64,000 nucleotides of DNA from contig NZ_AP017378.1 of the NCBI RefSeq assembly GCF_003966735.1, positions 1,349,501 through 1,413,500 on the forward strand, written 5' to 3'. Each line of letters opens with the position of its first letter. Positions within the stretch are counted from its first letter, which is position 1. Positions 1 to 64,000 of this stretch are shown in pieces. Below the pieces are notes generated by a model. That model searched no databases and was not told where the DNA came from. It saw only the letters and a program-made list of their open reading frames with translations. Origin of the DNA: Desulfovibrio ferrophilus (lineage in GTDB: Bacteria > Desulfobacterota > Desulfovibrionia > Desulfovibrionales > Desulfovibrionaceae). The position numbers and the translations under genes are program-made.

Positions 1-2
1 CG

Positions 3-95
3 AACGTGGTCAGCAAGATAACCTCGTGGAAGGGAACGGCTCAGCTCGATGGCAACATTAAGTTTTTCTGGAAAAAGCTCCTCTTCCAAGACTGA
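3..95 (+). CDS. C-terminal tail of a probable FlhG/MinD-like flagellar ATPase (partial)
   Basis: An open frame enters from the left edge and stops with TGA at 93-95. Its last residues read GNIKFFWKKLLFQD. A basic and aromatic tail of this kind is what I expect at the end of FlhG (YlxH/MinD-type) proteins, and flhG commonly sits directly upstream of fliA. Only about 30 residues are visible, with no catalytic motif, so the name rests on position and tail character. It overlaps the chosen fliA start by 47 bases, which would suggest translational coupling. The two other frames close at 21 and 61. Confidence 0.45.
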   Translation, partial: NVVSKITSWKGTAQLDGNIKFFWKKLLFQD

Positions 96-837
96 GCCCT
101 GGAAGTTCCTGGAGACCGGAGAGGTCATCTGGGAAGACTTCAGTGCAAGGGACAAGGATGAGATCGTCAGGCACTATGCGCCGAAGATCAAGATTCTTGC
201 GCTCAGACTCAAGGGAAAACTGCCCCAGCAGGTAGAGCTCAACGAGCTCATCTCTGCCGGGTCTTTGGGGCTGATCGAATGCCTGCGCAAATACAAGCCC
301 GAGCTGAACATCAAGTTCGAGACCTATGCGGAAAACCGCATCAAGGGTGCCATGCTGGACGAACTCAGACGCATGGACTGGTTTTCTCGTGGGCTACGAG
401 CTCGTGTCCGCCAATTGGAAGACGCCATCCGAACCATCGAACACCGCACAGGCACAACGCCTACCCGCGACGAAATCATGGAGGTCACTGGCCTCTCCCG
501 CAAGGATGTCGAATCGGGCTTGGCAGCACTGCAAAATCAGCTCTGCCTGTCGCTGGAAACCATCCAGGAACATTTCTCGCCGGAATCCAGCGCCCACCAC
601 GACAACGAACCATACCGCAGTGCGGCCCTTCAAGACGTCGTTGACAAAATTGCCGGTTTAATAGACGAATTGACGCTTCGAGAGAAACTGGTATTATCTT
701 TGTACTACAGTGATGAGTTGAACATGAGGGAAACTGCCGAAGTTATGGGGATAACCGAAGGCAGAGTGTCACAACTCCACTCTCAAGCACTCAAAAAATT
801 ACGCAAAAAATTTAGAGCCGCCTACGGCCTCGAGTAA
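49..837 (+). CDS. fliA: RNA polymerase sigma-28 factor FliA (flagellar)
   Basis: Flagellar sigma factor that directs core RNA polymerase to late flagellar and chemotaxis promoters. The 262 residues fit the family length. Region 2 is recognisable at about residues 65-125 (ELNELISAGSLGL, KFETYAENRIKGAMLDELR, DWFSRGLR). Region 3 is central, and region 4 with its helix-turn-helix lies at about 208-257 (LTLREKLVL, MRETAEVMGITEGRVSQLH). The start at 49 has only a distant purine-rich stretch (GGAAGG near 28), so expression may rely on coupling to the overlapping upstream frame. cheY follows after 13 bases, so the block is probably one flagellar operon. Activity is usually held by anti-sigma factor FlgM, which is not in view. 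Confidence 0.95.
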   Translation: MATLSFSGKSSSSKTEPWKFLETGEVIWEDFSARDKDEIVRHYAPKIKILALRLKGKLPQQVELNELISAGSLGLIECLRKYKPELNIKFETYAENRIKGAMLDELRRMDWFSRGLRARVRQLEDAIRTIEHRTGTTPTRDEIMEVTGLSRKDVESGLAALQNQLCLSLETIQEHFSPESSAHHDNEPYRSAALQDVVDKIAGLIDELTLREKLVLSLYYSDELNMRETAEVMGITEGRVSQLHSQALKKLRKKFRAAYGLE

Positions 838-850
838 AAAGGAGACATAC

Positions 851-1234
851 ATGGCTTACGACAAAAACATGCGGGTCCTCGTTGTCGATGACTTTTCCAC
901 CATGCGCCGCATCGTTAAGAACATCCTTCGCCAATTGGGCTTCAATAATATCGTGGAAGCCGATGACGGTAGCACCGCGTGGGAAGTCCTGAACAAGGAC
1001 AAGATCGACTTTATCGTCTCCGACTGGAACATGCCCGAGCTTCCCGGTATCGATCTGCTTCGCAAGGTTCGCGCCAGCGAAGAGTTCAAAGATATTCCTT
1101 TCCTCATGGTCACTGCTGAAGGCCTGCAGGAAAACATCATCGAAGCGGTCCAGGCAAAAGTGTCCAATTACATCGTCAAGCCCTTCACTGCGGAGACTCT
1201 TGGCCAGAAGATCGACAAGATTTTTGAAAAATAA
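851..1234 (+). CDS. cheY: Chemotaxis response regulator CheY
   Basis: Single-domain receiver that carries phosphate from CheA to the flagellar switch. All signature positions are present: acidic pair D13/D14, phospho-acceptor D58 (in SDWN), T88, Y107 and K110 (before PF), each one residue later than in E. coli CheY. The 127 residues are a bare receiver with no output domain. A strong ribosome site (AAGGAGA) lies just ahead of the ATG. It sits between fliA and fliL, an arrangement that favours the true motor CheY rather than a generic receiver. Confidence 0.95.
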   Translation: MAYDKNMRVLVVDDFSTMRRIVKNILRQLGFNNIVEADDGSTAWEVLNKDKIDFIVSDWNMPELPGIDLLRKVRASEEFKDIPFLMVTAEGLQENIIEAVQAKVSNYIVKPFTAETLGQKIDKIFEK

Positions 1235-1263
1235 GCATAACCTCAACGGCCCGGCGTAAATAA

Positions 1264-1998
1264 ATGGTGCTGCTCGCTCCCGACACCGAGCTCGAGGAAG
1301 ATCTTTCCTCCGTCATGGAGGAACATGATGGAGAGCCCAAAGCTGAACTTGATGCCGAGGAGCTGACCAAAGATCTTCCCAAGGAGCAGCAAAAGGTCGA
1401 ATTGGACCTTGAGGATGCACCTTTTCTCGAAGACGACGACGATGAAGATGAAGAAGAGGACGAGGAGGAAGAAGTTCTCCTCGAGGAGCCCGAACCGGAT
1501 GGCACTCCGGTTTGGTACAAGAACAGAAAGATCCAGATCGCCGCTGGAGCCATCCTGCTCTTGTTGGTGGGAGTCATCATCGGCACCCTGATCCTGAAGC
1601 CTGAACCGGAAGTCACCCAGCCAGAAGTCGAGCAGGAAACGCTGGAAGCCGAAGAAGCCATCCCGCCTCCGCCTCCTGAGGAGCCCGAGCCCGAGGAATA
1701 CCTCGTTACCCTTGACCCGTTCTGGGTTGAGCAAAAAGGCGAGAACGACAAGATCCGATTCCTGGTCTGCCAGTTCACTGCCGTCACCCAGAACGAAAAG
1801 CTGTCATTTGAGATATCACAAAAGACAACAATCCTCCGGGATGCCGTCTTCTACTATCTCAAGAATAAGGATTTAACGTTCCTGTCCGATAAGAAGAATG
1901 CAGAGGCATTGAAAGCCGACGTCCTATCGGTAGTGAATCAATATTTAAGTGTCGACCGATTGGAGACCCTGCTTATCGAGCAATACCTGGTGAAATAG
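1264..1998 (+). CDS. fliL: Flagellar basal body-associated protein FliL
   Basis: Inner-membrane protein of the stator ring that supports motor torque. It has a cytoplasmic N-terminal part, one transmembrane helix at about residues 90-112, a proline/glutamate-rich stalk (about 113-145) and a periplasmic FliL domain (about 146-244). At 244 residues it is longer than typical FliL (around 160-180). The extra length is an N-terminal acidic extension containing 15 consecutive Asp/Glu residues (56-70). The ATG at 1264 follows an in-frame stop, so it is the most upstream start; the GTG directly after it is possible. No clear ribosome site is visible. The next ORF begins two bases after its stop. Confidence 0.85.
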   Translation: MVLLAPDTELEEDLSSVMEEHDGEPKAELDAEELTKDLPKEQQKVELDLEDAPFLEDDDDEDEEEDEEEEVLLEEPEPDGTPVWYKNRKIQIAAGAILLLLVGVIIGTLILKPEPEVTQPEVEQETLEAEEAIPPPPPEEPEPEEYLVTLDPFWVEQKGENDKIRFLVCQFTAVTQNEKLSFEISQKTTILRDAVFYYLKNKDLTFLSDKKNAEALKADVLSVVNQYLSVDRLETLLIEQYLVK

Positions 1999-1999
1999 C

Positions 2000-2323
2000 A
2001 TGTCTACGACGATCAACCTCCCCGTGCTTCTGGCACAACTGCCCCACCTGGCCAAGGTTGCCAGCGTGCAGCAGCAGGGTCCGAAGACGCAGGCCGAGTT
2101 TGCTGAACAGCTTTCTCGCGAACAGAGTGAACGTGCCAAGGATCAGGTTCAAAAGACAAAAGAGCAGGACAAGACCACCGTCACTGGTGATCAGGAAAGA
2201 CAGGAAGCACAGCAGCGCAAGGCTTCTGACAAGCGCGAGCAAAAGCCCGAAGAAGAATCACAAGAAGAGGAAACTCTCGTCAAGTCTCCTTGGGCCGGAA
2301 ACATCATCAACCTGAAGATATAG
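2000..2323 (+). CDS. Small hydrophilic protein of the flagellar operon, unknown function
   Basis: A 107-residue protein I do not recognise. The first 30 residues are mildly hydrophobic. Residues about 33-92 are almost entirely Gln/Glu/Lys/Arg and likely form an extended or coiled helix. The tail (SPWAGNIINLKI) is apolar and looks like a short binding motif. The ATG comes one base after the fliL stop, so translation is probably coupled to FliL. Position points to flagellar assembly or motor function, but nothing in the sequence gives a biochemical role. Confidence 0.7.
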   Translation: MSTTINLPVLLAQLPHLAKVASVQQQGPKTQAEFAEQLSREQSERAKDQVQKTKEQDKTTVTGDQERQEAQQRKASDKREQKPEEESQEEETLVKSPWAGNIINLKI

Positions 2324-2348
2324 CAACACAATCAGGATACTCCCGTAC

Positions 2349-2768
2349 ATGTCTTCATCACTCGTCCTGTTGTTCCTCGTGAGTCTGACAGAGCTTTTGC
2401 TCCTTGTCGTCGTACTCGTTTTCTTCATGCGCCTTCGGCGCTCTGAAACTCTACTCAATACCCTTCAGGAAAAACAGGAATCACTGCTTCGGAACCTGCA
2501 CTTCAACGCCGAACTGGAGCAGGAGCTTGTTTCCACCTTCGAGCAACGCCAGGGCGAACTCAGCCGATTGAACAACGCTCTCGAAGAACGCATCCAGGAA
2601 GTCAACAATCTGCTCAAACAGACCGAGCAGGTCTCACGTTCTCCACATTTCCTGCGCGAGGTCATTCTCTCGGGCAGACGCCAAGGCAAGACCATTCCCG
2701 ATCTGGCCACCTCCACCGGCCTGTCCGTGGACGAGGTGGAACTCATCCTCGATCAAGCCAATCAGTAG
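2349..2768 (+). CDS. Membrane-anchored coiled-coil protein, DUF2802-like
   Basis: A 139-residue protein with one N-terminal transmembrane helix (about residues 5-28, rich in Leu and Val), a long heptad-like helix (about 30-95) and a C-terminal helix-turn-helix-like segment (KTIPDLATSTGLSVDEVELIL). The C-terminus resembles DUF2802 proteins, which occur in flagellar and chemotaxis operons. That assignment is by eye only. It lies between the small flagellar unknown and a 293-residue unknown in the same direction and with short gaps, so it probably belongs to the flagellar transcript. Confidence 0.7.
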   Translation: MSSSLVLLFLVSLTELLLLVVVLVFFMRLRRSETLLNTLQEKQESLLRNLHFNAELEQELVSTFEQRQGELSRLNNALEERIQEVNNLLKQTEQVSRSPHFLREVILSGRRQGKTIPDLATSTGLSVDEVELILDQANQ

Positions 2769-2780
2769 CCGGAGGCCACC

Positions 2781-3662
2781 ATGCGCATCTCCGGATGGGG
2801 TTCAAACAACAGTAGCGACTCTCGCAAAGAGCGTGAACGCTCTGCCGCGTTCCAGCGTCGCCACCGCATAGGCGAACGCGTCACAGGCAGAGTCTTGAAG
2901 CGGGAGCGATCAGGATATGCCTGGGTCGACTTCGAAGGACTTGAGCTGTTGGCCAACATCCAGTCCGATCCGGAACCCGGCAGTCGATTACTATTCCAGA
3001 TCATCCGCCTTGAGCCAGACATCCTGCTCCAGGAATTACACGTTGCCCAGGCTCAGGGAGACCCGCTGGGGCCAGCGGTCAATCTCTTCTGGGCGACGAG
3101 AACGCGCTTTGAGTCCGCCTCGACGGAACTTCGCAAAGTACTGTCCGCCATGCCCGGCCCTGAACAACAACGTAAAGTAGTCTTTGAGCTCCGACTGGCT
3201 GAAGCTTCGGATCTGGCCCATGAGTTTCAACTCGTGATCAAAGCCCGCGACGCCGTCAACGCCCTGCTTGCCACTCGGGGAGAAGGACGCCTCGACTACC
3301 GCCCATGGCTGCTCCCTGACGCTTTGTCCGGCGAAATGCTCACCGTCAAACGCCCTGAACCATCCCCCGCGCAGGACCAAGGCACGGCCATCGAAGAAAC
3401 GGCTTTTTCCTTTGCCCTACCGCCTCATGGACAATGTGAAATGCGTTTGATGGTCAGTCCGACCACAGCAACGGTCCGTCTCTTTCTGGAGCACACAGGA
3501 CTGGCTCCGGCCTTTGAAAAAATACTGCTTTCATTTCTCTTCAGCGAGAAGTCCGTAGAGTTCTTCACTCCGACCAATCTCCCTCCAGAAGCCAGAGCAG
3601 GAGTCCTGGCCCCTCAGCTCTCCAGCGGGCAGGCCCTGCCCCGATTCGCCAGACGCATCTAG
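2781..3662 (+). CDS. Uncharacterised protein at the end of the flagellar operon
   Basis: I do not recognise this 293-residue soluble protein. Residues about 28-80 (GERVTGRVL, WVDFEGLELLANI, LLFQIIRL) have the alternating pattern of a small beta-barrel. The middle is helical, and the C-terminal 90 residues again look beta-rich (CEMRLMVSPTTATVRLFLE). FliK C-terminal domains have a comparable pattern, but I see no convincing FliK signature. The ribosome site GGAGG lies a few bases ahead of the ATG. It is the last gene before a 116-base gap, so it probably closes the fliA transcript. Confidence 0.65.
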   Translation: MRISGWGSNNSSDSRKERERSAAFQRRHRIGERVTGRVLKRERSGYAWVDFEGLELLANIQSDPEPGSRLLFQIIRLEPDILLQELHVAQAQGDPLGPAVNLFWATRTRFESASTELRKVLSAMPGPEQQRKVVFELRLAEASDLAHEFQLVIKARDAVNALLATRGEGRLDYRPWLLPDALSGEMLTVKRPEPSPAQDQGTAIEETAFSFALPPHGQCEMRLMVSPTTATVRLFLEHTGLAPAFEKILLSFLFSEKSVEFFTPTNLPPEARAGVLAPQLSSGQALPRFARRI

Positions 3663-3778
3663 CCAGATGCGCCCCCCGCCAACTTGTCAACCTCCGGGTG
3701 GGGTGCTACACGCCCGGCAACGCAACAAAGCATCACAAGACCACGCATCCAATGACGCTCCGCAGGAATCAGCATCAA

Positions 3779-4759
3779 ATGAACAGTACCTCCACCTTAT
3801 CCATCGCCCCGGATGCCCCATGGCTTGCCCCCCTGGCTGGCTATTCGGACCTCTCCTTCCGCCTGCTATGCCGCGAAAACGGTTGCAGAGTCGCGGTCAC
3901 GGAAATGGTGAGTGCCAAGGGTCTTTGTTACGACAGCAGGGGCACTTCCGAACTTTTGAAAACCACCCCCGAGGACTCCCCTTTGGTGGTACAACTCTTC
4001 GGCTCCGAGATTGAATTCATCGAACGTGCCATGCACACACTCATGGAGCAGGGAGTCCGCTATTTCGATCTCAACGCGGGTTGCCCGGTGCGCAAGGTCA
4101 TCAAGACCGGTTGCGGAGCATCCCTGCACACCAATGTTGGCCTGCTGGAGTCCATTGCCGAGCGCATGGCCAAAATCGCAGGACCAGGCAACTGCGGAGT
4201 CAAATTCCGAAGAGGCTGGGTGGCCGGTGAGGACAACTACCTGGACATCGGAAAACGCCTTCAGGACGCAGGGACAGCCTGGGTCGCCCTGCATCCTCGC
4301 ACGGCCAAGCAGGGGTATGCCGGTGAAGCCGATTGGTCCTGTCTGAAGGAACTTTCCAACACTATTGATATTCCAGTCATCGCCAGCGGAGATCTGATCA
4401 CTGCCGAAGACGGCGTACGCTGCATCCGTGAAACCGGAGTTCAGGGTGTCATGTTTGCCCGGGGAGCGCTCTATGGGCCGACCATCTTCAACGACTACCT
4501 GACGCTGCTGCGCGGCGAAGTGTTGCCTCCGCGCACAGGCCAGGACCTGGCCAAAGTCATCCTGCGCCATGCCGAACTCTCCCGGGAACATCTTCCGGAA
4601 CGCAAAGCCCTGCTCAAGATGCGCTCCATTGTCCCACGCTACGTCCGGCATAATCCCGGAGTCCGCAAACTACGGACTCAACTCATCAATTGCGACTCTT
4701 GGGAAGAGCTGGAATCCATGGTTCTCGATTTCCTCGAAGCCAATCATAGCGCAGCCTGA
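3779..4759 (+). CDS. tRNA-dihydrouridine synthase (Dus family)
   Basis: FMN enzyme that reduces specific uridines in tRNA to dihydrouridine with NADPH. It shows the TIM-barrel start APLAGYSD, the strand TEMVSAKGL, the catalytic Cys102 in NAGCP, the FMN and RNA contacts around KFRRGW and HPRT, and GVMFARGAL near the end of the barrel. The MVSAKGL element is closest to DusB-type enzymes, but I do not assign the subtype. I chose the ATG at 3779 (326 residues), which has AGGAA ten bases upstream. The frame stays open to 3698, but the extra 27 residues are low-complexity and non-conserved in appearance. Confidence 0.9.
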   Translation: MNSTSTLSIAPDAPWLAPLAGYSDLSFRLLCRENGCRVAVTEMVSAKGLCYDSRGTSELLKTTPEDSPLVVQLFGSEIEFIERAMHTLMEQGVRYFDLNAGCPVRKVIKTGCGASLHTNVGLLESIAERMAKIAGPGNCGVKFRRGWVAGEDNYLDIGKRLQDAGTAWVALHPRTAKQGYAGEADWSCLKELSNTIDIPVIASGDLITAEDGVRCIRETGVQGVMFARGALYGPTIFNDYLTLLRGEVLPPRTGQDLAKVILRHAELSREHLPERKALLKMRSIVPRYVRHNPGVRKLRTQLINCDSWEELESMVLDFLEANHSAA

Positions 4760-4805
4760 TTTTTTCCTGTAAAGTCAGGGGAGCAAACGGACGAAAGGTA
4801 TAATT

Positions 4806-5666
4806 ATGAAAGTCATCCTCGCCGAGACCGCCGGCTTTTGTATGGGAGTCAGCCTCGCCCTCAAGAAACTGGACAGAGCTGTTCGCAAAGGCGGAGCAAC
4901 CATCTGCACTCTTGGGCCGATTATTCATAATCCCCAAGTACTTGAGCATTACGAAAAGCTCGGCGTCAAACGCATCCAGTCTCCTGCAGAGGTTGAACCC
5001 GACACCGTGGTCGTCATCCGCGCTCACGGCATCCCACAAGACGTAGAGCTAGAACTGAAGAAACACGGTGTTGTCGTCGTGGATGCCACCTGCCCCAAAG
5101 TAAAGAAAGCGCAACTGCTGATTGAACGCCAAGCCGAACGTGGCCGGACCCTGCTCCTGTACGGCGAGGAAAACCACCCAGAGGTCAAAGGCCTGCTCAG
5201 TTACGCCAAAGACGATGCCGAGGTTTTCGATTCTCTCGAAGAACTTCAGGGGCACATCAACGAGAATCAGGAATATTTTCTGGCAGCTCAAACCACTCAG
5301 GACCGGGGTGTCTTCGAACAGATCAGGGACTACGCCAAACAGCAGAGCAACCTTAAACTGCCAGTTCTGGAAACCATCTGCGACGCCACCAAGGTTCGCC
5401 AACACGAAGCAGTCGAAGTCGCCAAGCGCGTTGACAAGATGGTGGTAGTCGGAGGGTACCAGAGCGGCAATACCAGACGCCTGGCCCAGGTGGTCCGTGA
5501 ACAAGGCGTGGATTGCATCCATGTCGAGACAGCCGAGGAACTCAATCCCGAGGATTTTGCAGACTGTTCCCTTGTTGGCTTGACAGCAGGGGCCTCAACA
5601 CATGATATTACTATAGATGAAGTCCGGGCCGCGCTTGAGGGTATGTCCTCGCGAGCGGATCACTGA
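4806..5666 (+). CDS. ispH: 4-hydroxy-3-methylbut-2-enyl diphosphate reductase (IspH/LytB)
   Basis: Last enzyme of the MEP isoprenoid pathway, reducing HMBPP to IPP and DMAPP with an iron-sulfur cluster. All three cluster cysteines are present (C12, C96, C192), as are the substrate histidines H41 (HNPQ), H74 (RAHG) and H124 (NHPEV) and the QTT and GTS-like segments. Its 286 residues are slightly short compared with E. coli but typical for shorter bacterial forms. It lies 46 bases after dus and 14 bases before cheV, probably in a shared transcript. Confidence 0.97.
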   Translation: MKVILAETAGFCMGVSLALKKLDRAVRKGGATICTLGPIIHNPQVLEHYEKLGVKRIQSPAEVEPDTVVVIRAHGIPQDVELELKKHGVVVVDATCPKVKKAQLLIERQAERGRTLLLYGEENHPEVKGLLSYAKDDAEVFDSLEELQGHINENQEYFLAAQTTQDRGVFEQIRDYAKQQSNLKLPVLETICDATKVRQHEAVEVAKRVDKMVVVGGYQSGNTRRLAQVVREQGVDCIHVETAEELNPEDFADCSLVGLTAGASTHDITIDEVRAALEGMSSRADH

Positions 5667-5680
5667 ATACTGGAGGACGC

Positions 5681-6664
5681 ATGTCCCAGACGAACATTCT
5701 CTTAGAATCTGGCACCAACGAGCTCGAGATCGTCGAATTCTATCTGGACGAAGTGGGCAAGAGTGGTGAGCATTACCAGGGTTACTATGGCGTTAACGTC
5801 GCCAAAGTCCTGGAAATCATCCGTCTCCCCAAGATCACCGAGATGCCAGAGGTTAACCATCCCTCAGTTCTCGGAGCGTTCAACCAGCGATCTCACATCA
5901 TCCCGTTGGTCGACCTTGCCATGTGGCTTGGTAAGGAACGGGTTGAAAGTGAAGCTCCCAAAGTCGTAGTTACCGAATTCAATCAGGTCACTTCGGCCTT
6001 CATGGTTTCGGGTGTTACCCGTATCCACCGCATCAGCTGGGAAGAAGTGGAGCAACCCAACAAGTACGTCTCCGCTCTGTCCAACAATTCAATCACCGGC
6101 GTGGTCAAGCTCGAAGGGCGCATCGTCTTCATTCTGGATCTGGAAAAGATCGTTGCGGACTTGAACCCCTCTCTGGGCCTGCGTTTGGACGAAAGCATCG
6201 ATTGGTCTTCGGACGACGGCTACAGGGCTCTTGTTGCCGACGACTCCGCTCTGGTCCGCGAAATGCTCAAGGACCTGATGACCAAAGCCGGGTTCAAGGT
6301 TGAAACCGTAAACAACGGCCGTGAAGCCTGGGACCGCCTCCAAGCCATCAAAGCCAAGGCAGAAGAAGATGAGGCCTCCCTGTGGGATTATGTCAATGTC
6401 ATGGTCTCGGACATTGAGATGCCCATGATGGATGGTCACAATCTGACCAAACGTGTCCGCGAGGACCCGTTCCTGAAAGACATGCCCATCATCCTGTTCT
6501 CATCGCTGATCACGGACAAGCTCAGGCACAAGGGTGATAACGTGGGTGCGGACGAGCAGGTCTCCAAACCGGAGGTTTCCAAGCTTGCCATACGCGCCAA
6601 GGAGCTGATTCAGGAACGTATGGCAGGAAAATCGTTTGTCCAGAAGGAGTCGTCCGGGAACTAG
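5681..6664 (+). CDS. cheV: Chemotaxis protein CheV (first copy)
   Basis: Coupling protein made of a CheW domain (about residues 14-165) joined to a receiver domain (about 182-312). It links chemoreceptors to CheA and its phosphorylation tunes adaptation. The receiver has acidic residues D187/D188, the phospho-acceptor D244 (SDIEMPMMDG), a Ser-Ser in the Thr position (LFSSL) and the lysine before PE (SKPE). A clear ribosome site (GGAGG) precedes the ATG. It follows ispH by 14 bases. A clear paralogue lies at 24610-25566 with the same 12-residue N-terminal pattern. Confidence 0.93.
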   Translation: MSQTNILLESGTNELEIVEFYLDEVGKSGEHYQGYYGVNVAKVLEIIRLPKITEMPEVNHPSVLGAFNQRSHIIPLVDLAMWLGKERVESEAPKVVVTEFNQVTSAFMVSGVTRIHRISWEEVEQPNKYVSALSNNSITGVVKLEGRIVFILDLEKIVADLNPSLGLRLDESIDWSSDDGYRALVADDSALVREMLKDLMTKAGFKVETVNNGREAWDRLQAIKAKAEEDEASLWDYVNVMVSDIEMPMMDGHNLTKRVREDPFLKDMPIILFSSLITDKLRHKGDNVGADEQVSKPEVSKLAIRAKELIQERMAGKSFVQKESSGN

Positions 6665-6679
6665 CCGCGACGCCTAACG

Positions 6680-8326
6680 ATGATCATCGCCCTGTTACAA
6701 CTCAATTTGACTGTCGGCGACCTGGAAGGAAATGCCTCCAGGATCGCCGACGGTGTTTTCAAAGCCCAAGCCATGGGGGCCGAGCTTTGTGTCACACCGG
6801 AACTGGCGCTGATGGGCTATCCTCCCCGCGACCTGCTGCTCTCGCCATCTTTCATCAATAATGCCCAGTCTCAACTCAGAGTACTGGCGCGGGAACTCGC
6901 CAACGCCATCCCCGTGCTCGTGGGCACAGCAACCCCCAATACAAAGGCCACAGGTCGCCCCCTGCACAACTCGGCCGCTCTGCTTCGCGCAGGCTGCGTG
7001 GAAGCCCTGTTCCACAAAACCCTATTGCCCACCTATGACGTCTTCGATGAAGACCGATACTTCGAACCCGGCCCAGGGCCGGGAGGTTTCGAGCTGAGGG
7101 GCCAGAATTGTGCAGTAACCATCTGCGAAGATTTGTGGAATGACAATGAATTCTGGAATGAGACCCGCTACAGCGGTGACCCAATGAGTTCGGATGTGGT
7201 CCGCAATTCGGACCTTGTTCTGAACCTCTCGGCTTCTCCCTTCACCGTGGGCAAACAGCGCATCCGACAGGAAATGCTCGCCTGGGCAGCCAAGAAGCAC
7301 GGCAAGCCCATTTGCTATGCCAACCAGGTAGGGGGCAATGACGATCTGGTCTTCTCGGGCCGCTCCATGGCCTTTGGAGCAGACGGGACCCTCATGGCAC
7401 AGGCCAATGCCTTTGCCCAAGACATCCTGCTGGTAGATATGCAGGCCGGCACCGGACGCATCGAAGCCCAAGACAATGCACCGGAAAGCGAAACCTGGGG
7501 CGCTCTGGTTCTCGGCACCCGCGACTACGTCACCAAATGCGGATTCAAGAAAGCCCTGCTCGGCCTGTCCGGCGGTATCGACTCGGCCCTGACCGCGGCA
7601 GTGGCGGCCGAAGCCCTGGGAGCGAGTAATGTGCTGGGAGTCCTCATGCCATCGCCCTACTCCAGCCAGGGCAGCATCGACGATTCCCTTGCCCTGGCAG
7701 ACAATCTGGACATCAAGACCATGACCCTGCCCATTGGCCCTCTGATGCAGGGTTTCGACACGACCCTGGAAAAGGCATTCAAAGGTTTTTCCCCCGACCT
7801 GACCGAGGAAAACATCCAGGCCCGCATCCGTGGCAATCTGCTGATGGCCCTGTCCAACAAGTACGGTTCCATTCTGCTGACCACGGGCAACAAAAGCGAA
7901 TTGGCAGTCGGCTACTGCACCATTTACGGAGATATGTCCGGTGGACTGGCGGTCATTTCCGATGTCCCCAAAACCCTGGTCTACGATGTCTGCCGCTGGC
8001 TGAATCAAAACAAGGGGCATGAAGTCATCCCTCAGTCCGTTATCGACAAGGCTCCCTCTGCTGAACTGCGCCCGGATCAGAAAGATCAGGACAGCCTGCC
8101 TCCCTATGAGATTCTGGATGCCATCATTCATCGTCTGGTGGTCCTGCGTGAATCGCGCGACGACGTCGTGAATGCTGGATTTGATCGAACAACCGTAGAC
8201 AAGATCTCACACTTGCTGCGCGGTGCGGAATTCAAGCGCCGCCAGGCTGCTCCAGGCCTCAAGATCACTGACCGCGCCTTTGGTACTGGCTGGCGAATGC
8301 CTCTGGCAGCGCGCGTCAACCACTGA
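6680..8326 (+). CDS. nadE: Glutamine-dependent NAD+ synthetase
   Basis: Converts deamido-NAD to NAD using ammonia released from glutamine. The N-terminal nitrilase-type amidase (about residues 1-265) has the Glu41-Lys113-Cys149 triad (TPELAL, HKTLLP, ICEDLW). The C-terminal synthetase domain (about 270-548) has the ATP-pyrophosphatase loop SGGIDS at 297-302 and the later TGNKSELAVGY segment. The length of 548 matches two-domain NadE. It starts 15 bases after the cheV stop, without an obvious strong ribosome site. About 200 bases without a gene separate it from tetR; I see no good terminator there. Confidence 0.95.
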   Translation: MIIALLQLNLTVGDLEGNASRIADGVFKAQAMGAELCVTPELALMGYPPRDLLLSPSFINNAQSQLRVLARELANAIPVLVGTATPNTKATGRPLHNSAALLRAGCVEALFHKTLLPTYDVFDEDRYFEPGPGPGGFELRGQNCAVTICEDLWNDNEFWNETRYSGDPMSSDVVRNSDLVLNLSASPFTVGKQRIRQEMLAWAAKKHGKPICYANQVGGNDDLVFSGRSMAFGADGTLMAQANAFAQDILLVDMQAGTGRIEAQDNAPESETWGALVLGTRDYVTKCGFKKALLGLSGGIDSALTAAVAAEALGASNVLGVLMPSPYSSQGSIDDSLALADNLDIKTMTLPIGPLMQGFDTTLEKAFKGFSPDLTEENIQARIRGNLLMALSNKYGSILLTTGNKSELAVGYCTIYGDMSGGLAVISDVPKTLVYDVCRWLNQNKGHEVIPQSVIDKAPSAELRPDQKDQDSLPPYEILDAIIHRLVVLRESRDDVVNAGFDRTTVDKISHLLRGAEFKRRQAAPGLKITDRAFGTGWRMPLAARVNH

Positions 8327-8466
8327 CCCTTTCGGCCTCTTTCTTCTCCCTCTTTTCTGCCAACAGCAATACTGCCTTTCCCCATCGGGCAATCTTCAGC
8401 CATACACGAACCGGGGCACAAATATCCCATGTTAGAAATAACAACATAGAGGAATACAAATACCCC

Positions 8467-8496
8467 TTGACGCGTATCTCCTTCGCCCGCTAAACA
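8467..8496 (+). promoter_or_regulatory. Putative sigma-70 promoter of the tetR operon
   Basis: A TTGACG -35 element (8467-8472) is followed, after 18 bases, by TAAACA (8491-8496). The -10 is weak, but the last bases overlap the start of a 19-bp palindrome, the classic layout for a self-repressed tetR gene. Confidence 0.5.
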
Positions 8497-8514
8497 TACC
8501 ATACCGTATGGTAT
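8496..8514. promoter_or_regulatory. 19-bp palindromic operator for the TetR regulator
   Basis: ATACCATACCGTATGGTAT is a perfect inverted repeat with 9-bp arms around a central C. It lies 18 bases upstream of the tetR start and directly overlaps or follows the -10 region. Size and position are typical of a TetR-family operator. Binding by the adjacent regulator is inferred. Confidence 0.75.
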
Positions 8515-8532
8515 TGATAATGGAGTAGCCTC

Positions 8533-9123
8533 ATGAGCAAGACGAAACAGACGGGGAAAACGAAAACCCCACCCAGACATAACGCCCCGGATCTGCTGAC
8601 TGCAGGTCTGGACATGCTGGCAGGAATCAGCATCGAACAATTGACGATAGATGCCCTGTGTCGCCATCTGGGCGTGACCAAAGGATCGTTCTATCACCAT
8701 TTCAAGGGCCGCCGTGATTATCAGGAACGCCTGCTCAAGCACTGGACCGAGCAGTGGACTGAAAGACGTATGCGTGACGCTGACAACACGAAAAATATTC
8801 AACAGCGCTTTCTTGAAATGGTCACGATGGCAGAGGCCGTGCCCCAGGGCCCCGAAATCAGCATCCGAGCCTGGGCACAGCGTGATCCTCTGGCCCGTGA
8901 ACATTTGGAATATGTGGACACAGTCCGCATGGAGTATCTGCGCAGCCTGTTTGAAGAACTCACGGGCGATGCAGACCGCGCACAACATCTCTCACAACTC
9001 GGATACTGCCTGTACGTTGGCACTCGCATGGTGGCACCTCCCATCACAGGCCTCGAACATGCAAAGCTCTTCCACTTGATGGCCACGGAAGTGTACGGAC
9101 TCGACCTACCCGAACCGGAATGA
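8533..9123 (+). CDS. TetR-family transcriptional regulator
   Basis: A 196-residue repressor. The N-terminal helix-turn-helix (about residues 17-63) includes TIDALCRHLGVTKGSFYHHF, and the C-terminal two thirds is a helical ligand domain rich in Trp, Met and aromatic residues. A ribosome site (GGAG) precedes the ATG. It heads an operon with a PNPOx-like protein (32 bases downstream) and a DUF2867-like protein. The palindrome immediately upstream suggests self-repression and control of those two genes. The inducer is unknown. Confidence 0.92.
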   Translation: MSKTKQTGKTKTPPRHNAPDLLTAGLDMLAGISIEQLTIDALCRHLGVTKGSFYHHFKGRRDYQERLLKHWTEQWTERRMRDADNTKNIQQRFLEMVTMAEAVPQGPEISIRAWAQRDPLAREHLEYVDTVRMEYLRSLFEELTGDADRAQHLSQLGYCLYVGTRMVAPPITGLEHAKLFHLMATEVYGLDLPEPE

Positions 9124-9154
9124 GAACTCTGACTTTTCCTTGAAAGGAGATCGC

Positions 9155-9622
9155 ATGCAATCCAACATCCCTTGGGACGAAATCAAGAATCTGTTTTCCA
9201 AGGTCAAATCGTGCTCCATGGCAACTGTGGACGAAGATGGCACCCCACGCGTGTCGCCCATCGGTTCCGTGTTTCTCTCCAACGAAGGGCGGGGTCACTA
9301 TTTCGAACATTTTCCCAAAGGCATGCGGAATAATCTGGACCGCGATCCCCGTCTCGCCATCATGGCCGTTCACCCCGGCATGGGATACTGGTTCCGCTCG
9401 CTGTGGCGTGGACGGTTCGTGACTCACCCCGCACTGCGCCTGATCTGTGAGGCCAGTAAACGCCGCAAAGCCACTCAGACCGAGATTGATGCATGGATGG
9501 CAAAGGTGCGACCATTCAAATATTTCAAGGGCCACGATCTGCTCTGGAAAAACATGGGTCACCTGCGCGAATTTAAAATTCTTCGTGTTGAACCCGTTAA
9601 CCTGGGAAGGATGACACCATGA
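9155..9622 (+). CDS. Pyridoxamine 5'-phosphate oxidase-like flavin/heme-binding family protein
   Basis: A 155-residue split-barrel protein of the PNPOx-like superfamily. Members bind FMN, F420 or heme and often reduce small molecules. The signature start SCSMATVDEDGTPRVSPIGSV (about residues 18-38) is followed by the strand FEHFPKGMRNNL, as is usual for this fold. I placed the start at the ATG at 9155, which has AGGAG at the ideal distance; an upstream in-frame TTG at 9140 overlaps that ribosome site. It is second in the TetR operon and overlaps the next ORF by four bases (ATGA). Substrate and cofactor cannot be told from sequence. Confidence 0.8.
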   Translation: MQSNIPWDEIKNLFSKVKSCSMATVDEDGTPRVSPIGSVFLSNEGRGHYFEHFPKGMRNNLDRDPRLAIMAVHPGMGYWFRSLWRGRFVTHPALRLICEASKRRKATQTEIDAWMAKVRPFKYFKGHDLLWKNMGHLREFKILRVEPVNLGRMTP

Positions 9623-10128
9623 ACGCCGACATCATGCGCCTGGCCGACAATCTCCCGGAACTGAATACACTGCTGGATGAGGCCGATCACGTGGACATGA
9701 AAAGTTTCGACAGCAAGCGCTCTCTGTCCGATTTCATTGCTAGAATGGTGAGCTACGAGCCGGGCTGGCTCAAGTTGCTGTATATGGTTCGCAAAGGACT
9801 GGCCAAACTCCTCGGGCTCTCGCAGGTTGCCACAGACAATAAACACCTCACTGCCGATGACATCGACTTCACCCCCGGTGCCGAGGTCAGCTTTTTCACC
9901 ACTTCGGGTGGAGCCCCCGATCATTACTGGATAGGCGAGGCTTCGGACAAGCATCTCAAGGGCTACATCGGCGTTGTCGCCGTGCCCAATTCCGACGGCA
10001 GCATCCGGTTCAACACCTTCACCATTGTCCATTACCAACATTGGACCGGACCAATCTATTTCAACCTGATCCGCCCTTTTCACCATATCATCGTGCATTT
10101 CATGGGGCGTCACGCCGCTGAAGAATAA
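9619..10128 (+). CDS. DUF2867-like protein
   Basis: A 169-residue protein. The C-terminal half (WTGPIYFNLIRPFHHIIVH) resembles DUF2867 proteins, which are related to lipid- or polyketide-binding START-like folds. The N-terminal half is helical. It overlaps the PNPOx-like gene by four bases, so the two are probably translated together and may act on a common compound, perhaps one sensed by the TetR repressor. This functional link is inference. A terminator follows within 15 bases. Confidence 0.65.
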   Translation: MNADIMRLADNLPELNTLLDEADHVDMKSFDSKRSLSDFIARMVSYEPGWLKLLYMVRKGLAKLLGLSQVATDNKHLTADDIDFTPGAEVSFFTTSGGAPDHYWIGEASDKHLKGYIGVVAVPNSDGSIRFNTFTIVHYQHWTGPIYFNLIRPFHHIIVHFMGRHAAEE

Positions 10129-10138
10129 CTCTCTTGGC

Positions 10139-10172
10139 AAGCTGGGGCAGTGGTTTCATTGCCCCAGTTTCT
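10139..10172 (+). terminator. Rho-independent terminator of the tetR operon
   Basis: The stem CTGGGGCA (10142-10149) pairs with TGCCCCAG (10160-10167). It is extended by A-T and G-T pairs and followed by TTTCT. It lies just after the DUF2867-like gene. Confidence 0.8.
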
Positions 10173-10393
10173 CCATGGGCCACCATTTGACAACAATCCT
10201 GTTTTGACCGGGATGCGACCTTTCCACTGCCTGCCCAAATCATCGGCCTTATCACCTCGGAACCTTTGTCCCTCCTCTTTCCCCCTTTGCCATCATCATA
10301 GACCCGCTCCACCAAGACCTCCGTCACCATGAATCCTTGACGCTAAAGCCAACAAGCAGATAAAGCTTAGGGGATAAAAAAGGGGAGGCTATC

Positions 10394-11545
10394 ATGCAAT
10401 TGGATATGCATTATTACGGCACATGGTGCATGGCTCGTGCGGCGGGAATGACGCCTGAAGCAGCAACCATCGCTGCCACAGCGGCACAATTCGTGGATGA
10501 TAACGCGCACGGACATGACATCAACCTACCCGATGGAAGCCGGATAGGTACTCTGCCTACGGCCCACCACTGTGACGATGGCAACAACCTTCTGCGCGAG
10601 GATCAATGGCACGTTTGGGTGCCGTTCCATTTTCTACCCGGAAATGAGGGGGATGATTGCGAGCAGAAACTGCAATGCCGTGCAGGAAGCCAACTCATGC
10701 GCGATGTCATCGCCCACCACATGAAACAGGCCAAAAAACGCTATGGCCTGGAACTGATGGGCGTCACGGCACATGTACTGATGGACACCTATTCCCACTA
10801 TGGATTTTCGGGACTCTCCTCGGACGACAACAAGATCGTCAGCTCCAGCATCCGGCTTGAAAATGTGGAACCACATCTCAATGGTTATCTCGCTGAAAAA
10901 GCAGAAGAATTCACAGGAATGACGCGCCAGATAATGACATGGGGCCGGGGCGTCAAAACACTCTCATCCAGAAAAAATCGTAAATGGTGGTCGGTCATCA
11001 AGACAAGTGTCACTTCACTGGTTGCAGAAACCCTGTCCGATGGATTGGGACATGGCCCCGCCCTGACTTATCCCGACCGTCCCTTCCTGAAATGGAGTTT
11101 CGAATACAAGAGCAAAGCAAACCTGCAAATGCGCGACAACCCGGCAACATTCATGGAAGGTTGCAAGGCTCTACACAAACTGTTTACGGACTTTCTCGCC
11201 AAGAATCCCAAATATGCCGATCAGCACACCTCGCCCGTGCCTTTCAAAAACATGAAGCCCGTACTCAAGGAAATCATTGGATTCCAGGGCAACAAGGAAG
11301 ATCGCTGTGAGCAGTGGTGCAGAATGGCCAAAAGCGGTGTTCTGTTCGACCGGCCGGATTTCATTCCTCCATACAATGCTGAGATATGGAAAAACGATCT
11401 GAAATCCTTGAGTGACTTGTCCCCCGCCAACGCAGCCAAGCAACCCGTGGCCCGATTTTTCGAAGCCGCAGGGGTGCACCGTGACTACGTACTCTGGAAA
11501 TTGATGCCAGAGTGCGGATTGGGGAACACCTGTAAGCTGCAGTAA
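10394..11545 (+). CDS. DUF6765 family protein
   Basis: A 383-residue protein with the features of DUF6765: an N-terminal MHYYGTWCMARAAG, an early AAQFVDDN, AHH, a PFHFLPG block (about residue 76) and HVLMDTYSHYGFSG (about 130). The many His and Asp residues in these blocks look like a metal site, and the layout recalls zinc-dependent phospholipase C-type folds. No activity is established that I can cite. The start has a strong ribosome site (GGGGAGG). A weak promoter-like pair (TTGACG at 10337, TAAAGC at 10361) lies upstream. It is a single-gene unit ending in a bidirectional terminator shared with hypE. Confidence 0.75.
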   Translation: MQLDMHYYGTWCMARAAGMTPEAATIAATAAQFVDDNAHGHDINLPDGSRIGTLPTAHHCDDGNNLLREDQWHVWVPFHFLPGNEGDDCEQKLQCRAGSQLMRDVIAHHMKQAKKRYGLELMGVTAHVLMDTYSHYGFSGLSSDDNKIVSSSIRLENVEPHLNGYLAEKAEEFTGMTRQIMTWGRGVKTLSSRKNRKWWSVIKTSVTSLVAETLSDGLGHGPALTYPDRPFLKWSFEYKSKANLQMRDNPATFMEGCKALHKLFTDFLAKNPKYADQHTSPVPFKNMKPVLKEIIGFQGNKEDRCEQWCRMAKSGVLFDRPDFIPPYNAEIWKNDLKSLSDLSPANAAKQPVARFFEAAGVHRDYVLWKLMPECGLGNTCKLQ

Positions 11546-11571
11546 AAGGCAACAAGTCTCATACACCAGAA

Positions 11572-11605
11572 AAAAGCCCTCGCAGGATCACTCCGGCGGG
11601 GGCTT
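11572..11605. terminator. Bidirectional terminator between the DUF6765 gene and hypE
   Basis: The convergent stem AAGCCCTCGC (from 11573) pairs with GGCGGGGGCTT (11595-11605). A run of A on the left gives a T tract for the minus strand, and TT plus T-rich sequence follows on the right. Confidence 0.7.
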
Positions 11606-11627
11606 CATCATTACACGATAGAAACAA

Positions 11628-12635
11628 CTAGCAGATACGCGGCAGTTGCTCGCCTTCCAGCATGTTCAGCATCCGGCGACCACCAAGAGGCGTCACCAGG
11701 ATGACCTTGCCTGCATTGTCCTCGGTCACGGTACCGATGCACACAGCGCCAGTCCCCAGAGGCTCACTACGCAGCAGTTCCAGGGCCTTGTCGGCCTTGT
11801 CACCGGGCAGGATGCAAATCAATTTCCCTTCGTTGGCAAGATACAGCGGGTCCATGCCCAGGAACGAGCAACCGGAGCGCACACCATCATTTACGGGGAT
11901 GGCATCCTCTTCCACATCGATGCCAACGCCCGACTGTCCGGCAATCTCATTCAGGGTCGTGGCAAGACCGCCCCGGGTGGGGTCGCGCAGCACATGGATG
12001 TCACCCACTTCCTCGATCAGACGCTGAGTCAGACCGTTCAGGGAGGCGCAGTCACTCTCCACCGGAGTATCAAAGGTCAAGCCTTCGCGCTGGGCCAGAA
12101 TGGTCAGACCATGGTCACCCATGGTGCCGGAGATGATCACCGCGTCGCCGGGGCGGGCTTTGGAGCCGCTCGGGTAATCCTCAACGATCATCTGCCCAAC
12201 ACCTGTGGTGTTGATAAAAATCTTGTCCACCGTGCCCTTAGGCACAACCTTGGTGTCGCCCGTGACAATGGCGACGCCAGCTTCCTTGGCGGCCTTGGCC
12301 ATGGAAATCACGATCTCTTCCAGCACGCTGAATTCCAGGCCTTCCTCGATGATATAGGCACAGGAAAGATACAACGGCTTGGCACCAAGCATGGCTACGT
12401 CATTGACCGTGCCGTGCACAGCCAAGGAGCCGATGTTGCCGCCAGGGAAGAAAATGGGGTCCACAGTGAAGGTGTCGGTGCTCATGGACAGCGGCCCCTG
12501 AATATTCAGAAAGGCGGCATCATCCATCTGGGTCAGCATGGGATTGTCGAAATGGTGCATGAACAGTTCGCTGATGAGTCGTTGCGAGGCCTTGCCGCCG
12601 CTGCCATAGTCCAGAAGAATCCGCTTATCGTCCAT
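11628..12635 (-). CDS. hypE: Hydrogenase maturation protein HypE
   Basis: Makes the thiocyanate form of its own C-terminal cysteine that donates cyanide to the iron of NiFe-hydrogenases. The 335 residues have the AIR-synthase-like layout: N-terminal DYGSGGKAS, Asp-rich MDDAAFL, TGDTKVV, GTMGDHG, and a DPTRGGLATTLNE loop. The chain ends in the conserved PRIC, so the essential terminal Cys335 is present. The ribosome site AAGGGAG is about ten bases upstream. hypD lies upstream on the same strand with a 178-base gap, so the two are probably co-transcribed. HypA, B, C and F are not in this window. Confidence 0.96.
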   Translation of the reverse strand: MDDKRILLDYGSGGKASQRLISELFMHHFDNPMLTQMDDAAFLNIQGPLSMSTDTFTVDPIFFPGGNIGSLAVHGTVNDVAMLGAKPLYLSCAYIIEEGLEFSVLEEIVISMAKAAKEAGVAIVTGDTKVVPKGTVDKIFINTTGVGQMIVEDYPSGSKARPGDAVIISGTMGDHGLTILAQREGLTFDTPVESDCASLNGLTQRLIEEVGDIHVLRDPTRGGLATTLNEIAGQSGVGIDVEEDAIPVNDGVRSGCSFLGMDPLYLANEGKLICILPGDKADKALELLRSEPLGTGAVCIGTVTEDNAGKVILVTPLGGRRMLNMLEGEQLPRIC

Positions 12636-12813
12636 TTCAGTGCAACTCCCTTGTAAATCCTATCATATCGCCCATATGGGCATGTTCTTCAGATGAATTC
12701 GATACTGATCCTTAACCTTTGTTTCGGCAAGCCCCACCCGGGTCAAAGACCGCAAATCGACCTGACGATCGAATCAGGCAACAGCCCGCACAAACGACAG
12801 CCCGCCCGATCGG

Positions 12814-13905
12814 CTACAGATCAGTATGGTACTTGAAATACGCTGCGCAGGACCCTTCGGTGGAGACCATGCACGGTCCAACAGGTTTGGCAGGGGTACA
12901 GGCCTTGCCAAACAACGGGCACTTGTTCGGAGCCATCTTGCCCTTCAGGATATCGCCACAGCGGCAGCCCGCAAGGGGTTTGACTTCCTTGAGTTCCAAC
13001 CCCAACTGCTTCATGGCGTCGTACTGCTCGTAGGCTTCGGACAGAACCAGCCCACTGCCCGGAATCATACCGATACCACGCCACAGGGCGTCGGCCTCGG
13101 TGAAGACCTCATTCATGATCTCGACGGCACGCGGATTGCCGATATCATGCACGGCACGAGTATAAAGGTTCACAACCTCAGCGCGCCCTTCGTTGCGCTG
13201 GCGAATAATCTCCAACAGGGATTGCAGTACATCGAGCGGGTCGAAGCCCGTGACCACGGCAGGCAGCCCGAACTCCTTGGCGATGAACTGATACGGCTCG
13301 ATACCCACGATGGTCGACACATGCCCAGGCATGATCAGCCCCTGCAACCTGATCTCAGGATCGGAACCCAGGGCACGGATGGCAGGCGGCACCAGCTTGT
13401 GGAAAGAGAGCACCAGAAAATTATCAAGCCCCATCCTGCGGGCCATCTGCAAGGTGGCAGCCACGGTGGGGGCAGTGGTCTCGAAGCCCACGCCCAGGAA
13501 CACGACCTTGGCGTCCGGGTTTTCCTTGGCAATGGTCAGAGCATCCATGGGCGAATAGATCACGCTGACGCGTGCGCCTTCGGCCTGGGCTTTTTTCAGG
13601 TTTCCGCCGCCGGGACCGGGCACACGAATCAGGTCGCCAAAGGTGGTCACGATCACATCATCTCGCGCGGCCAGTTCCAGGAACAGAGCGACCTCGGAAT
13701 CATGGGTCACACAGACCGGACAACCGGGACCGGATAAATGAATTATCTTGTCCGGCAACAGAGTATGCAGTCCACTGCGAAAAATGGAAACGGTATGAGT
13801 GCCGCAGACTTCCATGAACCGAAGTTCATCTTTGAGTTCCGCGTGAATCTTGTCCAGAAGGGTCTTGCAAAGGGCGGGATCGCTGAACTTATCAAGAATA
13901 CTCAC
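12814..13905 (-). CDS. hypD: Hydrogenase maturation protein HypD
   Basis: Iron-sulfur scaffold that, with HypC, assembles the Fe(CN)2CO group of NiFe-hydrogenases. Conserved motifs are MEVCGTHT, GPGCPVC, TFGDLIRVPG, YSPMDAL, LGVGFETTAPT, MPGHVS and GIEPYQFIA, with the C-terminal cluster cysteines in CRCGDILKGK and NKCPLFGKAC. I chose the GTG at 13905 (363 residues). It has AAGGGAG five bases upstream and gives the normal family N-terminus. The frame also opens at a GTG at 13974, but the extra 23 residues are Pro/Gly-rich and lack a ribosome site. Confidence 0.95.
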   Translation of the reverse strand: MSILDKFSDPALCKTLLDKIHAELKDELRFMEVCGTHTVSIFRSGLHTLLPDKIIHLSGPGCPVCVTHDSEVALFLELAARDDVIVTTFGDLIRVPGPGGGNLKKAQAEGARVSVIYSPMDALTIAKENPDAKVVFLGVGFETTAPTVAATLQMARRMGLDNFLVLSFHKLVPPAIRALGSDPEIRLQGLIMPGHVSTIVGIEPYQFIAKEFGLPAVVTGFDPLDVLQSLLEIIRQRNEGRAEVVNLYTRAVHDIGNPRAVEIMNEVFTEADALWRGIGMIPGSGLVLSEAYEQYDAMKQLGLELKEVKPLAGCRCGDILKGKMAPNKCPLFGKACTPAKPVGPCMVSTEGSCAAYFKYHTDL

Positions 13906-14117
13906 AGATGCTCCCTTGGCCGGTGGCGGGCCTGATAGACGGTTTTCCCCCAGGCCAAAATGATGGATATTCACCCACGAATCACAGCCTGAGGTCCGGG
14001 CTTACTACGAAAGGCTATATGACTTCAAGCCGCCCTCTTTATTTTTCCGCGCCAGATTGATAGAACCGCCTGACGGCGCAACGGCGCCATACTTCTGCCA
14101 AGGAAACAAAGCGCCCC

Positions 14118-14786
14118 ATGCCCTCTCCAAACAAGGCCAAAAACGAACAGCACAAAAACACCGGCATGCCGACCTTCCGGGCCGTACCGCCGGAGTTGAT
14201 TCCGTTGCCCCAACCCGCCATGGGACTGGTCCCCAGCGATGCTCAGTGTGACGAACTGTGCACCAGCTACGCCATGCCGGACCACATCCGGGCGCACAGT
14301 CACAAGGTGGCCGAAGCGGCAACGGACCTGGCTCTGAGAGCAGAAGAAAAGGGGTTGCTCACCGCCACGGAAGTCCAAGCCGTTCGCGCCTCGGCTCTGC
14401 TTCACGATCTGGGCAAGATGTACTGCATCGAGCATGGGGGACACCACGCCCAGCTCGGAGCCGTATGGGTCCAGGCCGAAACAGGTAATCCCGCCATCGC
14501 TCAGGGGGTCCTGCACCATGTCTGGTGGCCATTCGACGTTGACCCTACACGATATTTTCTGCCTCTGGTCGTGCTGTATGCGGACAAGCGAGTCACACAC
14601 GACGGTTTCGTCTCGCTGGGCGGTCGGTTCACGGACCTGTTCGAACGCTACGCCAAGACAGCTCTGGCCAGGGAACGAATCACCATTTGCATGGACCAGG
14701 CCAAGGCCGTGGAACACACTTTAAGCGAACTCTTGGGGGTCAAGCTCCATGCGTATACTTTTGATCGCGGGCGGCTGGTCGACTGA
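14118..14786 (+). CDS. HD-domain metal-dependent phosphohydrolase
   Basis: A 222-residue protein with an HD domain (about residues 50-165). Metal ligands are visible as H60/H62 (HIRAHSH), the H96-D97 pair in LLHDLGK, further His around 109-110 and D156 (YADKR). HD proteins hydrolyse nucleotides or phosphoesters; the substrate here is unknown. The first 30 residues are unlike the rest and an internal ATG at 14166 could be the true start. The 3' end overlaps ddl by 38 bases, so the two are tightly coupled. Confidence 0.82.
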   Translation: MPSPNKAKNEQHKNTGMPTFRAVPPELIPLPQPAMGLVPSDAQCDELCTSYAMPDHIRAHSHKVAEAATDLALRAEEKGLLTATEVQAVRASALLHDLGKMYCIEHGGHHAQLGAVWVQAETGNPAIAQGVLHHVWWPFDVDPTRYFLPLVVLYADKRVTHDGFVSLGGRFTDLFERYAKTALARERITICMDQAKAVEHTLSELLGVKLHAYTFDRGRLVD

Positions 14787-15660
14787 GCGGGAAGTTTCCC
14801 TCTCCGGCGCACGCGGCATCCGCGCAGCCTTGAAAAACCTCGGGCACGAAGTCATGGATTTCGATCCCTCAACGGACCTTGGCGAACTGTTCACCAAGGC
14901 CCGCCAATGCGATTTTGCCTTTATCAATCTGCATGGTTCCCCTGGCGAAGATGGTCTGTTCCAGGCCATGCTTGAAACCGTGAACTGTCCCTATCAGGGC
15001 AGCAACCCAACGGCTTCATTCCTGGCGCTGAACAAGGCGGCCTCCAAGGCTGTCTTCCGCGATCTGAACCTGCCGACGCCGGATTGGGAGTTCCTGCCCA
15101 CGCCCCCGGGCAACGATTGGGCACCACAACTGGAATACCCGCTATTTGCCAAACCCAATCTTGGCGGCTCCAGCCTGGGCATGACGCTGGTCAACGGACC
15201 GGAAGACCTCCAGGATGCACTGAAGACCATCTACGACATGGGCGAAGAGGCTCTGCTGGAAGCCTATATCAAAGGCATAGAGATCACCTGTGGAGTGCTG
15301 GACGACACCGCCCTGGCTCCCATCCTGATCTGCCCCAAGGATGGCGCATCATTTTTCGACTACGCCAGCAAATACATCGCAGGAAAATGCGACGAGATCT
15401 GCCCCGCACCCATCCCGGATTCACTGACAAAATCAATTCAGGACATCACCCTGAAGGCACATCGCTGCCTAAAGCTGTCCGGCTACAGCCGAGCAGACTT
15501 CATGGTGGTGGGCAACGCCCCCTACCTGCTGGAAATCAACACTCTGCCGGGCATGACGCCGACCAGCCTGATTCCCCAGGAAGCGGCAGAAGCAGGCTAC
15601 AGCTTCGAGGATCTCATCGCCAAACTCATTGAGCTTGGCATGAGCCGGAGCCAGGCATGA
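14749..15660 (+). CDS. ddl: D-alanine--D-alanine ligase
   Basis: ATP-grasp enzyme that makes D-Ala-D-Ala for peptidoglycan. Its 303 residues carry GGWSTEREVSLSG at the N-terminus, LHGSPGEDG, the ATP-grasp region with AKPNLGGSSLG, and the C-terminal metal and substrate motif EINTLPGMT. The start lies within the HD-protein gene and its end overlaps waaA by four bases (ATGA). The operon therefore joins a peptidoglycan precursor gene to LPS core genes (waaA, kdsB). Confidence 0.93.
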   Translation: MRILLIAGGWSTEREVSLSGARGIRAALKNLGHEVMDFDPSTDLGELFTKARQCDFAFINLHGSPGEDGLFQAMLETVNCPYQGSNPTASFLALNKAASKAVFRDLNLPTPDWEFLPTPPGNDWAPQLEYPLFAKPNLGGSSLGMTLVNGPEDLQDALKTIYDMGEEALLEAYIKGIEITCGVLDDTALAPILICPKDGASFFDYASKYIAGKCDEICPAPIPDSLTKSIQDITLKAHRCLKLSGYSRADFMVVGNAPYLLEINTLPGMTPTSLIPQEAAEAGYSFEDLIAKLIELGMSRSQA

Positions 15661-16961
15661 GCACAAGGCTGTCCGTCATGACCAAGGCCCTGCTCGGGGC
15701 CTACAATCTGCTGTGGCTCCCAGCGCTGCCCGCACTCTACGCCGCCCCGCGCATACGTGAAGGCTTCGCTCGGCGCCTGTTGCGCGACGGCCCCGAAGGG
15801 TATGTGGACATCTGGATTCAGGCCGCCAGCGGAGGTGAAGCCTACCTTGCCCGCGAGCTGATTCTGGGCCTGCCCAAGGACAGCAAGCTGACCGTGCTGG
15901 TCACCTCCATGACCAGCCAGGGACTGGGCATTCTGGAACAAACGGCCTGGGACCTGCCCCAGACGCATCCACAGCTTACGATGCACACCAGCTATTTGCC
16001 CTTTGACGCGCCTTCGCTGATGAACAAGGCCATGGAGCGCTTTTCGCCAAAGTGCATGGTTCTTCTGGAGACGGAAATCTGGCCCGGACTGCTGGCTGCC
16101 TGCAAGGAATTCGATGTCCCCGTGGCCGTCATCAACGGGCGCATGAATACCAGCAGTCTTGGTGGCTACCTCTGCGCACACGGGTTGCTTAAACAATTGG
16201 CCCCGGACAAAATCCTGGCCATTTCCGAAGAAGCGGCCAAACGCTATGCCCTGGTCTTCGGGGCCGAGCGCGTGGATACCATGCCCAACATCAAATTCGA
16301 TCGATTCCCGGCCACGCCGGAACCTGCCAGCAAGGACAATCCTGTTCGCTCCATCCTTGGACCCAAGCCATCCTGCGCCCTGTTCGCTTCGGTCCGTCGG
16401 GAGGAAGAAGCCGACATTCTCAAAACCCTATTGCTGGTCCGCAAAGCCCGCCCCAAAACCACCCTCGCACTCTTTCCCCGCCACATGCACAGACTCGACT
16501 TTTGGCGCGAAGCTCTGTATGAGTCCGGGTTGCACCCTGTCCTGCGTTCCGAACTGGACGGGCCACCGCCTGAGGCAAGCGTGATTCTCTGGGATGCCTT
16601 TGGCGAATTGGGAACTGCGTACGAGTTTTGCCGAACCGCATTTGTCGGTGGCAGCCTGCGCCCTCTGGGCGGGCAGAATTTCCTGGAACCTTTGTCTCAC
16701 GGCGTCGTTCCATGCATCGGGCCTCACTGGTCCAACTTCTCATGGATCGGACGGGGCATCGTAGAGCAGGGGCTGGTTCAAGAAGTCCGCACCCCCGAGG
16801 AACTGGCCGAGCAAATGGTCAAGACTCTGGCCCGCCCGCGCAAGCGGGATGCCGTGCGGAGTAAGATCAACGCCTATGTGGACAGTCGCAGGGGCGGCAC
16901 GTCCAAGGCCCTGGAACTCATCCTCAGCTTATCGGAACGGACAGCGTCCACAAACGGATAA
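15657..16961 (+). CDS. waaA: 3-deoxy-D-manno-octulosonic acid transferase (KdtA/WaaA)
   Basis: Adds KDO from CMP-KDO to lipid A precursor at the inner membrane. The 434 residues start with an N-terminal anchor helix (about residues 10-28). The GT-B glycosyltransferase part has the catalytic-Glu region AASGGEAY, LLETEIWPG, NGRMN and, in the C-terminal half, SVRREEE and GGSLRPLGGQNFLEP. It overlaps ddl by four bases and is followed three bases later by kdsB, which makes its substrate. This confirms an LPS-bearing outer membrane. Confidence 0.93.
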   Translation: MSTRLSVMTKALLGAYNLLWLPALPALYAAPRIREGFARRLLRDGPEGYVDIWIQAASGGEAYLARELILGLPKDSKLTVLVTSMTSQGLGILEQTAWDLPQTHPQLTMHTSYLPFDAPSLMNKAMERFSPKCMVLLETEIWPGLLAACKEFDVPVAVINGRMNTSSLGGYLCAHGLLKQLAPDKILAISEEAAKRYALVFGAERVDTMPNIKFDRFPATPEPASKDNPVRSILGPKPSCALFASVRREEEADILKTLLLVRKARPKTTLALFPRHMHRLDFWREALYESGLHPVLRSELDGPPPEASVILWDAFGELGTAYEFCRTAFVGGSLRPLGGQNFLEPLSHGVVPCIGPHWSNFSWIGRGIVEQGLVQEVRTPEELAEQMVKTLARPRKRDAVRSKINAYVDSRRGGTSKALELILSLSERTASTNG

Positions 16962-16964
16962 ACC

Positions 16965-17711
16965 ATGCCGAACATTCCGCCCTGCACAGGCATCATTCCC
17001 GCGCGGTACGAGTCGTCGCGCTTTCCGGGCAAACCCCTGGCCGATATCCTGGGGCGTCCCATGTTCTGGCACGTGTACCAGCGTGCCATCCAGTGCCCAC
17101 TGCTGGGCAAGGTCGCTCTGGCAACCGATGACAACCGCATCTATTCCGAAGCCTGCCGGTACAACGTACCGGTGATCATGACCGGCAGAGAACACGCCAG
17201 CGGCACCGATCGTGTTCTGGAAGCTGCACAGGCACTTGGAGTGCCCGAAGATGGTGTGGTCGTAAACATTCAGGGCGACGAACCGCTGTTGGAACCGGCC
17301 ATGCTGACCGAACTGCTGGAGCCCTTCGCCGATGATTCCATCCAGGTCACGACCCTGGCGACAAAAATCAACCGCGAACAGGCCAACAGCCCGGATCAGG
17401 TCAAAGTCCTCTGGACCAAAGGCGGATCCGCATTATATTTTTCACGTGCACTGGTTCCCTATCCCCGCGACACGGAAACAGGTGGAGAATTCTGGGGCCA
17501 TATCGGACTCTATGCCTTCAGAATGCGCACACTGAAACGATTTGTGAATCTCGGCCCCAGCGATCTGGAGCGCCAGGAAAAATTGGAACAGCTTCGGCTG
17601 CTTGAAAATGATATTCCCATCTATGTCGTACCAACCGCCCACAACACCTGCGGTGTGGACAGGCCCGAGGACATCGACATAGTCATTCAGAGACTTTCGG
17701 AGACTAGCTGA
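16965..17711 (+). CDS. kdsB: 3-deoxy-manno-octulosonate cytidylyltransferase (CMP-KDO synthetase)
   Basis: Activates KDO with CTP to form CMP-KDO for WaaA. The 248 residues match the family. The nucleotide-binding start [27 protein letters not shown], the metal-binding NIQGDEP and a late HIGLYAFR are all present. It sits directly after waaA and its TGA stop overlaps the carA ATG by one base. Confidence 0.96.
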
Positions 17712-18838
17712 TGAAAGCATATTTGGCACTTGAGGACGGAACCTTGTTCAAGGGCAAATCCTTCACCGGCGAAGGCAACGCCCAAGGCGAAGCCATCTTC
17801 AACACCGGCATGAGCGGCTATCAGGAAGTACTTACCGACCCCTCCTACGCAGGGCAGATGGTGTGCATGACCTACCCGCTGATCGGCAACTACGGGGTCA
17901 ACCTTGAGGATGTGGAATCCTCCCGCGTATGGGTGGAAGCATTCATCGTCAAGGAATGCACCAAAGAGCCCAGCAACTGGCGCTCCAAGATGTCGCTACC
18001 TGACTACCTCGTCGAGAATGGCGTCATGGGCATCGAGGGCATCGATACACGTGCCCTGACCCGGCATCTGCGCCTACATGGCGCCCAACGTGCCGTCATC
18101 AGCACCGACAACGTCAGCCCCGAAGAATTGGTCAAGCGTGCCCAGTCCATCCCCACCATGGAAGGGCAGGACCTGGCTACGCGCGTCAGCGCCAAACAGC
18201 CGTACACCTGGATCGACAACCAGCCCGCACCGGTTGAACTCAAGGATGGCAAACACCACTGGACCGGCAAAGGGCCCAAGGTGGTCGTCTACGACTTCGG
18301 CATCAAATGGAACATTATCCGCCTGCTCGCTGCACAAGGCTGCGATCTACTGATGGTACCGGCCGGAACGACCGCTGAGGCCGTCAACCGCCTGGAACCC
18401 GACGCGGTCTTTCTGTCCAACGGCCCCGGCGACCCCGCAGCCATCGAAGGCATCGCCGACACCGTCTCCGAACTGGCCGACCGCTACCCCACTGCAGGCA
18501 TCTGCCTGGGCCACCAGATTCTGGGCCTGGCTCTGGGCGGCAAGACCTACAAGCTTCCCTTCGGCCACCACGGACTGAACCATCCGGTCAAGGACCTGAC
18601 CACCGGACACATCGAAGTCTCGTCTCAGAACCATGGTTTTTGCGTTGATGTCGCCAGCCTGAAGAACATTGAGATCACCCACGTCAATCTCAACGACGAT
18701 ACGCTTGAGGGCTTCCACCACACCCAAAAGCCTATCCTGGCCATCCAGCACCATCCCGAGGCCAGCCCCGGGCCACACGACAGCCAGTACTTCTTCAAGA
18801 GATTCAGAGAGATGGTGAGAGAACATACCGGGGTCTAG
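17711..18838 (+). CDS. carA: Carbamoyl-phosphate synthase small subunit
   Basis: Glutamine amidotransferase subunit that feeds ammonia to CarB for arginine and pyrimidine synthesis. The N-terminal CarA domain (about residues 1-150; [34 protein letters not shown]) precedes the class I amidotransferase domain. The latter has the nucleophile Cys in GICLGHQ and the His/Glu pair in HHPEASPGP. The 375 residues are full length. carB is not nearby, so the two subunits are encoded apart. The one-base overlap with kdsB suggests coupled translation. Confidence 0.96.
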
Positions 18839-18902
18839 ACTTTGATCGGCATTCGTTGAATACTGCCTGCGATCTGGGAAGTCCAATTCAGGGGGAGGGT
18901 GC

Positions 18903-19748
18903 ATGTCCAGCGAGCTTATCAAGGCACGTTCGAAGATATCCAATATCAAGAGCTATCTGAAGCAGGATAAGCTGCTTCCGGCTATTGTCTCTTTGCACGA
19001 ATCCGTCGGCATCATCTGCCGCACCCCGTTGCTCAAACATGAGCAGGAAGAGTTCGAACGCAGTCTGGACATAGCGCTGGACATTCTGAACCACAACGAC
19101 GACTTCCGCAAAGTCTGTCCCATGGTTCTGGAGTATAAAAAGGGTGGCGAAAAGGAACTGCTTTCCGCCCTCAAGGAACTCCTGGACGATCTGCAGAGTT
19201 CCGCAGTGTCCGATGCTCAAGCTCTCTTGCAGGCCATCGACGACACCAAACGGATTCAGCTCGAACGCGGCAAGCACCTTCTGGAAAAGGGCAAGTTCAA
19301 AGACGCCAAGTTCACCTTCGACAAGCTACTTCTCCAATTTCCAGATGACACTGAGCTCAAATACGAGATTGCCGAGCTCTACCTCAAATTTGATCGCAAC
19401 AAGGAAGCTCTGAAATACCTCACAGAGGCACTCAGAGACTTGCCGGAATCCTCCCACCTCTACAACCGGGTGGCCATGGTACTGCGCAAGCTTGAAGAAT
19501 TTGAAATGTCAGAAAAGTACTACAACAAGGCCGTCAAACTCTCCGGTGACGATCCAGGCCTGTATTTCAACTTCGGCCGCCTGTACATCGACTGGAAACG
19601 CTGGGAAAAGGTCGACGAAATGGCAACCAAGGCCATTGAGTTGAACAAAGGCTTCACTGAAGCCCACAAGATGCGCAAGTTTGCCAACAAACAACTCGCC
19701 AAGCAGGAAAAAGCCAAAAAGAACGCGGGCAAACCCATCAAGCTATAG
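18903..19748 (+). CDS. Tetratricopeptide repeat protein
   Basis: A 281-residue, mostly helical protein. The first half (about residues 1-115) is a helical region without clear repeats. The second half carries about four TPR-like units, for example around AKFTFDKLLLQFPDDTELK, EALKYLTEALRDLPES and KYYNKAVKLSGDDPGLYF. It ends in a lysine-rich tail. No signal peptide is seen, so it is probably cytoplasmic. A strong ribosome site (GGGGGAGG) precedes the ATG. It lies 64 bases after carA. Its partner and role are unknown. Confidence 0.8.
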   Translation: MSSELIKARSKISNIKSYLKQDKLLPAIVSLHESVGIICRTPLLKHEQEEFERSLDIALDILNHNDDFRKVCPMVLEYKKGGEKELLSALKELLDDLQSSAVSDAQALLQAIDDTKRIQLERGKHLLEKGKFKDAKFTFDKLLLQFPDDTELKYEIAELYLKFDRNKEALKYLTEALRDLPESSHLYNRVAMVLRKLEEFEMSEKYYNKAVKLSGDDPGLYFNFGRLYIDWKRWEKVDEMATKAIELNKGFTEAHKMRKFANKQLAKQEKAKKNAGKPIKL

Positions 19749-19765
19749 AATCTTTTCAAAAATTA

Positions 19766-19824
19766 CTTGCCAAGCCATCAAGCCCACACTGGTATCACCA
19801 GTGTGGGCTTGATGGCTTGGCAAG
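19766..19824. repeat. Perfect 28-bp inverted repeat with a 3-base loop
   Basis: The arm at 19766-19793 is exactly complementary to 19797-19824, leaving the loop ATC. On the plus strand no T tract follows. On the minus strand the hairpin is followed by TAATTTTTG, so as an intrinsic terminator it would stop leftward transcription. The stem is far longer than a normal terminator. It sits 17 bases after the TPR gene. Confidence 0.9.
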
Positions 19825-20182
19825 ATCAACCTCCCATACTCAAACAAGCACCCTGCTCCCAGGTGACAAGAACGTGACACAAGCAGGCCCTATGAATGTT
19901 TCCCCGGCAACATTATTCACCCACTAAATGAAATAATCCGTTTCACCTCTTCGCACAGCCTGCATATCCACCTCAAAACCTACATAAATATTTGTAGATT
20001 TGATATCACGCCAACCAATTAAAAAGACTATAAACGCCTTAAATATCGACTTAATAAAACACTCTTGACGAATTCAAACGAGATTCATCGAGGTCTTTAA
20101 CTCCATGAACCTCTCATTGACAGTGGTGCGATGCTTGCATAGAATCACTTGACGACTGAACGATTTTCCGGAGACAAGAATA
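19825..20182. other. AT-rich intergenic region ahead of the surface-sugar operon
   Basis: About 360 bases with no credible ORF on either strand. Base composition is clearly richer in A and T than the flanking genes, with short runs such as AAATATTTGTAG and AATTAAAAAG. The right end holds a near-consensus promoter (20117-20145). The rest may hold regulator sites, but I see no strong palindrome. Confidence 0.6.
20117..20145 (+). promoter_or_regulatory. Strong sigma-70 promoter for the 20.2-22.8 kb operon
   Basis: TTGACA (20117-20122) and TAGAAT (20140-20145) are separated by exactly 17 bases. Transcription would start near 20152, about 30 bases before the first ATG at 20183. Confidence 0.78.
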
Positions 20183-20797
20183 ATGCTGCAACACCAAGGG
20201 CGTTTTCTGCGCCCCAGCACCGACAACCGCACGCTCTCTCTGCTGGAGACCCTCTCGGAAGACAGCGCGGTCTCTCAATCCGCCCTGGGCGAACGCACGG
20301 GGTTATCCGGTGCCATGGTCAACAAGTACCTTCGGGAATTGCAGCATCAGGGCCTGATCGACAAACGCCCCCTGAATGCCAAGAGCTACGAATATGTCCT
20401 GACCCAAGCCGGACACAGTCAACGCAGAGAACTGCTCGGTGAGTACTGTGCCGAGATTGTTCGCAGCTACACGGCATTGAAGGCTCTCATAGGTAATAAA
20501 CTGGATAGCCTGGAAAAATCCGGTAAGCAGCGTCTGGTCCTCTGGGGAGCATCAGAGACCTGCGAGGTTGTGCTCTCTGCCATCCAGAACACCGGACTGA
20601 CTGTTCTGGCACTTGTGGACAGCGCCCCCGCCAAGCACGGCACGATGCTGGCCGGGCACGCCATCCTGCCTCCTGACATTCTGTCCAGCATGCATTGCGA
20701 TGCCGTGATCATCACCTCCTTCGGCAAGAGTGATGATATCCACGCCCAGCTCAAACCCTTGGCCATGGCCCATGGCCTGGAGGTCGTGCGCTTATGA
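20183..20797 (+). CDS. Winged-helix DNA-binding domain fused to a Rossmann-like domain
   Basis: A 204-residue protein of unusual design. Residues about 15-78 form a winged helix of MarR type (SVSQSALGERTGLSGAMVNKYLRELQHQGLI). Residues about 113-204 have a Rossmann-like pattern: LVLWGASETCEVVLSAI, LALVDSAPAKHG, GHAILPPDIL, AVIITSFGK. This resembles small nucleotide- or sugar-nucleotide-sensing domains found beside PglD-type enzymes. It is the first gene after the promoter at 20117 and overlaps the NeuB-type gene by four bases. I infer a regulator of surface-sugar synthesis that may sense a metabolite, but it could be enzymatic. Confidence 0.7.
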   Translation: MLQHQGRFLRPSTDNRTLSLLETLSEDSAVSQSALGERTGLSGAMVNKYLRELQHQGLIDKRPLNAKSYEYVLTQAGHSQRRELLGEYCAEIVRSYTALKALIGNKLDSLEKSGKQRLVLWGASETCEVVLSAIQNTGLTVLALVDSAPAKHGTMLAGHAILPPDILSSMHCDAVIITSFGKSDDIHAQLKPLAMAHGLEVVRL

Positions 20798-21888
20798 AAA
20801 CTTTGCCTATCATCAAGCTCAAAAGTGGCCGCAGCATCGGCCCTGGTCAACCCTGCTTCGTTGTTGCCGAAATCGGCAACAACCATCAAGGCAGTGAGGA
20901 CATGGCCCGGGAAATGATCGACCATGCGGCCCGGAGCGGTGCTGATGCAGTCAAATTCCAGAAGCGCGACACCACGGCCCTGCTGACCCGCGAAGGCCGC
21001 GAAAGGCCCTATCCGGGCAGTAATAGTTTTGGCCCAACCTATGGCGAGCATCGCGATGCTCTGGAGCTTTCCATCGAAGCCATGGGGCGCCTGAAGGACC
21101 ATGCAGAGCATCAAAATCTGACATTTTTTGCGTCACCTTGGGATCTACCCAGCCTGGAAGGGCTGCGTCAATTGGAAGTGGAACTGATCAAAATCGCTTC
21201 GGCGGACCTGACGACCCTGCCTCTCATTCGCTGTGCCAGCGAACTGCATCTGCCCATAATTCTGTCCACGGGCATGAGCAGCGTTGAAGAAATCAACCAA
21301 GCCGTGCTTGAAGTCCGACGGCACCATTCCCAATTGATCCTGCTGCACTGCAACAGTTCCTATCCCTGTCCTCCCGAAGAGATTGCCTTACCCGCCATGC
21401 GCCGACTCGAGCAGCGGTTCGGCCTTCCCGTGGGATACTCCGGTCACGAAGCGGGCATCGCCCCCTCCGTCGCCGCGGTAGCCTTGGGAGCCTGCATGGT
21501 GGAGCGTCATTTCACTCTGAATCGCACCCTACCCGGGACAGATCACGCAGCTTCGCTGGACCCCAAAGGCTTTGCCCGAATGACGGCCATGATTCGCGAG
21601 GTGGAAGCAACCCTGGCCGTATCCGAAAAACGCGTCACGCCGACGGAATCAGCCTGTGCAGTCAAACTCCGCAAGAGTATCGTCGCAGCCCGGGATTTAC
21701 CTCAAGGAACACGGCTCACCCCGGAACACCTTACCATGAAAAGCCCAGGGGACGGGATCTCACCAATGCACTGGGACAGCGTCATGGGCAGCGTCACGAC
21801 TCGCCCATTGAGCGAAGACCAGCAGCTTATGTGGGAGGACATCACTGAGGCAATCTCTCCTCAAACGGCCACGGGGGAATCGGCATGA
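20794..21888 (+). CDS. NeuB-family N-acylneuraminate/nonulosonate synthase
   Basis: Condenses an amino-sugar with phosphoenolpyruvate to a nine-carbon acid such as sialic, legionaminic or pseudaminic acid. The 364 residues have an N-terminal TIM barrel (VVAEIGNNHQGS, ADAVKFQKRD, FFASPWDLPSLEGL, STGMSS, CNSSYPCP, GYSGHEAGI, ERHFTLNR) and a C-terminal SAF/antifreeze-like domain (about 300-355, KSIVAARDLPQGTRLTPEHL). Which sugar is made cannot be read from sequence. No CMP-nonulosonate synthetase lies nearby. It overlaps both neighbours by four bases. Confidence 0.85.
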   Translation: MKTLPIIKLKSGRSIGPGQPCFVVAEIGNNHQGSEDMAREMIDHAARSGADAVKFQKRDTTALLTREGRERPYPGSNSFGPTYGEHRDALELSIEAMGRLKDHAEHQNLTFFASPWDLPSLEGLRQLEVELIKIASADLTTLPLIRCASELHLPIILSTGMSSVEEINQAVLEVRRHHSQLILLHCNSSYPCPPEEIALPAMRRLEQRFGLPVGYSGHEAGIAPSVAAVALGACMVERHFTLNRTLPGTDHAASLDPKGFARMTAMIREVEATLAVSEKRVTPTESACAVKLRKSIVAARDLPQGTRLTPEHLTMKSPGDGISPMHWDSVMGSVTTRPLSEDQQLMWEDITEAISPQTATGESA

Positions 21889-22838
21889 ACATCCTGATGA
21901 TTGCCGTCAATGATCCCGCCGGAACGGCCATCGGGTTTGCCGATGCCATTAACCGGCGCACCGAACATTTCTGCCGCGTGGCGACCCTGGAAACTCGTTA
22001 TAATCACAACTGGCGCAAGGACCTCCACATTCCGGAGTTGGACAGAACGGGGTTGATTGAATTGGAAGAGACCTTACTCTCGGCCGACGTCTTCCACTTC
22101 CACATGACCGCTGATGAGAACTTGAGGTTAGGCCCGTTCCTGCCCAAAGACTTCATGAACGGCAAAGCACTGGTGCACCATCATCACGGACACCCAGACT
22201 TCCGGGACAATCCAGGCAAATACAGCCAAAAATATGATATGCTCAACCGTCGCAACCTGCTGGTGAGCACTCCCGACCTGCAACACATTCTACCTGAAGC
22301 CCGCTGGCAGCCGAACTGTGTCAATGAGCAGGACCCAGCCTATCAGCCTCTTGCCGACAAACCCCAGACACCAATCCGCATTGCCCATTCGCCCACAAGG
22401 CGAGACCTCAAGAACACCGACGACCTGCTCGGCGTGATGCAAACCCTCCTTGCCGAAGGCCATTCCCTTGAACTGGACCTCATCGACGATGCACCCCACT
22501 GCGACTGCCTGGAACGCAAACGCCGCGCGCACATCTCCTTCGACCATATGCAGGGATACTACGGCATGAGCAGCCTTGAGTCTCTGGCCCAAGGCGTGCC
22601 TACCGTGGCAGGTTTATCAGACTGGTGTATTGGTCAAATGCAGGAATTCACTGGCACGGCAGATCTGCCTTGGCTGGTGGCACGAAACGCGAAAGCTCTC
22701 AAAGATATCCTGACCCACCTGAGCTGTGACACGGATGAACGTCACAAAGCGGGTGCCCATAGCCGCGCCTTCATGGAGCGCTACTGGAACGAAGAACGGG
22801 TCATCGGACGATTGATGGAATTTTACGAGACGCTGTAA
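21885..22838 (+). CDS. Putative glycosyltransferase (GT-B/GT4-like)
   Basis: A 317-residue protein with an N-terminal MNILMIAVNDPAGTAIGFA, a mid-region HFHMTADENL and HHHHGH, and a C-terminal half with IRIAHSPTRRDLKNTDDLL, FDHMQGYYGMSSLESLAQGVPTV. This is the GT-B pattern of an activated-sugar site followed by an E-x7-E-like helix. Donor and acceptor are unknown. It overlaps the NeuB-type gene by four bases and ends 30 bases from a convergent second glycosyltransferase, so it may transfer the product of the NeuB-type enzyme. Confidence 0.7.
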   Translation: MNILMIAVNDPAGTAIGFADAINRRTEHFCRVATLETRYNHNWRKDLHIPELDRTGLIELEETLLSADVFHFHMTADENLRLGPFLPKDFMNGKALVHHHHGHPDFRDNPGKYSQKYDMLNRRNLLVSTPDLQHILPEARWQPNCVNEQDPAYQPLADKPQTPIRIAHSPTRRDLKNTDDLLGVMQTLLAEGHSLELDLIDDAPHCDCLERKRRAHISFDHMQGYYGMSSLESLAQGVPTVAGLSDWCIGQMQEFTGTADLPWLVARNAKALKDILTHLSCDTDERHKAGAHSRAFMERYWNEERVIGRLMEFYETL

Positions 22839-22868
22839 ACCTGTAGTCAGACGTATCAACGCCTCACA

Positions 22869-24521
22869 TCACCGAGACAGATATCCTGGGAGTTCATCGG
22901 CCAGCAAGCTGGTCAGCACACCTTGCGGGTCACGCGAGGCGAGCACCTGCAGGAAACGATTATTCTCGCCCTTATCAGTCGCCGCGTTCTGGGCAAGTTG
23001 CAACTCCTGAAGCCCCTCGTCCAGACGCATGGCCCGCAGGTTGATCATGGCCAACTCAAGACCGAGCCGCCAGTCCTCCGGCCTGTGCAAGCCCAAATGT
23101 GACAGCACATGCAAGCGGAATCCATCGCCACCACTCCCCTGACGAGCAAGCACGACGTCAACGCGCTCGGCCACATCCAGATGCCCCGGCTCGATTTCAT
23201 TGGCTTCCATCAGACAATCCATCGCAGATTCGGGAATACCACGTCTGATATCATAGCAAAGACCGCTGCGCACGGATATCCAATGCCGTTCACACTCCGC
23301 GGCCCAAAGCATCCAGAGTCTGAAAGGCGATTCTGGAATCTCGAATTTGGCAAAGTGGCCAGCCTGCCCATGACGGAGCCAGAAGGCCTTTGCCAAATTC
23401 CACTGCCCATGTCGCAAGGCCAGTCCCGAACCCGTCAGATTGACCTCAAAAGAATCAGAATGCAGTTTCTTGGCAACCAGTTTTGCGGCCATGGGCAGAG
23501 CTTCATCCTTTCTCCCTGCCCAGTTCAGACAACGCATCAGCGCCGCGATTCCACAGGGGGAGCAACTCCGCACAGCAATTCCTGCGGCCGCTTGTCCCAA
23601 ATCAGATTCAAACATTCCCGCTTCATTCAATCGAAAGACGGACTCCCAGGCAAAGGAATCCGCTGCCGGACCAACCTCAGCCCCGGTCGCTGATTCAGCC
23701 AGCTCAAGAATACGTTCAGCCCTGTGCCGTGGTAGATGTTCTGCCTGGACTCGCGCCCAAGCCGCCCGGCCCTTACTCCTTGTAATCTCGGGGTTAGCAA
23801 GATGCTTGCGCACAAGAACATCCAGCTCGACGATTGTGGAATAGACCTCCACTTCACGTCCGGGCTCGAATAGCCGGCCGATGTCCGAAGACACCTCCTG
23901 ATTCAGAACAAGACAACCGCAGGAAGCGGCCTCGAACAATCGAAAATTGATTTCACTGAAGATGGACTCGTTAGGAACCACCCAAGCATTATCGTAATGC
24001 CCCATCATCTCAGAAAAATTAGCGTCCTGCACCAGATCGAGACCATGTTCGCGGCACAGGTAATCCACCATGCGCTTGCGCACCTTGCGCGCGGAGGTAA
24101 TCCGCCCCACAAAACACATCCTGGATGTTCTCTCATTCCAGGGCTTGTAGGCTCGTCGCGAACCACACCAGGGCAGATGGTGCACCTCCTTCAGCCCCAG
24201 TTTCTCCAGCACGGGAATCCAGCTATCCTGAGTCGTAAGAACCAGATCGAACATTCGGCCATACGCTCGATGCCACCAGGCATTGAGATGGGTATCCACC
24301 GACCAGAAAACCTTTTTGCACGACAAATCCCCCAGTCCCATGAGTATTGTTCGGGGACTGAGCAATTCGATTTCCAGCAACAAGTCTGGTTCGAAGTCAT
24401 GAGACTTCAACTGAGCGACAATATCCTGCGGCCCCGGAGACAGGCGCAGATCGAGAGTTTCATGACCCAAGGCCTTGAAAGCTCGACAAAAGACGGGGGC
24501 ATTGATGACGCAAATACGCAT
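22869..24521 (-). CDS. CgeB-like glycosyltransferase with C-terminal helical extension
   Basis: A 550-residue protein. Residues about 1-270 have the CgeB/GT-B glycosyltransferase pattern: VINAPVFCRAFKALGHE, LLLEIELLSPRT, FWSVDTHLNAWWHRAY, FVGRITSARKVR and FRLFEAASCGCLVLNQ. The remaining 280 residues are helical with TPR-like character and no recognised motif, and may bind a protein acceptor. It is convergent with the other glycosyltransferase and lies 88 bases downstream of cheV2. A role in flagellin or surface glycosylation is possible but inferred. Confidence 0.7.
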   Translation of the reverse strand: MRICVINAPVFCRAFKALGHETLDLRLSPGPQDIVAQLKSHDFEPDLLLEIELLSPRTILMGLGDLSCKKVFWSVDTHLNAWWHRAYGRMFDLVLTTQDSWIPVLEKLGLKEVHHLPWCGSRRAYKPWNERTSRMCFVGRITSARKVRKRMVDYLCREHGLDLVQDANFSEMMGHYDNAWVVPNESIFSEINFRLFEAASCGCLVLNQEVSSDIGRLFEPGREVEVYSTIVELDVLVRKHLANPEITRSKGRAAWARVQAEHLPRHRAERILELAESATGAEVGPAADSFAWESVFRLNEAGMFESDLGQAAAGIAVRSCSPCGIAALMRCLNWAGRKDEALPMAAKLVAKKLHSDSFEVNLTGSGLALRHGQWNLAKAFWLRHGQAGHFAKFEIPESPFRLWMLWAAECERHWISVRSGLCYDIRRGIPESAMDCLMEANEIEPGHLDVAERVDVVLARQGSGGDGFRLHVLSHLGLHRPEDWRLGLELAMINLRAMRLDEGLQELQLAQNAATDKGENNRFLQVLASRDPQGVLTSLLADELPGYLSR

Positions 24522-24609
24522 GCCGGACGTTACTCCGTCAGACGAATTCCGGCAATACCTTGAGAAGCATCATGCGACCTCGAAGAAGCACGAAGAACCG
24601 ACAGAAAAA

Positions 24610-25566
24610 TCAGGCCCGCCCGAGGTAGGTGTTGGCCAACGACTTGGAACGGTCGCCCAGGGTCTTCATGTCCGGTTTGGAGATCTGATCGTCAGCTCCG
24701 ACGGCCTCCCCTTTATGGCGCAGGCTTTCAGTAATGAGCGATGAAAACAGCAACACGGGCACATCCTTGAGGCCAGGAGTATCCTTGATGCGCTTGGTCA
24801 AACTGTGGCCATCCATGACGGGCATTTCGATATCCGAAATGATGACATGCAGATGATCATTCAGGGGATCGCCACTCTCCTGAATCCCGGCCATCATGGC
24901 TTCAAGCTTGTCCCAGGCATCCTTGCCGTTTATGGCGGGAGTCACCTCGAACCCCATCTTGAGCAAAGAAGCCTGGATCATTCGCCTGATGGTCGGGGAG
25001 TCATCCACAATAAGCGTCTTGTAGACAAAGTCATCATCATGGTCGATTTCGTCGTCGGTTACGGACAAGGCAAATCGAGGGTTCAGATCCCCCACGATCT
25101 TTTCCATATCCAAAAGAAAAACCACACGATCATCGATGCGCACGACACCGGTAATGGAATCATCGGTCATGTCCAGCATATGTTGCTTGGGCGCCTCGAC
25201 CTGCTCCCAGCTCAGACGATAAATACGAGTCACTCCGGAAACCAGAAAGGCATTGATCACCTCATTGAACCGGGTGACCACAACCTTGGGTTCATCAACC
25301 GGGGCAGCTTTTTTCCCCAGAGAACGAGCCAAATCAATCAACGGAATCACACGATCACGCAGATTGAATGTCCCCATTACCGCTGTCTTGGTCTGTGTGG
25401 GCAGTTGGGTTATGCCGGGCTGTCGAATGATCTCAAGGACTTTAGCGACATTAATACCGTAGTGGCCGCGATAGACTTCACCATCTGGAAGTTGTTCATC
25501 AATGTAGAATTCGACGATCTCAAGTTCGTTGGTGCCCGACTCAAGAAGAATATCAGTCTGACTCAT
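24610..25566 (-). CDS. Chemotaxis protein CheV (second copy)
   Basis: CheW domain (about residues 14-165) plus receiver (about 182-312), 318 residues. Receiver residues are D188/D189, phospho-acceptor D245 (SDIEMPVMDG), LFSSL and SKPD. It is clearly paralogous to the copy at 5681-6664. The N-termini match almost exactly (MSQT-ILLESGTNELEIVEFY), with divergence in the linker and the receiver tail. The ribosome site GGGGGA precedes the ATG. It is probably expressed from its own promoter in the 113-base gap after galE. Confidence 0.93.
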   Translation of the reverse strand: MSQTDILLESGTNELEIVEFYIDEQLPDGEVYRGHYGINVAKVLEIIRQPGITQLPTQTKTAVMGTFNLRDRVIPLIDLARSLGKKAAPVDEPKVVVTRFNEVINAFLVSGVTRIYRLSWEQVEAPKQHMLDMTDDSITGVVRIDDRVVFLLDMEKIVGDLNPRFALSVTDDEIDHDDDFVYKTLIVDDSPTIRRMIQASLLKMGFEVTPAINGKDAWDKLEAMMAGIQESGDPLNDHLHVIISDIEMPVMDGHSLTKRIKDTPGLKDVPVLLFSSLITESLRHKGEAVGADDQISKPDMKTLGDRSKSLANTYLGRA

Positions 25567-25679
25567 GCTAGGTCCCCCATATACCCCGGACAGTGGTCGT
25601 CAACAGTCCGAAGCAGAATCATATCAGACTAGCATGAAAGAGAGGTAAAGCCCACGCCTCAATAATTCCTTACGACACA

Positions 25680-26651
25680 CTAACGAGCCGCGTGCCAGCG
25701 CCAAGCGGTCTTTACGATGGTCTCGATATCCGTGTATTTCGGCTGCCATCCCAGTGCTGCTTTGGCTCCCTCGGCAGAAGCCACAAGCCGTGCAGCATCG
25801 CCCTCGCGTCTTGGGGCAAAGTCATAAGGCACTTCCTTTCCCGAGACCCGATGCACTGCATCGACAATCTCGCGCACCGAGTTGCCCGTGCCTGTCCCCA
25901 GATTATAGGCCTCGGAACACTCACCATCCAGCAAGCGTTTCACGGCCAACACATGAGCGCCTGCCAGGTCGGTCACATGGATATAATCCCTCAAGGCAGT
26001 ACCATCGGGGGTATCATAGTCATCCCCAAAAATTTTTAGTGGAGGACGTTTGCCCAAGGCGGCACCCACGGCAAGGGGAATTAGATGAGTCTCAGGATCG
26101 TGTTCTTCACCCAACTCACCATCCGGATCGGCCCCGGCAGCATTGAAATAACGCAGGCATATACTGCCAGTGCCATACGCATGGTCGAAATCGCGCAGCA
26201 TCTGCTCGATCATCAGCTTGGAGCGACCATAGGGATTAACCGGTGCCAGGGGGTGGGCCTCGGCAATGGGCACCTGCATAGGCTCACCATACACGGCGGC
26301 AGTACTGGAAAACACAATCCGCTCACAGGCGGCGGCACGCATGGCGGAAAGCAGTGTCAAGGTTCCCGCCACGTTGTTGCCGTAATATTTCTGCGGGTCG
26401 GCCACGGACTCGCCCACGGCAATGAATGCGGCAAAATGCAGCACTGCCACAGGCCTGTAGCGGGCAAAAACCCGATCCATGAAGGCCCGATCACCGATGT
26501 CACCCTGTTCCAGCGGCCCCCACTTCACGGCCCAGCCATGCCCATGCACAAGATTATCCACGGCAATGGGTGTAAATCCGGCCCGGGCCAAAGCCTTGCA
26601 GGTATGGCTGCCAATATATCCGGCTCCGCCGGTCACAAGAACAGGAAGCAT
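25680..26651 (-). CDS. galE: UDP-glucose 4-epimerase
   Basis: Short-chain dehydrogenase-type enzyme interconverting UDP-glucose and UDP-galactose. The NAD site TGGAGYIGSHT, the catalytic Tyr and Lys in YGRSK, the SSTAAVYGEP segment, LRYFNAAGADPDGELGE and the C-terminal EAYNLGTGTGNSV are all present. I chose the ATG at 26651 (323 residues), which has GGAGGAG immediately upstream. The frame extends to 26873, but those residues lack family character. It supplies sugar nucleotides for glycans. pdxA lies 130 bases upstream on the same strand. Confidence 0.95.
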   Translation of the reverse strand: MLPVLVTGGAGYIGSHTCKALARAGFTPIAVDNLVHGHGWAVKWGPLEQGDIGDRAFMDRVFARYRPVAVLHFAAFIAVGESVADPQKYYGNNVAGTLTLLSAMRAAACERIVFSSTAAVYGEPMQVPIAEAHPLAPVNPYGRSKLMIEQMLRDFDHAYGTGSICLRYFNAAGADPDGELGEEHDPETHLIPLAVGAALGKRPPLKIFGDDYDTPDGTALRDYIHVTDLAGAHVLAVKRLLDGECSEAYNLGTGTGNSVREIVDAVHRVSGKEVPYDFAPRREGDAARLVASAEGAKAALGWQPKYTDIETIVKTAWRWHAAR

Positions 26652-26781
26652 TGCTCCTCCATGGTTGAACAAATAACTCATTCCCCTGAGAACAATCTTG
26701 ATCTGGATTGAAATCACCCAAGGCAAGGCATCAAACAGTATTCTGCCAGACGCCGCCTCGCGATAACCAGAGCATTTCTCT

Positions 26782-27768
26782 TCAGTCCAACAAGCGTTCA
26801 GCAAGGGCCAAGGCCGCAGCCAGACTCCCTGTGTCGGCGACATCCTTACCTGTAATATCGTAGCCAGTTCCATGATCCACTGAAGTCCTCACAACCGGCA
26901 ATCCCAAAGTCACGTTCACGGCTTCGGAAAAATGCAACAGCTTCAGAGGTGCGAGGCCCTGATCATGGTACATGGCCAACACGGCAGAATAGAGCCCTTT
27001 GGCCGCAAAATGAAAAATGGTATCTCCGGGGAAAGGTCCCTCTACCGATATCCCCCGCGCACGGGCTTCTTCAATGGCCGGTGCGATGATGGCCGCCTCC
27101 TCGGACCCAATCTTCCCGCTCTCACCAGCATGCGGATTCAAGCCGCACACGGCAATGGGGGCCGGGGCGGGCTCCAACTTTGAGACCAATCCCCAGGTCA
27201 ATTCCAGACAGCGAAGGATACGCTCGCGTGTAATCAGACTCGGAACCTCAGTCAGAGGGGGATGGGTAGTCACCAGCGAAACCCGTAGTTTCGGTCCTCC
27301 CAGATGCATGCAGATGTTCTCGCGCCCAACACCCAAACGCTCGGCAAAGAACTCGGTATGACCAGGAAAATCAAACCCCGCATCCTGGAGCATGGCCTTG
27401 TTCAGAGGGCAGGTGACCACTCCGGGACTCTGCTTTGCATTCAGAAATTCACAGGCTGCTTCCAGGGCCAACCCGGCAGCACGACCGCCTTCGGGATGAG
27501 CCTGCCCAGATCGCATGGTAAACACGCCCTGTTCCGGCGGTGTATACAGGGAGATGGAAGCCGAAGCCGAGGCTACGCCACTTGTATCGATTTCGGTCCA
27601 GAATCGGCGCAAACCAAGTCGTTCACAGTGATGATCCAAAGATTCTTCGGGACCAATCAGGACCAACGGACGACCATCGTACGAGCCATCGCCCAGCAGA
27701 CGACAGACCAGTTCCGGCCCAAGCCCGTTAGGATCGCCCAGAGTAAGAAGAAGAGGTGATTGATTCAT
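26782..27768 (-). CDS. pdxA: 4-hydroxythreonine-4-phosphate dehydrogenase (PdxA)
   Basis: Oxidises 4-phosphohydroxythreonine in the DXP-dependent pyridoxal phosphate pathway. It shows LTLGDPNGLGPE at the start, CPLNKAML, FPGHTEFFAE, GLNPHAGESG (metal His), the AMYHDQGLAPLKLL block (metal His) and SVDHGTGYDITGK near the end. The start at 27768 (328 residues) gives the normal N-terminus; 17 further codons upstream are open but Arg/Pro-rich. No convincing ribosome site is seen. It lies downstream of the CBM48 gene on the same strand. Confidence 0.93.
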   Translation of the reverse strand: MNQSPLLLTLGDPNGLGPELVCRLLGDGSYDGRPLVLIGPEESLDHHCERLGLRRFWTEIDTSGVASASASISLYTPPEQGVFTMRSGQAHPEGGRAAGLALEAACEFLNAKQSPGVVTCPLNKAMLQDAGFDFPGHTEFFAERLGVGRENICMHLGGPKLRVSLVTTHPPLTEVPSLITRERILRCLELTWGLVSKLEPAPAPIAVCGLNPHAGESGKIGSEEAAIIAPAIEEARARGISVEGPFPGDTIFHFAAKGLYSAVLAMYHDQGLAPLKLLHFSEAVNVTLGLPVVRTSVDHGTGYDITGKDVADTGSLAAALALAERLLD

Positions 27769-27897
27769 AACGCATGGTCTTACGCCATGGCCGAGAGGTG
27801 GTCCAGTCCTGCGCGCCACTGACCAAAGCGATCGGAAGGTGAATCATCCAATACTCTTGGAGAAACACACCGAGCGGTTCTCAAGGCAAGGGTCTCG

Positions 27898-28206
27898 TTA
27901 CAGATCCACCACTGAGTTATCGCAATTCCCGAAAGTACTGCGTACATAGCGATCTGCGTCCCAATCATTCTCCCAGTTCGTTTCATCTATCAAATAGCGA
28001 TACTCATAGGATTTTCCCGGCTCAAGGGACACGTCAACCTTGAAAGACCCACCCTTCAGGCGCTTCATCGGCGTGGCATAAACGTTCCACTCGTTGAAAT
28101 CACCAACAAGGGATACATTTTCCGCATCAAGGGCCGCAGCCTTATCCAGCCGGAAAGTCACTTTCACCAACGACTTTGTCTTCAAATGCTGTTTCTTCAA
28201 TGCCAT
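27898..28206 (-). CDS. Stand-alone CBM48/AMPK-type glycogen-binding protein
   Basis: A 102-residue protein consisting of one carbohydrate-binding module 48 (early-set) domain. It has VTFRLDKAAALDAENVSLVGDFNEWN, then MKRLKGGSFKVDVSLEPGKSYEYRYLIDETNWENDWDADRY, the usual sugar-contact Trp and loop pattern. No catalytic domain is attached. The start at 28206 has GGAGA a few bases upstream. It lies 48 bases downstream of glgA on the same strand, so it probably binds glycogen or regulates its synthesis. Confidence 0.82.
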   Translation of the reverse strand: MALKKQHLKTKSLVKVTFRLDKAAALDAENVSLVGDFNEWNVYATPMKRLKGGSFKVDVSLEPGKSYEYRYLIDETNWENDWDADRYVRSTFGNCDNSVVDL

Positions 28207-28254
28207 GGGATTCTCCTCGTCTGCGGACACAGCCGCCTTGAGTTGTTCATCCGG

Positions 28255-29715
28255 TCAGAGCGTCGCCCCAGCCAGACGATACACGTCCAGATACCGCTTG
28301 GCCGCGGTATCCCATGAAAACTCCGTTGCCATGGCGCGCTGGCACATGGCCCTCCACTGCTGCGACTTGTCCCACACTGCCACGGCCCGCCCCACGGTTT
28401 CTGCCAGCAAATCGGCATCGGGACGAGCAAAAGTAAACCCCGTTGATCCTGGTTTCGGATAAGGGATAATGGTGTCCTTAAGCCCACCCACCGCAGTAGC
28501 AACCGGAATTGTCCCAAACCGCAGGGCATACATCTGAGTCAGGCCACAGGGCTCGTAGCGGGAAGGCATCAGGAAGATATCAGCCCCCGCCTGGATCACA
28601 TGCGCCAATTCCTCGGTATACCCGATGTGCGCACGGAGCCGCCCCGGATATTCGCCCACCAACTCGGACAATCGCTGTTCAAACTCAGGATTTCCCTCGC
28701 CCAGAACAACCACGCCGACATCCAAATCCATCAGCTTCGCCATGACATCCAAAACGAGATCAATGCCCTTCTGCTGCCGCAGCCTGCCGATGAATCCCAG
28801 CAGTGGCCTGTCCATCAGCGCCGGGTCCATATCAAACGCCCCCAGCAAATTGCGCTTGCAGTCTTTTTTGCCCTCGAGGCTGTCATGGGAATAGGGACAA
28901 TTCAAAAAACGATTCCCATCTGGACTCCACACATCGTAATCCGCTCCGTTCAAGATGCCAAAGAGCAGGTGGGAGCGATGTGACAGAATCCCCTCCAGTC
29001 CACAGCCATATTCAGGGGTCACTATTTCTTCAGCATATCCGGGGCTGACGGTGGTGATGGCGTCGGCATAGGCAATTCCTGCCTTGAGCAGACTAAAATC
29101 TCCATAGAACTCAACGCCATCCATCTGCCATGCCTCGGTGGGCAACCCGCTGTTCTCGAATAGCCTGTTGGAGAATCGGCCCTGGAAAGCCAGATTGTGG
29201 ATGGTCATGACGCTGCGGGACTCTTTCCAGAAGAAATCCTTTTTGCGCCAGTAATGCAAAAAGGCTGCAGCCACTCCGGTTTGCCAATCATTGAGGTGCA
29301 ATATCGCAGGAGGTTGTCCCAGATGCTTGGCCCACTCCAAAACAGCCCGAGAAAAAAACAAAAAACGTTCGCAATTATCAAAATAATCGCCGTGATGCGT
29401 GCAGTAATGGTAGCGGCGGTCGAAATATTCGGCACGATCGATGAAATAAACAGGCATCCCGTAGTAATCGGCCATGTAGACATCGCAGGTCACCGGTGCC
29501 CACGGATACCCCACCAGACAGCCTGAATGCAGCAGGTGCACAGGCCACTCCCCCGATGACAATCGTCCGTACATGGGGGTAACCACCGCCGTATTCACGC
29601 CCATTCGGTGCAATGCCAATGGCAACGCCCCCAATACATCCGCCAATCCCCCTGTTTTGGAAAAGGGGAACATTTCGGATGTGGCGAAGAGCACAAGTGG
29701 ACGCTTTGCCATCAA
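28255..29715 (-). CDS. glgA: Glycogen synthase (ADP-glucose type)
   Basis: GT5 enzyme that extends alpha-1,4-glucan from ADP-glucose. The 486 residues show the N-terminal substrate motif [46 protein letters not shown], the C-terminal [14 protein letters not shown], and the catalytic region [24 protein letters not shown]. With the CBM48 protein downstream and glgP at 52-54.7 kb it forms a glycogen storage and use set. glgB and glgC are not in the window. Confidence 0.95.
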
Positions 29716-29756
29716 ATCTATCTCCTGTGACAGATGCGAAGACTCAGTATTTCGCG

Positions 29757-30221
29757 TTACATTTCGGGAACGACCTCACCGTACCTGCACTGAAAATCAT
29801 TAATGATCTTTGCGTGATCAAAGGCCATGACCGCGGGCAGTTTTTCCAGAGGGAAAAATTGTGCCCTTGCCGCATCATCTCCCGCCTGCGGGTTCAAGCC
29901 TTCGGGTACTCGGGCTGTATAGACAACACTGAGAGTATGCTGCCTGGGGTCACGTTCAGGGTCGGAATACACACCAAGCAATCCGGTCAACGTGACAGGC
30001 AATCCTGTTTCTTCAAGGGCCTCACGGATTGCGGCGGCCTCAACAGTCTCTCCATAGTCCACGAATCCACCAGGCAAGGCCCAGCCATGAGGGGGATTGG
30101 AACGTTCGATGAGTACAATACCTCGCTCTGGTTCAAAAATTACGACATCGACGGTGGGGACGGGATTACGATAGTGCAGGACGGACTTCCCACAATGCGG
30201 ACAGGGCTTTTCGAGAACCAT
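29757..30221 (-). CDS. NUDIX hydrolase
   Basis: A 154-residue hydrolase of nucleoside-diphosphate-linked substrates. The Nudix box is complete, from [24 protein letters not shown] (about residues 50-73). The N-terminus has CPHCG, half of a possible zinc ribbon. A ribosome site (GGAG) precedes the ATG. It is the first gene upstream of glgA on the minus strand, 41 bases apart. The substrate cannot be read from sequence; ADP-sugar or NADH-type substrates are both possible. Confidence 0.88.
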
Positions 30222-30854
30222 CTGATCTCCACGAAACGTATGCTACGTCACAAAATTTAACGGTACTGGCTGACGACTGAAGTCCCACTTGCACCTCAAA
30301 TCTGGAGGAGTGGGTATTCTCATTATAAATGATTTATATTGCAGGTGCATGCCTTTGACAAGACACTTTACAGAAAACCTCAGTATATTTCGCCCTACCG
30401 CCCGGCTAACGGTACAAGAATTTCAACTGCTCATTGATTCAAGATATAACCATTTATTACAGACAATTAGGACATCACCCCCCCTACCCTCAAACAGAGC
30501 AGATGGCACAGACTCGCACTCGCCACAAAGTCCTCTGACAAGGCACTACTCATTGCACAGTGATTGGGAGCATTAGAAAAGAAAGGCGCAAAACGGGAAG
30601 GGATGGATTCAGAAAAGAGGAAACCGGCTACTTCCGCCAAGAGAGTAGCCGGCTTCCCGAAAACGAAGGATGGATGATGCTAAGAGTATAGCACTAAGCA
30701 TGCCAAACTCAGACAAAGGCAAAACATTCCCTTCAGCCCTTACCACACGTGGGTTTTCTGCCATCAGGCAAACCGGAGGCGAAGGGCTCCATAGTAAAAT
30801 ATTTTGTACTGTTTTGAGAATGTGCCGTGATGGCAACGAGGAGAGTATAAGATT
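30222..30854. other. 633-base intergenic region without a credible gene
   Basis: Only short frames without codon bias or a ribosome site are open here. The left part should hold the promoter of the NUDIX-glgA transcript, and the sequence around 30310-30345 is AT-rich. The middle has repeated proline/threonine-like low-complexity DNA. A terminator-like hairpin lies at 30619-30657. No tRNA or known RNA motif was recognised. Confidence 0.5.
30619..30657 (-). terminator. Terminator downstream of the Sua5/YrdC-family gene
   Basis: GGAAACCGGCTACT (30619-30632) pairs with AGTAGCCGGCTTCC (30644-30657) apart from one A/C mismatch. On the minus strand the right side leads into TTTCCTCTTTTC. It lies about 200 bases beyond the stop of the YrdC-domain gene. 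Confidence 0.65.
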
Positions 30855-31484
30855 TTAAACCATCGGAGACAGGGACTCGGGCATGAACCCCGCCCGGCGT
30901 AAGGCAGCCAGCGATACGGCCCCCTGGCGATAGACCGTGAGCCGACCTTGTCCTTCAAGCCCCACAACTGTGGACGGCAATCCACCGGAAGGCCAGGGCT
31001 TTTCAGCCAGCACTCCATCCACTTGAGAAGTCAGTTCAAGGTCAAGCAGCCTCGGGTCAGCCACGGCCGGGCGTCCACTGATATTTGCGCTGGTGGCAAT
31101 GAGTGGCGCGCAACAATCCAGAGCCAGACGAGCAGCCAGAGGATGTGGCGTCACTCGCACACTAGTCAATCCCCGGCGGTCGTGCACCAGAGCAGGAAGC
31201 TCTTTCAAGGCCGGAACAAGCACGGATAATGGCCCCGGCCAGAAAGCCCGAGCCAGGCGCTCCAGATCAGGATCGCTCAGATCCGTGACCAGGGACAACT
31301 GCCCCACATCTCCCAATATCAATGGTAATGGTTTGTCCACGTCCCGAGACTTGAACTGATAAATGCGCGCTGCCGCGCCTGCATCCCTACCATCCGCTCC
31401 AACGGCATAAAGCGTCTCGGTGGGATAAACCAGGCAACCGCCCCTGGCCATAATGGCCGAGGCCTCGGCAAAGCTCAGGCTCAT
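30855..31484 (-). CDS. L-threonylcarbamoyladenylate synthase (Sua5/YrdC/TsaC family)
   Basis: Makes threonylcarbamoyl-AMP for the t6A37 tRNA modification. The YrdC-domain motifs are YPTETLYAVGADG, FKSRDVDKPLPLI, ARAFWPGPLSVL, VRVTPHPLA and ATSANISG. At about 209 residues it lacks the extra C-terminal Sua5 domain, so it is TsaC-like in size. I prefer the ATG at 31484, which overlaps the upstream stop as ATGA; a GTG at 31496 is also possible but too close to the ribosome site. Confidence 0.88.
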   Translation of the reverse strand: MSLSFAEASAIMARGGCLVYPTETLYAVGADGRDAGAAARIYQFKSRDVDKPLPLILGDVGQLSLVTDLSDPDLERLARAFWPGPLSVLVPALKELPALVHDRRGLTSVRVTPHPLAARLALDCCAPLIATSANISGRPAVADPRLLDLELTSQVDGVLAEKPWPSGGLPSTVVGLEGQGRLTVYRQGAVSLAALRRAGFMPESLSPMV

Positions 31485-32080
31485 TTTGAGCACCACTCCT
31501 CAATCATGGCTTCAACCTCGTCGGCTCCATAGCTGGGACGATCATACATTCCCTTGACGTTTCGCTGGCGCCAGGCCTCGTACAGGATGACCGCAGCTGC
31601 CACGGATACGTTGAGACTTTGAACCATCCCCATCATGGGCACATAGATCTGATCCGGAACCAATGCATCCAATTCCGGGTCCACCCCACGGTGCTCATTG
31701 CCAAGCATAATAACGGTGGGCAGAGCCATATTCCATTCGGTCAAAGGCTTGGCTCGCTCCGAAAAACCAGTGGACAGAATCTGATAGCCCTGCTCACGCA
31801 ATCCCCCCACCAACGAAGCAGCATCGGTATGACGCTGTTGCGAGACCCACTTCTTGGCGGAGGCCGATGATTTCTTGCCCAGATTCGGAAACGCGGTGTC
31901 GGTATAATACAGATCCACGGCATTGACGCCAAAGGCATCACAACTACGCAAAATGGCAGAGACATTATGCGGATCGTGCACATTGGCAACGAGCAATCGA
32001 AGATCTTTCTGGCGGCGTTCCACAACATGGCGAACGCGGGCCTTGCGGTTGTCTGTTCTGCACTGGGGGAGTTTCTTCAT
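31481..32080 (-). CDS. TrmH/SpoU-family RNA 2'-O-methyltransferase
   Basis: SPOUT methyltransferase, 199 residues. It has VANVHDPHNVSAILRSCDAFGV near the N-terminus and the knot motifs VIMLGNEHRGVDPE and VPMMGMVQSLNVSVAAAVILYE near the end. The overall look is that of TrmH, which makes Gm18 in tRNA; the exact site is inferred. It is translationally coupled to the YrdC-domain gene, another tRNA-modification gene. It diverges from the sigma-54 activator at 32280. Confidence 0.85.
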   Translation of the reverse strand: MKKLPQCRTDNRKARVRHVVERRQKDLRLLVANVHDPHNVSAILRSCDAFGVNAVDLYYTDTAFPNLGKKSSASAKKWVSQQRHTDAASLVGGLREQGYQILSTGFSERAKPLTEWNMALPTVIMLGNEHRGVDPELDALVPDQIYVPMMGMVQSLNVSVAAAVILYEAWRQRNVKGMYDRPSYGADEVEAMIEEWCSK

Positions 32081-32248
32081 ATCATTATCCTTCAGGTTTT
32101 ACGTGGGGCCGTGAATACACTTTTTTTGTCGGGAAGCAAAATTCACCACACTCCGCGTCGTTTCAGGAGAGGAACTGCCCCCAAAGGATCATCGTAGAGA
32201 GCCCAAGCTTGACATGCCCCCCCGACTTCATGTCAATTTGTTCCATTC

Positions 32249-32266
32249 TGTTTCAAGACTGAAACA
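32249..32266. promoter_or_regulatory. Inverted repeat upstream of the sigma-54 activator gene
   Basis: TGTTTCAAGACTGAAACA has perfect 7-bp arms around AGAC and lies 14 bases before the chosen ATG. The half-site (TGAAACA) recurs in the region upstream of the sigma-54 promoter at 34197, so I infer the same activator may bind both. Confidence 0.6.
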
Positions 32267-32279
32267 TACCGAGACCATC

Positions 32280-33707
32280 ATGCCCGACGCCATCTCCATA
32301 GTAGCCAGCCCCAGCGTTCAGGGGATTCTCAACTCGCCCATAGCATTTCAGCCATTGCTGGATGAAATCCCCATTGCCGTTGTCATTCTCGACAAGAACA
32401 GAAGAGTTGTCGCCATGAACCAGGCCGCCGAAGTCCTGACCGGACTCCCAGCCAAACGGGTCATGAACCTTCCCTGCCGACACGTCCTGCGGAGCAATGT
32501 CTGCGTCAAGAACTGCCCGCTGGTGTCCATTGATAACGATGGAGCGCCGGTGTGCGTAGAGGGTGATATCATCAATGTCGACCGACAGCGCATACCGGTC
32601 CGCATCACCGCCGCACGCATCCAGGGAATGGATGGCTCCACCCTGGGCTACATGGAAACCCTGGACAACATGAGCCTCATCCAGAATCTCGAACCCGAGA
32701 AACAAGCAGCCTTCGGATTTGCCGGCATCATTGCCCACAGCCCAAAAATGGAAAGCCTGTTTCAATTGATCCCCAGCGTTGCCCAGACCGATTCATCGGT
32801 ACTCATCACTGGCGAAACCGGCACGGGCAAGGATCTTCTGGCTGATTCAATCCACCAGGCCTCGAGCCGAGCCAAAGGCCCCTTCGTCAAGGTCAACTGC
32901 GGCGCACTGCCCGAGACATTACTGGAAAGCGAACTCTTCGGGCACGTCAAAGGAGCTTTTACCGGTGCGGTGGAAAACAAGAGCGGCCGGTTCCGCCTGG
33001 CTCACAACGGCTCGCTGTTCCTGACAGAAATCGGCGATCTCCCCCTGGCCTTGCAGGTCAAACTCCTTTCCTTTCTGGACGACAAGACCTTCTACCCCAT
33101 CGGAGCCTCAAAGCCAGCCAAGGTAGATGTGCGCATCATCGCCGCCACCCACCGCAATCTCGAAGAGATGGTCCGGGAGCGACGCTTCCGCGAAGATCTG
33201 CTTTTCCGACTGAATGTTGTCCGGATGCACCTGCCCCCCTTACGGGAACGCGGCGAGGACGCCGAATTGATCATGAATCATTTTCTCAACCGTTTTCGAA
33301 CCACCTTCAAGAAAGGGGTCAAGATCTTCGATCCTCGGGCCAAAGACATGCTCCTTGACTATCACTACCCGGGAAACGTCCGAGAACTCCGCAATATCGT
33401 AGAATATGCGGTCAACGTCTGCGAAGACGAAACCATTACCGTGGATCACCTTCCGGCCTACCTGACCAACCCGGAGCGTTACGCCTCAGCCCCCCAACCA
33501 GCCAAAATCCCACAGCCACACACCGAAGCACGCCCCACAGACACACGCCCCCACGCCGCAAATTGGGAAGATGCCGAACGCGAGCTCATCATGGACGCCT
33601 TGGTACAGGCCAAGGGACGGCGAGGACAAGCCGCCGACACCTTGAACTGGGCACGTAGCACCCTGTGGCGCAAAATGAAGAAACACGGACTGGATGACAA
33701 AGGATAA
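32280..33707 (+). CDS. Sigma-54-dependent transcriptional activator with PAS domain
   Basis: A 475-residue enhancer-binding protein. The N-terminal PAS domain (about residues 22-135) contains a C66-x-H68-x6-C75-x3-C79 cluster. The AAA+ domain (about 148-385) has Walker A GETGTGKD (178-185) and an intact GAFTGA loop (225-230). The Walker B region, however, reads FLTEIGDL where FLDEIG is usual. The C-terminus has a Fis-type helix-turn-helix (QAADTLNWARSTLWRKM). There is no receiver domain, so control is likely by the PAS domain. The ATG at 32280 is chosen because upstream codons lack family character, though the ribosome site is weak. It probably controls the sigma-54 promoter at 34197. Confidence 0.88.
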   Translation: MPDAISIVASPSVQGILNSPIAFQPLLDEIPIAVVILDKNRRVVAMNQAAEVLTGLPAKRVMNLPCRHVLRSNVCVKNCPLVSIDNDGAPVCVEGDIINVDRQRIPVRITAARIQGMDGSTLGYMETLDNMSLIQNLEPEKQAAFGFAGIIAHSPKMESLFQLIPSVAQTDSSVLITGETGTGKDLLADSIHQASSRAKGPFVKVNCGALPETLLESELFGHVKGAFTGAVENKSGRFRLAHNGSLFLTEIGDLPLALQVKLLSFLDDKTFYPIGASKPAKVDVRIIAATHRNLEEMVRERRFREDLLFRLNVVRMHLPPLRERGEDAELIMNHFLNRFRTTFKKGVKIFDPRAKDMLLDYHYPGNVRELRNIVEYAVNVCEDETITVDHLPAYLTNPERYASAPQPAKIPQPHTEARPTDTRPHAANWEDAERELIMDALVQAKGRRGQAADTLNWARSTLWRKMKKHGLDDKG

Positions 33708-33710
33708 TCA

Positions 33711-34055
33711 ATGAAAAAAGCACTCGTCACCCTGGACCTTGACCACGTTGCCTCCCGCTTCGATCTGACCGCAGAGGTCTGGATCGGACAGGTCGGACCG
33801 GATTCATCACCCAAAGGCAAAACGCTCGTTCTCTCCTCTGCCTCAGCGGATGAGTTGTGCAAACTGATACTCACTGAAAAAGCCGAAATTGTAGTCACCG
33901 GTGCCATTGAATACAAATTCTACGACTATCTGGAATGGAAAGGCGTCACCGTGTACGACTCCGTAGTGGGCCACCTGGATGCCGTAGTCGAAGCCCTGGA
34001 TGCCGAGACACTCACACAGGGAGACATCCTCGACTTTGAAGCAAAGGCTCTATAA
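33711..34055 (+). CDS. Small NifX/dinitrogenase-cofactor-type domain protein
   Basis: A 114-residue protein that begins three bases after the activator stop. The pattern VASRFDLTAEVWI, then LCKLILTEKAEIVVTGAI and KGVTVYDSVVGHLDAVVEALDAETL resembles the NifX/NifB-C fold, where a Gly-rich turn precedes a strand and helix. No Cys/His cofactor ligand is evident. The assignment is by eye and could be wrong. Coupling to the activator suggests a regulatory or sensor partner rather than nitrogenase work; no nif genes are in view. Confidence 0.5.
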   Translation: MKKALVTLDLDHVASRFDLTAEVWIGQVGPDSSPKGKTLVLSSASADELCKLILTEKAEIVVTGAIEYKFYDYLEWKGVTVYDSVVGHLDAVVEALDAETLTQGDILDFEAKAL

Positions 34056-34088
34056 TTCAGACAAACTGGATCCGCGCAACCCCATTCA

Positions 34089-34135
34089 AAACATTTTGAA
34101 ACAAATCGAAACACACCTTTCGATTCAAAATGTTT
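34089..34135. promoter_or_regulatory. Nested inverted repeats, candidate enhancer of the sigma-54 promoter
   Basis: The outer 12-bp arms AAACATTTTGAA (34089-34100) and TTCAAAATGTTT (34124-34135) enclose 7-bp arms ATCGAAA (34105-34111) and TTTCGAT (34118-34124). TGAAACA-type half-sites match the repeat at 32249. The centre lies about 85 bases upstream of the -24 element, a normal enhancer distance. It could also fold as a hairpin ending the preceding transcript. Confidence 0.55.
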
Positions 34136-34196
34136 CATTACGTCTCCACATCACCTTCTTGATCTTACCACCCCTGGAATCATTCATCTTTTTTCA

Positions 34197-34212
34197 TGGC
34201 ACGCTTTCTGCT
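34197..34212 (+). promoter_or_regulatory. Sigma-54 (-24/-12) promoter
   Basis: TGGCACGCTTTCTGCT matches the consensus TGGCACG-N4-TTGCT at all but one position, with the required spacing of GG (-24) to GC (-12). It lies about 90 bases before the ATG at 34303 and downstream of a sigma-54 activator gene, so it probably drives the pseudo-receiver, CBS and transporter genes. Confidence 0.8.
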
Positions 34213-34302
34213 CATAGAACGAAATGCTTGTGAAAATTTTGCCAATATGCTTTGGCAAAGAACCGTGCACGATTCATCTCGTGCCCAGGAGACAGATCGA
34301 TC

Positions 34303-34689
34303 ATGGCGTATACCGTCCTGTTCATCGCGCCGGAGGACAGCTTCCGACAACAGCTTTCGGTTCTGCTTGCTGCGCAGGGCTTACTCGTCACAGAGGAAGC
34401 AGATCCGGAGGAGGCCGTGCGGGTGCTGACGGATCATGGGGCTGACGTTGTTTTATATGCCACCGGAGAGTCACACGAAGACGATTTACGCCGAATCCAA
34501 CGCATGCATGATGCCGCACCTAAAGCTGGAATCATTCTGCTTGAAAACGGAGGAAGCATTGATTTCGTCATGGAGGCCCGCAAGCGAGGCGTTTGGGACG
34601 ACATCCTGATTCCCTTTGAATTGACCGAACTTCTGGAAAAAATCCGTGCCGCAGGAAAACGGGCCAGGCCCGAGGACAAGCAAGAGTAA
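34303..34689 (+). CDS. Degenerate receiver-domain protein
   Basis: A 128-residue protein with the receiver fold pattern (VLFIAPEDSFRQQLSVLL, ADVVLYATGES, GIILLEN, ILIPFELTELLEKIRAAG) but without the phosphorylation site. The acidic pair is replaced by Ala-Pro, the acceptor Asp by Ala (VLYAT) and the switch Lys by Ile (ILIPF). It is therefore a pseudo-receiver. The start at 34303 has AGGAGA at a good distance; upstream codons are open to 34252 but precede this ribosome site. It is the first gene after the sigma-54 promoter. Confidence 0.72.
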   Translation: MAYTVLFIAPEDSFRQQLSVLLAAQGLLVTEEADPEEAVRVLTDHGADVVLYATGESHEDDLRRIQRMHDAAPKAGIILLENGGSIDFVMEARKRGVWDDILIPFELTELLEKIRAAGKRARPEDKQE

Positions 34690-34760
34690 TTGCCCGGAGA
34701 CGGCCAGCCAGAATCTGAACCGATTCGCTGCCGCCCGAAACGACTGGAGGAGGATGTTCA

Positions 34761-35306
34761 ATGACTGTTTTGATCAAGGAGCTCATGATCCCCATTACGG
34801 AATACGTTTCCGTGGGACTGGAGAACTCCCTCTATGATTATTTCAAAATTCTTGATGATGACAAGGTCACCAAAGACAAGGGACACTCACATCGTGACGC
34901 CCTGGTATTTGACGACAACGGCACTATTATGGGTAAAGTCACCATGATGGATGTCTTCCTTGCTCTGGAACCTGGATACAAAAGCCTGCTCGATTCACTT
35001 TCGCCAGGTTCCATTCTGACCCCAGAGTACATGGCCAACCAATTCAAGGAAAACGACATCTGGGGCGAGCCTCTGGATAATTATTGTCAAAAGGCCGCAA
35101 TGCTGAAAATCAAAGATATCATGCATGAGCCTAAAGAAGATGAATATGTCGAAGCCGACAGATCTATTGGCTCGGCTTTGAATCGCTATGTCGCCGGCAT
35201 CCATCAGCCACTTCTTGTCCGCGAAGGCGGCAAGGTCGTTGGCGTCCTGCGTTACGGCGATGTATTCGGCAAGATCAAAGAACTGACCCTGGCCTGCAGC
35301 ATATAG
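34761..35306 (+). CDS. Twin CBS-domain protein
   Basis: A 181-residue protein made of two CBS domains (about residues 5-75 and 110-178). Recognisable pieces are VKELMIP-like starts (IKELMIPITEYVSV, IKDIMHEPKEDEYVEADRSIG), DDNGTIMGKVTMMDVFLAL and REGGKVVGVLRYGDVFGKI. CBS pairs bind adenine nucleotides and often control transporters. The excellent ribosome site GGAGGAGG precedes the ATG. It lies between the pseudo-receiver and the transporter, so control of that transporter is the simplest guess. Confidence 0.85.
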   Translation: MTVLIKELMIPITEYVSVGLENSLYDYFKILDDDKVTKDKGHSHRDALVFDDNGTIMGKVTMMDVFLALEPGYKSLLDSLSPGSILTPEYMANQFKENDIWGEPLDNYCQKAAMLKIKDIMHEPKEDEYVEADRSIGSALNRYVAGIHQPLLVREGGKVVGVLRYGDVFGKIKELTLACSI

Positions 35307-35352
35307 CCAAGCCACTGTTTCAAACCGACAAAGACGGAAGGTAAATTTTATC

Positions 35353-36831
35353 ATGACTGCCGCAACCAAGACCGCCGAATCCTTCGACTGGAAACGGCTT
35401 ATCTTCATGCTGCTAGGCGTGGGCCTCTTCACGATTGTCTATTATTCACCCGCCTGGCCCGATGCTGTGGACCCCCAGGGCCAGCATTTCCTCCTCTCAC
35501 GAGAAGGCAAAGGCGCACTCGCCGTATTCCTGCTCGCAGGCACATGGTGGGTATTCGAAGTCGTCCCCATTGGTGTGACCTCACTGATGATCGGCATCCT
35601 GCAGGCCATGTTCCTGATCCGCCCGGCCAAGGCCGCGTTCAAGGATTTCATGGACCCATCCGTAATGTTCATCTTCGCCTCTCTGGTCATCGGCACCGTG
35701 TTTACCAAGACCGGTCTGACCAAGAGACTTGCCTACAAGATGCTGGACATCGTGGGCGAACGAACATCCATGATCTATCTGGGCAGCTTCGTGGTTTGTG
35801 CCGCACTGACCCACATCATGGCCCACACCGCAGTGGCCGCGACCTTGTACCCGCTGCTGATCGCCATCTACAGCCTGTACACCGACGACCCAAAGACCCC
35901 CACCAAGTTCGGCAAGGGTCTGTTCATGGGCATGGCCTATGTCGCAGGCGCGGGCTCCATCGTCACCTTGCTGGGTGCGGCCCGTGGCGCAGTGGCCCTG
36001 GGCTTCTATAAAGACATCATGGACAAGGACATCACGTTCTTCGAGCTCAGCTACTACATGGCACCCATCGGCTGGCTGATGACCTTCCTGCTGTGGGGCT
36101 TCTTCATGGTCGTGTGCAAGCCCGAAAAGAAGACCATACCCGGTTTGCGCGAGAAGGCTCGTGAACTGAACGCCTCTTTGGGCTCCCTGAAACGGAATGA
36201 AATCATGGCTGCACTCATCGTGGGTATTGCCATCGTGATCATGAGCCTCCGCTCCTTTATCCCTGCGCTGCAGGCCATCGACAAAACCGCCATCATCCTG
36301 ATGACCACGGTCCTGTTCTATGTCTTCAAGATTCTTGACCTCAAGGATCTGGAGGAAGTTCCCTGGAATATTATTCTGCTCTTTGCCGGTGCCATGTCCA
36401 TCGGTTTCTGCCTCTGGGAAACCGGCGCTGCCAAGTGGATGGCCGTTAACTGGCTGACCATGTTCCAGGAAGCGCACTGGTTCGTGTTTGTGATGAGCAT
36501 CGCCTTCTTCGTCATGATGATGACCAACTTCATCATGAACGTGGCCGCCATCGCGATCTCGCTCCCGGTGGCCCTGGTCATCGCGCCTTATCTGGGCGTG
36601 ACCGGCGAAGTCATTTTGTTCTCCTCCCTGATTGTGGCTGGTATGCCTTTCCTGCTGCTGGTCGGCGCGGCTCCCAATGCCATTGCCTACAACTCAAAGC
36701 AGTTTACCAGTGGGGAGTTCTTCATGTACGGTGTGCCGGCATCGATTCTGCTGATGATCGTCACAGGCTTCGCCGTCTACGTCCTGTGGCCCCTCATGGG
36801 CATGTCAACCACCCTGCCTGTCGGCGGCTAG
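35353..36831 (+). CDS. DASS/SLC13-type anion transporter
   Basis: A 492-residue inner-membrane protein with about 12 hydrophobic segments. DASS signatures include FEVVPIGVTSLMIGI, AALTHIMAHTAVAA, a Gly-rich TLLGAARGAVALG and the C-terminal MMTNFIMNVAAIAISLPVAL with VGAAPNAIAYNSKQFTSGEF. Such transporters carry dicarboxylates, sulfate or sulfonates, usually with sodium. The substrate here is unknown. It closes the sigma-54-driven unit and has a hairpin downstream (36863-36895). Confidence 0.85.
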   Translation: MTAATKTAESFDWKRLIFMLLGVGLFTIVYYSPAWPDAVDPQGQHFLLSREGKGALAVFLLAGTWWVFEVVPIGVTSLMIGILQAMFLIRPAKAAFKDFMDPSVMFIFASLVIGTVFTKTGLTKRLAYKMLDIVGERTSMIYLGSFVVCAALTHIMAHTAVAATLYPLLIAIYSLYTDDPKTPTKFGKGLFMGMAYVAGAGSIVTLLGAARGAVALGFYKDIMDKDITFFELSYYMAPIGWLMTFLLWGFFMVVCKPEKKTIPGLREKARELNASLGSLKRNEIMAALIVGIAIVIMSLRSFIPALQAIDKTAIILMTTVLFYVFKILDLKDLEEVPWNIILLFAGAMSIGFCLWETGAAKWMAVNWLTMFQEAHWFVFVMSIAFFVMMMTNFIMNVAAIAISLPVALVIAPYLGVTGEVILFSSLIVAGMPFLLLVGAAPNAIAYNSKQFTSGEFFMYGVPASILLMIVTGFAVYVLWPLMGMSTTLPVGG

Positions 36832-36862
36832 CTGCCAGCGGCGGGGCTATACTGAAGACCAC

Positions 36863-36895
36863 GGCTCGGCTCCGTAATCACTATGGAGCCGAGCC
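36863..36895 (+). terminator. Hairpin after the transporter gene
   Basis: GGCTCGGCTCC (36863-36873) and GGAGCCGAGCC (36885-36895) are perfectly complementary, 11 bp. No T tract follows, so termination may be incomplete or factor-assisted. An ATG at 36883 lies inside it, which argues against that start for the next gene. Confidence 0.6.
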
Positions 36896-36930
36896 CTACT
36901 CCGCCAACCCAATCGTTTCCGGAGCAAGCA

Positions 36931-38370
36931 ATGGACCAGCTGAAGAATCTCATCGAAAGCATCATTACCCGCGTCAACGTCAACCTGCACGAATTCGTGG
37001 ACGTGGGGCCTCACCTTCGAACCATCGTTTCCCAAGAGAACCTGTCATCCTTCTATGCCTTTTACGGCCTGACCCCAACTCACCCTCTGCATTTCAAATT
37101 CTCGGAATCATGCCTGTCCGGCACCTACTTTCTGGGCAAATGCGAAGTGACCCGCTCGGTCCTCTACAAGAGCGACATCCGCGGCGACGAACTCAAGCGC
37201 AAAGGTGATGTGGTCAAATTCGAAGACATGGAGCTCAAACTATACAATGATGAGTTCATTGCCATCCGTGACAGCTTCCTGATCAAGACTCTGGTCCATA
37301 ACAAGTCTCACGACCCCGAAAACCTTGAAAAATTCGCAATTCGCAATACCGTTGCTCTGCACTGGGCCAACATCCATGGCGCCCCCATGGACGGCTGTTT
37401 CCTGGAGCCCTTTGCCACCGTCGACCTGACCAGTGCGCACAACTGCGCATTCGGCACGCACAGCTATGTTCAGGCCGGAGAGCTTTCGCACACCTATGTG
37501 GAGCCGGGGCGCATCTGGGTCAAAGCCGAGGGAGCCTTCGAGTTTGACTATAAATTCCCCCGTGAAATCCTCGACAAGTACGTCAAGTACGAGCCTGGCA
37601 AGCCCCCCACTGGCAAGATGCTGGACTATGTGGAGGAACGGAAAGCAGACTTCATCCCCATCTACAGTTCAGTGACTCAGGAAACCCAGCTCAATGTGCC
37701 GGGGAGTGCATCCCTGTCGCCCTATGCCGTGGTTAAAGGCAACTGCAGCGTGGATGAAAATGTACTGGTCTGCCAGCGGGCCTATCTGGAAGAAGCATCT
37801 CTGGGGCAAGGAGCCAACGCCCAGGAGAACTGCTACATCGTGCATTCCCGCCTGGATGGCATGAACGTCACCGCACATGGCGGCAAGATCATCCACGCCC
37901 ACTGCGGCCCCAACTGCTTCGTCGGCTTCAACGCCTTCGTTCACGGCACACCGGAAAACCCCGTACAGGTGGGCAAGGGCTGCATTATCATGCCCCACAC
38001 CATCATCGACGCCGACGAGCCTCTTGAAATCCCCGATGGCACACTTGTTTGGGGATTTGTGGGTTCCAAGGCCGATCTGGAGCGAAACTCCATCGCCATT
38101 TCACGCCTCAAAGAATTCAGTGGTGAAACCACCTTCGGCGATATGAGCTTCTCCGGATCGGGCAAGGCATTTGTGGACGCCTTCGCTCATCGCATTCAGC
38201 ACATCTTGGAAGAAAATGGAGCCTATTTCGAAAGCGGCGACAATGGCATCGGCCACGCCCAGCAGAACAACGAAATGTCCTTTAACATCGTACAGCCTTA
38301 TCCGGATGGCCCGCTGAAGGGACTCTACCCCACGGTCGAGATCTCCCCAGCTCATCTGGACATGTTCTAG
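36931..38370 (+). CDS. Hexapeptide-repeat left-handed beta-helix protein, unknown function
   Basis: A 479-residue protein. The C-terminal half has imperfect hexapeptide turns (SASLSPYAVVKGNCSVDENVLV, CYIVHSRLDGMNVTAHG, IIHAHCGPNCFVGFNAFVHG), the signature of left-handed beta-helix acyltransferase-like proteins. The N-terminal half is a mixed domain with several His and Cys residues and no known motif. The start at 36931 has GGAG six bases upstream. It lies between the DASS and Mrp units. Sugar or lipid substrates are typical for the fold, but none is assigned. Confidence 0.7.
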   Translation: MDQLKNLIESIITRVNVNLHEFVDVGPHLRTIVSQENLSSFYAFYGLTPTHPLHFKFSESCLSGTYFLGKCEVTRSVLYKSDIRGDELKRKGDVVKFEDMELKLYNDEFIAIRDSFLIKTLVHNKSHDPENLEKFAIRNTVALHWANIHGAPMDGCFLEPFATVDLTSAHNCAFGTHSYVQAGELSHTYVEPGRIWVKAEGAFEFDYKFPREILDKYVKYEPGKPPTGKMLDYVEERKADFIPIYSSVTQETQLNVPGSASLSPYAVVKGNCSVDENVLVCQRAYLEEASLGQGANAQENCYIVHSRLDGMNVTAHGGKIIHAHCGPNCFVGFNAFVHGTPENPVQVGKGCIIMPHTIIDADEPLEIPDGTLVWGFVGSKADLERNSIAISRLKEFSGETTFGDMSFSGSGKAFVDAFAHRIQHILEENGAYFESGDNGIGHAQQNNEMSFNIVQPYPDGPLKGLYPTVEISPAHLDMF

Positions 38371-38501
38371 GGGGCTTACGGAAAGGACGAAACGAAGAAC
38401 ACGACAATTTCGGAGATATATCAGGAAACTTACTGTGATTTCAGCTTAATGCAAGTCACACGGTGCTTGCGGGGCAGATTCTCCAAGCCTGTTATTTAAA
38501 T

Positions 38502-38523
38502 ATTCCGCCTTTGGGGAATTTTT
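38502..38523 (+). terminator. Terminator after the hexapeptide-repeat gene
   Basis: ATTCC (38502-38506) pairs with GGAAT (38515-38519), with an inner CC/GG pair and one bulge, followed by TTTTT. It separates the gene from the Mrp operon. Confidence 0.6.
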
Positions 38524-38564
38524 CACAAGGAGTGTCCTTGAAGTCCGTACTCATTTATGTATGT

Positions 38565-38595
38565 AATGTTTCCGGCCCTTAGGGCCGGAAACATT
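38565..38595. repeat. 15-bp perfect hairpin in the leader of the Mrp operon
   Basis: AATGTTTCCGGCCCT (38565-38579) is exactly complementary to AGGGCCGGAAACATT (38581-38595) with a single-base loop. It lies about 40 bases before the mrpE start. A weak promoter pair (TTGAAG at 38538, TATGTA at 38560) would place the hairpin at the very start of the transcript. A terminator or RNA-stability role is possible. Confidence 0.65.
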
Positions 38596-38637
38596 CATCG
38601 TTTTGTCAACCCGCACCAACAGTTGCAAGGAAAGACA

Positions 38638-39171
38638 ATGGTATACAACCGCAAACAGTCCAAAAAGAGAAAGCCGAGACGCCGGTTCGGGGCCATGGCC
38701 CTGACCTTTCTCATCATGGCGCTCAGCTGGATCGTACTCTCAGGTCAATTCGATCCATTTCATATGAGCCTGGGAGTCATCTCCTGCGCCATTGTGGCCT
38801 GGTTTTCGTCTGACCTCTTGTTCCCTCCGGACTCCAGAGCTGCCATCACCGGAACCTGGTTCAGATTCATCATGTACATCCCCTGGCTGATCTGGGAAAT
38901 CATGAAAGCCAATGTCTGGCTCATGTATCTCGCCTTTCACCCCAGGATGATGGACAAGATCTCCCCCCGGGTCATCAAGATCGACTCCAACCTGAAGGGA
39001 ACCATGTCCCGCCTGACCTATGCCAATTCCATTACGCTCACCCCCGGCACCATCACGGTTCACGTTGATATCAACGGCCGTTACACCGTGCATGCCATCG
39101 ATCAGAAGTCCGCTGACGGACTGCCCGGGGACATGGAGCACAAAATCGCCAAAACCTTCGGGGAGGACTAG
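38638..39171 (+). CDS. mrpE: Mrp-type antiporter subunit E
   Basis: A 177-residue membrane protein with two or three hydrophobic segments near the N-terminus, including FGAMALTFLIMALSWIVLSGQFDPFHMSLGVISCAIVAWFSSDLLFP split over them, and a soluble C-terminal domain (ITLTPGTITVHVDINGRYTVHAID) typical of MrpE/MnhE. The start at 38638 has AAGGA upstream. It opens the antiporter operon, and the stop TAG directly precedes the mrpF ATG. Confidence 0.88.
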   Translation: MVYNRKQSKKRKPRRRFGAMALTFLIMALSWIVLSGQFDPFHMSLGVISCAIVAWFSSDLLFPPDSRAAITGTWFRFIMYIPWLIWEIMKANVWLMYLAFHPRMMDKISPRVIKIDSNLKGTMSRLTYANSITLTPGTITVHVDINGRYTVHAIDQKSADGLPGDMEHKIAKTFGED

Positions 39172-39459
39172 ATGGACGGATTCTTTCTGACCACTGCACT
39201 GATCCTCATCGGACTGATGCTCATGACCTTGTATCGTGCCATTGTCGGCCCCACGGTCCTCGACCGCTTGTTGGGCGTCAACGGTATCGGTTCCAAAACC
39301 GTTGTTTTGCTGGTCATCGCCGGGCACCTCTTCCATCGTGAGGAAATGTTCGTCGATATCGCGCTGGCCTATGGCATGCTGAACTTCATTGCTGTCATCG
39401 CCTCCGCAAAATTCTTCCAAAAACGCAAGGGGTTGCACCAAGAACCCCAGGGCCAATAG
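39172..39459 (+). CDS. mrpF: Mrp-type antiporter subunit F
   Basis: A 95-residue protein with three membrane helices. MrpF features are LYRAIVGPTVLDRLLGVNGIGSKTVVLLV and DIALAYGMLNFIAVIA. It begins immediately after the mrpE stop. MrpF is an accessory subunit needed for assembly of the monovalent cation/proton antiporter. Confidence 0.9.
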   Translation: MDGFFLTTALILIGLMLMTLYRAIVGPTVLDRLLGVNGIGSKTVVLLVIAGHLFHREEMFVDIALAYGMLNFIAVIASAKFFQKRKGLHQEPQGQ

Positions 39460-39468
39460 GAGAACCCC

Positions 39469-39795
39469 ATGCTCGACATCATCGTTGTGACGCTGCTTGT
39501 CCTTGGGCTGATCGTCTTTTTTGGCGGCTCCCTTGGTATCGTGCGTTTTCCCGACTTTTATTCCCGCCTGCATCCCGCAGGCAAGATGGACACCCTGGCC
39601 TCGCTGTTCATGCTTGGTGGACTTGCCCTGTATGAACTCAATGACATCAGCAGCACCTCAGTGCTCACGGCTCTGAAAATCATGCTGATCCTGGTCTTTG
39701 TATTCATCGCCAGTCCTACGGCCACCCACGCCATCGTGGATGCCGGATTCCGGGCCGGACAGAAACCATGGACTCAGGGCCAACCAAGGAGATAG
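39469..39795 (+). CDS. mrpG: Mrp-type antiporter subunit G
   Basis: A 108-residue protein with three helices. MrpG motifs include FFGGSLGIVRFPDFYSRLHPAGKMDTLA and a late FVFIASPTATHAI. A ribosome site (AGGAGAACCCC) precedes the ATG. It is followed six bases later by the DUF4040 gene. Confidence 0.9.
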   Translation: MLDIIVVTLLVLGLIVFFGGSLGIVRFPDFYSRLHPAGKMDTLASLFMLGGLALYELNDISSTSVLTALKIMLILVFVFIASPTATHAIVDAGFRAGQKPWTQGQPRR

Positions 39796-39800
39796 CGACC

Positions 39801-40046
39801 ATGATCTGGCAAATCGATACAGCCATGCTCCTGTTGGTGGTGGTGGTCGCCATCGCCTCGTTGCAGGTCAAGGACCTGCTCGGCGCTGGCATCCTCTTCG
39901 GAGCATACAGCTTCATGATGTGCGTACTCTGGACCGTCATGGGCGCTGTTGACGTCGCCTTTACCGAGGCCACCGTCGGCGCGGGTGTGTCCACCGTACT
40001 GTTCATCGCTGCGGTGTTCAGAACATCAAGGAGGACGAAGGACTGA
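39801..40046 (+). CDS. Small membrane subunit with DUF4040/MbhD-like domain
   Basis: An 81-residue membrane protein with three helices. The sequence LASLQVKDLLGAGILF-like segment followed by MGAVDVAFTEATVGAGVSTVLF matches the MbhD-type (DUF4040) domain found at the C-terminus of MrpA in single-chain form. Here it is a separate gene. The start at 39801 has AGGAG upstream, and the stop overlaps the next ATG by one base. In Mrp and Mbh complexes this unit lines the ion path. Confidence 0.82.
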   Translation: MIWQIDTAMLLLVVVVAIASLQVKDLLGAGILFGAYSFMMCVLWTVMGAVDVAFTEATVGAGVSTVLFIAAVFRTSRRTKD

Positions 40047-40879
40047 TGAAAAAACTCGCTTCTGTCACCATCCTCCTGTTGGGCATCATGCTCATCGCCA
40101 TCACCGCGGAATTCCCGCGCTGGGGTGATCCGCAGTCACCTGCGTCCACGTACCTCTCACCGCATTTCATCGAGAAAACCATCGAGGAAACCTCAGTTCC
40201 GAACATCGTCACTGCCGTCCTTGGAGACTATCGAGGGTACGACACCATGTTCGAAACCACCGTTGTCTTCTGCGCCGGTGCGGCCTGCTTCTTCATCCTT
40301 GGGGCCTTCCGCCGCGAGGATGACGATCAGATCCGCTACTTCCGTCACAAGGACACGGGCGTGGTCCTCAAGGTCAAACCCAACGGCACCCGTCCCAATT
40401 CCCGGTCGGACTTCGAACGCATCGACCCCACCTGGACCCCTTATGACTTCATCGTCTCCCGGGTAGCCAGCCTGATGATCCCGTTCATCCAGCTCTTCGG
40501 ACTGTATGTCGTGGCCCACGGGCACCACAGCCCCGGCGGTGGTTTCCAGGGCGGCGTCATCCTGGCCGCTGGCTTCCTGTTGCTGGCCCTGTCGCATAAC
40601 CTGCGTACCCTTTCCGCACGCGTCAGCAACAAGACCCTGGGACTGATGTCCGCATCGGGCGTACTGATTTACGCTGGATGGGGTGCCTTGGCCCTGTTGT
40701 TCGGCGGCAACTTCCTGGACTACTCGGTGCTTGGCGTACTGCTCGGCCTCGATCCCATCGCCGCCCGCTCCATGGGTATCCTGATCGTCGAGATCGGGGT
40801 GGCCCTGACGGTCATGTCCACCATGGTCATCATCTATAATAACGTCGCTTCTGTCGGCGCATACGACGAGGGGCTGTAA
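40046..40879 (+). CDS. mrpB: Mrp-type antiporter subunit B, with N-terminal MbhE-like part
   Basis: A 277-residue protein. The N-terminal 90 residues (MLIAITAEFPRWGDPQSPAS, VLGDYRGYDTMFETTVVF) match the MbhE-like piece that follows DUF4040 in MrpA. The C-terminal part (MIPFIQLFGLYVVAHGHHSPGGGFQGGVILAA) is a typical MrpB/MnhB domain. It is thus a fusion of the end of MrpA with MrpB. It is translationally coupled to its neighbour and 2 bases from mrpC. Confidence 0.88.
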   Translation: MKKLASVTILLLGIMLIAITAEFPRWGDPQSPASTYLSPHFIEKTIEETSVPNIVTAVLGDYRGYDTMFETTVVFCAGAACFFILGAFRREDDDQIRYFRHKDTGVVLKVKPNGTRPNSRSDFERIDPTWTPYDFIVSRVASLMIPFIQLFGLYVVAHGHHSPGGGFQGGVILAAGFLLLALSHNLRTLSARVSNKTLGLMSASGVLIYAGWGALALLFGGNFLDYSVLGVLLGLDPIAARSMGILIVEIGVALTVMSTMVIIYNNVASVGAYDEGL

Positions 40880-40881
40880 CC

Positions 40882-41280
40882 ATGATGGAATTCCTGGAAA
40901 CGGTCCTCACGGCCAAATACAATTATTGGATTTATATCATTCTGATGATGATCGGCATCTGGGCCATGATCGCCAAGGTCAACCTGATCAAGAAAATCAT
41001 CGGCATGAACATCTTCCAGACCGCGATCATTCTGTTCTACGTGTCCATCGGCGCGAAAAAAGGCGGAACGATCCCAATTCTGGAGCATGCTCCCGGGCAT
41101 GGGCACGACTACATCATGGATGCGGACAAATACATCAACCCGCTCCCTCATGTATTGATGCTCACCGCCATCGTCGTGTCCGTGGCCACTCTCGGTGTGG
41201 CTCTGGCCCTGGCGCTCAAAGTCTACCGCGAGCATCAGACGCTGGATGAAGACGAAATCTTAAGCCACTTGAGTGAGTAG
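40882..41280 (+). CDS. mrpC: Mrp-type antiporter subunit C (NuoK-like)
   Basis: A 132-residue protein with three helices, related to NuoK. Segments YIILMMIGIWAMIAKVNLIKKIIGMNIFQTAIILFYVSI and VLMLTAIVVSVATLGVALALALKVY are diagnostic. A His-rich loop (HAPGHGHDY) lies between helices. It starts two bases after the MrpB stop and ends two bases before the next antiporter-like subunit. Confidence 0.9.
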   Translation: MMEFLETVLTAKYNYWIYIILMMIGIWAMIAKVNLIKKIIGMNIFQTAIILFYVSIGAKKGGTIPILEHAPGHGHDYIMDADKYINPLPHVLMLTAIVVSVATLGVALALALKVYREHQTLDEDEILSHLSE

Positions 41281-41282
41281 CC

Positions 41283-42782
41283 ATGATCGATCAATATCCA
41301 TCACTTATCCTGATCGCACCGCTGCTGTTCGCGCTTTTCGTGTTCATCAGCGCCTGGTTCAGCCGAAAGCCCGCCTTCATCATGTCGGCACTTGCTCTCG
41401 GACTGTCTGCGGCTGCGGCCATGGGCCTGCTGGGGCAGGTCATCGCCAATGGGCCGCTCTCCTACCGAATCGGTGGATGGGCACCCCCCATGGGTATCGA
41501 ATACTATGTCGATCACCTCAACGCCCTGGTGCTGTTCGTCGTTTCGTCCCTGGCCTTCTGGAACCTCATTGCCACCCGGCCCGACATCGAAAAGAGCTAC
41601 GGTGACAAGGCTCCGGTCTTCTATACCTTGTATCTGCTCTCCGTAGCAGGTCACCTGGGTATCGTGGTCACGGGAGACGCGTTCAACCTCTATGTCCTGC
41701 TGGAAATCGCAGCCCTCTCAGGCTACGCGCTCCTTGCCATGGGCAATACCCGAGCCCAGTTGTCCACCTTGCGCTACCTGTTCATGGGGACCGTGGGTGC
41801 GTCCTTCTACCTGCTCGGCGTCGGCTACATGTACATCATGACCGGCTCGCTCAACATGCTGGACCTGCAACGCCTGCTGCCCAGCCTGTACGGATCTCCC
41901 GCCATTGCAGCGGCCTTCGGACTGGTGCTGGTGGGCATCTTCATCAAGATGGCGTTCTTCCCGATGCATGCCTGGTTACCAGGCGCATATTCGGACGCAA
42001 ACTCTCCGGCTTCCAGTCTCATCGCCCCCATGACAACCAAAGTCATGGTCTACGCCATGATCCGCATGTGCCTGACCGTGTTCACCCCCGAGTTCACCTT
42101 CAAGGCCGCCTGGTTTGCAGATGGCATTGTCTGGGCAGCGGTGGTCGCCATGGTTATGGGAGCCTTCTTTGCTCTGTCCCAAAAGGACATGAAAAAGATG
42201 CTGACCTTCGTCCTCATCTCCGAGGTGGGGTATATGGTCGGCGGCTTCTGGCTTGGTAACCGACTGGGGATCACCGGCTCCATGCTGCACATCGTCAACG
42301 ACGCAGTCATGACCCTGTGCGTTTTCCTGTGTGTGGGCTGCATCGCCTACCGCACCGGCTCCACGAAGTTTGAAGCCCTTCAGGGCTTGTCACGCAAACA
42401 GCCTTTCACCATGGCCGCGCTGGTCATCGGTGCGCTGGCCATGATCGGCGTGCCTCCCACCTGTGGGTTCTACTCCAAGTGGTACCTGATTCTGGGTGGA
42501 CTCGATGCCGGACATTACGGATTCGTGGCCGCACTGGTCTTCTCAAGCCTGATGAACGTCATTCTGTTCTTCAGAATCTTCGAAATCGCCTTCTTCGAGC
42601 CTTACGGCGACATGCATGGCGACCACTACCACGGACCGCCGCATGAAAAGATTCAGGATGCTCCCTGGAGCATGGTCCTGCCTCTGCTCGTCGTGGCCGT
42701 CGGCCTTGTGGTTCTGGGGCTGTACTCCGGCTTCATCGTCACCAACATCATCGACTTCGCCATCCCGGCGACCATCATCTAG
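41283..42782 (+). CDS. Mrp-type antiporter subunit D (first antiporter-like subunit)
   Basis: A 499-residue membrane protein of the NuoL/M/N family, with about 14 helices. The essential glutamate is present (FNLYVLLEIAALSGYAL), as is the TM7 lysine (GIFIKMAFFPMHAWLPGAYSDA) and the later broken-helix region (KKMLTFVLISEVGYM). This makes it a likely proton- or sodium-pumping unit. A His-rich segment (HGDHYHGPPHEK) is near the C-terminus. Confidence 0.9.
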   Translation: MIDQYPSLILIAPLLFALFVFISAWFSRKPAFIMSALALGLSAAAAMGLLGQVIANGPLSYRIGGWAPPMGIEYYVDHLNALVLFVVSSLAFWNLIATRPDIEKSYGDKAPVFYTLYLLSVAGHLGIVVTGDAFNLYVLLEIAALSGYALLAMGNTRAQLSTLRYLFMGTVGASFYLLGVGYMYIMTGSLNMLDLQRLLPSLYGSPAIAAAFGLVLVGIFIKMAFFPMHAWLPGAYSDANSPASSLIAPMTTKVMVYAMIRMCLTVFTPEFTFKAAWFADGIVWAAVVAMVMGAFFALSQKDMKKMLTFVLISEVGYMVGGFWLGNRLGITGSMLHIVNDAVMTLCVFLCVGCIAYRTGSTKFEALQGLSRKQPFTMAALVIGALAMIGVPPTCGFYSKWYLILGGLDAGHYGFVAALVFSSLMNVILFFRIFEIAFFEPYGDMHGDHYHGPPHEKIQDAPWSMVLPLLVVAVGLVVLGLYSGFIVTNIIDFAIPATII

Positions 42783-42794
42783 GGAGCTATCGAT

Positions 42795-44273
42795 ATGGAA
42801 TACATCGAATCCATCCGACCGCTTCTCGCCGTGCTGGTCTCCCTGGCCGCCATGCCGTTCATCGCGGCAGCCGGGAAAAGGCCCAATCTGCGCGAAGCCG
42901 TCACCTTCACCGCCGCCGGCATCAAGCTCGCCCTTATCGTGAGCATGGTCCCTGCAGTACTTGCTGGTGCCCAATACACATACACCCTGTTCGAGGTCCT
43001 GCCCGGCGTGCCCATCGCCTTCCGAGTGGATGGCCTCGGCCTGATGTTCGCCATGGTCTCCGCACCGCTTTGGATCGTGGTGTCCCTGTACACCATCGGC
43101 TACATGCGAGGCCTCAAGGAACACAGTCAGACCCGGTTCGCGACGTTCTTCGCCCTGGCGTTGTCGTCCACAATCGGTGTGGCCTTCTCGGCCAACCTGC
43201 TGACCATGTACATGTTCTACGAGATTCTCTCACTGTCCACGTACCCACTGGTCGCACACATGCAGACCCCCGAGGCGAGAGTCTCCGGTCGCAAATACAT
43301 CGGCTACATCATGGGCACGTCCATCGGCCTGGCTCTGCCAGCCATGCTCATCGCCTACTTCCAGGCCGGAACCCTGGACTTCGGTCCGCAGGGCTTCCTG
43401 TCCGGTAATGTCACCCCCGAGGTGGCCACGGCACTGCTTGTGATGTTCGTCTTCGGCTTTGCCAAAGCCGGTATCATGCCGTTCCACTCGTGGCTGCCAG
43501 CAGCCATGGTCGCCCCGACCCCGGTTTCGGCCCTGCTGCACGCAGTGGCGGTCGTCAAGGTCGGTGTGTTCTCCATCGTGCGTGTGGTTACAGGCGTATT
43601 CGGCGTAGACATGCTCAGGGATTTGAACCTGGGCACGCTCATCGCCACCATCGCCTCGGTGACAATCATCACAGCCTCGCTCATAGCACTCTCGCAGGAC
43701 GGCCTGAAACGCCGACTGGCCTTCTCGACCATCGGTCAGCTGTCCTACATCGTATTGGGCATGGGGCTGTTGGCTCCCAAAGCTCTGCTGGGTGGCTCGG
43801 TCCACATCGCCATGCACGCCTTCGGCAAGATCACGCTGTTCATGTGCGCCGGCGCCATCTTCGTAGCCACCGGCAAAAAGAACATCAGTGAGATGGTCGG
43901 CATCGGCAAACGAATGCCCATCACCATGATCTGCTTCCTGATCGGGTCACTCTCGGTCATCGGCATCCCTCCCACGGGCGGTTTCTTCAGCAAGTGGTAC
44001 CTCTTGCAGGGCACCCTGGAATCCGGCCAATGGGAATTCATGATCGTGCTGCTGGTCAGTTCGCTGCTTAACGCGGCCTACTTCCTGCCCATCGTGTACA
44101 AGGCCTTCTTCTGCACTGAAGAAGAGAACATGTTCCCCGGACCGCGCAACGAAGGACCCGTGCAATGCACGATCCCCATCATTACCACTGCGGTAATCAC
44201 CCTGGGACTGTTCTTCTTTTACGACATCTTCACCGGACTGGCCGCCATCGGCCTCGGTGTCCCGGCACCTTAA
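42795..44273 (+). CDS. Second NuoL/M/N-like antiporter subunit
   Basis: A 492-residue membrane protein, about 14 helices. It keeps the conserved Glu (YMFYEILSLSTYPL) and the TM7 Lys (FGFAKAGIMPFHSWLPAAMVAP) with KVGVFSIVR later. The segment MGLLAPKALLGGSVHIAMHAFGKITLFMCAG is the typical proton_antipo_M end. It follows the first subunit by 12 bases. The N-terminal region is closer to NuoM/MrpD-like types than to the long MrpA. Confidence 0.9.
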   Translation: MEYIESIRPLLAVLVSLAAMPFIAAAGKRPNLREAVTFTAAGIKLALIVSMVPAVLAGAQYTYTLFEVLPGVPIAFRVDGLGLMFAMVSAPLWIVVSLYTIGYMRGLKEHSQTRFATFFALALSSTIGVAFSANLLTMYMFYEILSLSTYPLVAHMQTPEARVSGRKYIGYIMGTSIGLALPAMLIAYFQAGTLDFGPQGFLSGNVTPEVATALLVMFVFGFAKAGIMPFHSWLPAAMVAPTPVSALLHAVAVVKVGVFSIVRVVTGVFGVDMLRDLNLGTLIATIASVTIITASLIALSQDGLKRRLAFSTIGQLSYIVLGMGLLAPKALLGGSVHIAMHAFGKITLFMCAGAIFVATGKKNISEMVGIGKRMPITMICFLIGSLSVIGIPPTGGFFSKWYLLQGTLESGQWEFMIVLLVSSLLNAAYFLPIVYKAFFCTEEENMFPGPRNEGPVQCTIPIITTAVITLGLFFFYDIFTGLAAIGLGVPAP

Positions 44274-44290
44274 CGGAGAACGAGACGGCC

Positions 44291-44542
44291 ATGAGTCATA
44301 AAAAAGAATTCGATTGGTTTGACCACGACAAGAACAGGAAGCTTCTCTGGAAGCTCCTGTGGGGCACCTGTGCCCTGACCGTCATTGCCGAGGCGTTTGT
44401 GCACGTGCACCCGCATTTCTCGTTCGACGGTATCTTCGGGTTCTCGGCACTGCTGGGCTTCGCGTCCTGCTCGGTGCTGATCATCCTGGCAAAACTGCTG
44501 GGACTGGTCCTGAAAGTGAGGGAGGACTACTATGACCGCTAG
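44291..44542 (+). CDS. Small two-helix membrane protein of the Mrp operon
   Basis: An 83-residue protein I do not recognise. It has a charged N-terminus (EFDWFDHDKNRKLLWKLLW), then two hydrophobic helices (about residues 22-40 and 48-72) and a short acidic tail. It starts 17 bases after the second antiporter subunit and overlaps the third by 11 bases. It is presumably an accessory subunit or assembly factor. Confidence 0.75.
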   Translation: MSHKKEFDWFDHDKNRKLLWKLLWGTCALTVIAEAFVHVHPHFSFDGIFGFSALLGFASCSVLIILAKLLGLVLKVREDYYDR

Positions 44543-46280
44543 TCTTCTCTTCCCCCCGGCCTTCATCCTGATTCTCGGCGCCCTGCTGGTGCCGCTGATC
44601 CCGGGCAAGGCCAAAAACATCTATGTCATTGCCCTGCCCGCCCTGGCTTTCTGGATGATCAGCCAGTTGCCGCACGGTGAGCTCTTGAGCGTGCACTTCT
44701 TCGGACATGATCTGTCCCTGCTTCGGGTGGACAAGCTGTCCAAGATCTTCGGCTATGTGTTCACCCTGAACGCAACGATTGTCTGCATCTATGCCTTCTA
44801 CCTGAAAGACTCCCAACAGCACATGTCCGCCCTTGGATACATAGGCGGCGCGCTGGGAGTTGTTTTCTCGGGTGACCTGATCACCCTGTACTTCTTCTGG
44901 GAATGGATGGCCGTGTGTTCGACCTTCCTGATCCTGGCCCGCAGGACCCCCAAGGCTTACGGCGCTGGTTATCGCTACGTGATGCTTCACCTGTTTGGCG
45001 GGCTGGTCCTGCTGGCGGGTATTGTGCTGCACATCAACGGCACCGGCTCCATCGGATTCGATGCCTTCACTGATCGCACTCTGGCATCCTACCTGATTCT
45101 GGCAGGCATCCTGGTCAACGCGGCGGCACCGCCGTTCCATGCCTGGCTGTCCGACGCCTACCCCGAAGCCACCGTTACCGGCGGATTGATCCTGTCGGCT
45201 TACACCACCAAAACATCGGTCTACACGCTGATCCGCGGGTATGCCGGATATGAAATCCTGATCGTCGTCGGTTGTGTGATGGCTCTGTACGGAATCATCT
45301 ACGCCCTGCTTGAAAACGACATGCGCCGCATCCTGGCCTATTCCATCATCAACCAGGTCGGCTTCATGATCTGCGGTATCGGCATCGGCACTGCCATGAG
45401 CCTGAACGGCGCAGCGGCACACGCCTTCTGCCACATCATCTACAAATCGCTGTTGTGGATGAGCGCGGGCTCCGTGCTCTACATGACCGGCAAAAGCAAA
45501 TGCACGGAACTGGGTGGTCTGTACAAGACCATGCCCTGGACCATGATCTTCGGAACTATAGGGGCACTGGCGATCTCGTCCGTGCCGTTCACCAGTGGTT
45601 ACACCTCCAAGCCCCTGATCATCGAGGCAGCCGTAAACCAGCATCTTGTCTGGCCCTGGCTGATCCTGGAAATCGCTTCGGCGGGTGTGTTCCTGCACGC
45701 GGGTATCAAATTCCCGTACTTCGTGTTCTTCAACCAGGACAGAGGGCTCAGGCCCGGTGAGCCGCCGCACAAGACCATGCTCTGGGCCATGGGCATCATG
45801 GCCTTTTTGTGCATTTTCCTGGGCTGCTACCCCGCGCCGCTGTATGCTCTGCTGCCCTTTGAGATGGAACCGCATGTCCCCTACACTCTGAGTGGAGTGA
45901 TCAAGCAGTTCCAGTTGCTGATGCTCTCAGCTTTGGCGTTCTTCGTGTTCCTGAAGCTTCTGAAGCGGACGGACACCATCGCCATCGACACCGACATCAT
46001 CTGGCGCAAGGGTGGCCGTTGGTTCTACATCTGCATGGACAAGGGTCTGAACTTCGTCAACTACGCATTCAACGAGTTGATGCACAAGGGCGCTGCCACC
46101 GGACTGGGCCGATACTTCTCCGAAGGGCCGCTGAACATGACCCTGGCGGTACTTCCTGCGGACGAGGCCAAGCGTGAGCAGATCACCAGATACTTCCGGG
46201 CTGGCATCTCGCCCATCGGACTTTCCGTGGCCGTGGCCGCCCTGTATCTGTTCGGTTTCATCATCCTGACCCTGCCTTAG
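44532..46280 (+). CDS. Third NuoL/M/N-like antiporter subunit
   Basis: A 582-residue membrane protein with the conserved Glu (LYFFWEWMAVCSTFL). At the usual TM7 Lys position the sequence reads LVNAAAPPFHAWLSDAYPEA, so Asn replaces Lys. A lysine appears later (YTTKTSVYTLIRGYAG). The C-terminal 100 residues (DTDIIWRKGGRWFYICMDKGLNFVNYAFNEL) form an extra extension. Proton-pumping use of this subunit may differ from the other two. The start overlaps the 83-residue protein. Confidence 0.88.
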   Translation: MTASLLFPPAFILILGALLVPLIPGKAKNIYVIALPALAFWMISQLPHGELLSVHFFGHDLSLLRVDKLSKIFGYVFTLNATIVCIYAFYLKDSQQHMSALGYIGGALGVVFSGDLITLYFFWEWMAVCSTFLILARRTPKAYGAGYRYVMLHLFGGLVLLAGIVLHINGTGSIGFDAFTDRTLASYLILAGILVNAAAPPFHAWLSDAYPEATVTGGLILSAYTTKTSVYTLIRGYAGYEILIVVGCVMALYGIIYALLENDMRRILAYSIINQVGFMICGIGIGTAMSLNGAAAHAFCHIIYKSLLWMSAGSVLYMTGKSKCTELGGLYKTMPWTMIFGTIGALAISSVPFTSGYTSKPLIIEAAVNQHLVWPWLILEIASAGVFLHAGIKFPYFVFFNQDRGLRPGEPPHKTMLWAMGIMAFLCIFLGCYPAPLYALLPFEMEPHVPYTLSGVIKQFQLLMLSALAFFVFLKLLKRTDTIAIDTDIIWRKGGRWFYICMDKGLNFVNYAFNELMHKGAATGLGRYFSEGPLNMTLAVLPADEAKREQITRYFRAGISPIGLSVAVAALYLFGFIILTLP

Positions 46281-46314
46281 CAGGGCCTTTAAGAAAACAA
46301 GAGGATATTCAGAT

Positions 46315-46785
46315 ATGATCAGCATCGACGACCTCAAGAACGTCCCCCTGTTGCAGGGATTGCCCGACCAGGTATTCGAAAAGCTTCTCAAGATCGCCCA
46401 GCTCGAGTCCGTGAAGGAAGGTGACGTGGTCTACGACGCCGAGCAGGAAGCCGAAAACCTCTACATGGTCAAGAACGGTAAGGTGGTCCTGGAATCCGAC
46501 CTCATGGAAGGCACCGCCGTGACCCTGGCTTCCATCAAGCCCGGGTACATCTTCGGCTGGTACGGCATGATCCCCTCGTCGCATCATTCCATGCGTGCTG
46601 TCGCTACCACGGACAGCGATCTCATCGTGTTGCCCGGTTACGAATTGAGAATGTTCATGGACGATGACCATACCTTCGGCTACCAGTTCATGAACAAGAT
46701 CTTCATGCTCATGAAACTGCGTCTGGACCGCCGTACGAGCCAGTTCCTGAAAGTTCTGGCCAAGCACCCGGACCTTCAAGGCTAA
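46315..46785 (+). CDS. Cyclic nucleotide-binding-domain protein without DNA-binding domain
   Basis: A 156-residue protein with a CRP-type sensor fold (PLLQGLPDQVFEKLLKIAQLESVKEGDVVYDAEQEAENLYMVKNGKVVLES). The usual phosphate-binding cassette is altered: FGWYGMIPSSHHSMRA instead of FGE-x-ALL-x5-RSA. It may therefore bind a different ligand or none. There is no helix-turn-helix after the short C-helix. It lies 34 bases after the last Mrp gene and precedes a terminator, so it may be a cytoplasmic regulator of the antiporter. Confidence 0.82.
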   Translation: MISIDDLKNVPLLQGLPDQVFEKLLKIAQLESVKEGDVVYDAEQEAENLYMVKNGKVVLESDLMEGTAVTLASIKPGYIFGWYGMIPSSHHSMRAVATTDSDLIVLPGYELRMFMDDDHTFGYQFMNKIFMLMKLRLDRRTSQFLKVLAKHPDLQG

Positions 46786-46809
46786 CCACCTGATATCAAA
46801 ACAACTAAC

Positions 46810-46844
46810 AACGGCCCGGAGCATCCTGTTCCGGGCCGTTTTTC
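46810..46844 (+). terminator. Terminator of the Mrp operon
   Basis: AACGGCCCGGA (46810-46820) and TCCGGGCCGTT (46830-46840) form an 11-bp stem with a 9-base loop, then TTTTT. It is a classical intrinsic terminator. Confidence 0.92.
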
Positions 46845-46963
46845 ATTGTCTCCTTGGATACAGCCTGAAATCCGAGTTGTCAGGTATGGCACTTTATAAA
46901 AAAGTATGCTACGCAGTCACTCGTTCAGTTCACGGCCTGTCCCAAGCAATTCAAGGAGCTCCA

Positions 46964-47599
46964 ATGCCTGTTTCCTGCCATCGTCTGTTCGTTGCCCTTC
47001 TTCTCTGCGCGATTCTCGCCATACCACTTCCTGCCCATGCCCACCGCTCGAATATCTTCGCTTGGGCAGAAGGCGATACCATCCATGTGGAATGCGCTTT
47101 CTCCGGTGGAAAACCCGCCATGGGAGCCCCCATCCAGGTCTTGGACAATGCGACTGGCACCCTTGTTACGGAAGGACAAACAGACAAAGAAGGGCTCTGC
47201 ACCTTTGCCATCCCCACCAAGGCCCGGGAGCAGCGCATGGACCTCAAACTCGTACTCATTGCCGGTGAAGGCCATCGGGGCGAATGGATTATCACTGCCG
47301 ACGAATACCTCGGTGAAGCTGAGGCTGACAAAGCAGCAACTCCTTCTTCACAGGCTATTGAACCAACAACCACAGCCTCCTCTACGATTGATGGCGCCAT
47401 GCGTACAGCCTCCCTCGACGAAGCAACGCTCAAGCGCATTGTAGATGAGGCCATCAGCAAACGCATTGCTCCACTCAATCACAAGCTTGCCGCAATGGCC
47501 GAGCCCGGTCCCAAGGCTTCTGACATCTTCGGTGGTATCGGATACATTCTCGGCCTGTTCGGTATAGCAGCCTATTTCAAGAGCAAAAGCAGCCGCTGA
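46964..47599 (+). CDS. NikL/CbiL-like accessory protein of a nickel/cobalt ECF transporter
   Basis: A 211-residue envelope protein. It has an N-terminal signal segment (about residues 5-24, cut near AHA), then a carboxypeptidase-regulatory-like beta domain (HRSNIFAWAEGDTIHVECAFSGGKPAMGAPIQVLD) with HRGEWII, a flexible Ala/Thr-rich linker and a C-terminal membrane helix (FGGIGYILGLFGIAAYFKS). This layout matches NikL-type proteins that assist Ni or Co uptake. The start at 46964 has AAGGAG at five bases. The Q and O subunits follow, but no M/N (S-component) gene is present. Confidence 0.78.
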   Translation: MPVSCHRLFVALLLCAILAIPLPAHAHRSNIFAWAEGDTIHVECAFSGGKPAMGAPIQVLDNATGTLVTEGQTDKEGLCTFAIPTKAREQRMDLKLVLIAGEGHRGEWIITADEYLGEAEADKAATPSSQAIEPTTTASSTIDGAMRTASLDEATLKRIVDEAISKRIAPLNHKLAAMAEPGPKASDIFGGIGYILGLFGIAAYFKSKSSR

Positions 47600-47639
47600 T
47601 GGCCTGCTCCACAGATACATTCTCCACCGCGGAGCAACG

Positions 47640-48401
47640 ATGATCGAAGATGCCTTTTCCAGTGGCAAAAGCCCCATACATCGCCTGGACCCCCGGTTCA
47701 GACTGGCCGGGGCCACGGCTTGGACCGTTTGCATTGCACTGCTCTCAACTCCGCCCTGCGCTGCTGCCGCCCTCGGAATTTCCTTGCTGCTATTAACAAT
47801 ATCCAGACCTCCCTTGCGCTGTCTGCTTTCCCGCCTGCTGGCCGTGAACGTATTCATCTTATTCCTGTGGGCCATACTGCCCTTTTCCCAGCCTGGTGCG
47901 CCCGTCTTTGATGTCTGGCTATTCACTGCCACTCATGAGGGACTTGCCCTCGCAGGGTTGATCACTTTGAAATCCAACGCCATCGTCCTGGCCTTTATCG
48001 CACTGGTAGCGACCATCCCGGTGACTGAACTTGGCCGGGCCCTGCGCCGTCTGAAGGTCCCGGACAAACTGGCGTATCTCCTGGTGTTCACCTATCGCTA
48101 CATCTTTGTCATGGCCGGGGAATACCAACGTATGCGACAGGCCATGCGCATTCGCGGATTCACCCCCCGAACCAATCTGCACTCCTACCGCACCCTGGCT
48201 TATCTCGCTGGAATGGTTCTGGTCCGCGGACTGGACAGATCCGAACGAGTCTACAACGCCATGCTCTGCCGCGCATTCACCGGACGTTTCAGGTCTTTGA
48301 ATGGACTGTCAGCCACTGGTGCCGACGCAGCCTTTCTGATACTGATACTTGCTGCTTCCGCCGCCATCGCACTTTATGACCTGGGATACACGCTGACATG
48401 A
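47640..48401 (+). CDS. ECF transporter T component (CbiQ/NikQ)
   Basis: A 253-residue membrane protein with about five helices that couples the ATPase to the substrate subunit. The EcfT signatures are visible: LRRLKVPDKLAYLLVFTYRYIFVMAGEYQRMRQAMRIRGF, which holds the coupling-helix Arg motif. The start has GGAG five bases upstream, and the end overlaps the ATPase gene by four bases. Confidence 0.88.
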   Translation: MIEDAFSSGKSPIHRLDPRFRLAGATAWTVCIALLSTPPCAAAALGISLLLLTISRPPLRCLLSRLLAVNVFILFLWAILPFSQPGAPVFDVWLFTATHEGLALAGLITLKSNAIVLAFIALVATIPVTELGRALRRLKVPDKLAYLLVFTYRYIFVMAGEYQRMRQAMRIRGFTPRTNLHSYRTLAYLAGMVLVRGLDRSERVYNAMLCRAFTGRFRSLNGLSATGADAAFLILILAASAAIALYDLGYTLT

Positions 48402-49225
48402 CCACGCCGCTGTTCGAGCTTCAAAAAATCACCTATGCCTATCCCTGCCGCAAGCCAGTGCTGGATGAATTGGATTTCTGCTTCGAGCAAGGCGCAAACA
48501 TTGGTCTGATCGGCCCCAATGGTTCCGGCAAGACGACCCTTGCCCACATCGTCATGGGGCTCATCAACCCAAACTCCGGTACCATTCTGCACCGGGGCCA
48601 CCCCATCTCGGATGAAAAGGGCTTTGCGACCCTGCGCAAGGAAGTTGGCTTACTCTTCCAGAATGCCGACGACCAGCTCTTCTACCCCACTGTACTGGAA
48701 GATGTGGCCTTCGGCCCCCTAAACCTGGGCAAATCCCCTGCCGAGGCCGCCGAAATCGCACACACAACCTTGCGCCACCTCGGCCTTGAAGGCTTTGAAG
48801 AACGCATCACCTACAAACTTTCAGGCGGTGAAAAGAAGCTCGTCTCCCTGGCAACGGTGCTGGCCATGGAACCCAAGGCCGTATTTCTGGACGAACCCAC
48901 CAACGCCCTGGACGTGGACACCCGCCACAGACTGATCCACATCCTGAATGAACTGGCTTTGCCACGCATCATCATCTCTCACGACTACGATTTTCTGGCG
49001 CAGACCACGAAGGACATCTACGCCATGAAGGATGGTAAGATCCGCTTTGACGGGCACACGGCGACCCACGAACATGTGCATGCCCACACTCACGACCACC
49101 AGAACGGCCACAACCATGCTCAGGCCCATTCCCATGAAAGCGGACACTCTCACGGTCATGCCCACACCCATAGCCATCGCCACGAACACCTGCATGGTGA
49201 TGTGCCCCACACTCACGGCGACTAG
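48398..49225 (+). CDS. ECF transporter ATPase (CbiO/NikO) with histidine-rich tail
   Basis: A 275-residue ABC ATPase. Walker A GPNGSGKTT, Q-loop VGLLFQNADDQLF, signature LSGGEKK and Walker B VFLDEPTNALD are intact. The last 50 residues (about 227-275) carry more than 20 His in HxH-type repeats, for example HVHAHTHDH and HSHGHAHTHSHRH. Such tails bind nickel, cobalt or zinc and may store or sense the metal. It is the third gene of the transporter set. Confidence 0.93.
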   Translation: MTTPLFELQKITYAYPCRKPVLDELDFCFEQGANIGLIGPNGSGKTTLAHIVMGLINPNSGTILHRGHPISDEKGFATLRKEVGLLFQNADDQLFYPTVLEDVAFGPLNLGKSPAEAAEIAHTTLRHLGLEGFEERITYKLSGGEKKLVSLATVLAMEPKAVFLDEPTNALDVDTRHRLIHILNELALPRIIISHDYDFLAQTTKDIYAMKDGKIRFDGHTATHEHVHAHTHDHQNGHNHAQAHSHESGHSHGHAHTHSHRHEHLHGDVPHTHGD

Positions 49226-49325
49226 CTCCACACAGCCGTCTTCCATTCTCCTTCATCATAAGCCAATTTTCTGCTAGTCTGCGGACTTGCGCAGACAGGG
49301 GCACCCCACGCGCCAAAGGAATCCC

Positions 49326-50111
49326 ATGAGAAAAGGCATACTACTCGTTGCATTCGGCTCCAGCCGCCAGGAAGCTCACCTGTCTCTTCGACAATTCGAG
49401 GAACGGGTCCGCAACCGCTTCCCGGACATCCCCGTTCGCTGGGGGTTCACGTCCGGTATCGTGCGTGGCAAGCTGGCCGACAAGGGTAAAAAAACCGATT
49501 CCTCGGACAAGGCGCTGCAAAAGATGCTGTTCGAACGATATACTCATGTTGCCGTTCAGTCTCTGCACGTCATCACCGGCAAGGAATATGAAGCCCTGGC
49601 CACAGACGTGGACCAGTTTGCCGAACGCACGAACGGGTTTGACTCCGTCAGCCTGGGGCGTCCACTCATTGGCGGCGAGGAAGATGTCCCCCGCGTTGTG
49701 GAGGCAATCCTGTCGCACCTGCCCCCGGACCGAAAGGCGCAGGAAGCCGTTGTCCTCATGGGCCACGGCACCTGGCACGCAGGGGACAGCCTCTATGACA
49801 CTCTCTATGATGCCATGCAGACCAAAGACCCGAACATCTTTGTAGCCACCATGGATGGGCGCCTGACCATCGAAAGTGTTCGAGACGAGCTTCTGGCCCG
49901 TGGCATGAACAAGGCATGGCTCGTCCCCCTACTGGCTCTTCCTGGCCGACATGTGCAGAAAGACATGTGTGGCAGTGGCCCAGACTCCTGGGTCTCCATT
50001 CTTGACGCAGCAGGTATCAGCACATCATGCGTGGTGCGTGGCACAGCCGAATATGATGGCTACGCAGACATCTGGCTGGATCACCTGGCCGAAGCTCTGA
50101 ACCAGCTCTAA
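49326..50111 (+). CDS. cbiK: Sirohydrochlorin cobaltochelatase CbiK (cytoplasmic type)
   Basis: Inserts cobalt into sirohydrochlorin at the start of anaerobic cobalamin synthesis; it can also take iron in some bacteria. The 261 residues show LVAFGSSRQEA, SLHVITGKEY, MGHGTWHAGDSLYD (catalytic His) and PGRHVQKDM (second His). No signal peptide is present, so it is a cytoplasmic type. The start at 49326 has AAGGA upstream; the frame is open to 49287 without a ribosome site. Adjacency to the ECF genes suggests that the transporter carries cobalt. Confidence 0.9.
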   Translation: MRKGILLVAFGSSRQEAHLSLRQFEERVRNRFPDIPVRWGFTSGIVRGKLADKGKKTDSSDKALQKMLFERYTHVAVQSLHVITGKEYEALATDVDQFAERTNGFDSVSLGRPLIGGEEDVPRVVEAILSHLPPDRKAQEAVVLMGHGTWHAGDSLYDTLYDAMQTKDPNIFVATMDGRLTIESVRDELLARGMNKAWLVPLLALPGRHVQKDMCGSGPDSWVSILDAAGISTSCVVRGTAEYDGYADIWLDHLAEALNQL

Positions 50112-50254
50112 CCTCAGTCCTCCTTTTACATCCCCCCCCATCCTTTGCCTCCTTTCAAAACAGTCTTGTATTAGACTCTTCCGCTATGATAGACTTGTTC
50201 TCCATTTAACCACTGATAGTGTCGTAATTCAGGGATCTCTACCAAGGAGGACCC

Positions 50255-51871
50255 ATGCGGTTCCGCGATCTCAATATCGGTACCAGGCTCAGCATCGGCT
50301 TCGGCTTGGTACTGACTGTCATTGCCTTGATGACTACCGTTATTTATTCAGAACTTTCAGACATCCAATCGAACTCTGAACAGATCGCGCACGAAAGCCT
50401 GCCGTTCACTTTGGCTGCCTCAAGGATGAAACTTGCAACAGCCCATGTTCAACAATGGGTGACCGATGTCGCAGCCACCCATAACACCGAGGGGTTAAAA
50501 GATGCCGATGAGGCCGCTGGGGCCTTCCGGACCGACCTCGACAAATTCAAATCCATGTTCCAGCAGGAAAACGCTCAGGACGAACTACGAAACCTCGCTG
50601 CCCTGTCCGATATGTTCGAAGAATTCTATGCCACTGGGCAACGTATGACCCAAGCCTATCTGAATGAAGGCCTTGAGGCTGGCAACCTGATCATGGAAGA
50701 ATTCGACACCGACTCCGCCGCTCTCGGTGGATCCATCGACAAACTTCTTGCAGTGCAGACCCGGGAAGCCGAAGAAATGTCGATCGGCATCACCACGGAT
50801 GCCAGCAGCGCCACCTTGATCACTATCATTCTCGGTACCGTGGCCCTGTTTATTGGCGTTATCTCAACAATCCTTACGACCAGAAGCATCACTCACCCAG
50901 TCAACAAAGGCGTCTCCTTTGCAGAAAACATGGCAGAGGGTGACTTCACCTCACGGCTGGACGTTGACTCCAAGGACGAAGTCGGGCATCTCGCCCAGGC
51001 TCTGAACACGATGGCTGATAGACTGACCGACGTTGTGCAAGGTGTTCAAGGTGCCAGTGCCAGCGTGGCCTCCGGCAGTGAAGAACTCTCCGCCTCATCC
51101 GAGGCCTTGTCACAAGGCGCGAGCGAGCAGGCAGCAGCCGTTGAAGAAATTTCAGCGACAATGGAAGAAATGGCTCAGGGTATCCTGCAAAATGCCGACA
51201 CAGCCAGACAGACGGAAGATATCGCCACAAAAGCTGCAAATGATGCGGAACAAAGCGGTGACGCCGTCACCCAATCCGTACAAGCCATGCGGGACATTGC
51301 CGAAAAAATCTCCATTGTGGAGGAAATCGCACGTCAAACCAACCTCCTGGCGCTCAATGCGGCCATCGAGGCCGCTCGGGCAGGAGAACACGGGAAAGGC
51401 TTTGCCGTTGTCGCCGCCGAAGTTCGCAAGCTTGCAGAAAGAAGCGGTGGTGCCGCTGCTGAGATCAGTCACCTCTCCACCTCCAGCCTGGATGTTGCCG
51501 AACGGGCGGGCACCATGCTCACGGAGCTGGTTCCCGAGATCAAAAGGAATGCAGATCTGGTTCAAGAAATAGCTGCCGCCTGCACGGAACAAAGTGAAGG
51601 TGCCCGGCAGGTCAACGAGTCCCTGTCGCAACTCGATCAGACCGTGCAACAGAATGCTTCGGGCTCAGAAGAAATTGCGGCCACTTCCGAAAGCCTGTCC
51701 AGCGAAGCCGAAGAAATGAACAAGCACGTTTCCTTCTTCCGCATCAACAGCTCCTCCACCGGAAACTCATCATCTTCGGCCATGATTTCTCGCCACAGGA
51801 TCGAAGCCAACACATTCGAACATCAATTATCCCACGAGCCTGATGACGATGATGAATTCACAAGATTCTGA
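50255..51871 (+). CDS. Methyl-accepting chemotaxis protein
   Basis: A 538-residue chemoreceptor. TM1 is at about residues 11-33, a periplasmic helical sensor follows, and TM2 is at about 188-210. A HAMP domain spans about 212-265 and the cytoplasmic signalling region about 270-500, with the tip [32 protein letters not shown]. The C-terminus is an acidic linker ending in EFTRF, reminiscent of the CheR/CheB-docking pentapeptide. The ribosome site AAGGAGG precedes the ATG. It is a single-gene unit; the ligand is unknown. Confidence 0.95.
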
Positions 51872-51894
51872 CCCCCACGGAACCCGTAAACAAG

Positions 51895-51928
51895 AAGCCG
51901 CCGGAGCGAACTCCGGCGGCTTTATTCT
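51895..51928 (+). terminator. Terminator of the chemoreceptor gene
   Basis: AAGCCGCCGGAG (51895-51906) and CTCCGGCGGCTT (51911-51922) form a perfect 12-bp stem around CGAA, followed by TTATTCTT. It lies 24 bases after the stop. Confidence 0.93.
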
Positions 51929-52008
51929 TCTCCATCCTTCCCCTACTCCCATGCAGAACAACTCCTGGTTTAAACAACCACTCAAAAGTGGCTGAATGCG
52001 AGACGCAA

Positions 52009-52059
52009 AAACGGTTCATACTCTTGCGTATAACCAATACGCAAGAGTATGAACCGTTT
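52009..52059 (-). terminator. 23-bp perfect hairpin ending the glgP transcript
   Basis: The arm at 52009-52031 is exactly complementary to 52037-52059, loop AACCA. On the minus strand the hairpin is followed by a T run from the A block at 52007-52011, so it fits an intrinsic terminator for glgP. Flanking copies of a CCACT-N4-AGTGG mini-hairpin (51978-51991 and 52080-52092) extend the symmetry. Confidence 0.85.
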
Positions 52060-52094
52060 GCAGTAACAAAGCAGACAGCCACTTCTCAGTGGTT

Positions 52095-54659
52095 TTACGC
52101 CCAGCGGATCAGACCCAGACTATGCGAATCCAGCAGGTTGGCATGACTAGGCAGAACCCTCACGTTAAACCCGTAACGCCCCGGAGAACTGGGTTTGAAC
52201 ATGCCACTGAAACGGCGCCAGCCATCGTCTGTTGTGTCCCTTGGTTCCATGGACTTGGTGCGCCGGTCGGTGAACACGCCTTCATGGTCCACGCCGCCGC
52301 TGTAAATCTCCACAGTGACGTCTTCGGCTGTCAGTCCGTTCAGATTGACCTCGCAATCGACTTCAATGGCCTCACCCACATGGACCTGGCCTGGCTCACG
52401 AGACACCACATTGCGAATCTCCACACCATGCCAGCAAGTCATGATTTCCATGCGCCACTGGGCCAGAGCCTTGGCCTTGGCAAAATTGTCGGCAGCCAGA
52501 TCATTATAATTCGAATAGGCAGGCCGATACGCCACCTTTGCATACTCCTCCACCATGCGATGACCGTTGAATACCGGACCAAGCTTGAGCAGGGCCTTTT
52601 TCATGCGCCTGATCCACGTCCGAGGCAAATTGCCATGCCCACGCTCATAGAACTCTGGGACCAGATCGTTCTCCAATAAATTATATAAAGTTTGGGATTC
52701 CACAAAATCCTGATGCTCAAGATCGTCGTAATACTCACCCATCCCGATAGCCCAACCCAGACTGTTATTGGACTCATAGGCTTCAGCCCACCAGCCATCT
52801 AGCGTACTACAATGCAAGACACCGTTGGCCATGGCCTTCATGCCCGAGGTTCCACAAGCCTCAAGAGGTACACGCGGGGTATTCAGCCAAACATCACAAC
52901 CCTGCACCATGTATTCGGCCACATCCATGTCATAGTCAGTCAAAAACACCATCTTGTTGCGACATTTGGGGGTCCGACAAAGCTGGACCAATTCCTGGAT
53001 CAAGCGCTTTCCTTCATTATCCTTAGGATGCGCCTTTCCTGCAAAAATGAACTGAATGGGCCGCTCGGTTCGTGAAATGAGCTTCAAGAGCCGTGACTTG
53101 TCCTGCAGCAAGAGATTTGCCCGTTTGTAGGTGGCAAACCGCCTCGCGAACCCGATGGTCAATGCTCCGGGATCAAGCACATCATCCGCAGCCTCAATCT
53201 CCTTGTAGCGGGCTCCGCGTTCCGTCAACTCGGCCCGCAGCCGCATGCGCACAAAGTCAACCAATCGTTCACGTAGCCGTTCGTGCGTGCGCCACAGTTC
53301 GGAGTCAGGGATGGCATCCGCATTGCGCCAAACCCGATCGCAATCCGGGTCTTCCCGCCAGTTGGCCCCCAAGAAACGGTCATAAAGCACGGCCATGTCC
53401 GCCGCCACCCATGACGGATGGTGCACCCCGTTGGTGATGGCCCCGATGGGCACGTCCTGCAGCGGGAATTGTGGCCAAACGCGTTGCCACATCTTACGCG
53501 AGACCTCGCCGTGCAGTTTGCTGACGCCATTGTTGAATCGTGACAACCGAAGCGCCAATACCGTCATGCAGAAAGACTCAGCATCATCACGCGGGTCTTC
53601 CCTGCCCAAGGCCAGAAAAACCTTGAAGGCAATGCCCATATCACGGGCATAGCCCTCGAAATAACGCTGCATGAGATCAGGCGGAAAGCGGTCATTACCG
53701 GCTGGCACAGGGGTGTGGGTGGTGAACACGCAACTGGATGCCGTAAGCTCACTGGCAGCCTCAAACGAAATGTCACGATCCTGCATGAATCGCCGGATGC
53801 GTTCCAGCCCGGCAAAGGCCGAATGGCCCTCATTCATGTGGATGACCGTGGGCGAAAGGCCCAAGACATCAAGAGCCATCATGCCGCCAATACCCAGCAG
53901 GACCTCCTGCTTGAGGCGCATTTCCAGATCACCGCCATACAGTCGTGTGGTCAGTTCCCGAACCTCGGGAGGATTCTCAGTGATATTGGTATCCATCAGA
54001 TACAGATTCACCCGCCCCACTGCGGCTTTCCAGATGCGCACCACCACTTTCTGACCACGGAGATCGAGGAGAAATTTCAGCGGTTCTCCGGCCTCGTTCA
54101 TGACCTCGGTCAATGGCATCTGTTCGAAATCATAGACAGGGTAGCGCTCATTCTGCCAGGCATCCGGGGTCAGATACTGACGAAAATAGCCCTGAGTATA
54201 GCAAAGGCCCACACCAACAAGAGGGAGGTTCAAGTCACTGGCTGACTTCAGATGGTCTCCCGCCAGGATGCCCAAACCACCGGAATAGATGGGCAGGCAG
54301 GGGGTAATCCCGAATTCGAAAGAAAAATAGGCAATCACGGGCTGGGAGGTATCACGCCCTTTGAACTCCACTGCGGAGGCCGTACTCCCCAGATAGGCAG
54401 ACAGGGATTCCACCGTTTCGGTCATCCGATCCAGAAACAGCTCGTCGTTGGACAAGTCCACAAGCATTTCCTGAGGCAGCATATTGATGAAGGCCACCGG
54501 ATTGCCGCCGCTCTCGCGCCACAGACGTGCATCAATTCGCGAGAACAGATCCACTATCCGGTCGTTCCAGGCGAACCAGAAGTTGTAGGCAAGACTCCAC
54601 AACGGCTTCAGATTTTTGGGAAGTTTGGGCACCACGCTGTATGTCTGGATCGGTTTCAT
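52095..54659 (-). CDS. glgP: Alpha-glucan (glycogen) phosphorylase
   Basis: GT35 enzyme that releases glucose 1-phosphate from glycogen or maltodextrin. The 854 residues have the long N-terminal domain of the bacterial short-active-site class (NFWFAWN, SFEFGITPCLPIYSGGLGILAGDHLK) and the pyridoxal-phosphate lysine in EACGTSGMKAMANG. The last 130 residues (MEPRDTTDDGW, RYGFNVRVLPSH) form an extra C-terminal piece. It matches glgA at 28-29.7 kb functionally. Its start lies 218 bases from dut, which is transcribed in the other direction. Confidence 0.95.
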   Translation of the reverse strand: MKPIQTYSVVPKLPKNLKPLWSLAYNFWFAWNDRIVDLFSRIDARLWRESGGNPVAFINMLPQEMLVDLSNDELFLDRMTETVESLSAYLGSTASAVEFKGRDTSQPVIAYFSFEFGITPCLPIYSGGLGILAGDHLKSASDLNLPLVGVGLCYTQGYFRQYLTPDAWQNERYPVYDFEQMPLTEVMNEAGEPLKFLLDLRGQKVVVRIWKAAVGRVNLYLMDTNITENPPEVRELTTRLYGGDLEMRLKQEVLLGIGGMMALDVLGLSPTVIHMNEGHSAFAGLERIRRFMQDRDISFEAASELTASSCVFTTHTPVPAGNDRFPPDLMQRYFEGYARDMGIAFKVFLALGREDPRDDAESFCMTVLALRLSRFNNGVSKLHGEVSRKMWQRVWPQFPLQDVPIGAITNGVHHPSWVAADMAVLYDRFLGANWREDPDCDRVWRNADAIPDSELWRTHERLRERLVDFVRMRLRAELTERGARYKEIEAADDVLDPGALTIGFARRFATYKRANLLLQDKSRLLKLISRTERPIQFIFAGKAHPKDNEGKRLIQELVQLCRTPKCRNKMVFLTDYDMDVAEYMVQGCDVWLNTPRVPLEACGTSGMKAMANGVLHCSTLDGWWAEAYESNNSLGWAIGMGEYYDDLEHQDFVESQTLYNLLENDLVPEFYERGHGNLPRTWIRRMKKALLKLGPVFNGHRMVEEYAKVAYRPAYSNYNDLAADNFAKAKALAQWRMEIMTCWHGVEIRNVVSREPGQVHVGEAIEVDCEVNLNGLTAEDVTVEIYSGGVDHEGVFTDRRTKSMEPRDTTDDGWRRFSGMFKPSSPGRYGFNVRVLPSHANLLDSHSLGLIRWA

Positions 54660-54877
54660 GCATCCTCCATCCCGAGAGTTTCATGGCCCGGGTGATTTTT
54701 GACGCTATTCCGCTCCTTCTCTTGTGCCAACGAGGGAGAAAAAAGGCAAGACGTATACGTTATGAAACCAGATAGTCACAACATGTTGCTTTGACTTCAC
54801 CGCCAACCTGGAATAATTCTGTTCGTCCGTGACGCAATTCGCGGGATTAACGCTTCATCATCACAACGGAGACTCCC

Positions 54878-55345
54878 ATGACGGCCCCAGCTCCCATCGA
54901 AGTCAACTTCAAGATTCTGCACCCGCTGGCAGCCGAAATGCCTCCTGCCTATTCCACAACCGGCAGCGCGGGTTTCGACCTGCGTGCCTGCATCGATCAG
55001 GACGAAATCGAGATTCCCGCTGGGGGGCGCCATGCCTTTGGCACTGGAATCGCCATTGATATCCGCGAACCCGGCTGGGCAGCCTTCATCTATTCGCGCA
55101 GCGGATTGGGCACCAAAAAGGGGCTCACCGTAAGCCAGGGAGTAGGCGTCATTGACCCCGACTACAGGGGAGAAATCATTGTCTCAATTCTGAACACCTC
55201 AGGCCAGCGACGACGAATTCAGCGCGGAGAGCGCATCGCACAGTTGGTGTTCATGCCCTTTCGCCAGGGAAAAATGACCCAGGTGGAAGAATTGTCCGAC
55301 ACCTCCCGCGGCAGTGGGGGCTTCGGATCGACCGGTAAACTCTAG
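54878..55345 (+). CDS. dut: Deoxyuridine 5'-triphosphate nucleotidohydrolase
   Basis: Trimeric dUTPase that keeps uracil out of DNA and supplies dUMP. The 155 residues show the five motifs: GSAGFDLRA, YSRSGLG, GVGVIDPDYRGEI, GERIAQLVF and RGSGGFGSTG. A ribosome site (GGAG) lies upstream. argD follows ten bases later, so the two are probably co-transcribed. Confidence 0.96.
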   Translation: MTAPAPIEVNFKILHPLAAEMPPAYSTTGSAGFDLRACIDQDEIEIPAGGRHAFGTGIAIDIREPGWAAFIYSRSGLGTKKGLTVSQGVGVIDPDYRGEIIVSILNTSGQRRRIQRGERIAQLVFMPFRQGKMTQVEELSDTSRGSGGFGSTGKL

Positions 55346-55354
55346 GAGCAGACA

Positions 55355-56545
55355 ATGACTTTCGAAGAACTGAAAGAAAAAGATTCAAAATATATTTGCA
55401 ACACCTATGGCCGTTACCCCCTGGCTATCGCCCGGGGCGAAGGCTGCCGTCTCTATGACCTGGACGGCAGGGAATACATCGACCTGCTGGCGGGTATCGC
55501 CGTGGTCAATCTGGGACATGGTAACCCCGCACTGCTCGAGACCATCAACACGCAGTACAAGAAGCTCGTGCATGTCTCCAATCTCTTCTATCAGGAAGAA
55601 GGCCCTACTCTGGCCGAAAAGCTGACCGCCACCTGTGGTGCGGACAAGGTCTTCTTCTGCAACTCCGGGGCCGAGGCCAACGAAGCAGCCATCAAACTCG
55701 CCCGGCGCTACATGCGCACCGTGGCAAAGCGCGACGCCTACGAGATCATCACCCTGGAAGGATCCTTCCACGGGCGGACCATGGCCACCATGACTGCCAC
55801 GGGACAGGCCCACTTCAGCAAACACTTCCAGCCGCTGCCCGGAGGCTTCACTTCCGTGCCCTTCGGCGATCTGAAGGCCATGGCTGAAGCCATTGGCCCG
55901 CAGACCGCAGGCGTACTCATCGAAGTCATTCAGGGCGAAGGTGGCATCCGTCCTCTCTCCGAGGAATATCTGCTGGGCCTGGAAAAGCTGTGTGTGGAAA
56001 GAGACGTGCTGTTCATGATCGACGAAGTGCAGACCGGCATGTGTCGGACCGGAAAATTCTGGGCGCACCAGGAATTCGGTCTGGCTCCGGATATTTTCAC
56101 CACCGCCAAACCCCTGGCCAACGGCCTGCCCATGGGAGCCATGTTCGCCACTGTCGAGGCGGCGCAGGGCTTTGAGCCCGGCACCCACGCCACAACGTTT
56201 GGCGCGGGTGCACTGACAGCCGCAGTAGCCTCAAAGGTCGTGGATATCATGCTTGAAGACGACCTGGCCGGGCGGGCAGCCGAAGTAGGTGACTACGCCC
56301 AGTCCCTGTTCCGGGCCGTCCAGAACAAGCATCCCGAAAAAATCGCCGAAGTCCGCGGACGGGGACTGATGCTGGCCATTGAACTCTCGTGCGACGGAGC
56401 CGATATCTGGAAGGCCCTCATCGGCAAGGGGTTCATCCTGAATCTGACTCAAGGCAACGTTTTGCGTATGCTGCCACCGCTGGTCATCGAGAAAGCGGAC
56501 ATGGAGCATTTCGCCCGCACGCTGGAAGAAATTCTGGCTGGCTAG
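55355..56545 (+). CDS. argD: Acetylornithine/N-succinyldiaminopimelate aminotransferase
   Basis: PLP aminotransferase of arginine synthesis that may also serve lysine synthesis. The 396 residues show LLAGIAVVNLGHGNP, FFCNSGAEANEAAIKLAR, FHGRTMATMTATGQ, IQGEGG, FMIDEVQTGMCRTG and the PLP-lysine segment TTAKPLANGLPMGAM. Good ribosome site (AGGAGC). It follows dut by ten bases. Confidence 0.95.
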   Translation: MTFEELKEKDSKYICNTYGRYPLAIARGEGCRLYDLDGREYIDLLAGIAVVNLGHGNPALLETINTQYKKLVHVSNLFYQEEGPTLAEKLTATCGADKVFFCNSGAEANEAAIKLARRYMRTVAKRDAYEIITLEGSFHGRTMATMTATGQAHFSKHFQPLPGGFTSVPFGDLKAMAEAIGPQTAGVLIEVIQGEGGIRPLSEEYLLGLEKLCVERDVLFMIDEVQTGMCRTGKFWAHQEFGLAPDIFTTAKPLANGLPMGAMFATVEAAQGFEPGTHATTFGAGALTAAVASKVVDIMLEDDLAGRAAEVGDYAQSLFRAVQNKHPEKIAEVRGRGLMLAIELSCDGADIWKALIGKGFILNLTQGNVLRMLPPLVIEKADMEHFARTLEEILAG

Positions 56546-56667
56546 AGCCACCGCGACACCCCATTCACACAGGCTGCTGCTCACCCTACGGAGGGCAGCA
56601 GCCTTGACCGTTTCATGGAACGGACTTACACAGACAGTAGACGTCATCCAACGGAAGGTCTTCACCC

Positions 56668-56847
56668 ATGGTTGCTCTAGATGGCCAAAACGAGCACATT
56701 GAACCGATAAGCGAAATCACGCCCGCCGAGGTAGCAGAATTGCAAGAGGAAAGTTCCTCCGCAACCCCGCCTCAGGAGGCCGTTGAATCTCCACGCCTGT
56801 CTTATCCCGAGCAGTTGACCGGACGCGTAATGGATTTCATCGTCTGA
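56668..56847 (+). CDS. Putative 59-residue protein between argD and prmA
   Basis: A short frame from ATG 56668 to TGA 56847, preceded by GGAAGG about ten bases upstream. It is acidic and Pro/Glu/Ser-rich up to residue 40 and ends in RLSYPEQLTGRVMDFIV, a more ordered-looking tail that may be a docking motif. I do not recognise it. It lies in the 365-base argD-prmA gap in the same direction; no other frame fits this stretch. Reality as a gene is moderate. Confidence 0.5.
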   Translation: MVALDGQNEHIEPISEITPAEVAELQEESSSATPPQEAVESPRLSYPEQLTGRVMDFIV

Positions 56848-56910
56848 CGCCACCCCATGACACATCCTGGTCGACCCGATGCGACCTCACCCCATCATCA
56901 AAGGTTCCTC

Positions 56911-57771
56911 ATGAAAGATCTCCTCCAAATCAAGGCGTCCTCGCCCCGGGCGCTCATAGACGACGTGACCCTGTATCTGACCGAAAACACACCGCACGGC
57001 TGGCAGGAAGACCGAACTCCCGACGGGAAGGTGCTCTTCACCATTTATCTGGAAGACACCACGACCGCCGAAGCAATCGTTCAGGGGCTGGCCGCCCAAC
57101 TGCCAGAGGTCAGCGTTCAGCGAGACACAGTGGAGAATCAGGAGTGGGCACTGGCCTGGCGTGAGTTCTTCACCCCGGTCAATGCAGGAGAAGTTTTTAC
57201 CGTGCTGCCTCCGTGGCTGGCTGATGAAGTTCCTGACGGGCGCATCCCCATTCTCATTGAGCCAAAAACCGCTTTTGGTACCGGACATCACGGCACCACA
57301 GCCCTGTGTCTGACCGCCCTGGCCAATCTTTCCAGTTCCGGCGTGGTCGGTAACAAGGGAACGTTCCTGGACCTGGGAACAGGCTCGGGCATCCTCGGTC
57401 TTGGTTGCTGCCTGCTGGGACTCTCCGGCATGGGACTCGACATCGATCCGCTAGCCATCGAAAATGCCGTTGAAAACAAAACGCTCAACAAGATCGGCGA
57501 TGAATTCTCCCTGTCTGTGGGCAGCCTGGACACGCTGGACCTCGAACTCACCTTCGAACTGGTGCTGGCAAATATTCTGGCCGGGCCGCTCAAATCCATG
57601 GCCCCCGCTCTCGTGAAACGAGTTGCTCCGGGCGGTAGCCTCGTCCTTTCAGGAATCCTGAACGAACAGGCCGACAGCGTCATCGAGAAATACCAGGCTC
57701 AGGGACTGCCCGAACCACGTCGCGAATCCGCAGGCGAGTGGACGGCGCTGATCTGGGAGCGCCTCGGCTAG
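56911..57771 (+). CDS. prmA: Ribosomal protein L11 methyltransferase
   Basis: SAM enzyme that trimethylates ribosomal protein L11. The 286 residues have the N-terminal substrate domain and the catalytic domain: IEPKTAFGTGHHGTTALCLTAL, FLDLGTGSGILGLGCCLLG, GLDIDPLAIENAVEN and LVLANILAGPLK. I chose the ATG at 56911, which has AAGG upstream and the usual N-terminus; the frame is open to 56857. A terminator follows the stop (57794-57823). Confidence 0.93.
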   Translation: MKDLLQIKASSPRALIDDVTLYLTENTPHGWQEDRTPDGKVLFTIYLEDTTTAEAIVQGLAAQLPEVSVQRDTVENQEWALAWREFFTPVNAGEVFTVLPPWLADEVPDGRIPILIEPKTAFGTGHHGTTALCLTALANLSSSGVVGNKGTFLDLGTGSGILGLGCCLLGLSGMGLDIDPLAIENAVENKTLNKIGDEFSLSVGSLDTLDLELTFELVLANILAGPLKSMAPALVKRVAPGGSLVLSGILNEQADSVIEKYQAQGLPEPRRESAGEWTALIWERLG

Positions 57772-57793
57772 TGCCCCCCCAAAAAACACTTTG

Positions 57794-57824
57794 CCCCTGC
57801 ACTTCACTGGTGCAGGGGTTTTTC
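57794..57824 (+). terminator. Terminator of prmA
   Basis: CCCCTGCAC (57794-57802) and GTGCAGGGG (57810-57818) form a 9-bp stem with a 7-base loop, followed by TTTTTC. Confidence 0.9.
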
Positions 57825-57902
57825 TTTCTCACAACGCACAGGCCAAGCCCCTTCCATTCATGGCTATTGCCAGACCGCGCACCACGAACTACACTGCGCG
57901 CC

Positions 57903-58553
57903 ATGAACCGCGAGACACTGTTAACTTCCATCTATCAGTCCATGCTAGACGCCCTAGGCGAAAGCCACTGGTGGCCTGCAGACACCCCCTTTGAGATGAC
58001 CGTTGGCGCGATCCTGACTCAAAACACCAACTGGAAGAACGTAGAGCGGGCCATCGACAATCTGAAGGCAGCAGGTGCTCTCAATCCCGACACCATGGCA
58101 GCCCTGGCCCCGGATGAACTGGCCGAGCTGATTCGTCCTTCGGGCTATTTCCGCGTCAAGGCACAGCGTCTCCAAGGACTCATCGCTTTTCTGCACGATC
58201 AATGCGACGGGGATATATCCTTGCTGTCTAACCGCGATCTGGGCGAACTACGTCCGATGATCCTGTCCATCAAAGGTGTGGGGCCTGAAACTGCGGACAG
58301 CATCCTGCTCTACGCACTGAACCAGCCGAGCTTCGTGGTGGACGCCTACACCCGGCGCATCCTGTCCCGACACGGACTATTGCCCGAGGACACGCACTAC
58401 GAAGAGGTCCGTGAATTCTTCATGGATGTCCTGCCCCCCGATCCCGCGATGTTCAACGAATATCACGCCCTCTTGGTCCGTGTTGCCAAAGAGTTCTGCC
58501 TCAAGAAGGCTCCGCAATGCGAGGGCTGCCCACTGCGGGAGTATCTGGACTAA
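57903..58553 (+). CDS. Endonuclease III/MagIII-like DNA glycosylase
   Basis: A 216-residue helix-hairpin-helix base-excision protein. The hairpin and catalytic region is LSIKGVGPETADSILLYALNQPSFVVDAYTRRILSRHG, with the catalytic Asp present but Glu where Nth has its lyase Lys. This is the pattern of monofunctional glycosylases such as MagIII. The iron-sulfur loop has three Cys (FCLKKAPQCEGC) and Leu at the fourth position, five residues before the end region (REYLD). Start at 57903, after the prmA terminator; the frame is open upstream without a ribosome site. Confidence 0.8.
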   Translation: MNRETLLTSIYQSMLDALGESHWWPADTPFEMTVGAILTQNTNWKNVERAIDNLKAAGALNPDTMAALAPDELAELIRPSGYFRVKAQRLQGLIAFLHDQCDGDISLLSNRDLGELRPMILSIKGVGPETADSILLYALNQPSFVVDAYTRRILSRHGLLPEDTHYEEVREFFMDVLPPDPAMFNEYHALLVRVAKEFCLKKAPQCEGCPLREYLD

Positions 58554-59707
58554 TGCGCGACATCCCATACATTTCCCTGCCCTCATTCATGCCTGTTGCG
58601 CCACCTCCGGCGCTCCAGCTGCTGATCCTGGCGGCCCTGCTGCTCTCAGCATCCCTCATACTGCCAGCCAACACCATGGCCTCGAACAAGGCCGCCATAG
58701 AAGACTCCCTGCGCACGGGAGAAGCACAGGCTCAGCAGAACAGGAAGGCATTGACCCGTCTGACCCAGGAAGAGCGATCGCTGCACGGTAATCTTGCAAA
58801 GGTGGAGGATTCCCTCGATGCATTGCGCCGGGAGATTCGAACACAGGAACGCGCTCTGGACCGCATCGATAGCGAACTGGCTGGCGCACGGACAACCCAT
58901 CAGCAGTTGGAAAACACGCAGCAGGCGTCGTGGCAGGAGCTTGGTAAACTGGTCCGTGCCCTCTGGCCATTACGTGTGGCCGCCCATCGCGGCCGGACCG
59001 AAGGCGGTGACTCCTGGGAAGAAGCCGATCGTAAATTTGCATGGGGAAGCGCCCTGTACGCCGATGCTCGCCGTACACTGAAGGATATCGAGAGCCGTAG
59101 CGAATTGATTCGAACCAGCATTAAGCACCAGGAAGAACTCCGTGCCCAGGCTGAAAAACGGCTCGCCACCATCAATGGAGACAAGGACAATCTGCTGACG
59201 CACCGATTGGATTTTGTGCGAGGCATTCGCAAGGTAAGAGCCGAGCGCATCAATGCCGAACAGGCCTTGAACCAGGTTCTGGCAGCCGTGAAAGACATGG
59301 AATACCGCTTGAAGAACCTGAGTGCAGGTCAATTTTCTGATCTCAAGGGGTCACTTCCCAATCCCGTGCATGGAAAACCAGTAGGCGCGGCTCGCGGACG
59401 TACTGGCGCCGGGTTCAGCACTGCCGAGAATGCCCCCGTCACCGCCGTATATTGGGGAAAAGTCGTACATAACGATGTACTGCGGGGCTTTGGTCGGGTC
59501 GTGATCCTTTATCACGGTGACGACTACTACACCCTCTACGCCTTTCTGGGAGAAAGCCACGTTGCTATCGGACAGGAAATGGAGAAAGGCGAACCCCTCG
59601 GAACAGCCGGATACTACCCGGTAGCAAAGGGCCCCGGTTTGTATTTTGAGTTGCGATTGGGCCAAAAAGCTATTAATCCTGTTCTTTGGCTCGTAGGCCG
59701 TAGCTAA
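58553..59707 (+). CDS. EnvC/NlpD-like murein hydrolase activator
   Basis: A 384-residue envelope protein. An N-terminal signal or anchor segment (about residues 18-44) is followed by a long coiled coil (about 50-265) and a C-terminal LytM/M23 domain (about 295-384). The domain keeps the fold (VTAVYWGKVVHNDVLRGFGRVVILYHGDDYYTLYAFL, KGPGLYFELRLG). Its zinc-binding HxH and H-x-D positions are replaced by Tyr-Ala-Phe and Leu-Tyr-Phe. That is the state of EnvC, which activates amidases at division rather than cutting itself. The ATG overlaps the upstream stop by one base. Confidence 0.85.
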   Translation: MRDIPYISLPSFMPVAPPPALQLLILAALLLSASLILPANTMASNKAAIEDSLRTGEAQAQQNRKALTRLTQEERSLHGNLAKVEDSLDALRREIRTQERALDRIDSELAGARTTHQQLENTQQASWQELGKLVRALWPLRVAAHRGRTEGGDSWEEADRKFAWGSALYADARRTLKDIESRSELIRTSIKHQEELRAQAEKRLATINGDKDNLLTHRLDFVRGIRKVRAERINAEQALNQVLAAVKDMEYRLKNLSAGQFSDLKGSLPNPVHGKPVGAARGRTGAGFSTAENAPVTAVYWGKVVHNDVLRGFGRVVILYHGDDYYTLYAFLGESHVAIGQEMEKGEPLGTAGYYPVAKGPGLYFELRLGQKAINPVLWLVGRS

Positions 59708-59788
59708 CGCTACCTGCGCAGCAGACAGTTATTATAATACTCCGCAGCCCATGCGGATAATTTACACACGATCAACCCGGAGGCTTGC

Positions 59789-61075
59789 ATGCGCCTTGCC
59801 ACGTGGACGGGCACCTTTCTCGTCGTCGCCCTGCTGACTCTCTCCACCGGTCCTTCCATGGCCAATCAGGAAGACCCCTATGCCCCGCTCAAACGATTCA
59901 GCCAGGTACTCGACCTGGTAGAAACAAACTACGTGCGCGAAGTGCCCCGCGAGGATCTGATCAACGGAGCCATCCGTGGGATGCTCGAAGACCTTGATCC
60001 GCACTCCATGTTCATGGCCCCCGAGGATTTCCAGGAGATGCAGATCAGCACCTCCGGTGAATTCGGTGGCATCGGCATTGAAATTTCCATCCGCGACGGG
60101 CGCTTGACCGTTATCGCCCCCATCGAGGACACCCCAGCCGACAAAGCCGGCTTACAGGCCGGAGACTTGATTCTTGAAATTGATGGTGATTCCACTCAGG
60201 ACATCACCTTGATCGAAGCCGTCAAGAAAATTCGTGGCCCCAAAGGCTCCGAGGTCAATCTGACCATCCTGCACAAGGGTGAGGGCAAGCCCCTGACCGT
60301 GCCCATTGAACGCGCCACCATCCCCATCCTCGGCGCCAAGAGTGAAGTGTTGGAAAGCGGATACCTGTACCTGCGCCTGACTCGCTTCAACGAAAACACC
60401 ACCCGCGAAATGCGCGCCGCCATCAAGAAGACAAAGAAAAAGGGTGAGCTTAAAGGCATCATCCTCGATATGCGCAACAACCCCGGCGGACTGCTTGAAC
60501 AGGCCGTCTCCGTTGCGGACACGTTCCTTTCCAAGGGCAACATCGTCTACATCCAGGGCCGCGAAAAGGATAACCGCAAGGACTTCGACGCCCGCCCGTC
60601 CTCCGGCGATGTGGACGTGCCCATGGTGGTTCTGATCAACGCAGGCAGCGCCTCGGCATCCGAAATCGTAGCCGGTGCCCTGCAGGACCACAACCGCGCT
60701 CTGCTCGTGGGTGAACGCACCTTCGGCAAAGCCACTGTTCAGACCGTCATCCCCCTGTCCGATGGTTCCGGAATCAAACTGACCACAGCCTTGTACTATA
60801 CCCCCAGTGGCCGTTCCATTCAGGCCGAGGGCATTGCTCCTGATCTGGTCTATCCCTTCGAAGCCCCTAGCGAGAAGGAAGAACGTGGCAAGGTCATGCG
60901 CGAACGCGACCTGTCTGGTCACATTGAGACCAACAATGGCGCCAAGGGCAAGGACAAGCAGACAATCACCGACAAAGCCAAGGAAATGCTGGAGCGGGAC
61001 AACCAGCTGCGTATGGCCCTGCAACTGGTGAAAAAGCTGCCCAGCCTCTCTTTGATCAAGAGCGGCGGGAACTAA
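59789..61075 (+). CDS. C-terminal processing peptidase (S41 family, CtpA-like)
   Basis: A 428-residue periplasmic serine protease. Signal peptide at about residues 1-25. The PDZ domain (about 85-165) contains FGGIGIEISIRDGRLTVIAPIEDTPA. The protease core has the catalytic Ser and Lys in NAGSASASEIVAGAL and GERTFGKATVQT. It ends in a helical charged tail. It is frequently adjacent to envC-like genes, here 81 bases downstream, and may process envelope or cell-wall enzymes. Confidence 0.93.
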   Translation: MRLATWTGTFLVVALLTLSTGPSMANQEDPYAPLKRFSQVLDLVETNYVREVPREDLINGAIRGMLEDLDPHSMFMAPEDFQEMQISTSGEFGGIGIEISIRDGRLTVIAPIEDTPADKAGLQAGDLILEIDGDSTQDITLIEAVKKIRGPKGSEVNLTILHKGEGKPLTVPIERATIPILGAKSEVLESGYLYLRLTRFNENTTREMRAAIKKTKKKGELKGIILDMRNNPGGLLEQAVSVADTFLSKGNIVYIQGREKDNRKDFDARPSSGDVDVPMVVLINAGSASASEIVAGALQDHNRALLVGERTFGKATVQTVIPLSDGSGIKLTTALYYTPSGRSIQAEGIAPDLVYPFEAPSEKEERGKVMRERDLSGHIETNNGAKGKDKQTITDKAKEMLERDNQLRMALQLVKKLPSLSLIKSGGN

Positions 61076-61090
61076 CGCCCGGGTATCACC

Positions 61091-62428
61091 ATGAACGAGG
61101 ACAACGGCGGTAAACTGCCCTTGCTCCCTGACGAGCCACCTCCGGCCGATCCCCCTTCCGAGGGAGAAGACAAAGCCACCCGACGCCGGGCATGGCTTTG
61201 GGGAGGTGTGGCGCTGGGAGTTGTATTGGCAATCATCCTGGCGGGAATGTTCCTGCGTGATGCTCCTGGCCCCGAGCAGGCAAACGGCATCCGCATGGCC
61301 GCAGACCCACCTCCGGTACGCCAGCCACATCCTATGGCTCCCGTACAGCCCCCAGCAGCACCCGAAGCAGCCCCAACGCCGAACCAAACCAATGGGAACG
61401 GTGGAGGCTATCGGGGCTTTGAGGAGACCTTGGGTGTCCCGCTGGAACGGATGGTCAGGCAGGTGGACTATGCCCTGGTGGAGACTCTGCTGTTTACCGG
61501 GTACAGCCCGCAGGCCATGTCCATCAGTGAGGTGCGCCTGGAGCGTTACCACGACGAGCAGTATCATTTTCAGGCTTTGTCCATCGAACTCGAAGGGGGC
61601 ACGGACAGGTTCCTGAGTGCACTGACCACCGCTCTCGGCAAATGGGCACCGGAAGCCAGCCTCATTCGCATCGGTGACGCCTGGCAGGTAACTGTGGTAG
61701 GTCAAGCCACACACCTATTGAAGTTTCATGTGGTTGCGCCTGAACTAGAAGCCCCCGAGGGTGGCCGACTATCCGTGGTCATCGACGACCTTGGGCGTAG
61801 CGTACGTTTTGCCAACCACTTGGCAGAACTGCCTTTTCCGGTGACATTTTCGGTGCTGCCCTATGAGCCGCATTCAGCCGAGGTGGCACAGGTCGCGGCC
61901 AGAGACAGGATTGAACTGTTGCTGCACCTGCCCATGGAGCCCAAGGCCTATCCCGAGGTAAACCCGGGCCAAGGCGCATTGTTCACCACCATGGGGCCTG
62001 ACGAAATTCGACAGGTGCTGACGACAAATCTGGAGCGTGTCCCCGGGGCAGCGGGTGTGAACAACCACATGGGTTCCAAATTCACCCAAACCAGCAAAGC
62101 CATGGCCGTTGTCATGCAAACGCTCAAGGGACGAAACATGTTTTTTCTGGATAGCCTGACGGCTCCGCGCAGTGTTGGTGCGCGCGAAGGTCTGGCCGCG
62201 GGACTATCCGTTTACAAACGCAATGTCTTCCTGGACAACATACGGGATACAAACGCCATCCTTCGCCAACTGGAGAAGGCAGAGCGTATCGCTGCCACAA
62301 CCGGGCAGGCAGTGGCCATCGGGCACCCCTACCCGGAAACACTGGCGGCACTGAAGACATGGGGGGAACGGCAGAACCGAACTGTACGGGTCGTGCCGGT
62401 CCGGGAACTCAAACCTCTTCAACCATAA
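61091..62428 (+). CDS. Divergent polysaccharide deacetylase (DUF610/YibQ-like)
   Basis: A 445-residue protein with one N-terminal membrane helix (about residues 35-56), a Pro-rich linker (about 65-105), a middle domain and a C-terminal NodB-like region: LSVVIDDLGRSVRFANHLAEL, FSVLPYEPHS, LLLHLPMEPKAYPEVNPG, NNHMGSKFTQ, FFLDSLTAPRSVG and AIGHPYPETL. This fits the divergent polysaccharide deacetylase family, common beside ctpA/envC. The usual Asp/His metal residues are partly kept (IDD, NHMGS). Catalytic activity is uncertain. Confidence 0.85.
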   Translation: MNEDNGGKLPLLPDEPPPADPPSEGEDKATRRRAWLWGGVALGVVLAIILAGMFLRDAPGPEQANGIRMAADPPPVRQPHPMAPVQPPAAPEAAPTPNQTNGNGGGYRGFEETLGVPLERMVRQVDYALVETLLFTGYSPQAMSISEVRLERYHDEQYHFQALSIELEGGTDRFLSALTTALGKWAPEASLIRIGDAWQVTVVGQATHLLKFHVVAPELEAPEGGRLSVVIDDLGRSVRFANHLAELPFPVTFSVLPYEPHSAEVAQVAARDRIELLLHLPMEPKAYPEVNPGQGALFTTMGPDEIRQVLTTNLERVPGAAGVNNHMGSKFTQTSKAMAVVMQTLKGRNMFFLDSLTAPRSVGAREGLAAGLSVYKRNVFLDNIRDTNAILRQLEKAERIAATTGQAVAIGHPYPETLAALKTWGERQNRTVRVVPVRELKPLQP

Positions 62429-62441
62429 GACGGAGTCCGCA

Positions 62442-63407
62442 ATGAAACGTTTGTCGATCCTTATTGCAGTCCTGCTCATGAGCCTCATGTGCACAGCGGC
62501 ATGGGCCAAGACCTACACCATTTCAGTCAACCAGTTCGTCGAGCACCCGGCCTTGGACGCCGTACTCAAGGGTCTTCAGGATTCCCTGAAAGAGCAGGGC
62601 CTGGAGGTGAAGTACAACGTGCATATCGCCCAGGCCAACATGGCCACTGCCAACCAGATTGCCCAGTCCATTGCCGGTGAAAATCCCGACATGGTCGTGG
62701 CCATTGCCACTCCCTGCGCCCAAGCCTGTGCGCAGATCGTGAAGAAAGCCCCGCATATGGCCAAGGTGCCGCTGCTGTTCTCCGCCGTGACCGACCCCAA
62801 GGGTGCCGGTCTGGTCAAGGATCTCAACCACCCCGGCGGCAATATCACCGGTGTGTCTGACATGACCCCCGTGGACAAGCATCTGGCCATGATCATGGAG
62901 ACCGTCCCCGGCCTGAAGAGCCTGGGTGTGGTTTACAATTCCGGTGAAGCCAACTCCAAGACCCTGGTCAACATGCTGCGCGAGGCCTGTAAGGCAAAGG
63001 GCGTTTCCCTCGAAGAAACCACTGCCTCCAAGACATCCGACGTTTACCAGGCCACCAAGAGCCTTGTGGGTCGCACCCAGGCCGTCTACGTGCCCACTGA
63101 CAACACAGTGGTCTCCGCCCTGGAATCCATGGTCAAGGTCTGTGAGCAGAATCATCTGCCCCTGTTTGCTGCGGATGTGGATTCCGTGCCGCGCGGAGCC
63201 GTTGCTGCCCTCGGATTTGACTACTACCTGCACGGCAAGCAGACCGGCGCCATGGCTGGTCGCATCTTCGGCGGCGCTTCTGCTGCAACCACCCCCGTGG
63301 AGTTCCAGGAAGGCATGAGCCTGCACCTGAACCTGAAGGCCGCCAAGGCCCAGGGGCTGGTCATTCCCGAGGCCGTGATGGCCAAGGCTGACAAGATCGT
63401 CGAGTAG
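62442..63407 (+). CDS. ABC transporter substrate-binding protein (TrpX/ABC_sub_bind family)
   Basis: A 321-residue periplasmic binding protein of the ABC-sub-bind family, some of whose members bind tryptophan or tyrosine. A signal peptide spans about residues 1-23 (cut after AWA). The mature part has YTISVNQFVEHPALDAVLKGLQDSLKEQGL, AQSIAGENPDMVVAIATPCAQA and VPLLFSAVTDPKGAGLV, with FDYYLHGKQTGAMAGRI at the end. Ligand unknown. A hairpin and the permease gene follow. Confidence 0.9.
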   Translation: MKRLSILIAVLLMSLMCTAAWAKTYTISVNQFVEHPALDAVLKGLQDSLKEQGLEVKYNVHIAQANMATANQIAQSIAGENPDMVVAIATPCAQACAQIVKKAPHMAKVPLLFSAVTDPKGAGLVKDLNHPGGNITGVSDMTPVDKHLAMIMETVPGLKSLGVVYNSGEANSKTLVNMLREACKAKGVSLEETTASKTSDVYQATKSLVGRTQAVYVPTDNTVVSALESMVKVCEQNHLPLFAADVDSVPRGAVAALGFDYYLHGKQTGAMAGRIFGGASAATTPVEFQEGMSLHLNLKAAKAQGLVIPEAVMAKADKIVE

Positions 63408-63438
63408 CCCAAACTTGCACTCCCTGAGTATTCAAGGT

Positions 63439-63469
63439 AAGGGCGCGTTCAACCGCGCCCTTCACCTTT
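63439..63469 (+). terminator. Hairpin between the binding-protein and permease genes
   Basis: AAGGGCGCG (63439-63447) and CGCGCCCTT (63454-63462) form a stem that extends outward through one bulge and is followed by CACCTTTT. It likely causes partial termination, giving more binding protein than permease. Confidence 0.8.
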
Positions 63470-63490
63470 TAGAGGAAATCATACATCGCA

Positions 63491-64000
63491 ATGAGCCTAT
63501 TCGCACTGCTAGGAGCCCTGGAACAAGGGCTCGTCTACGGAATCATGGTCCTGGGGGTCTATCTGACCTTCCGTATTCTGGACTTCCCGGACCTCACAGT
63601 TGACGGCAGCCTGCCTCTTGGTGCCGCTGTCTCTGCCGTATGCATTACCAATGGAATGCACCCTGTGGCCTCGCTGGGAATGGCCATGGGAGCCGGTTTT
63701 CTGGCAGGAGCCATGACCGGCATCCTGAACACCAAGCTGAAAATCCTGCACCTTCTGGCCTCCATCCTGACCATGACCGCGCTGTATTCGATCAACATTC
63801 GCGTCATGAGTGGTCCCAACGTTTCCCTCCTCGGCGTGGACACGGTCATCGACCCACTGATCAATGCCGGTTTACCCGGATACTGGGCTTCGCCCGTGCT
63901 GTTCGGTGGCTTTGTGATTGCCGTGGTCATGGGGCTGATCTGGTTCCTGTACACGGAGATCGGGCAGACCATGCTCGCCACGGGTGACAATCTGCAGATG
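63491..64000 (+). CDS. ABC transporter permease (partial, runs off the right edge)
   Basis: An open frame of 170 codons with no stop before the window ends. It reads MSLFALLGALEQGLVYGIM, then LTFRILDFPDLTVDGSLPLGAA, KLKILHLLASILTMTALYSIN and ends at DNLQM. The hydrophobic pattern and the early FPDLTVDGS block match the BPD_transp_2 permeases that pair with TrpX-type binding proteins. The ribosome site (AGAGGAA) is about 15 bases upstream. The matching ATPase is expected beyond the edge. Confidence 0.9.
   Translation, partial: MSLFALLGALEQGLVYGIMVLGVYLTFRILDFPDLTVDGSLPLGAAVSAVCITNGMHPVASLGMAMGAGFLAGAMTGILNTKLKILHLLASILTMTALYSINIRVMSGPNVSLLGVDTVIDPLINAGLPGYWASPVLFGGFVIAVVMGLIWFLYTEIGQTMLATGDNLQM

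Follow-up and report, generated by a model that had tools for sequence, protein, structure and literature searches.

The locus studied here lies in a stretch of 64,000 nucleotides, hereafter the window, and consists of three overlapping genes preceded by a promoter region that carries a predicted operator (table 1). The first gene encodes a protein, P0001, in a single frame of 204 codons that opens with ATG and has no internal stop, and its own stop overlaps the start of the neuB gene within the tetranucleotide ATGA (20794-20797). The NeuB-family synthase reaches 328 bits against the NCBIfam model TIGR03569, below the cut-off of 399.65, and its sugar product is therefore not fixed by this match. 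The third gene probably encodes a glycosyltransferase; NCBIfam glycosyltransferase models match it only weakly (E 0.02-0.03), and Pfam gave no match. The genome holds four NeuB-family matches and one regulator of the present kind. A relative of P0001 at 85% identity exists within the same genus, and a search of 59 genomes, the source genome included, returned 18 further nearly full-length relatives (E <2e-47), all free of internal stops. A chance reading frame is ruled out by this conservation across many genera, and a split or frameshifted gene by the single stop-free frame in the 18 close relatives.

Table 1. Features of the neuB locus in the window, with the evidence on which each assignment draws.
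Feature	Coordinates	Residues	Strand	Evidence and remarks
Putative regulator gene (P0001)	20183-20797		+	204 aa; profile matches, predicted structure, conservation
Winged helix of regulator, MarR-like	20225-20401	15-73	+	Pfam and AlphaFold2
Linker helix of regulator		75-112	+	Predicted; 38 residues, joins the two domains
Rossmann-like domain of regulator	20531-20791	117-203	+	Predicted structure, profile matches
NeuB-family synthase with SAF domain	20794-21888		+	PF03102 1.9e-77, PF08666 3.2e-14
Third gene, probably glycosyltransferase (inferred)	21885-22838		+	317 aa; overlaps NeuB by 4 bases
Sigma70-like promoter	20117-20145		+	TTGACA (20117-20122), 17-base spacer, TAGAAT (20140-20145)
Sigma54-like -24/-12 element	20124-20139		+	TGGTGCGATGCTTGCA; score 14.5 of 16.5; 0.7% of shuffles as good
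Predicted operator	20144-20164		.	ATCACTTGACGACTGAACGAT; best palindrome-model match upstream, 14.7 bits

The N-terminal part of P0001 matches PF13412 (HTH_24, 5.3e-8) and PF01047 (MarR, 1e-5), the latter at 25.7 bits against a cut-off of 24.6, which places it within the winged-helix DNA-binding fold of the MarR superfamily. The AlphaFold2 model gives residues 15-73 three helices and a beta wing, and in VIA-align, used as a second look at the match list of Foldseek, this part superposes on the MarR-type repressors 1jgs (Z 14.6, rmsd 2.7, 96 residues aligned) and 1lnw_D (Z 14.4, rmsd 1.7, 89 aligned). The C-terminal part follows a Rossmann-like order in the model (b117-121, a124-134, b140-145, a164-169, b174-177, a184-196, b200-203). 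Confidence in both structure models is middling (mean pLDDT 70.7 and 67.3, with residues 149-161 below 50), because the underlying alignments held two sequences only. A fusion of these two domains had been proposed in an earlier note made from the sequence alone, and the Pfam matches and the predicted structure, at that middling confidence, bear it out.

The second domain is akin to domains of sugar enzymes, again as the earlier note had supposed. Its best PDB match by sequence profile is 3nkl (E 1.7e-4), deposited as UDP-D-quinovosamine 4-dehydrogenase, Rossmann-type domain; the top Foldseek hit is WbaP, a sugar-phosphate transferase (E 1e-3); and residues 117-197 match positions 1-82 of the 202 in the NCBIfam NeuD model TIGR03570 (E 1.7e-5), at 24.5 bits against a NeuD/PglD cut-off of 160.8. 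The NeuD/PglD acetyltransferases have a hexapeptide-repeat catalytic part. Unlike these enzymes, 3nkl and WbaP, P0001 has no catalytic part in its 204 residues, and its domain is joined to a DNA-binding one. When the sequence of P0001 alone was compared with PDB sequences, nothing better than E 0.031 was found. In structural superposition, periplasmic binding proteins head the VIA-align list for the C-terminal domain (Z up to 10.9), and the Rex-family chain 3wg9_B (Z 9.1, rmsd 2.7, 90 aligned), 3nkl_B (8.8, 2.8, 89), WbaP (8.4, 2.5, 86) and the Rex-family chain 5zz7_B (8.4) lie within one point of each other; thus the structure shows only that the domain is Rossmann-like and singles out no one relative. 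P0001 also scores 26.3 bits against Methyltransf_14 (PF08484), above the gathering cut-off of 23.5, but this is a hint of fold, not of function: only 9 of 44 family members match that model at E<=0.001, and no methyltransferase domain is listed for P0001. No whole-protein model in Pfam or NCBIfam names the fusion family or its operator, in line with the earlier note, which did not recognise the combination from a named family.

Of the genomes sampled, 80 of 199 in the same taxonomic family and 80 of 395 in the same phylum contain matches at E<=1e-12, some of them partial. Among close relatives, NeuB lies directly downstream in 44 of 45 distinct loci, as counted over the loci that the searches returned (49 less the duplicates L087, L098, L099 and L101) rather than over all 80 matching genomes. 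The link to NeuB that had been read from the window is thereby supported; the sole exception (L013/L042) is a second copy in a genome, G031, whose other copy does have NeuB. Intermediate relatives (33-39% identity) have NeuB within 1.2 kb in all six loci, four of which also carry a homologue of the glycosyltransferase-like third gene near it. The earlier note had named homologues without sugar genes as the finding that would speak against its reading. In distant relatives NeuB is indeed missing near 33 of 34 loci, some of the stretches being short, and lies 6 kb away in the remaining one (L128). Surface-sugar genes as such persist, however: in the 26 of these 34 loci covered by a simple script that chose the next gene, 21 next genes are of a surface-polysaccharide kind, namely glycosyltransferases, sugar-nucleotide epimerases, dehydratases, dehydrogenases and nucleotidyltransferases, ABC-2 exporters, a Gfo/Idh-hexapeptide fusion and NusG-type antiterminators (four). 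The remaining five are not clearly of this kind (a HAD-like hydrolase, a methyltransferase, an ATP sulfurylase, an ABC exporter and one gene without a match). In a 45-row tree a single branch (100/100) separates the 11 NeuB-linked rows from the rest; the family alignment has 44 rows and only five close relatives, the NeuB-free L042 is off the tree, L128 was scored as 'other' and the partial hit L051 enters neither the alignment nor the counts. Outside this phylum, two alphaproteobacterial plasmids of Chelatococcus carry a nearly full-length relative of the distant L141 (31.9% identity over 94%), which in the one locus fetched sits between a mannose-1-phosphate guanylyltransferase gene and gmd. 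The plasmids matched when L141 was the query and gave no match with P0001, and no relative was found in viral contigs.

What the second domain does may be read from its conservation. In 19 aligned rows of close relatives, the loop 121-131 around GASETCE has a mean entropy of 0.31 bits, against 0.67 at the end of strand 4, 1.3 over the whole domain and 1.04 in the recognition helix; columns 122 and 123 are invariant G and A, and column 127 is invariant C. Since this nucleotide-binding loop is the most conserved stretch tested, the domain is probably a sensor for a pathway metabolite. Judged by eye, NeuB-linked rows read GA[SA]xT[CAG]E with DNDPxK-like letters and rows elsewhere carry other letters; this rough correlation of loop letters with clade pathway speaks for a ligand from the pathway rather than one of general use such as NAD(H).

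The latter ligand would be expected of a Rex-like redox regulator, in which the Rossmann-like domain would couple surface-sugar synthesis to the redox state. Rex binds NADH, and its C-terminal helix is swapped between subunits. The domain order, with a winged helix ahead of a Rossmann domain in some 200 residues, is that of Rex, both Rex-family chains appear among the structural matches of the model, and an invariant aspartate (D146) lies near the end of strand 2. Yet the GxGxxG dinucleotide motif is absent from P0001, which has GASETC in its place, the gene setting differs, the sequence match to Rex is weak (5zz5, E 0.28), and the P0001 model ends at strand 200-203 with no helix after it. The missing motif and, in the model, the missing swapped helix rule out a plain Rex; taken with loop letters that, by eye, roughly follow the pathway from clade to clade, they make a Rex-like redox sensor unlikely. 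We also regard as quite unlikely the reading in which the Rossmann-like domain senses no ligand and serves as a scaffold instead, helping the protein to dimerise or to make contact with a sugar enzyme such as NeuB. The loop does lack the classic glycines and has two acidic residues (E125, E128), and the gene linkage to NeuB is tight; but the ligand-site loop and the strand ends are the most conserved parts measured, and other clades retain the domain without NeuB. A sensor of a pathway metabolite thus remains our preferred reading of this domain, and it is the one carried forward below.

The predicted operator in front of the gene derives from a palindrome, ATCaTTCAgTaAcTGAAtGAT, found in the 220-bp upstreams of 19 close loci (LL 116.6; the best of 12 shuffled sets reached 47.8); these 19, out of 46 close upstreams, represent 18 genera, with G031 entering twice. 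When each upstream was left out in turn, a site was recovered at p<=0.02 against 300 shuffles in 17 of the 19, and none of significance in L013 and L019. For the window, the model built from the other 18 upstreams gave the site at p 0.007 (300 shuffles); its right arm is TGAAC, its left arm the degenerate AATCA, and a 23-base version with AATC...GATT ends spans 20143-20165. The site lies within the region, 20050-20182, that the earlier note had singled out for a binding assay. It is not among the 11 matches of a strict near-clade pattern in its own genome, a pattern of whose 46 sites in 10 genomes only 4, from 3 genomes, fall in a regulator promoter. A consensus drawn by eye, TCATTSACNNNGTSAATGA, is matched at 14 or more of 16 positions in 24 of the 46 upstreams, mostly of two genera, and in none of 1840 shuffles; the upstream of the window reaches 11 of 16 at best, away from the reported site. 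The predicted operator overlaps the -10 box TAGAAT of the sigma70-like promoter, which agrees with the consensus at 11 of 12 positions and is not significant alone (the region has one such site, its shuffled versions 0.6, sd 0.7). The overlap suggests repression of the operon by its own product, although overlap alone does not fix the sign.

Separate searches of the NeuB-linked and distant clades both arrived at the inner core of the palindrome, TTCA-N5-TGAA. When 33 distant upstreams (those of the 34 loci with enough upstream sequence) were searched on their own, AaTGTTCAaAaTtTGAACAtT emerged with 192.6 against at most 49.5 in six shuffled sets, and the six intermediate upstreams gave TGTCCATTCAcTGAATGGACA with 75.3, where shuffled sets reached 31.7 at most. 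Among the distant upstreams GTTCA...TGAAC has a spacer of 5 in 20 of 33 and no other spacer from 0 to 13, the other 13 upstreams having no exact GTTCA-N5-TGAAC. With a looser half-site pair, the 46 close upstreams peak at spacers of 9 (27), 5 (14) and 13 (13), spacer 1 counting four and all others two or fewer, and this pattern indicates nested arms around one centre. Across 24 distant genomes (85.7 Mb) the exact pattern YGTTCA-N5-TGAACR occurs 50 times and its reversed control twice; 30 of the 50 sites, from 20 of the 24 genomes, are found in the 300 bp ahead of the regulator. This promoter enrichment is partly circular, the motif having been drawn from some of the same upstreams, whereas the genome-wide rarity is not. 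Sites are paired 47-50 bp apart in six genomes (other spacings are 67 and 15). Among the other 20 sites, ten fall inside reading frames as called by a simple script, one precedes an ABC-2 exporter gene (in G254), one precedes a GDP-mannose dehydratase gene, and three, all in the genome G350, overlap the starts of wing-only MarR_EPS-type relatives (L205, L206 and L207, near position 2001), two of them intact MarR_EPS proteins (130 and 128 bits) and the third with a broken frame. The Chelatococcus member, which had not been used for motif finding, has two TTCA-N5-TGAA sites 41-81 bp upstream, where 0.08 would be expected in its 12.5 kb.

The named family closest to these proteins is MarR_EPS (TIGR04176). 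Its winged helix is related, 41 of 44 family members matching the model at E<=0.001, but the model covers the wing only (105 positions), and its cut-off of 88 bits is not reached by P0001 (29.5), by two distant members (70.5 and 60.1) or by the Chelatococcus protein (51.5). The setting among polysaccharide genes is likewise common to both: NeuB and the glycosyltransferase-like gene in the window, and polysaccharide genes at most of eight MarR_EPS plasmid loci. These eight, from Rhodobacterales plasmids and fetched out of 15 MarR_EPS records (four of the eight from Sulfitobacter), each have one GTTCA-N4-TGAAC 80-118 bp upstream; counted over spacers 3 to 6, none has a spacer of 3, 5 or 6. In the first MarR_EPS locus to be tested there was no N5 core, and the N4 form was noticed by eye afterwards in the same eight loci in which it was then counted. 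By the criterion that we propose here, the half-site GTTCA/TGAAC is common to MarR_EPS (8/8) and the fused family (20/33 distant), the spacer being 4 at the eight plasmid loci and 5 both in the fused family and in the two intact G350 genes. A half-site common to wing-only and fused proteins indicates that the winged helix, and not an unrelated factor, reads it, and we propose GTTCA-N4-TGAAC as a candidate binding site for the MarR_EPS family. One paper reports a MarR family EPS-associated gene as raised under NaCl stress (PMC10599003); the literature searched gave no functional study of MarR_EPS.

The same half-site bears on the idea that the palindrome belongs to another factor, for instance a sigma54 enhancer-binding protein, and that the wing-Rossmann protein acts elsewhere. 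The sigma54-like element of the window lies inside the spacer of the sigma70-like promoter and would be either a rival to it or a second promoter. A same-genus locus (L003) scores 15.5 at the matching place, in genus g29 14 of 15 rows have such an element 87-110 bases ahead of the start, as do g28 and g20 at 95-96 bases, and the main text of one paper describes sigma54-dependent exopolysaccharide operons in Desulfovibrio vulgaris (PMC4641369), without the words MarR, sialic or neuraminate. The position of the palindrome relative to this element varies, however (upstream in g29 and g20, downstream in g28 and the window), genus g4 has by eye a sigma70-type promoter, and the half-site precedes wing-only homologues of another phylum in all eight loci fetched as well as the two intact MarR_EPS genes of G350. 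A separate factor is in our judgement very unlikely, and binding by the winged helix itself is the reading retained.

From the computed architecture, operon linkage, conserved promoter palindrome and conserved nucleotide-binding loop, we infer actual binding, the sign of regulation, the dimer form and the ligand as follows. With somewhat better than even confidence, we propose an autoregulator of the regulator-neuB-glycosyltransferase operon, with its operator in its own promoter and a Rossmann-like sensor, that would exert feedback on surface glycans. Heading this operon as a one-component transcription regulator, the protein would form a dimer, probably through the long linker helix, and its MarR-like winged helices would bind the palindrome at 20144-20164, over the -10 box; it is probably a repressor, the bound form most likely shutting down its own operon. 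The Rossmann-like domain would sense a small ligand of nucleotide type, the likeliest candidates being a sugar nucleotide and other intermediates of the pathway, and the ligand would alter the affinity for DNA and so adjust surface-glycan synthesis.

Given that relatives head other surface-sugar operons and have a common site before their own genes, the family looks like a widespread and undescribed self-regulating switch. Going further, it is possible, though on balance we lean slightly against it, that this is a nucleotide-sugar-sensing family in which MarR_EPS-type wings are combined with a sugar-enzyme-like Rossmann sensor, each clade being tuned to its own pathway (in the NeuB clade, a nonulosonate intermediate) and all using one operator core, of which two copies often lie 47-50 bp apart. 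If true, this would amount to a general feedback rule for bacterial surface glycans. The parts are of known kinds; what appears to be new is the fusion as a family and its operator, and no paper on such a fusion was found in the literature searched, whose coverage leaves out most subscription journals. To our knowledge, little is known about the transcriptional means by which bacteria adjust surface-glycan synthesis to the supply of precursors. The family offers a simple candidate for such control, one small protein with a wing and a sensor-like domain; it can be screened directly for ligands, and the predicted operator opens its target genes to a search.

Several minor observations accompany these results. 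In the window, a near-perfect hairpin without a T run (19766-19824, strands 95% matched over 59 bases) lies just 3' of a TPR gene and has no second copy in the genome. A CheV-like gene stands two genes on in the window, and one follows NeuB in 5 of 18 close loci (L033, L034, L037, L040 and L045). In four distant loci (L118, L129, L132 and L141) the regulator gene is immediately followed by the NusG-type antiterminator gene, an arrangement that might give polysaccharide operons a two-step control. Among the NeuB proteins, that of L111 (7621-9498) is fused to an AP_endonuc_2 TIM barrel in a protein of 626 aa, and those of L107 and L108 have no SAF match at the limit used. In three genomes of genus g294 (G509, G520 and G531) the two domains of the regulator match as separate pieces, 1-114 and 114/117-194, within one listed frame, which suggests an insert or an altered linker. 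Another reading frame, on the minus strand of L046 (5456-5815), matches residues 80-202 of the regulator at 29.6% identity and is perhaps a sensor-type domain inside a sugar enzyme.
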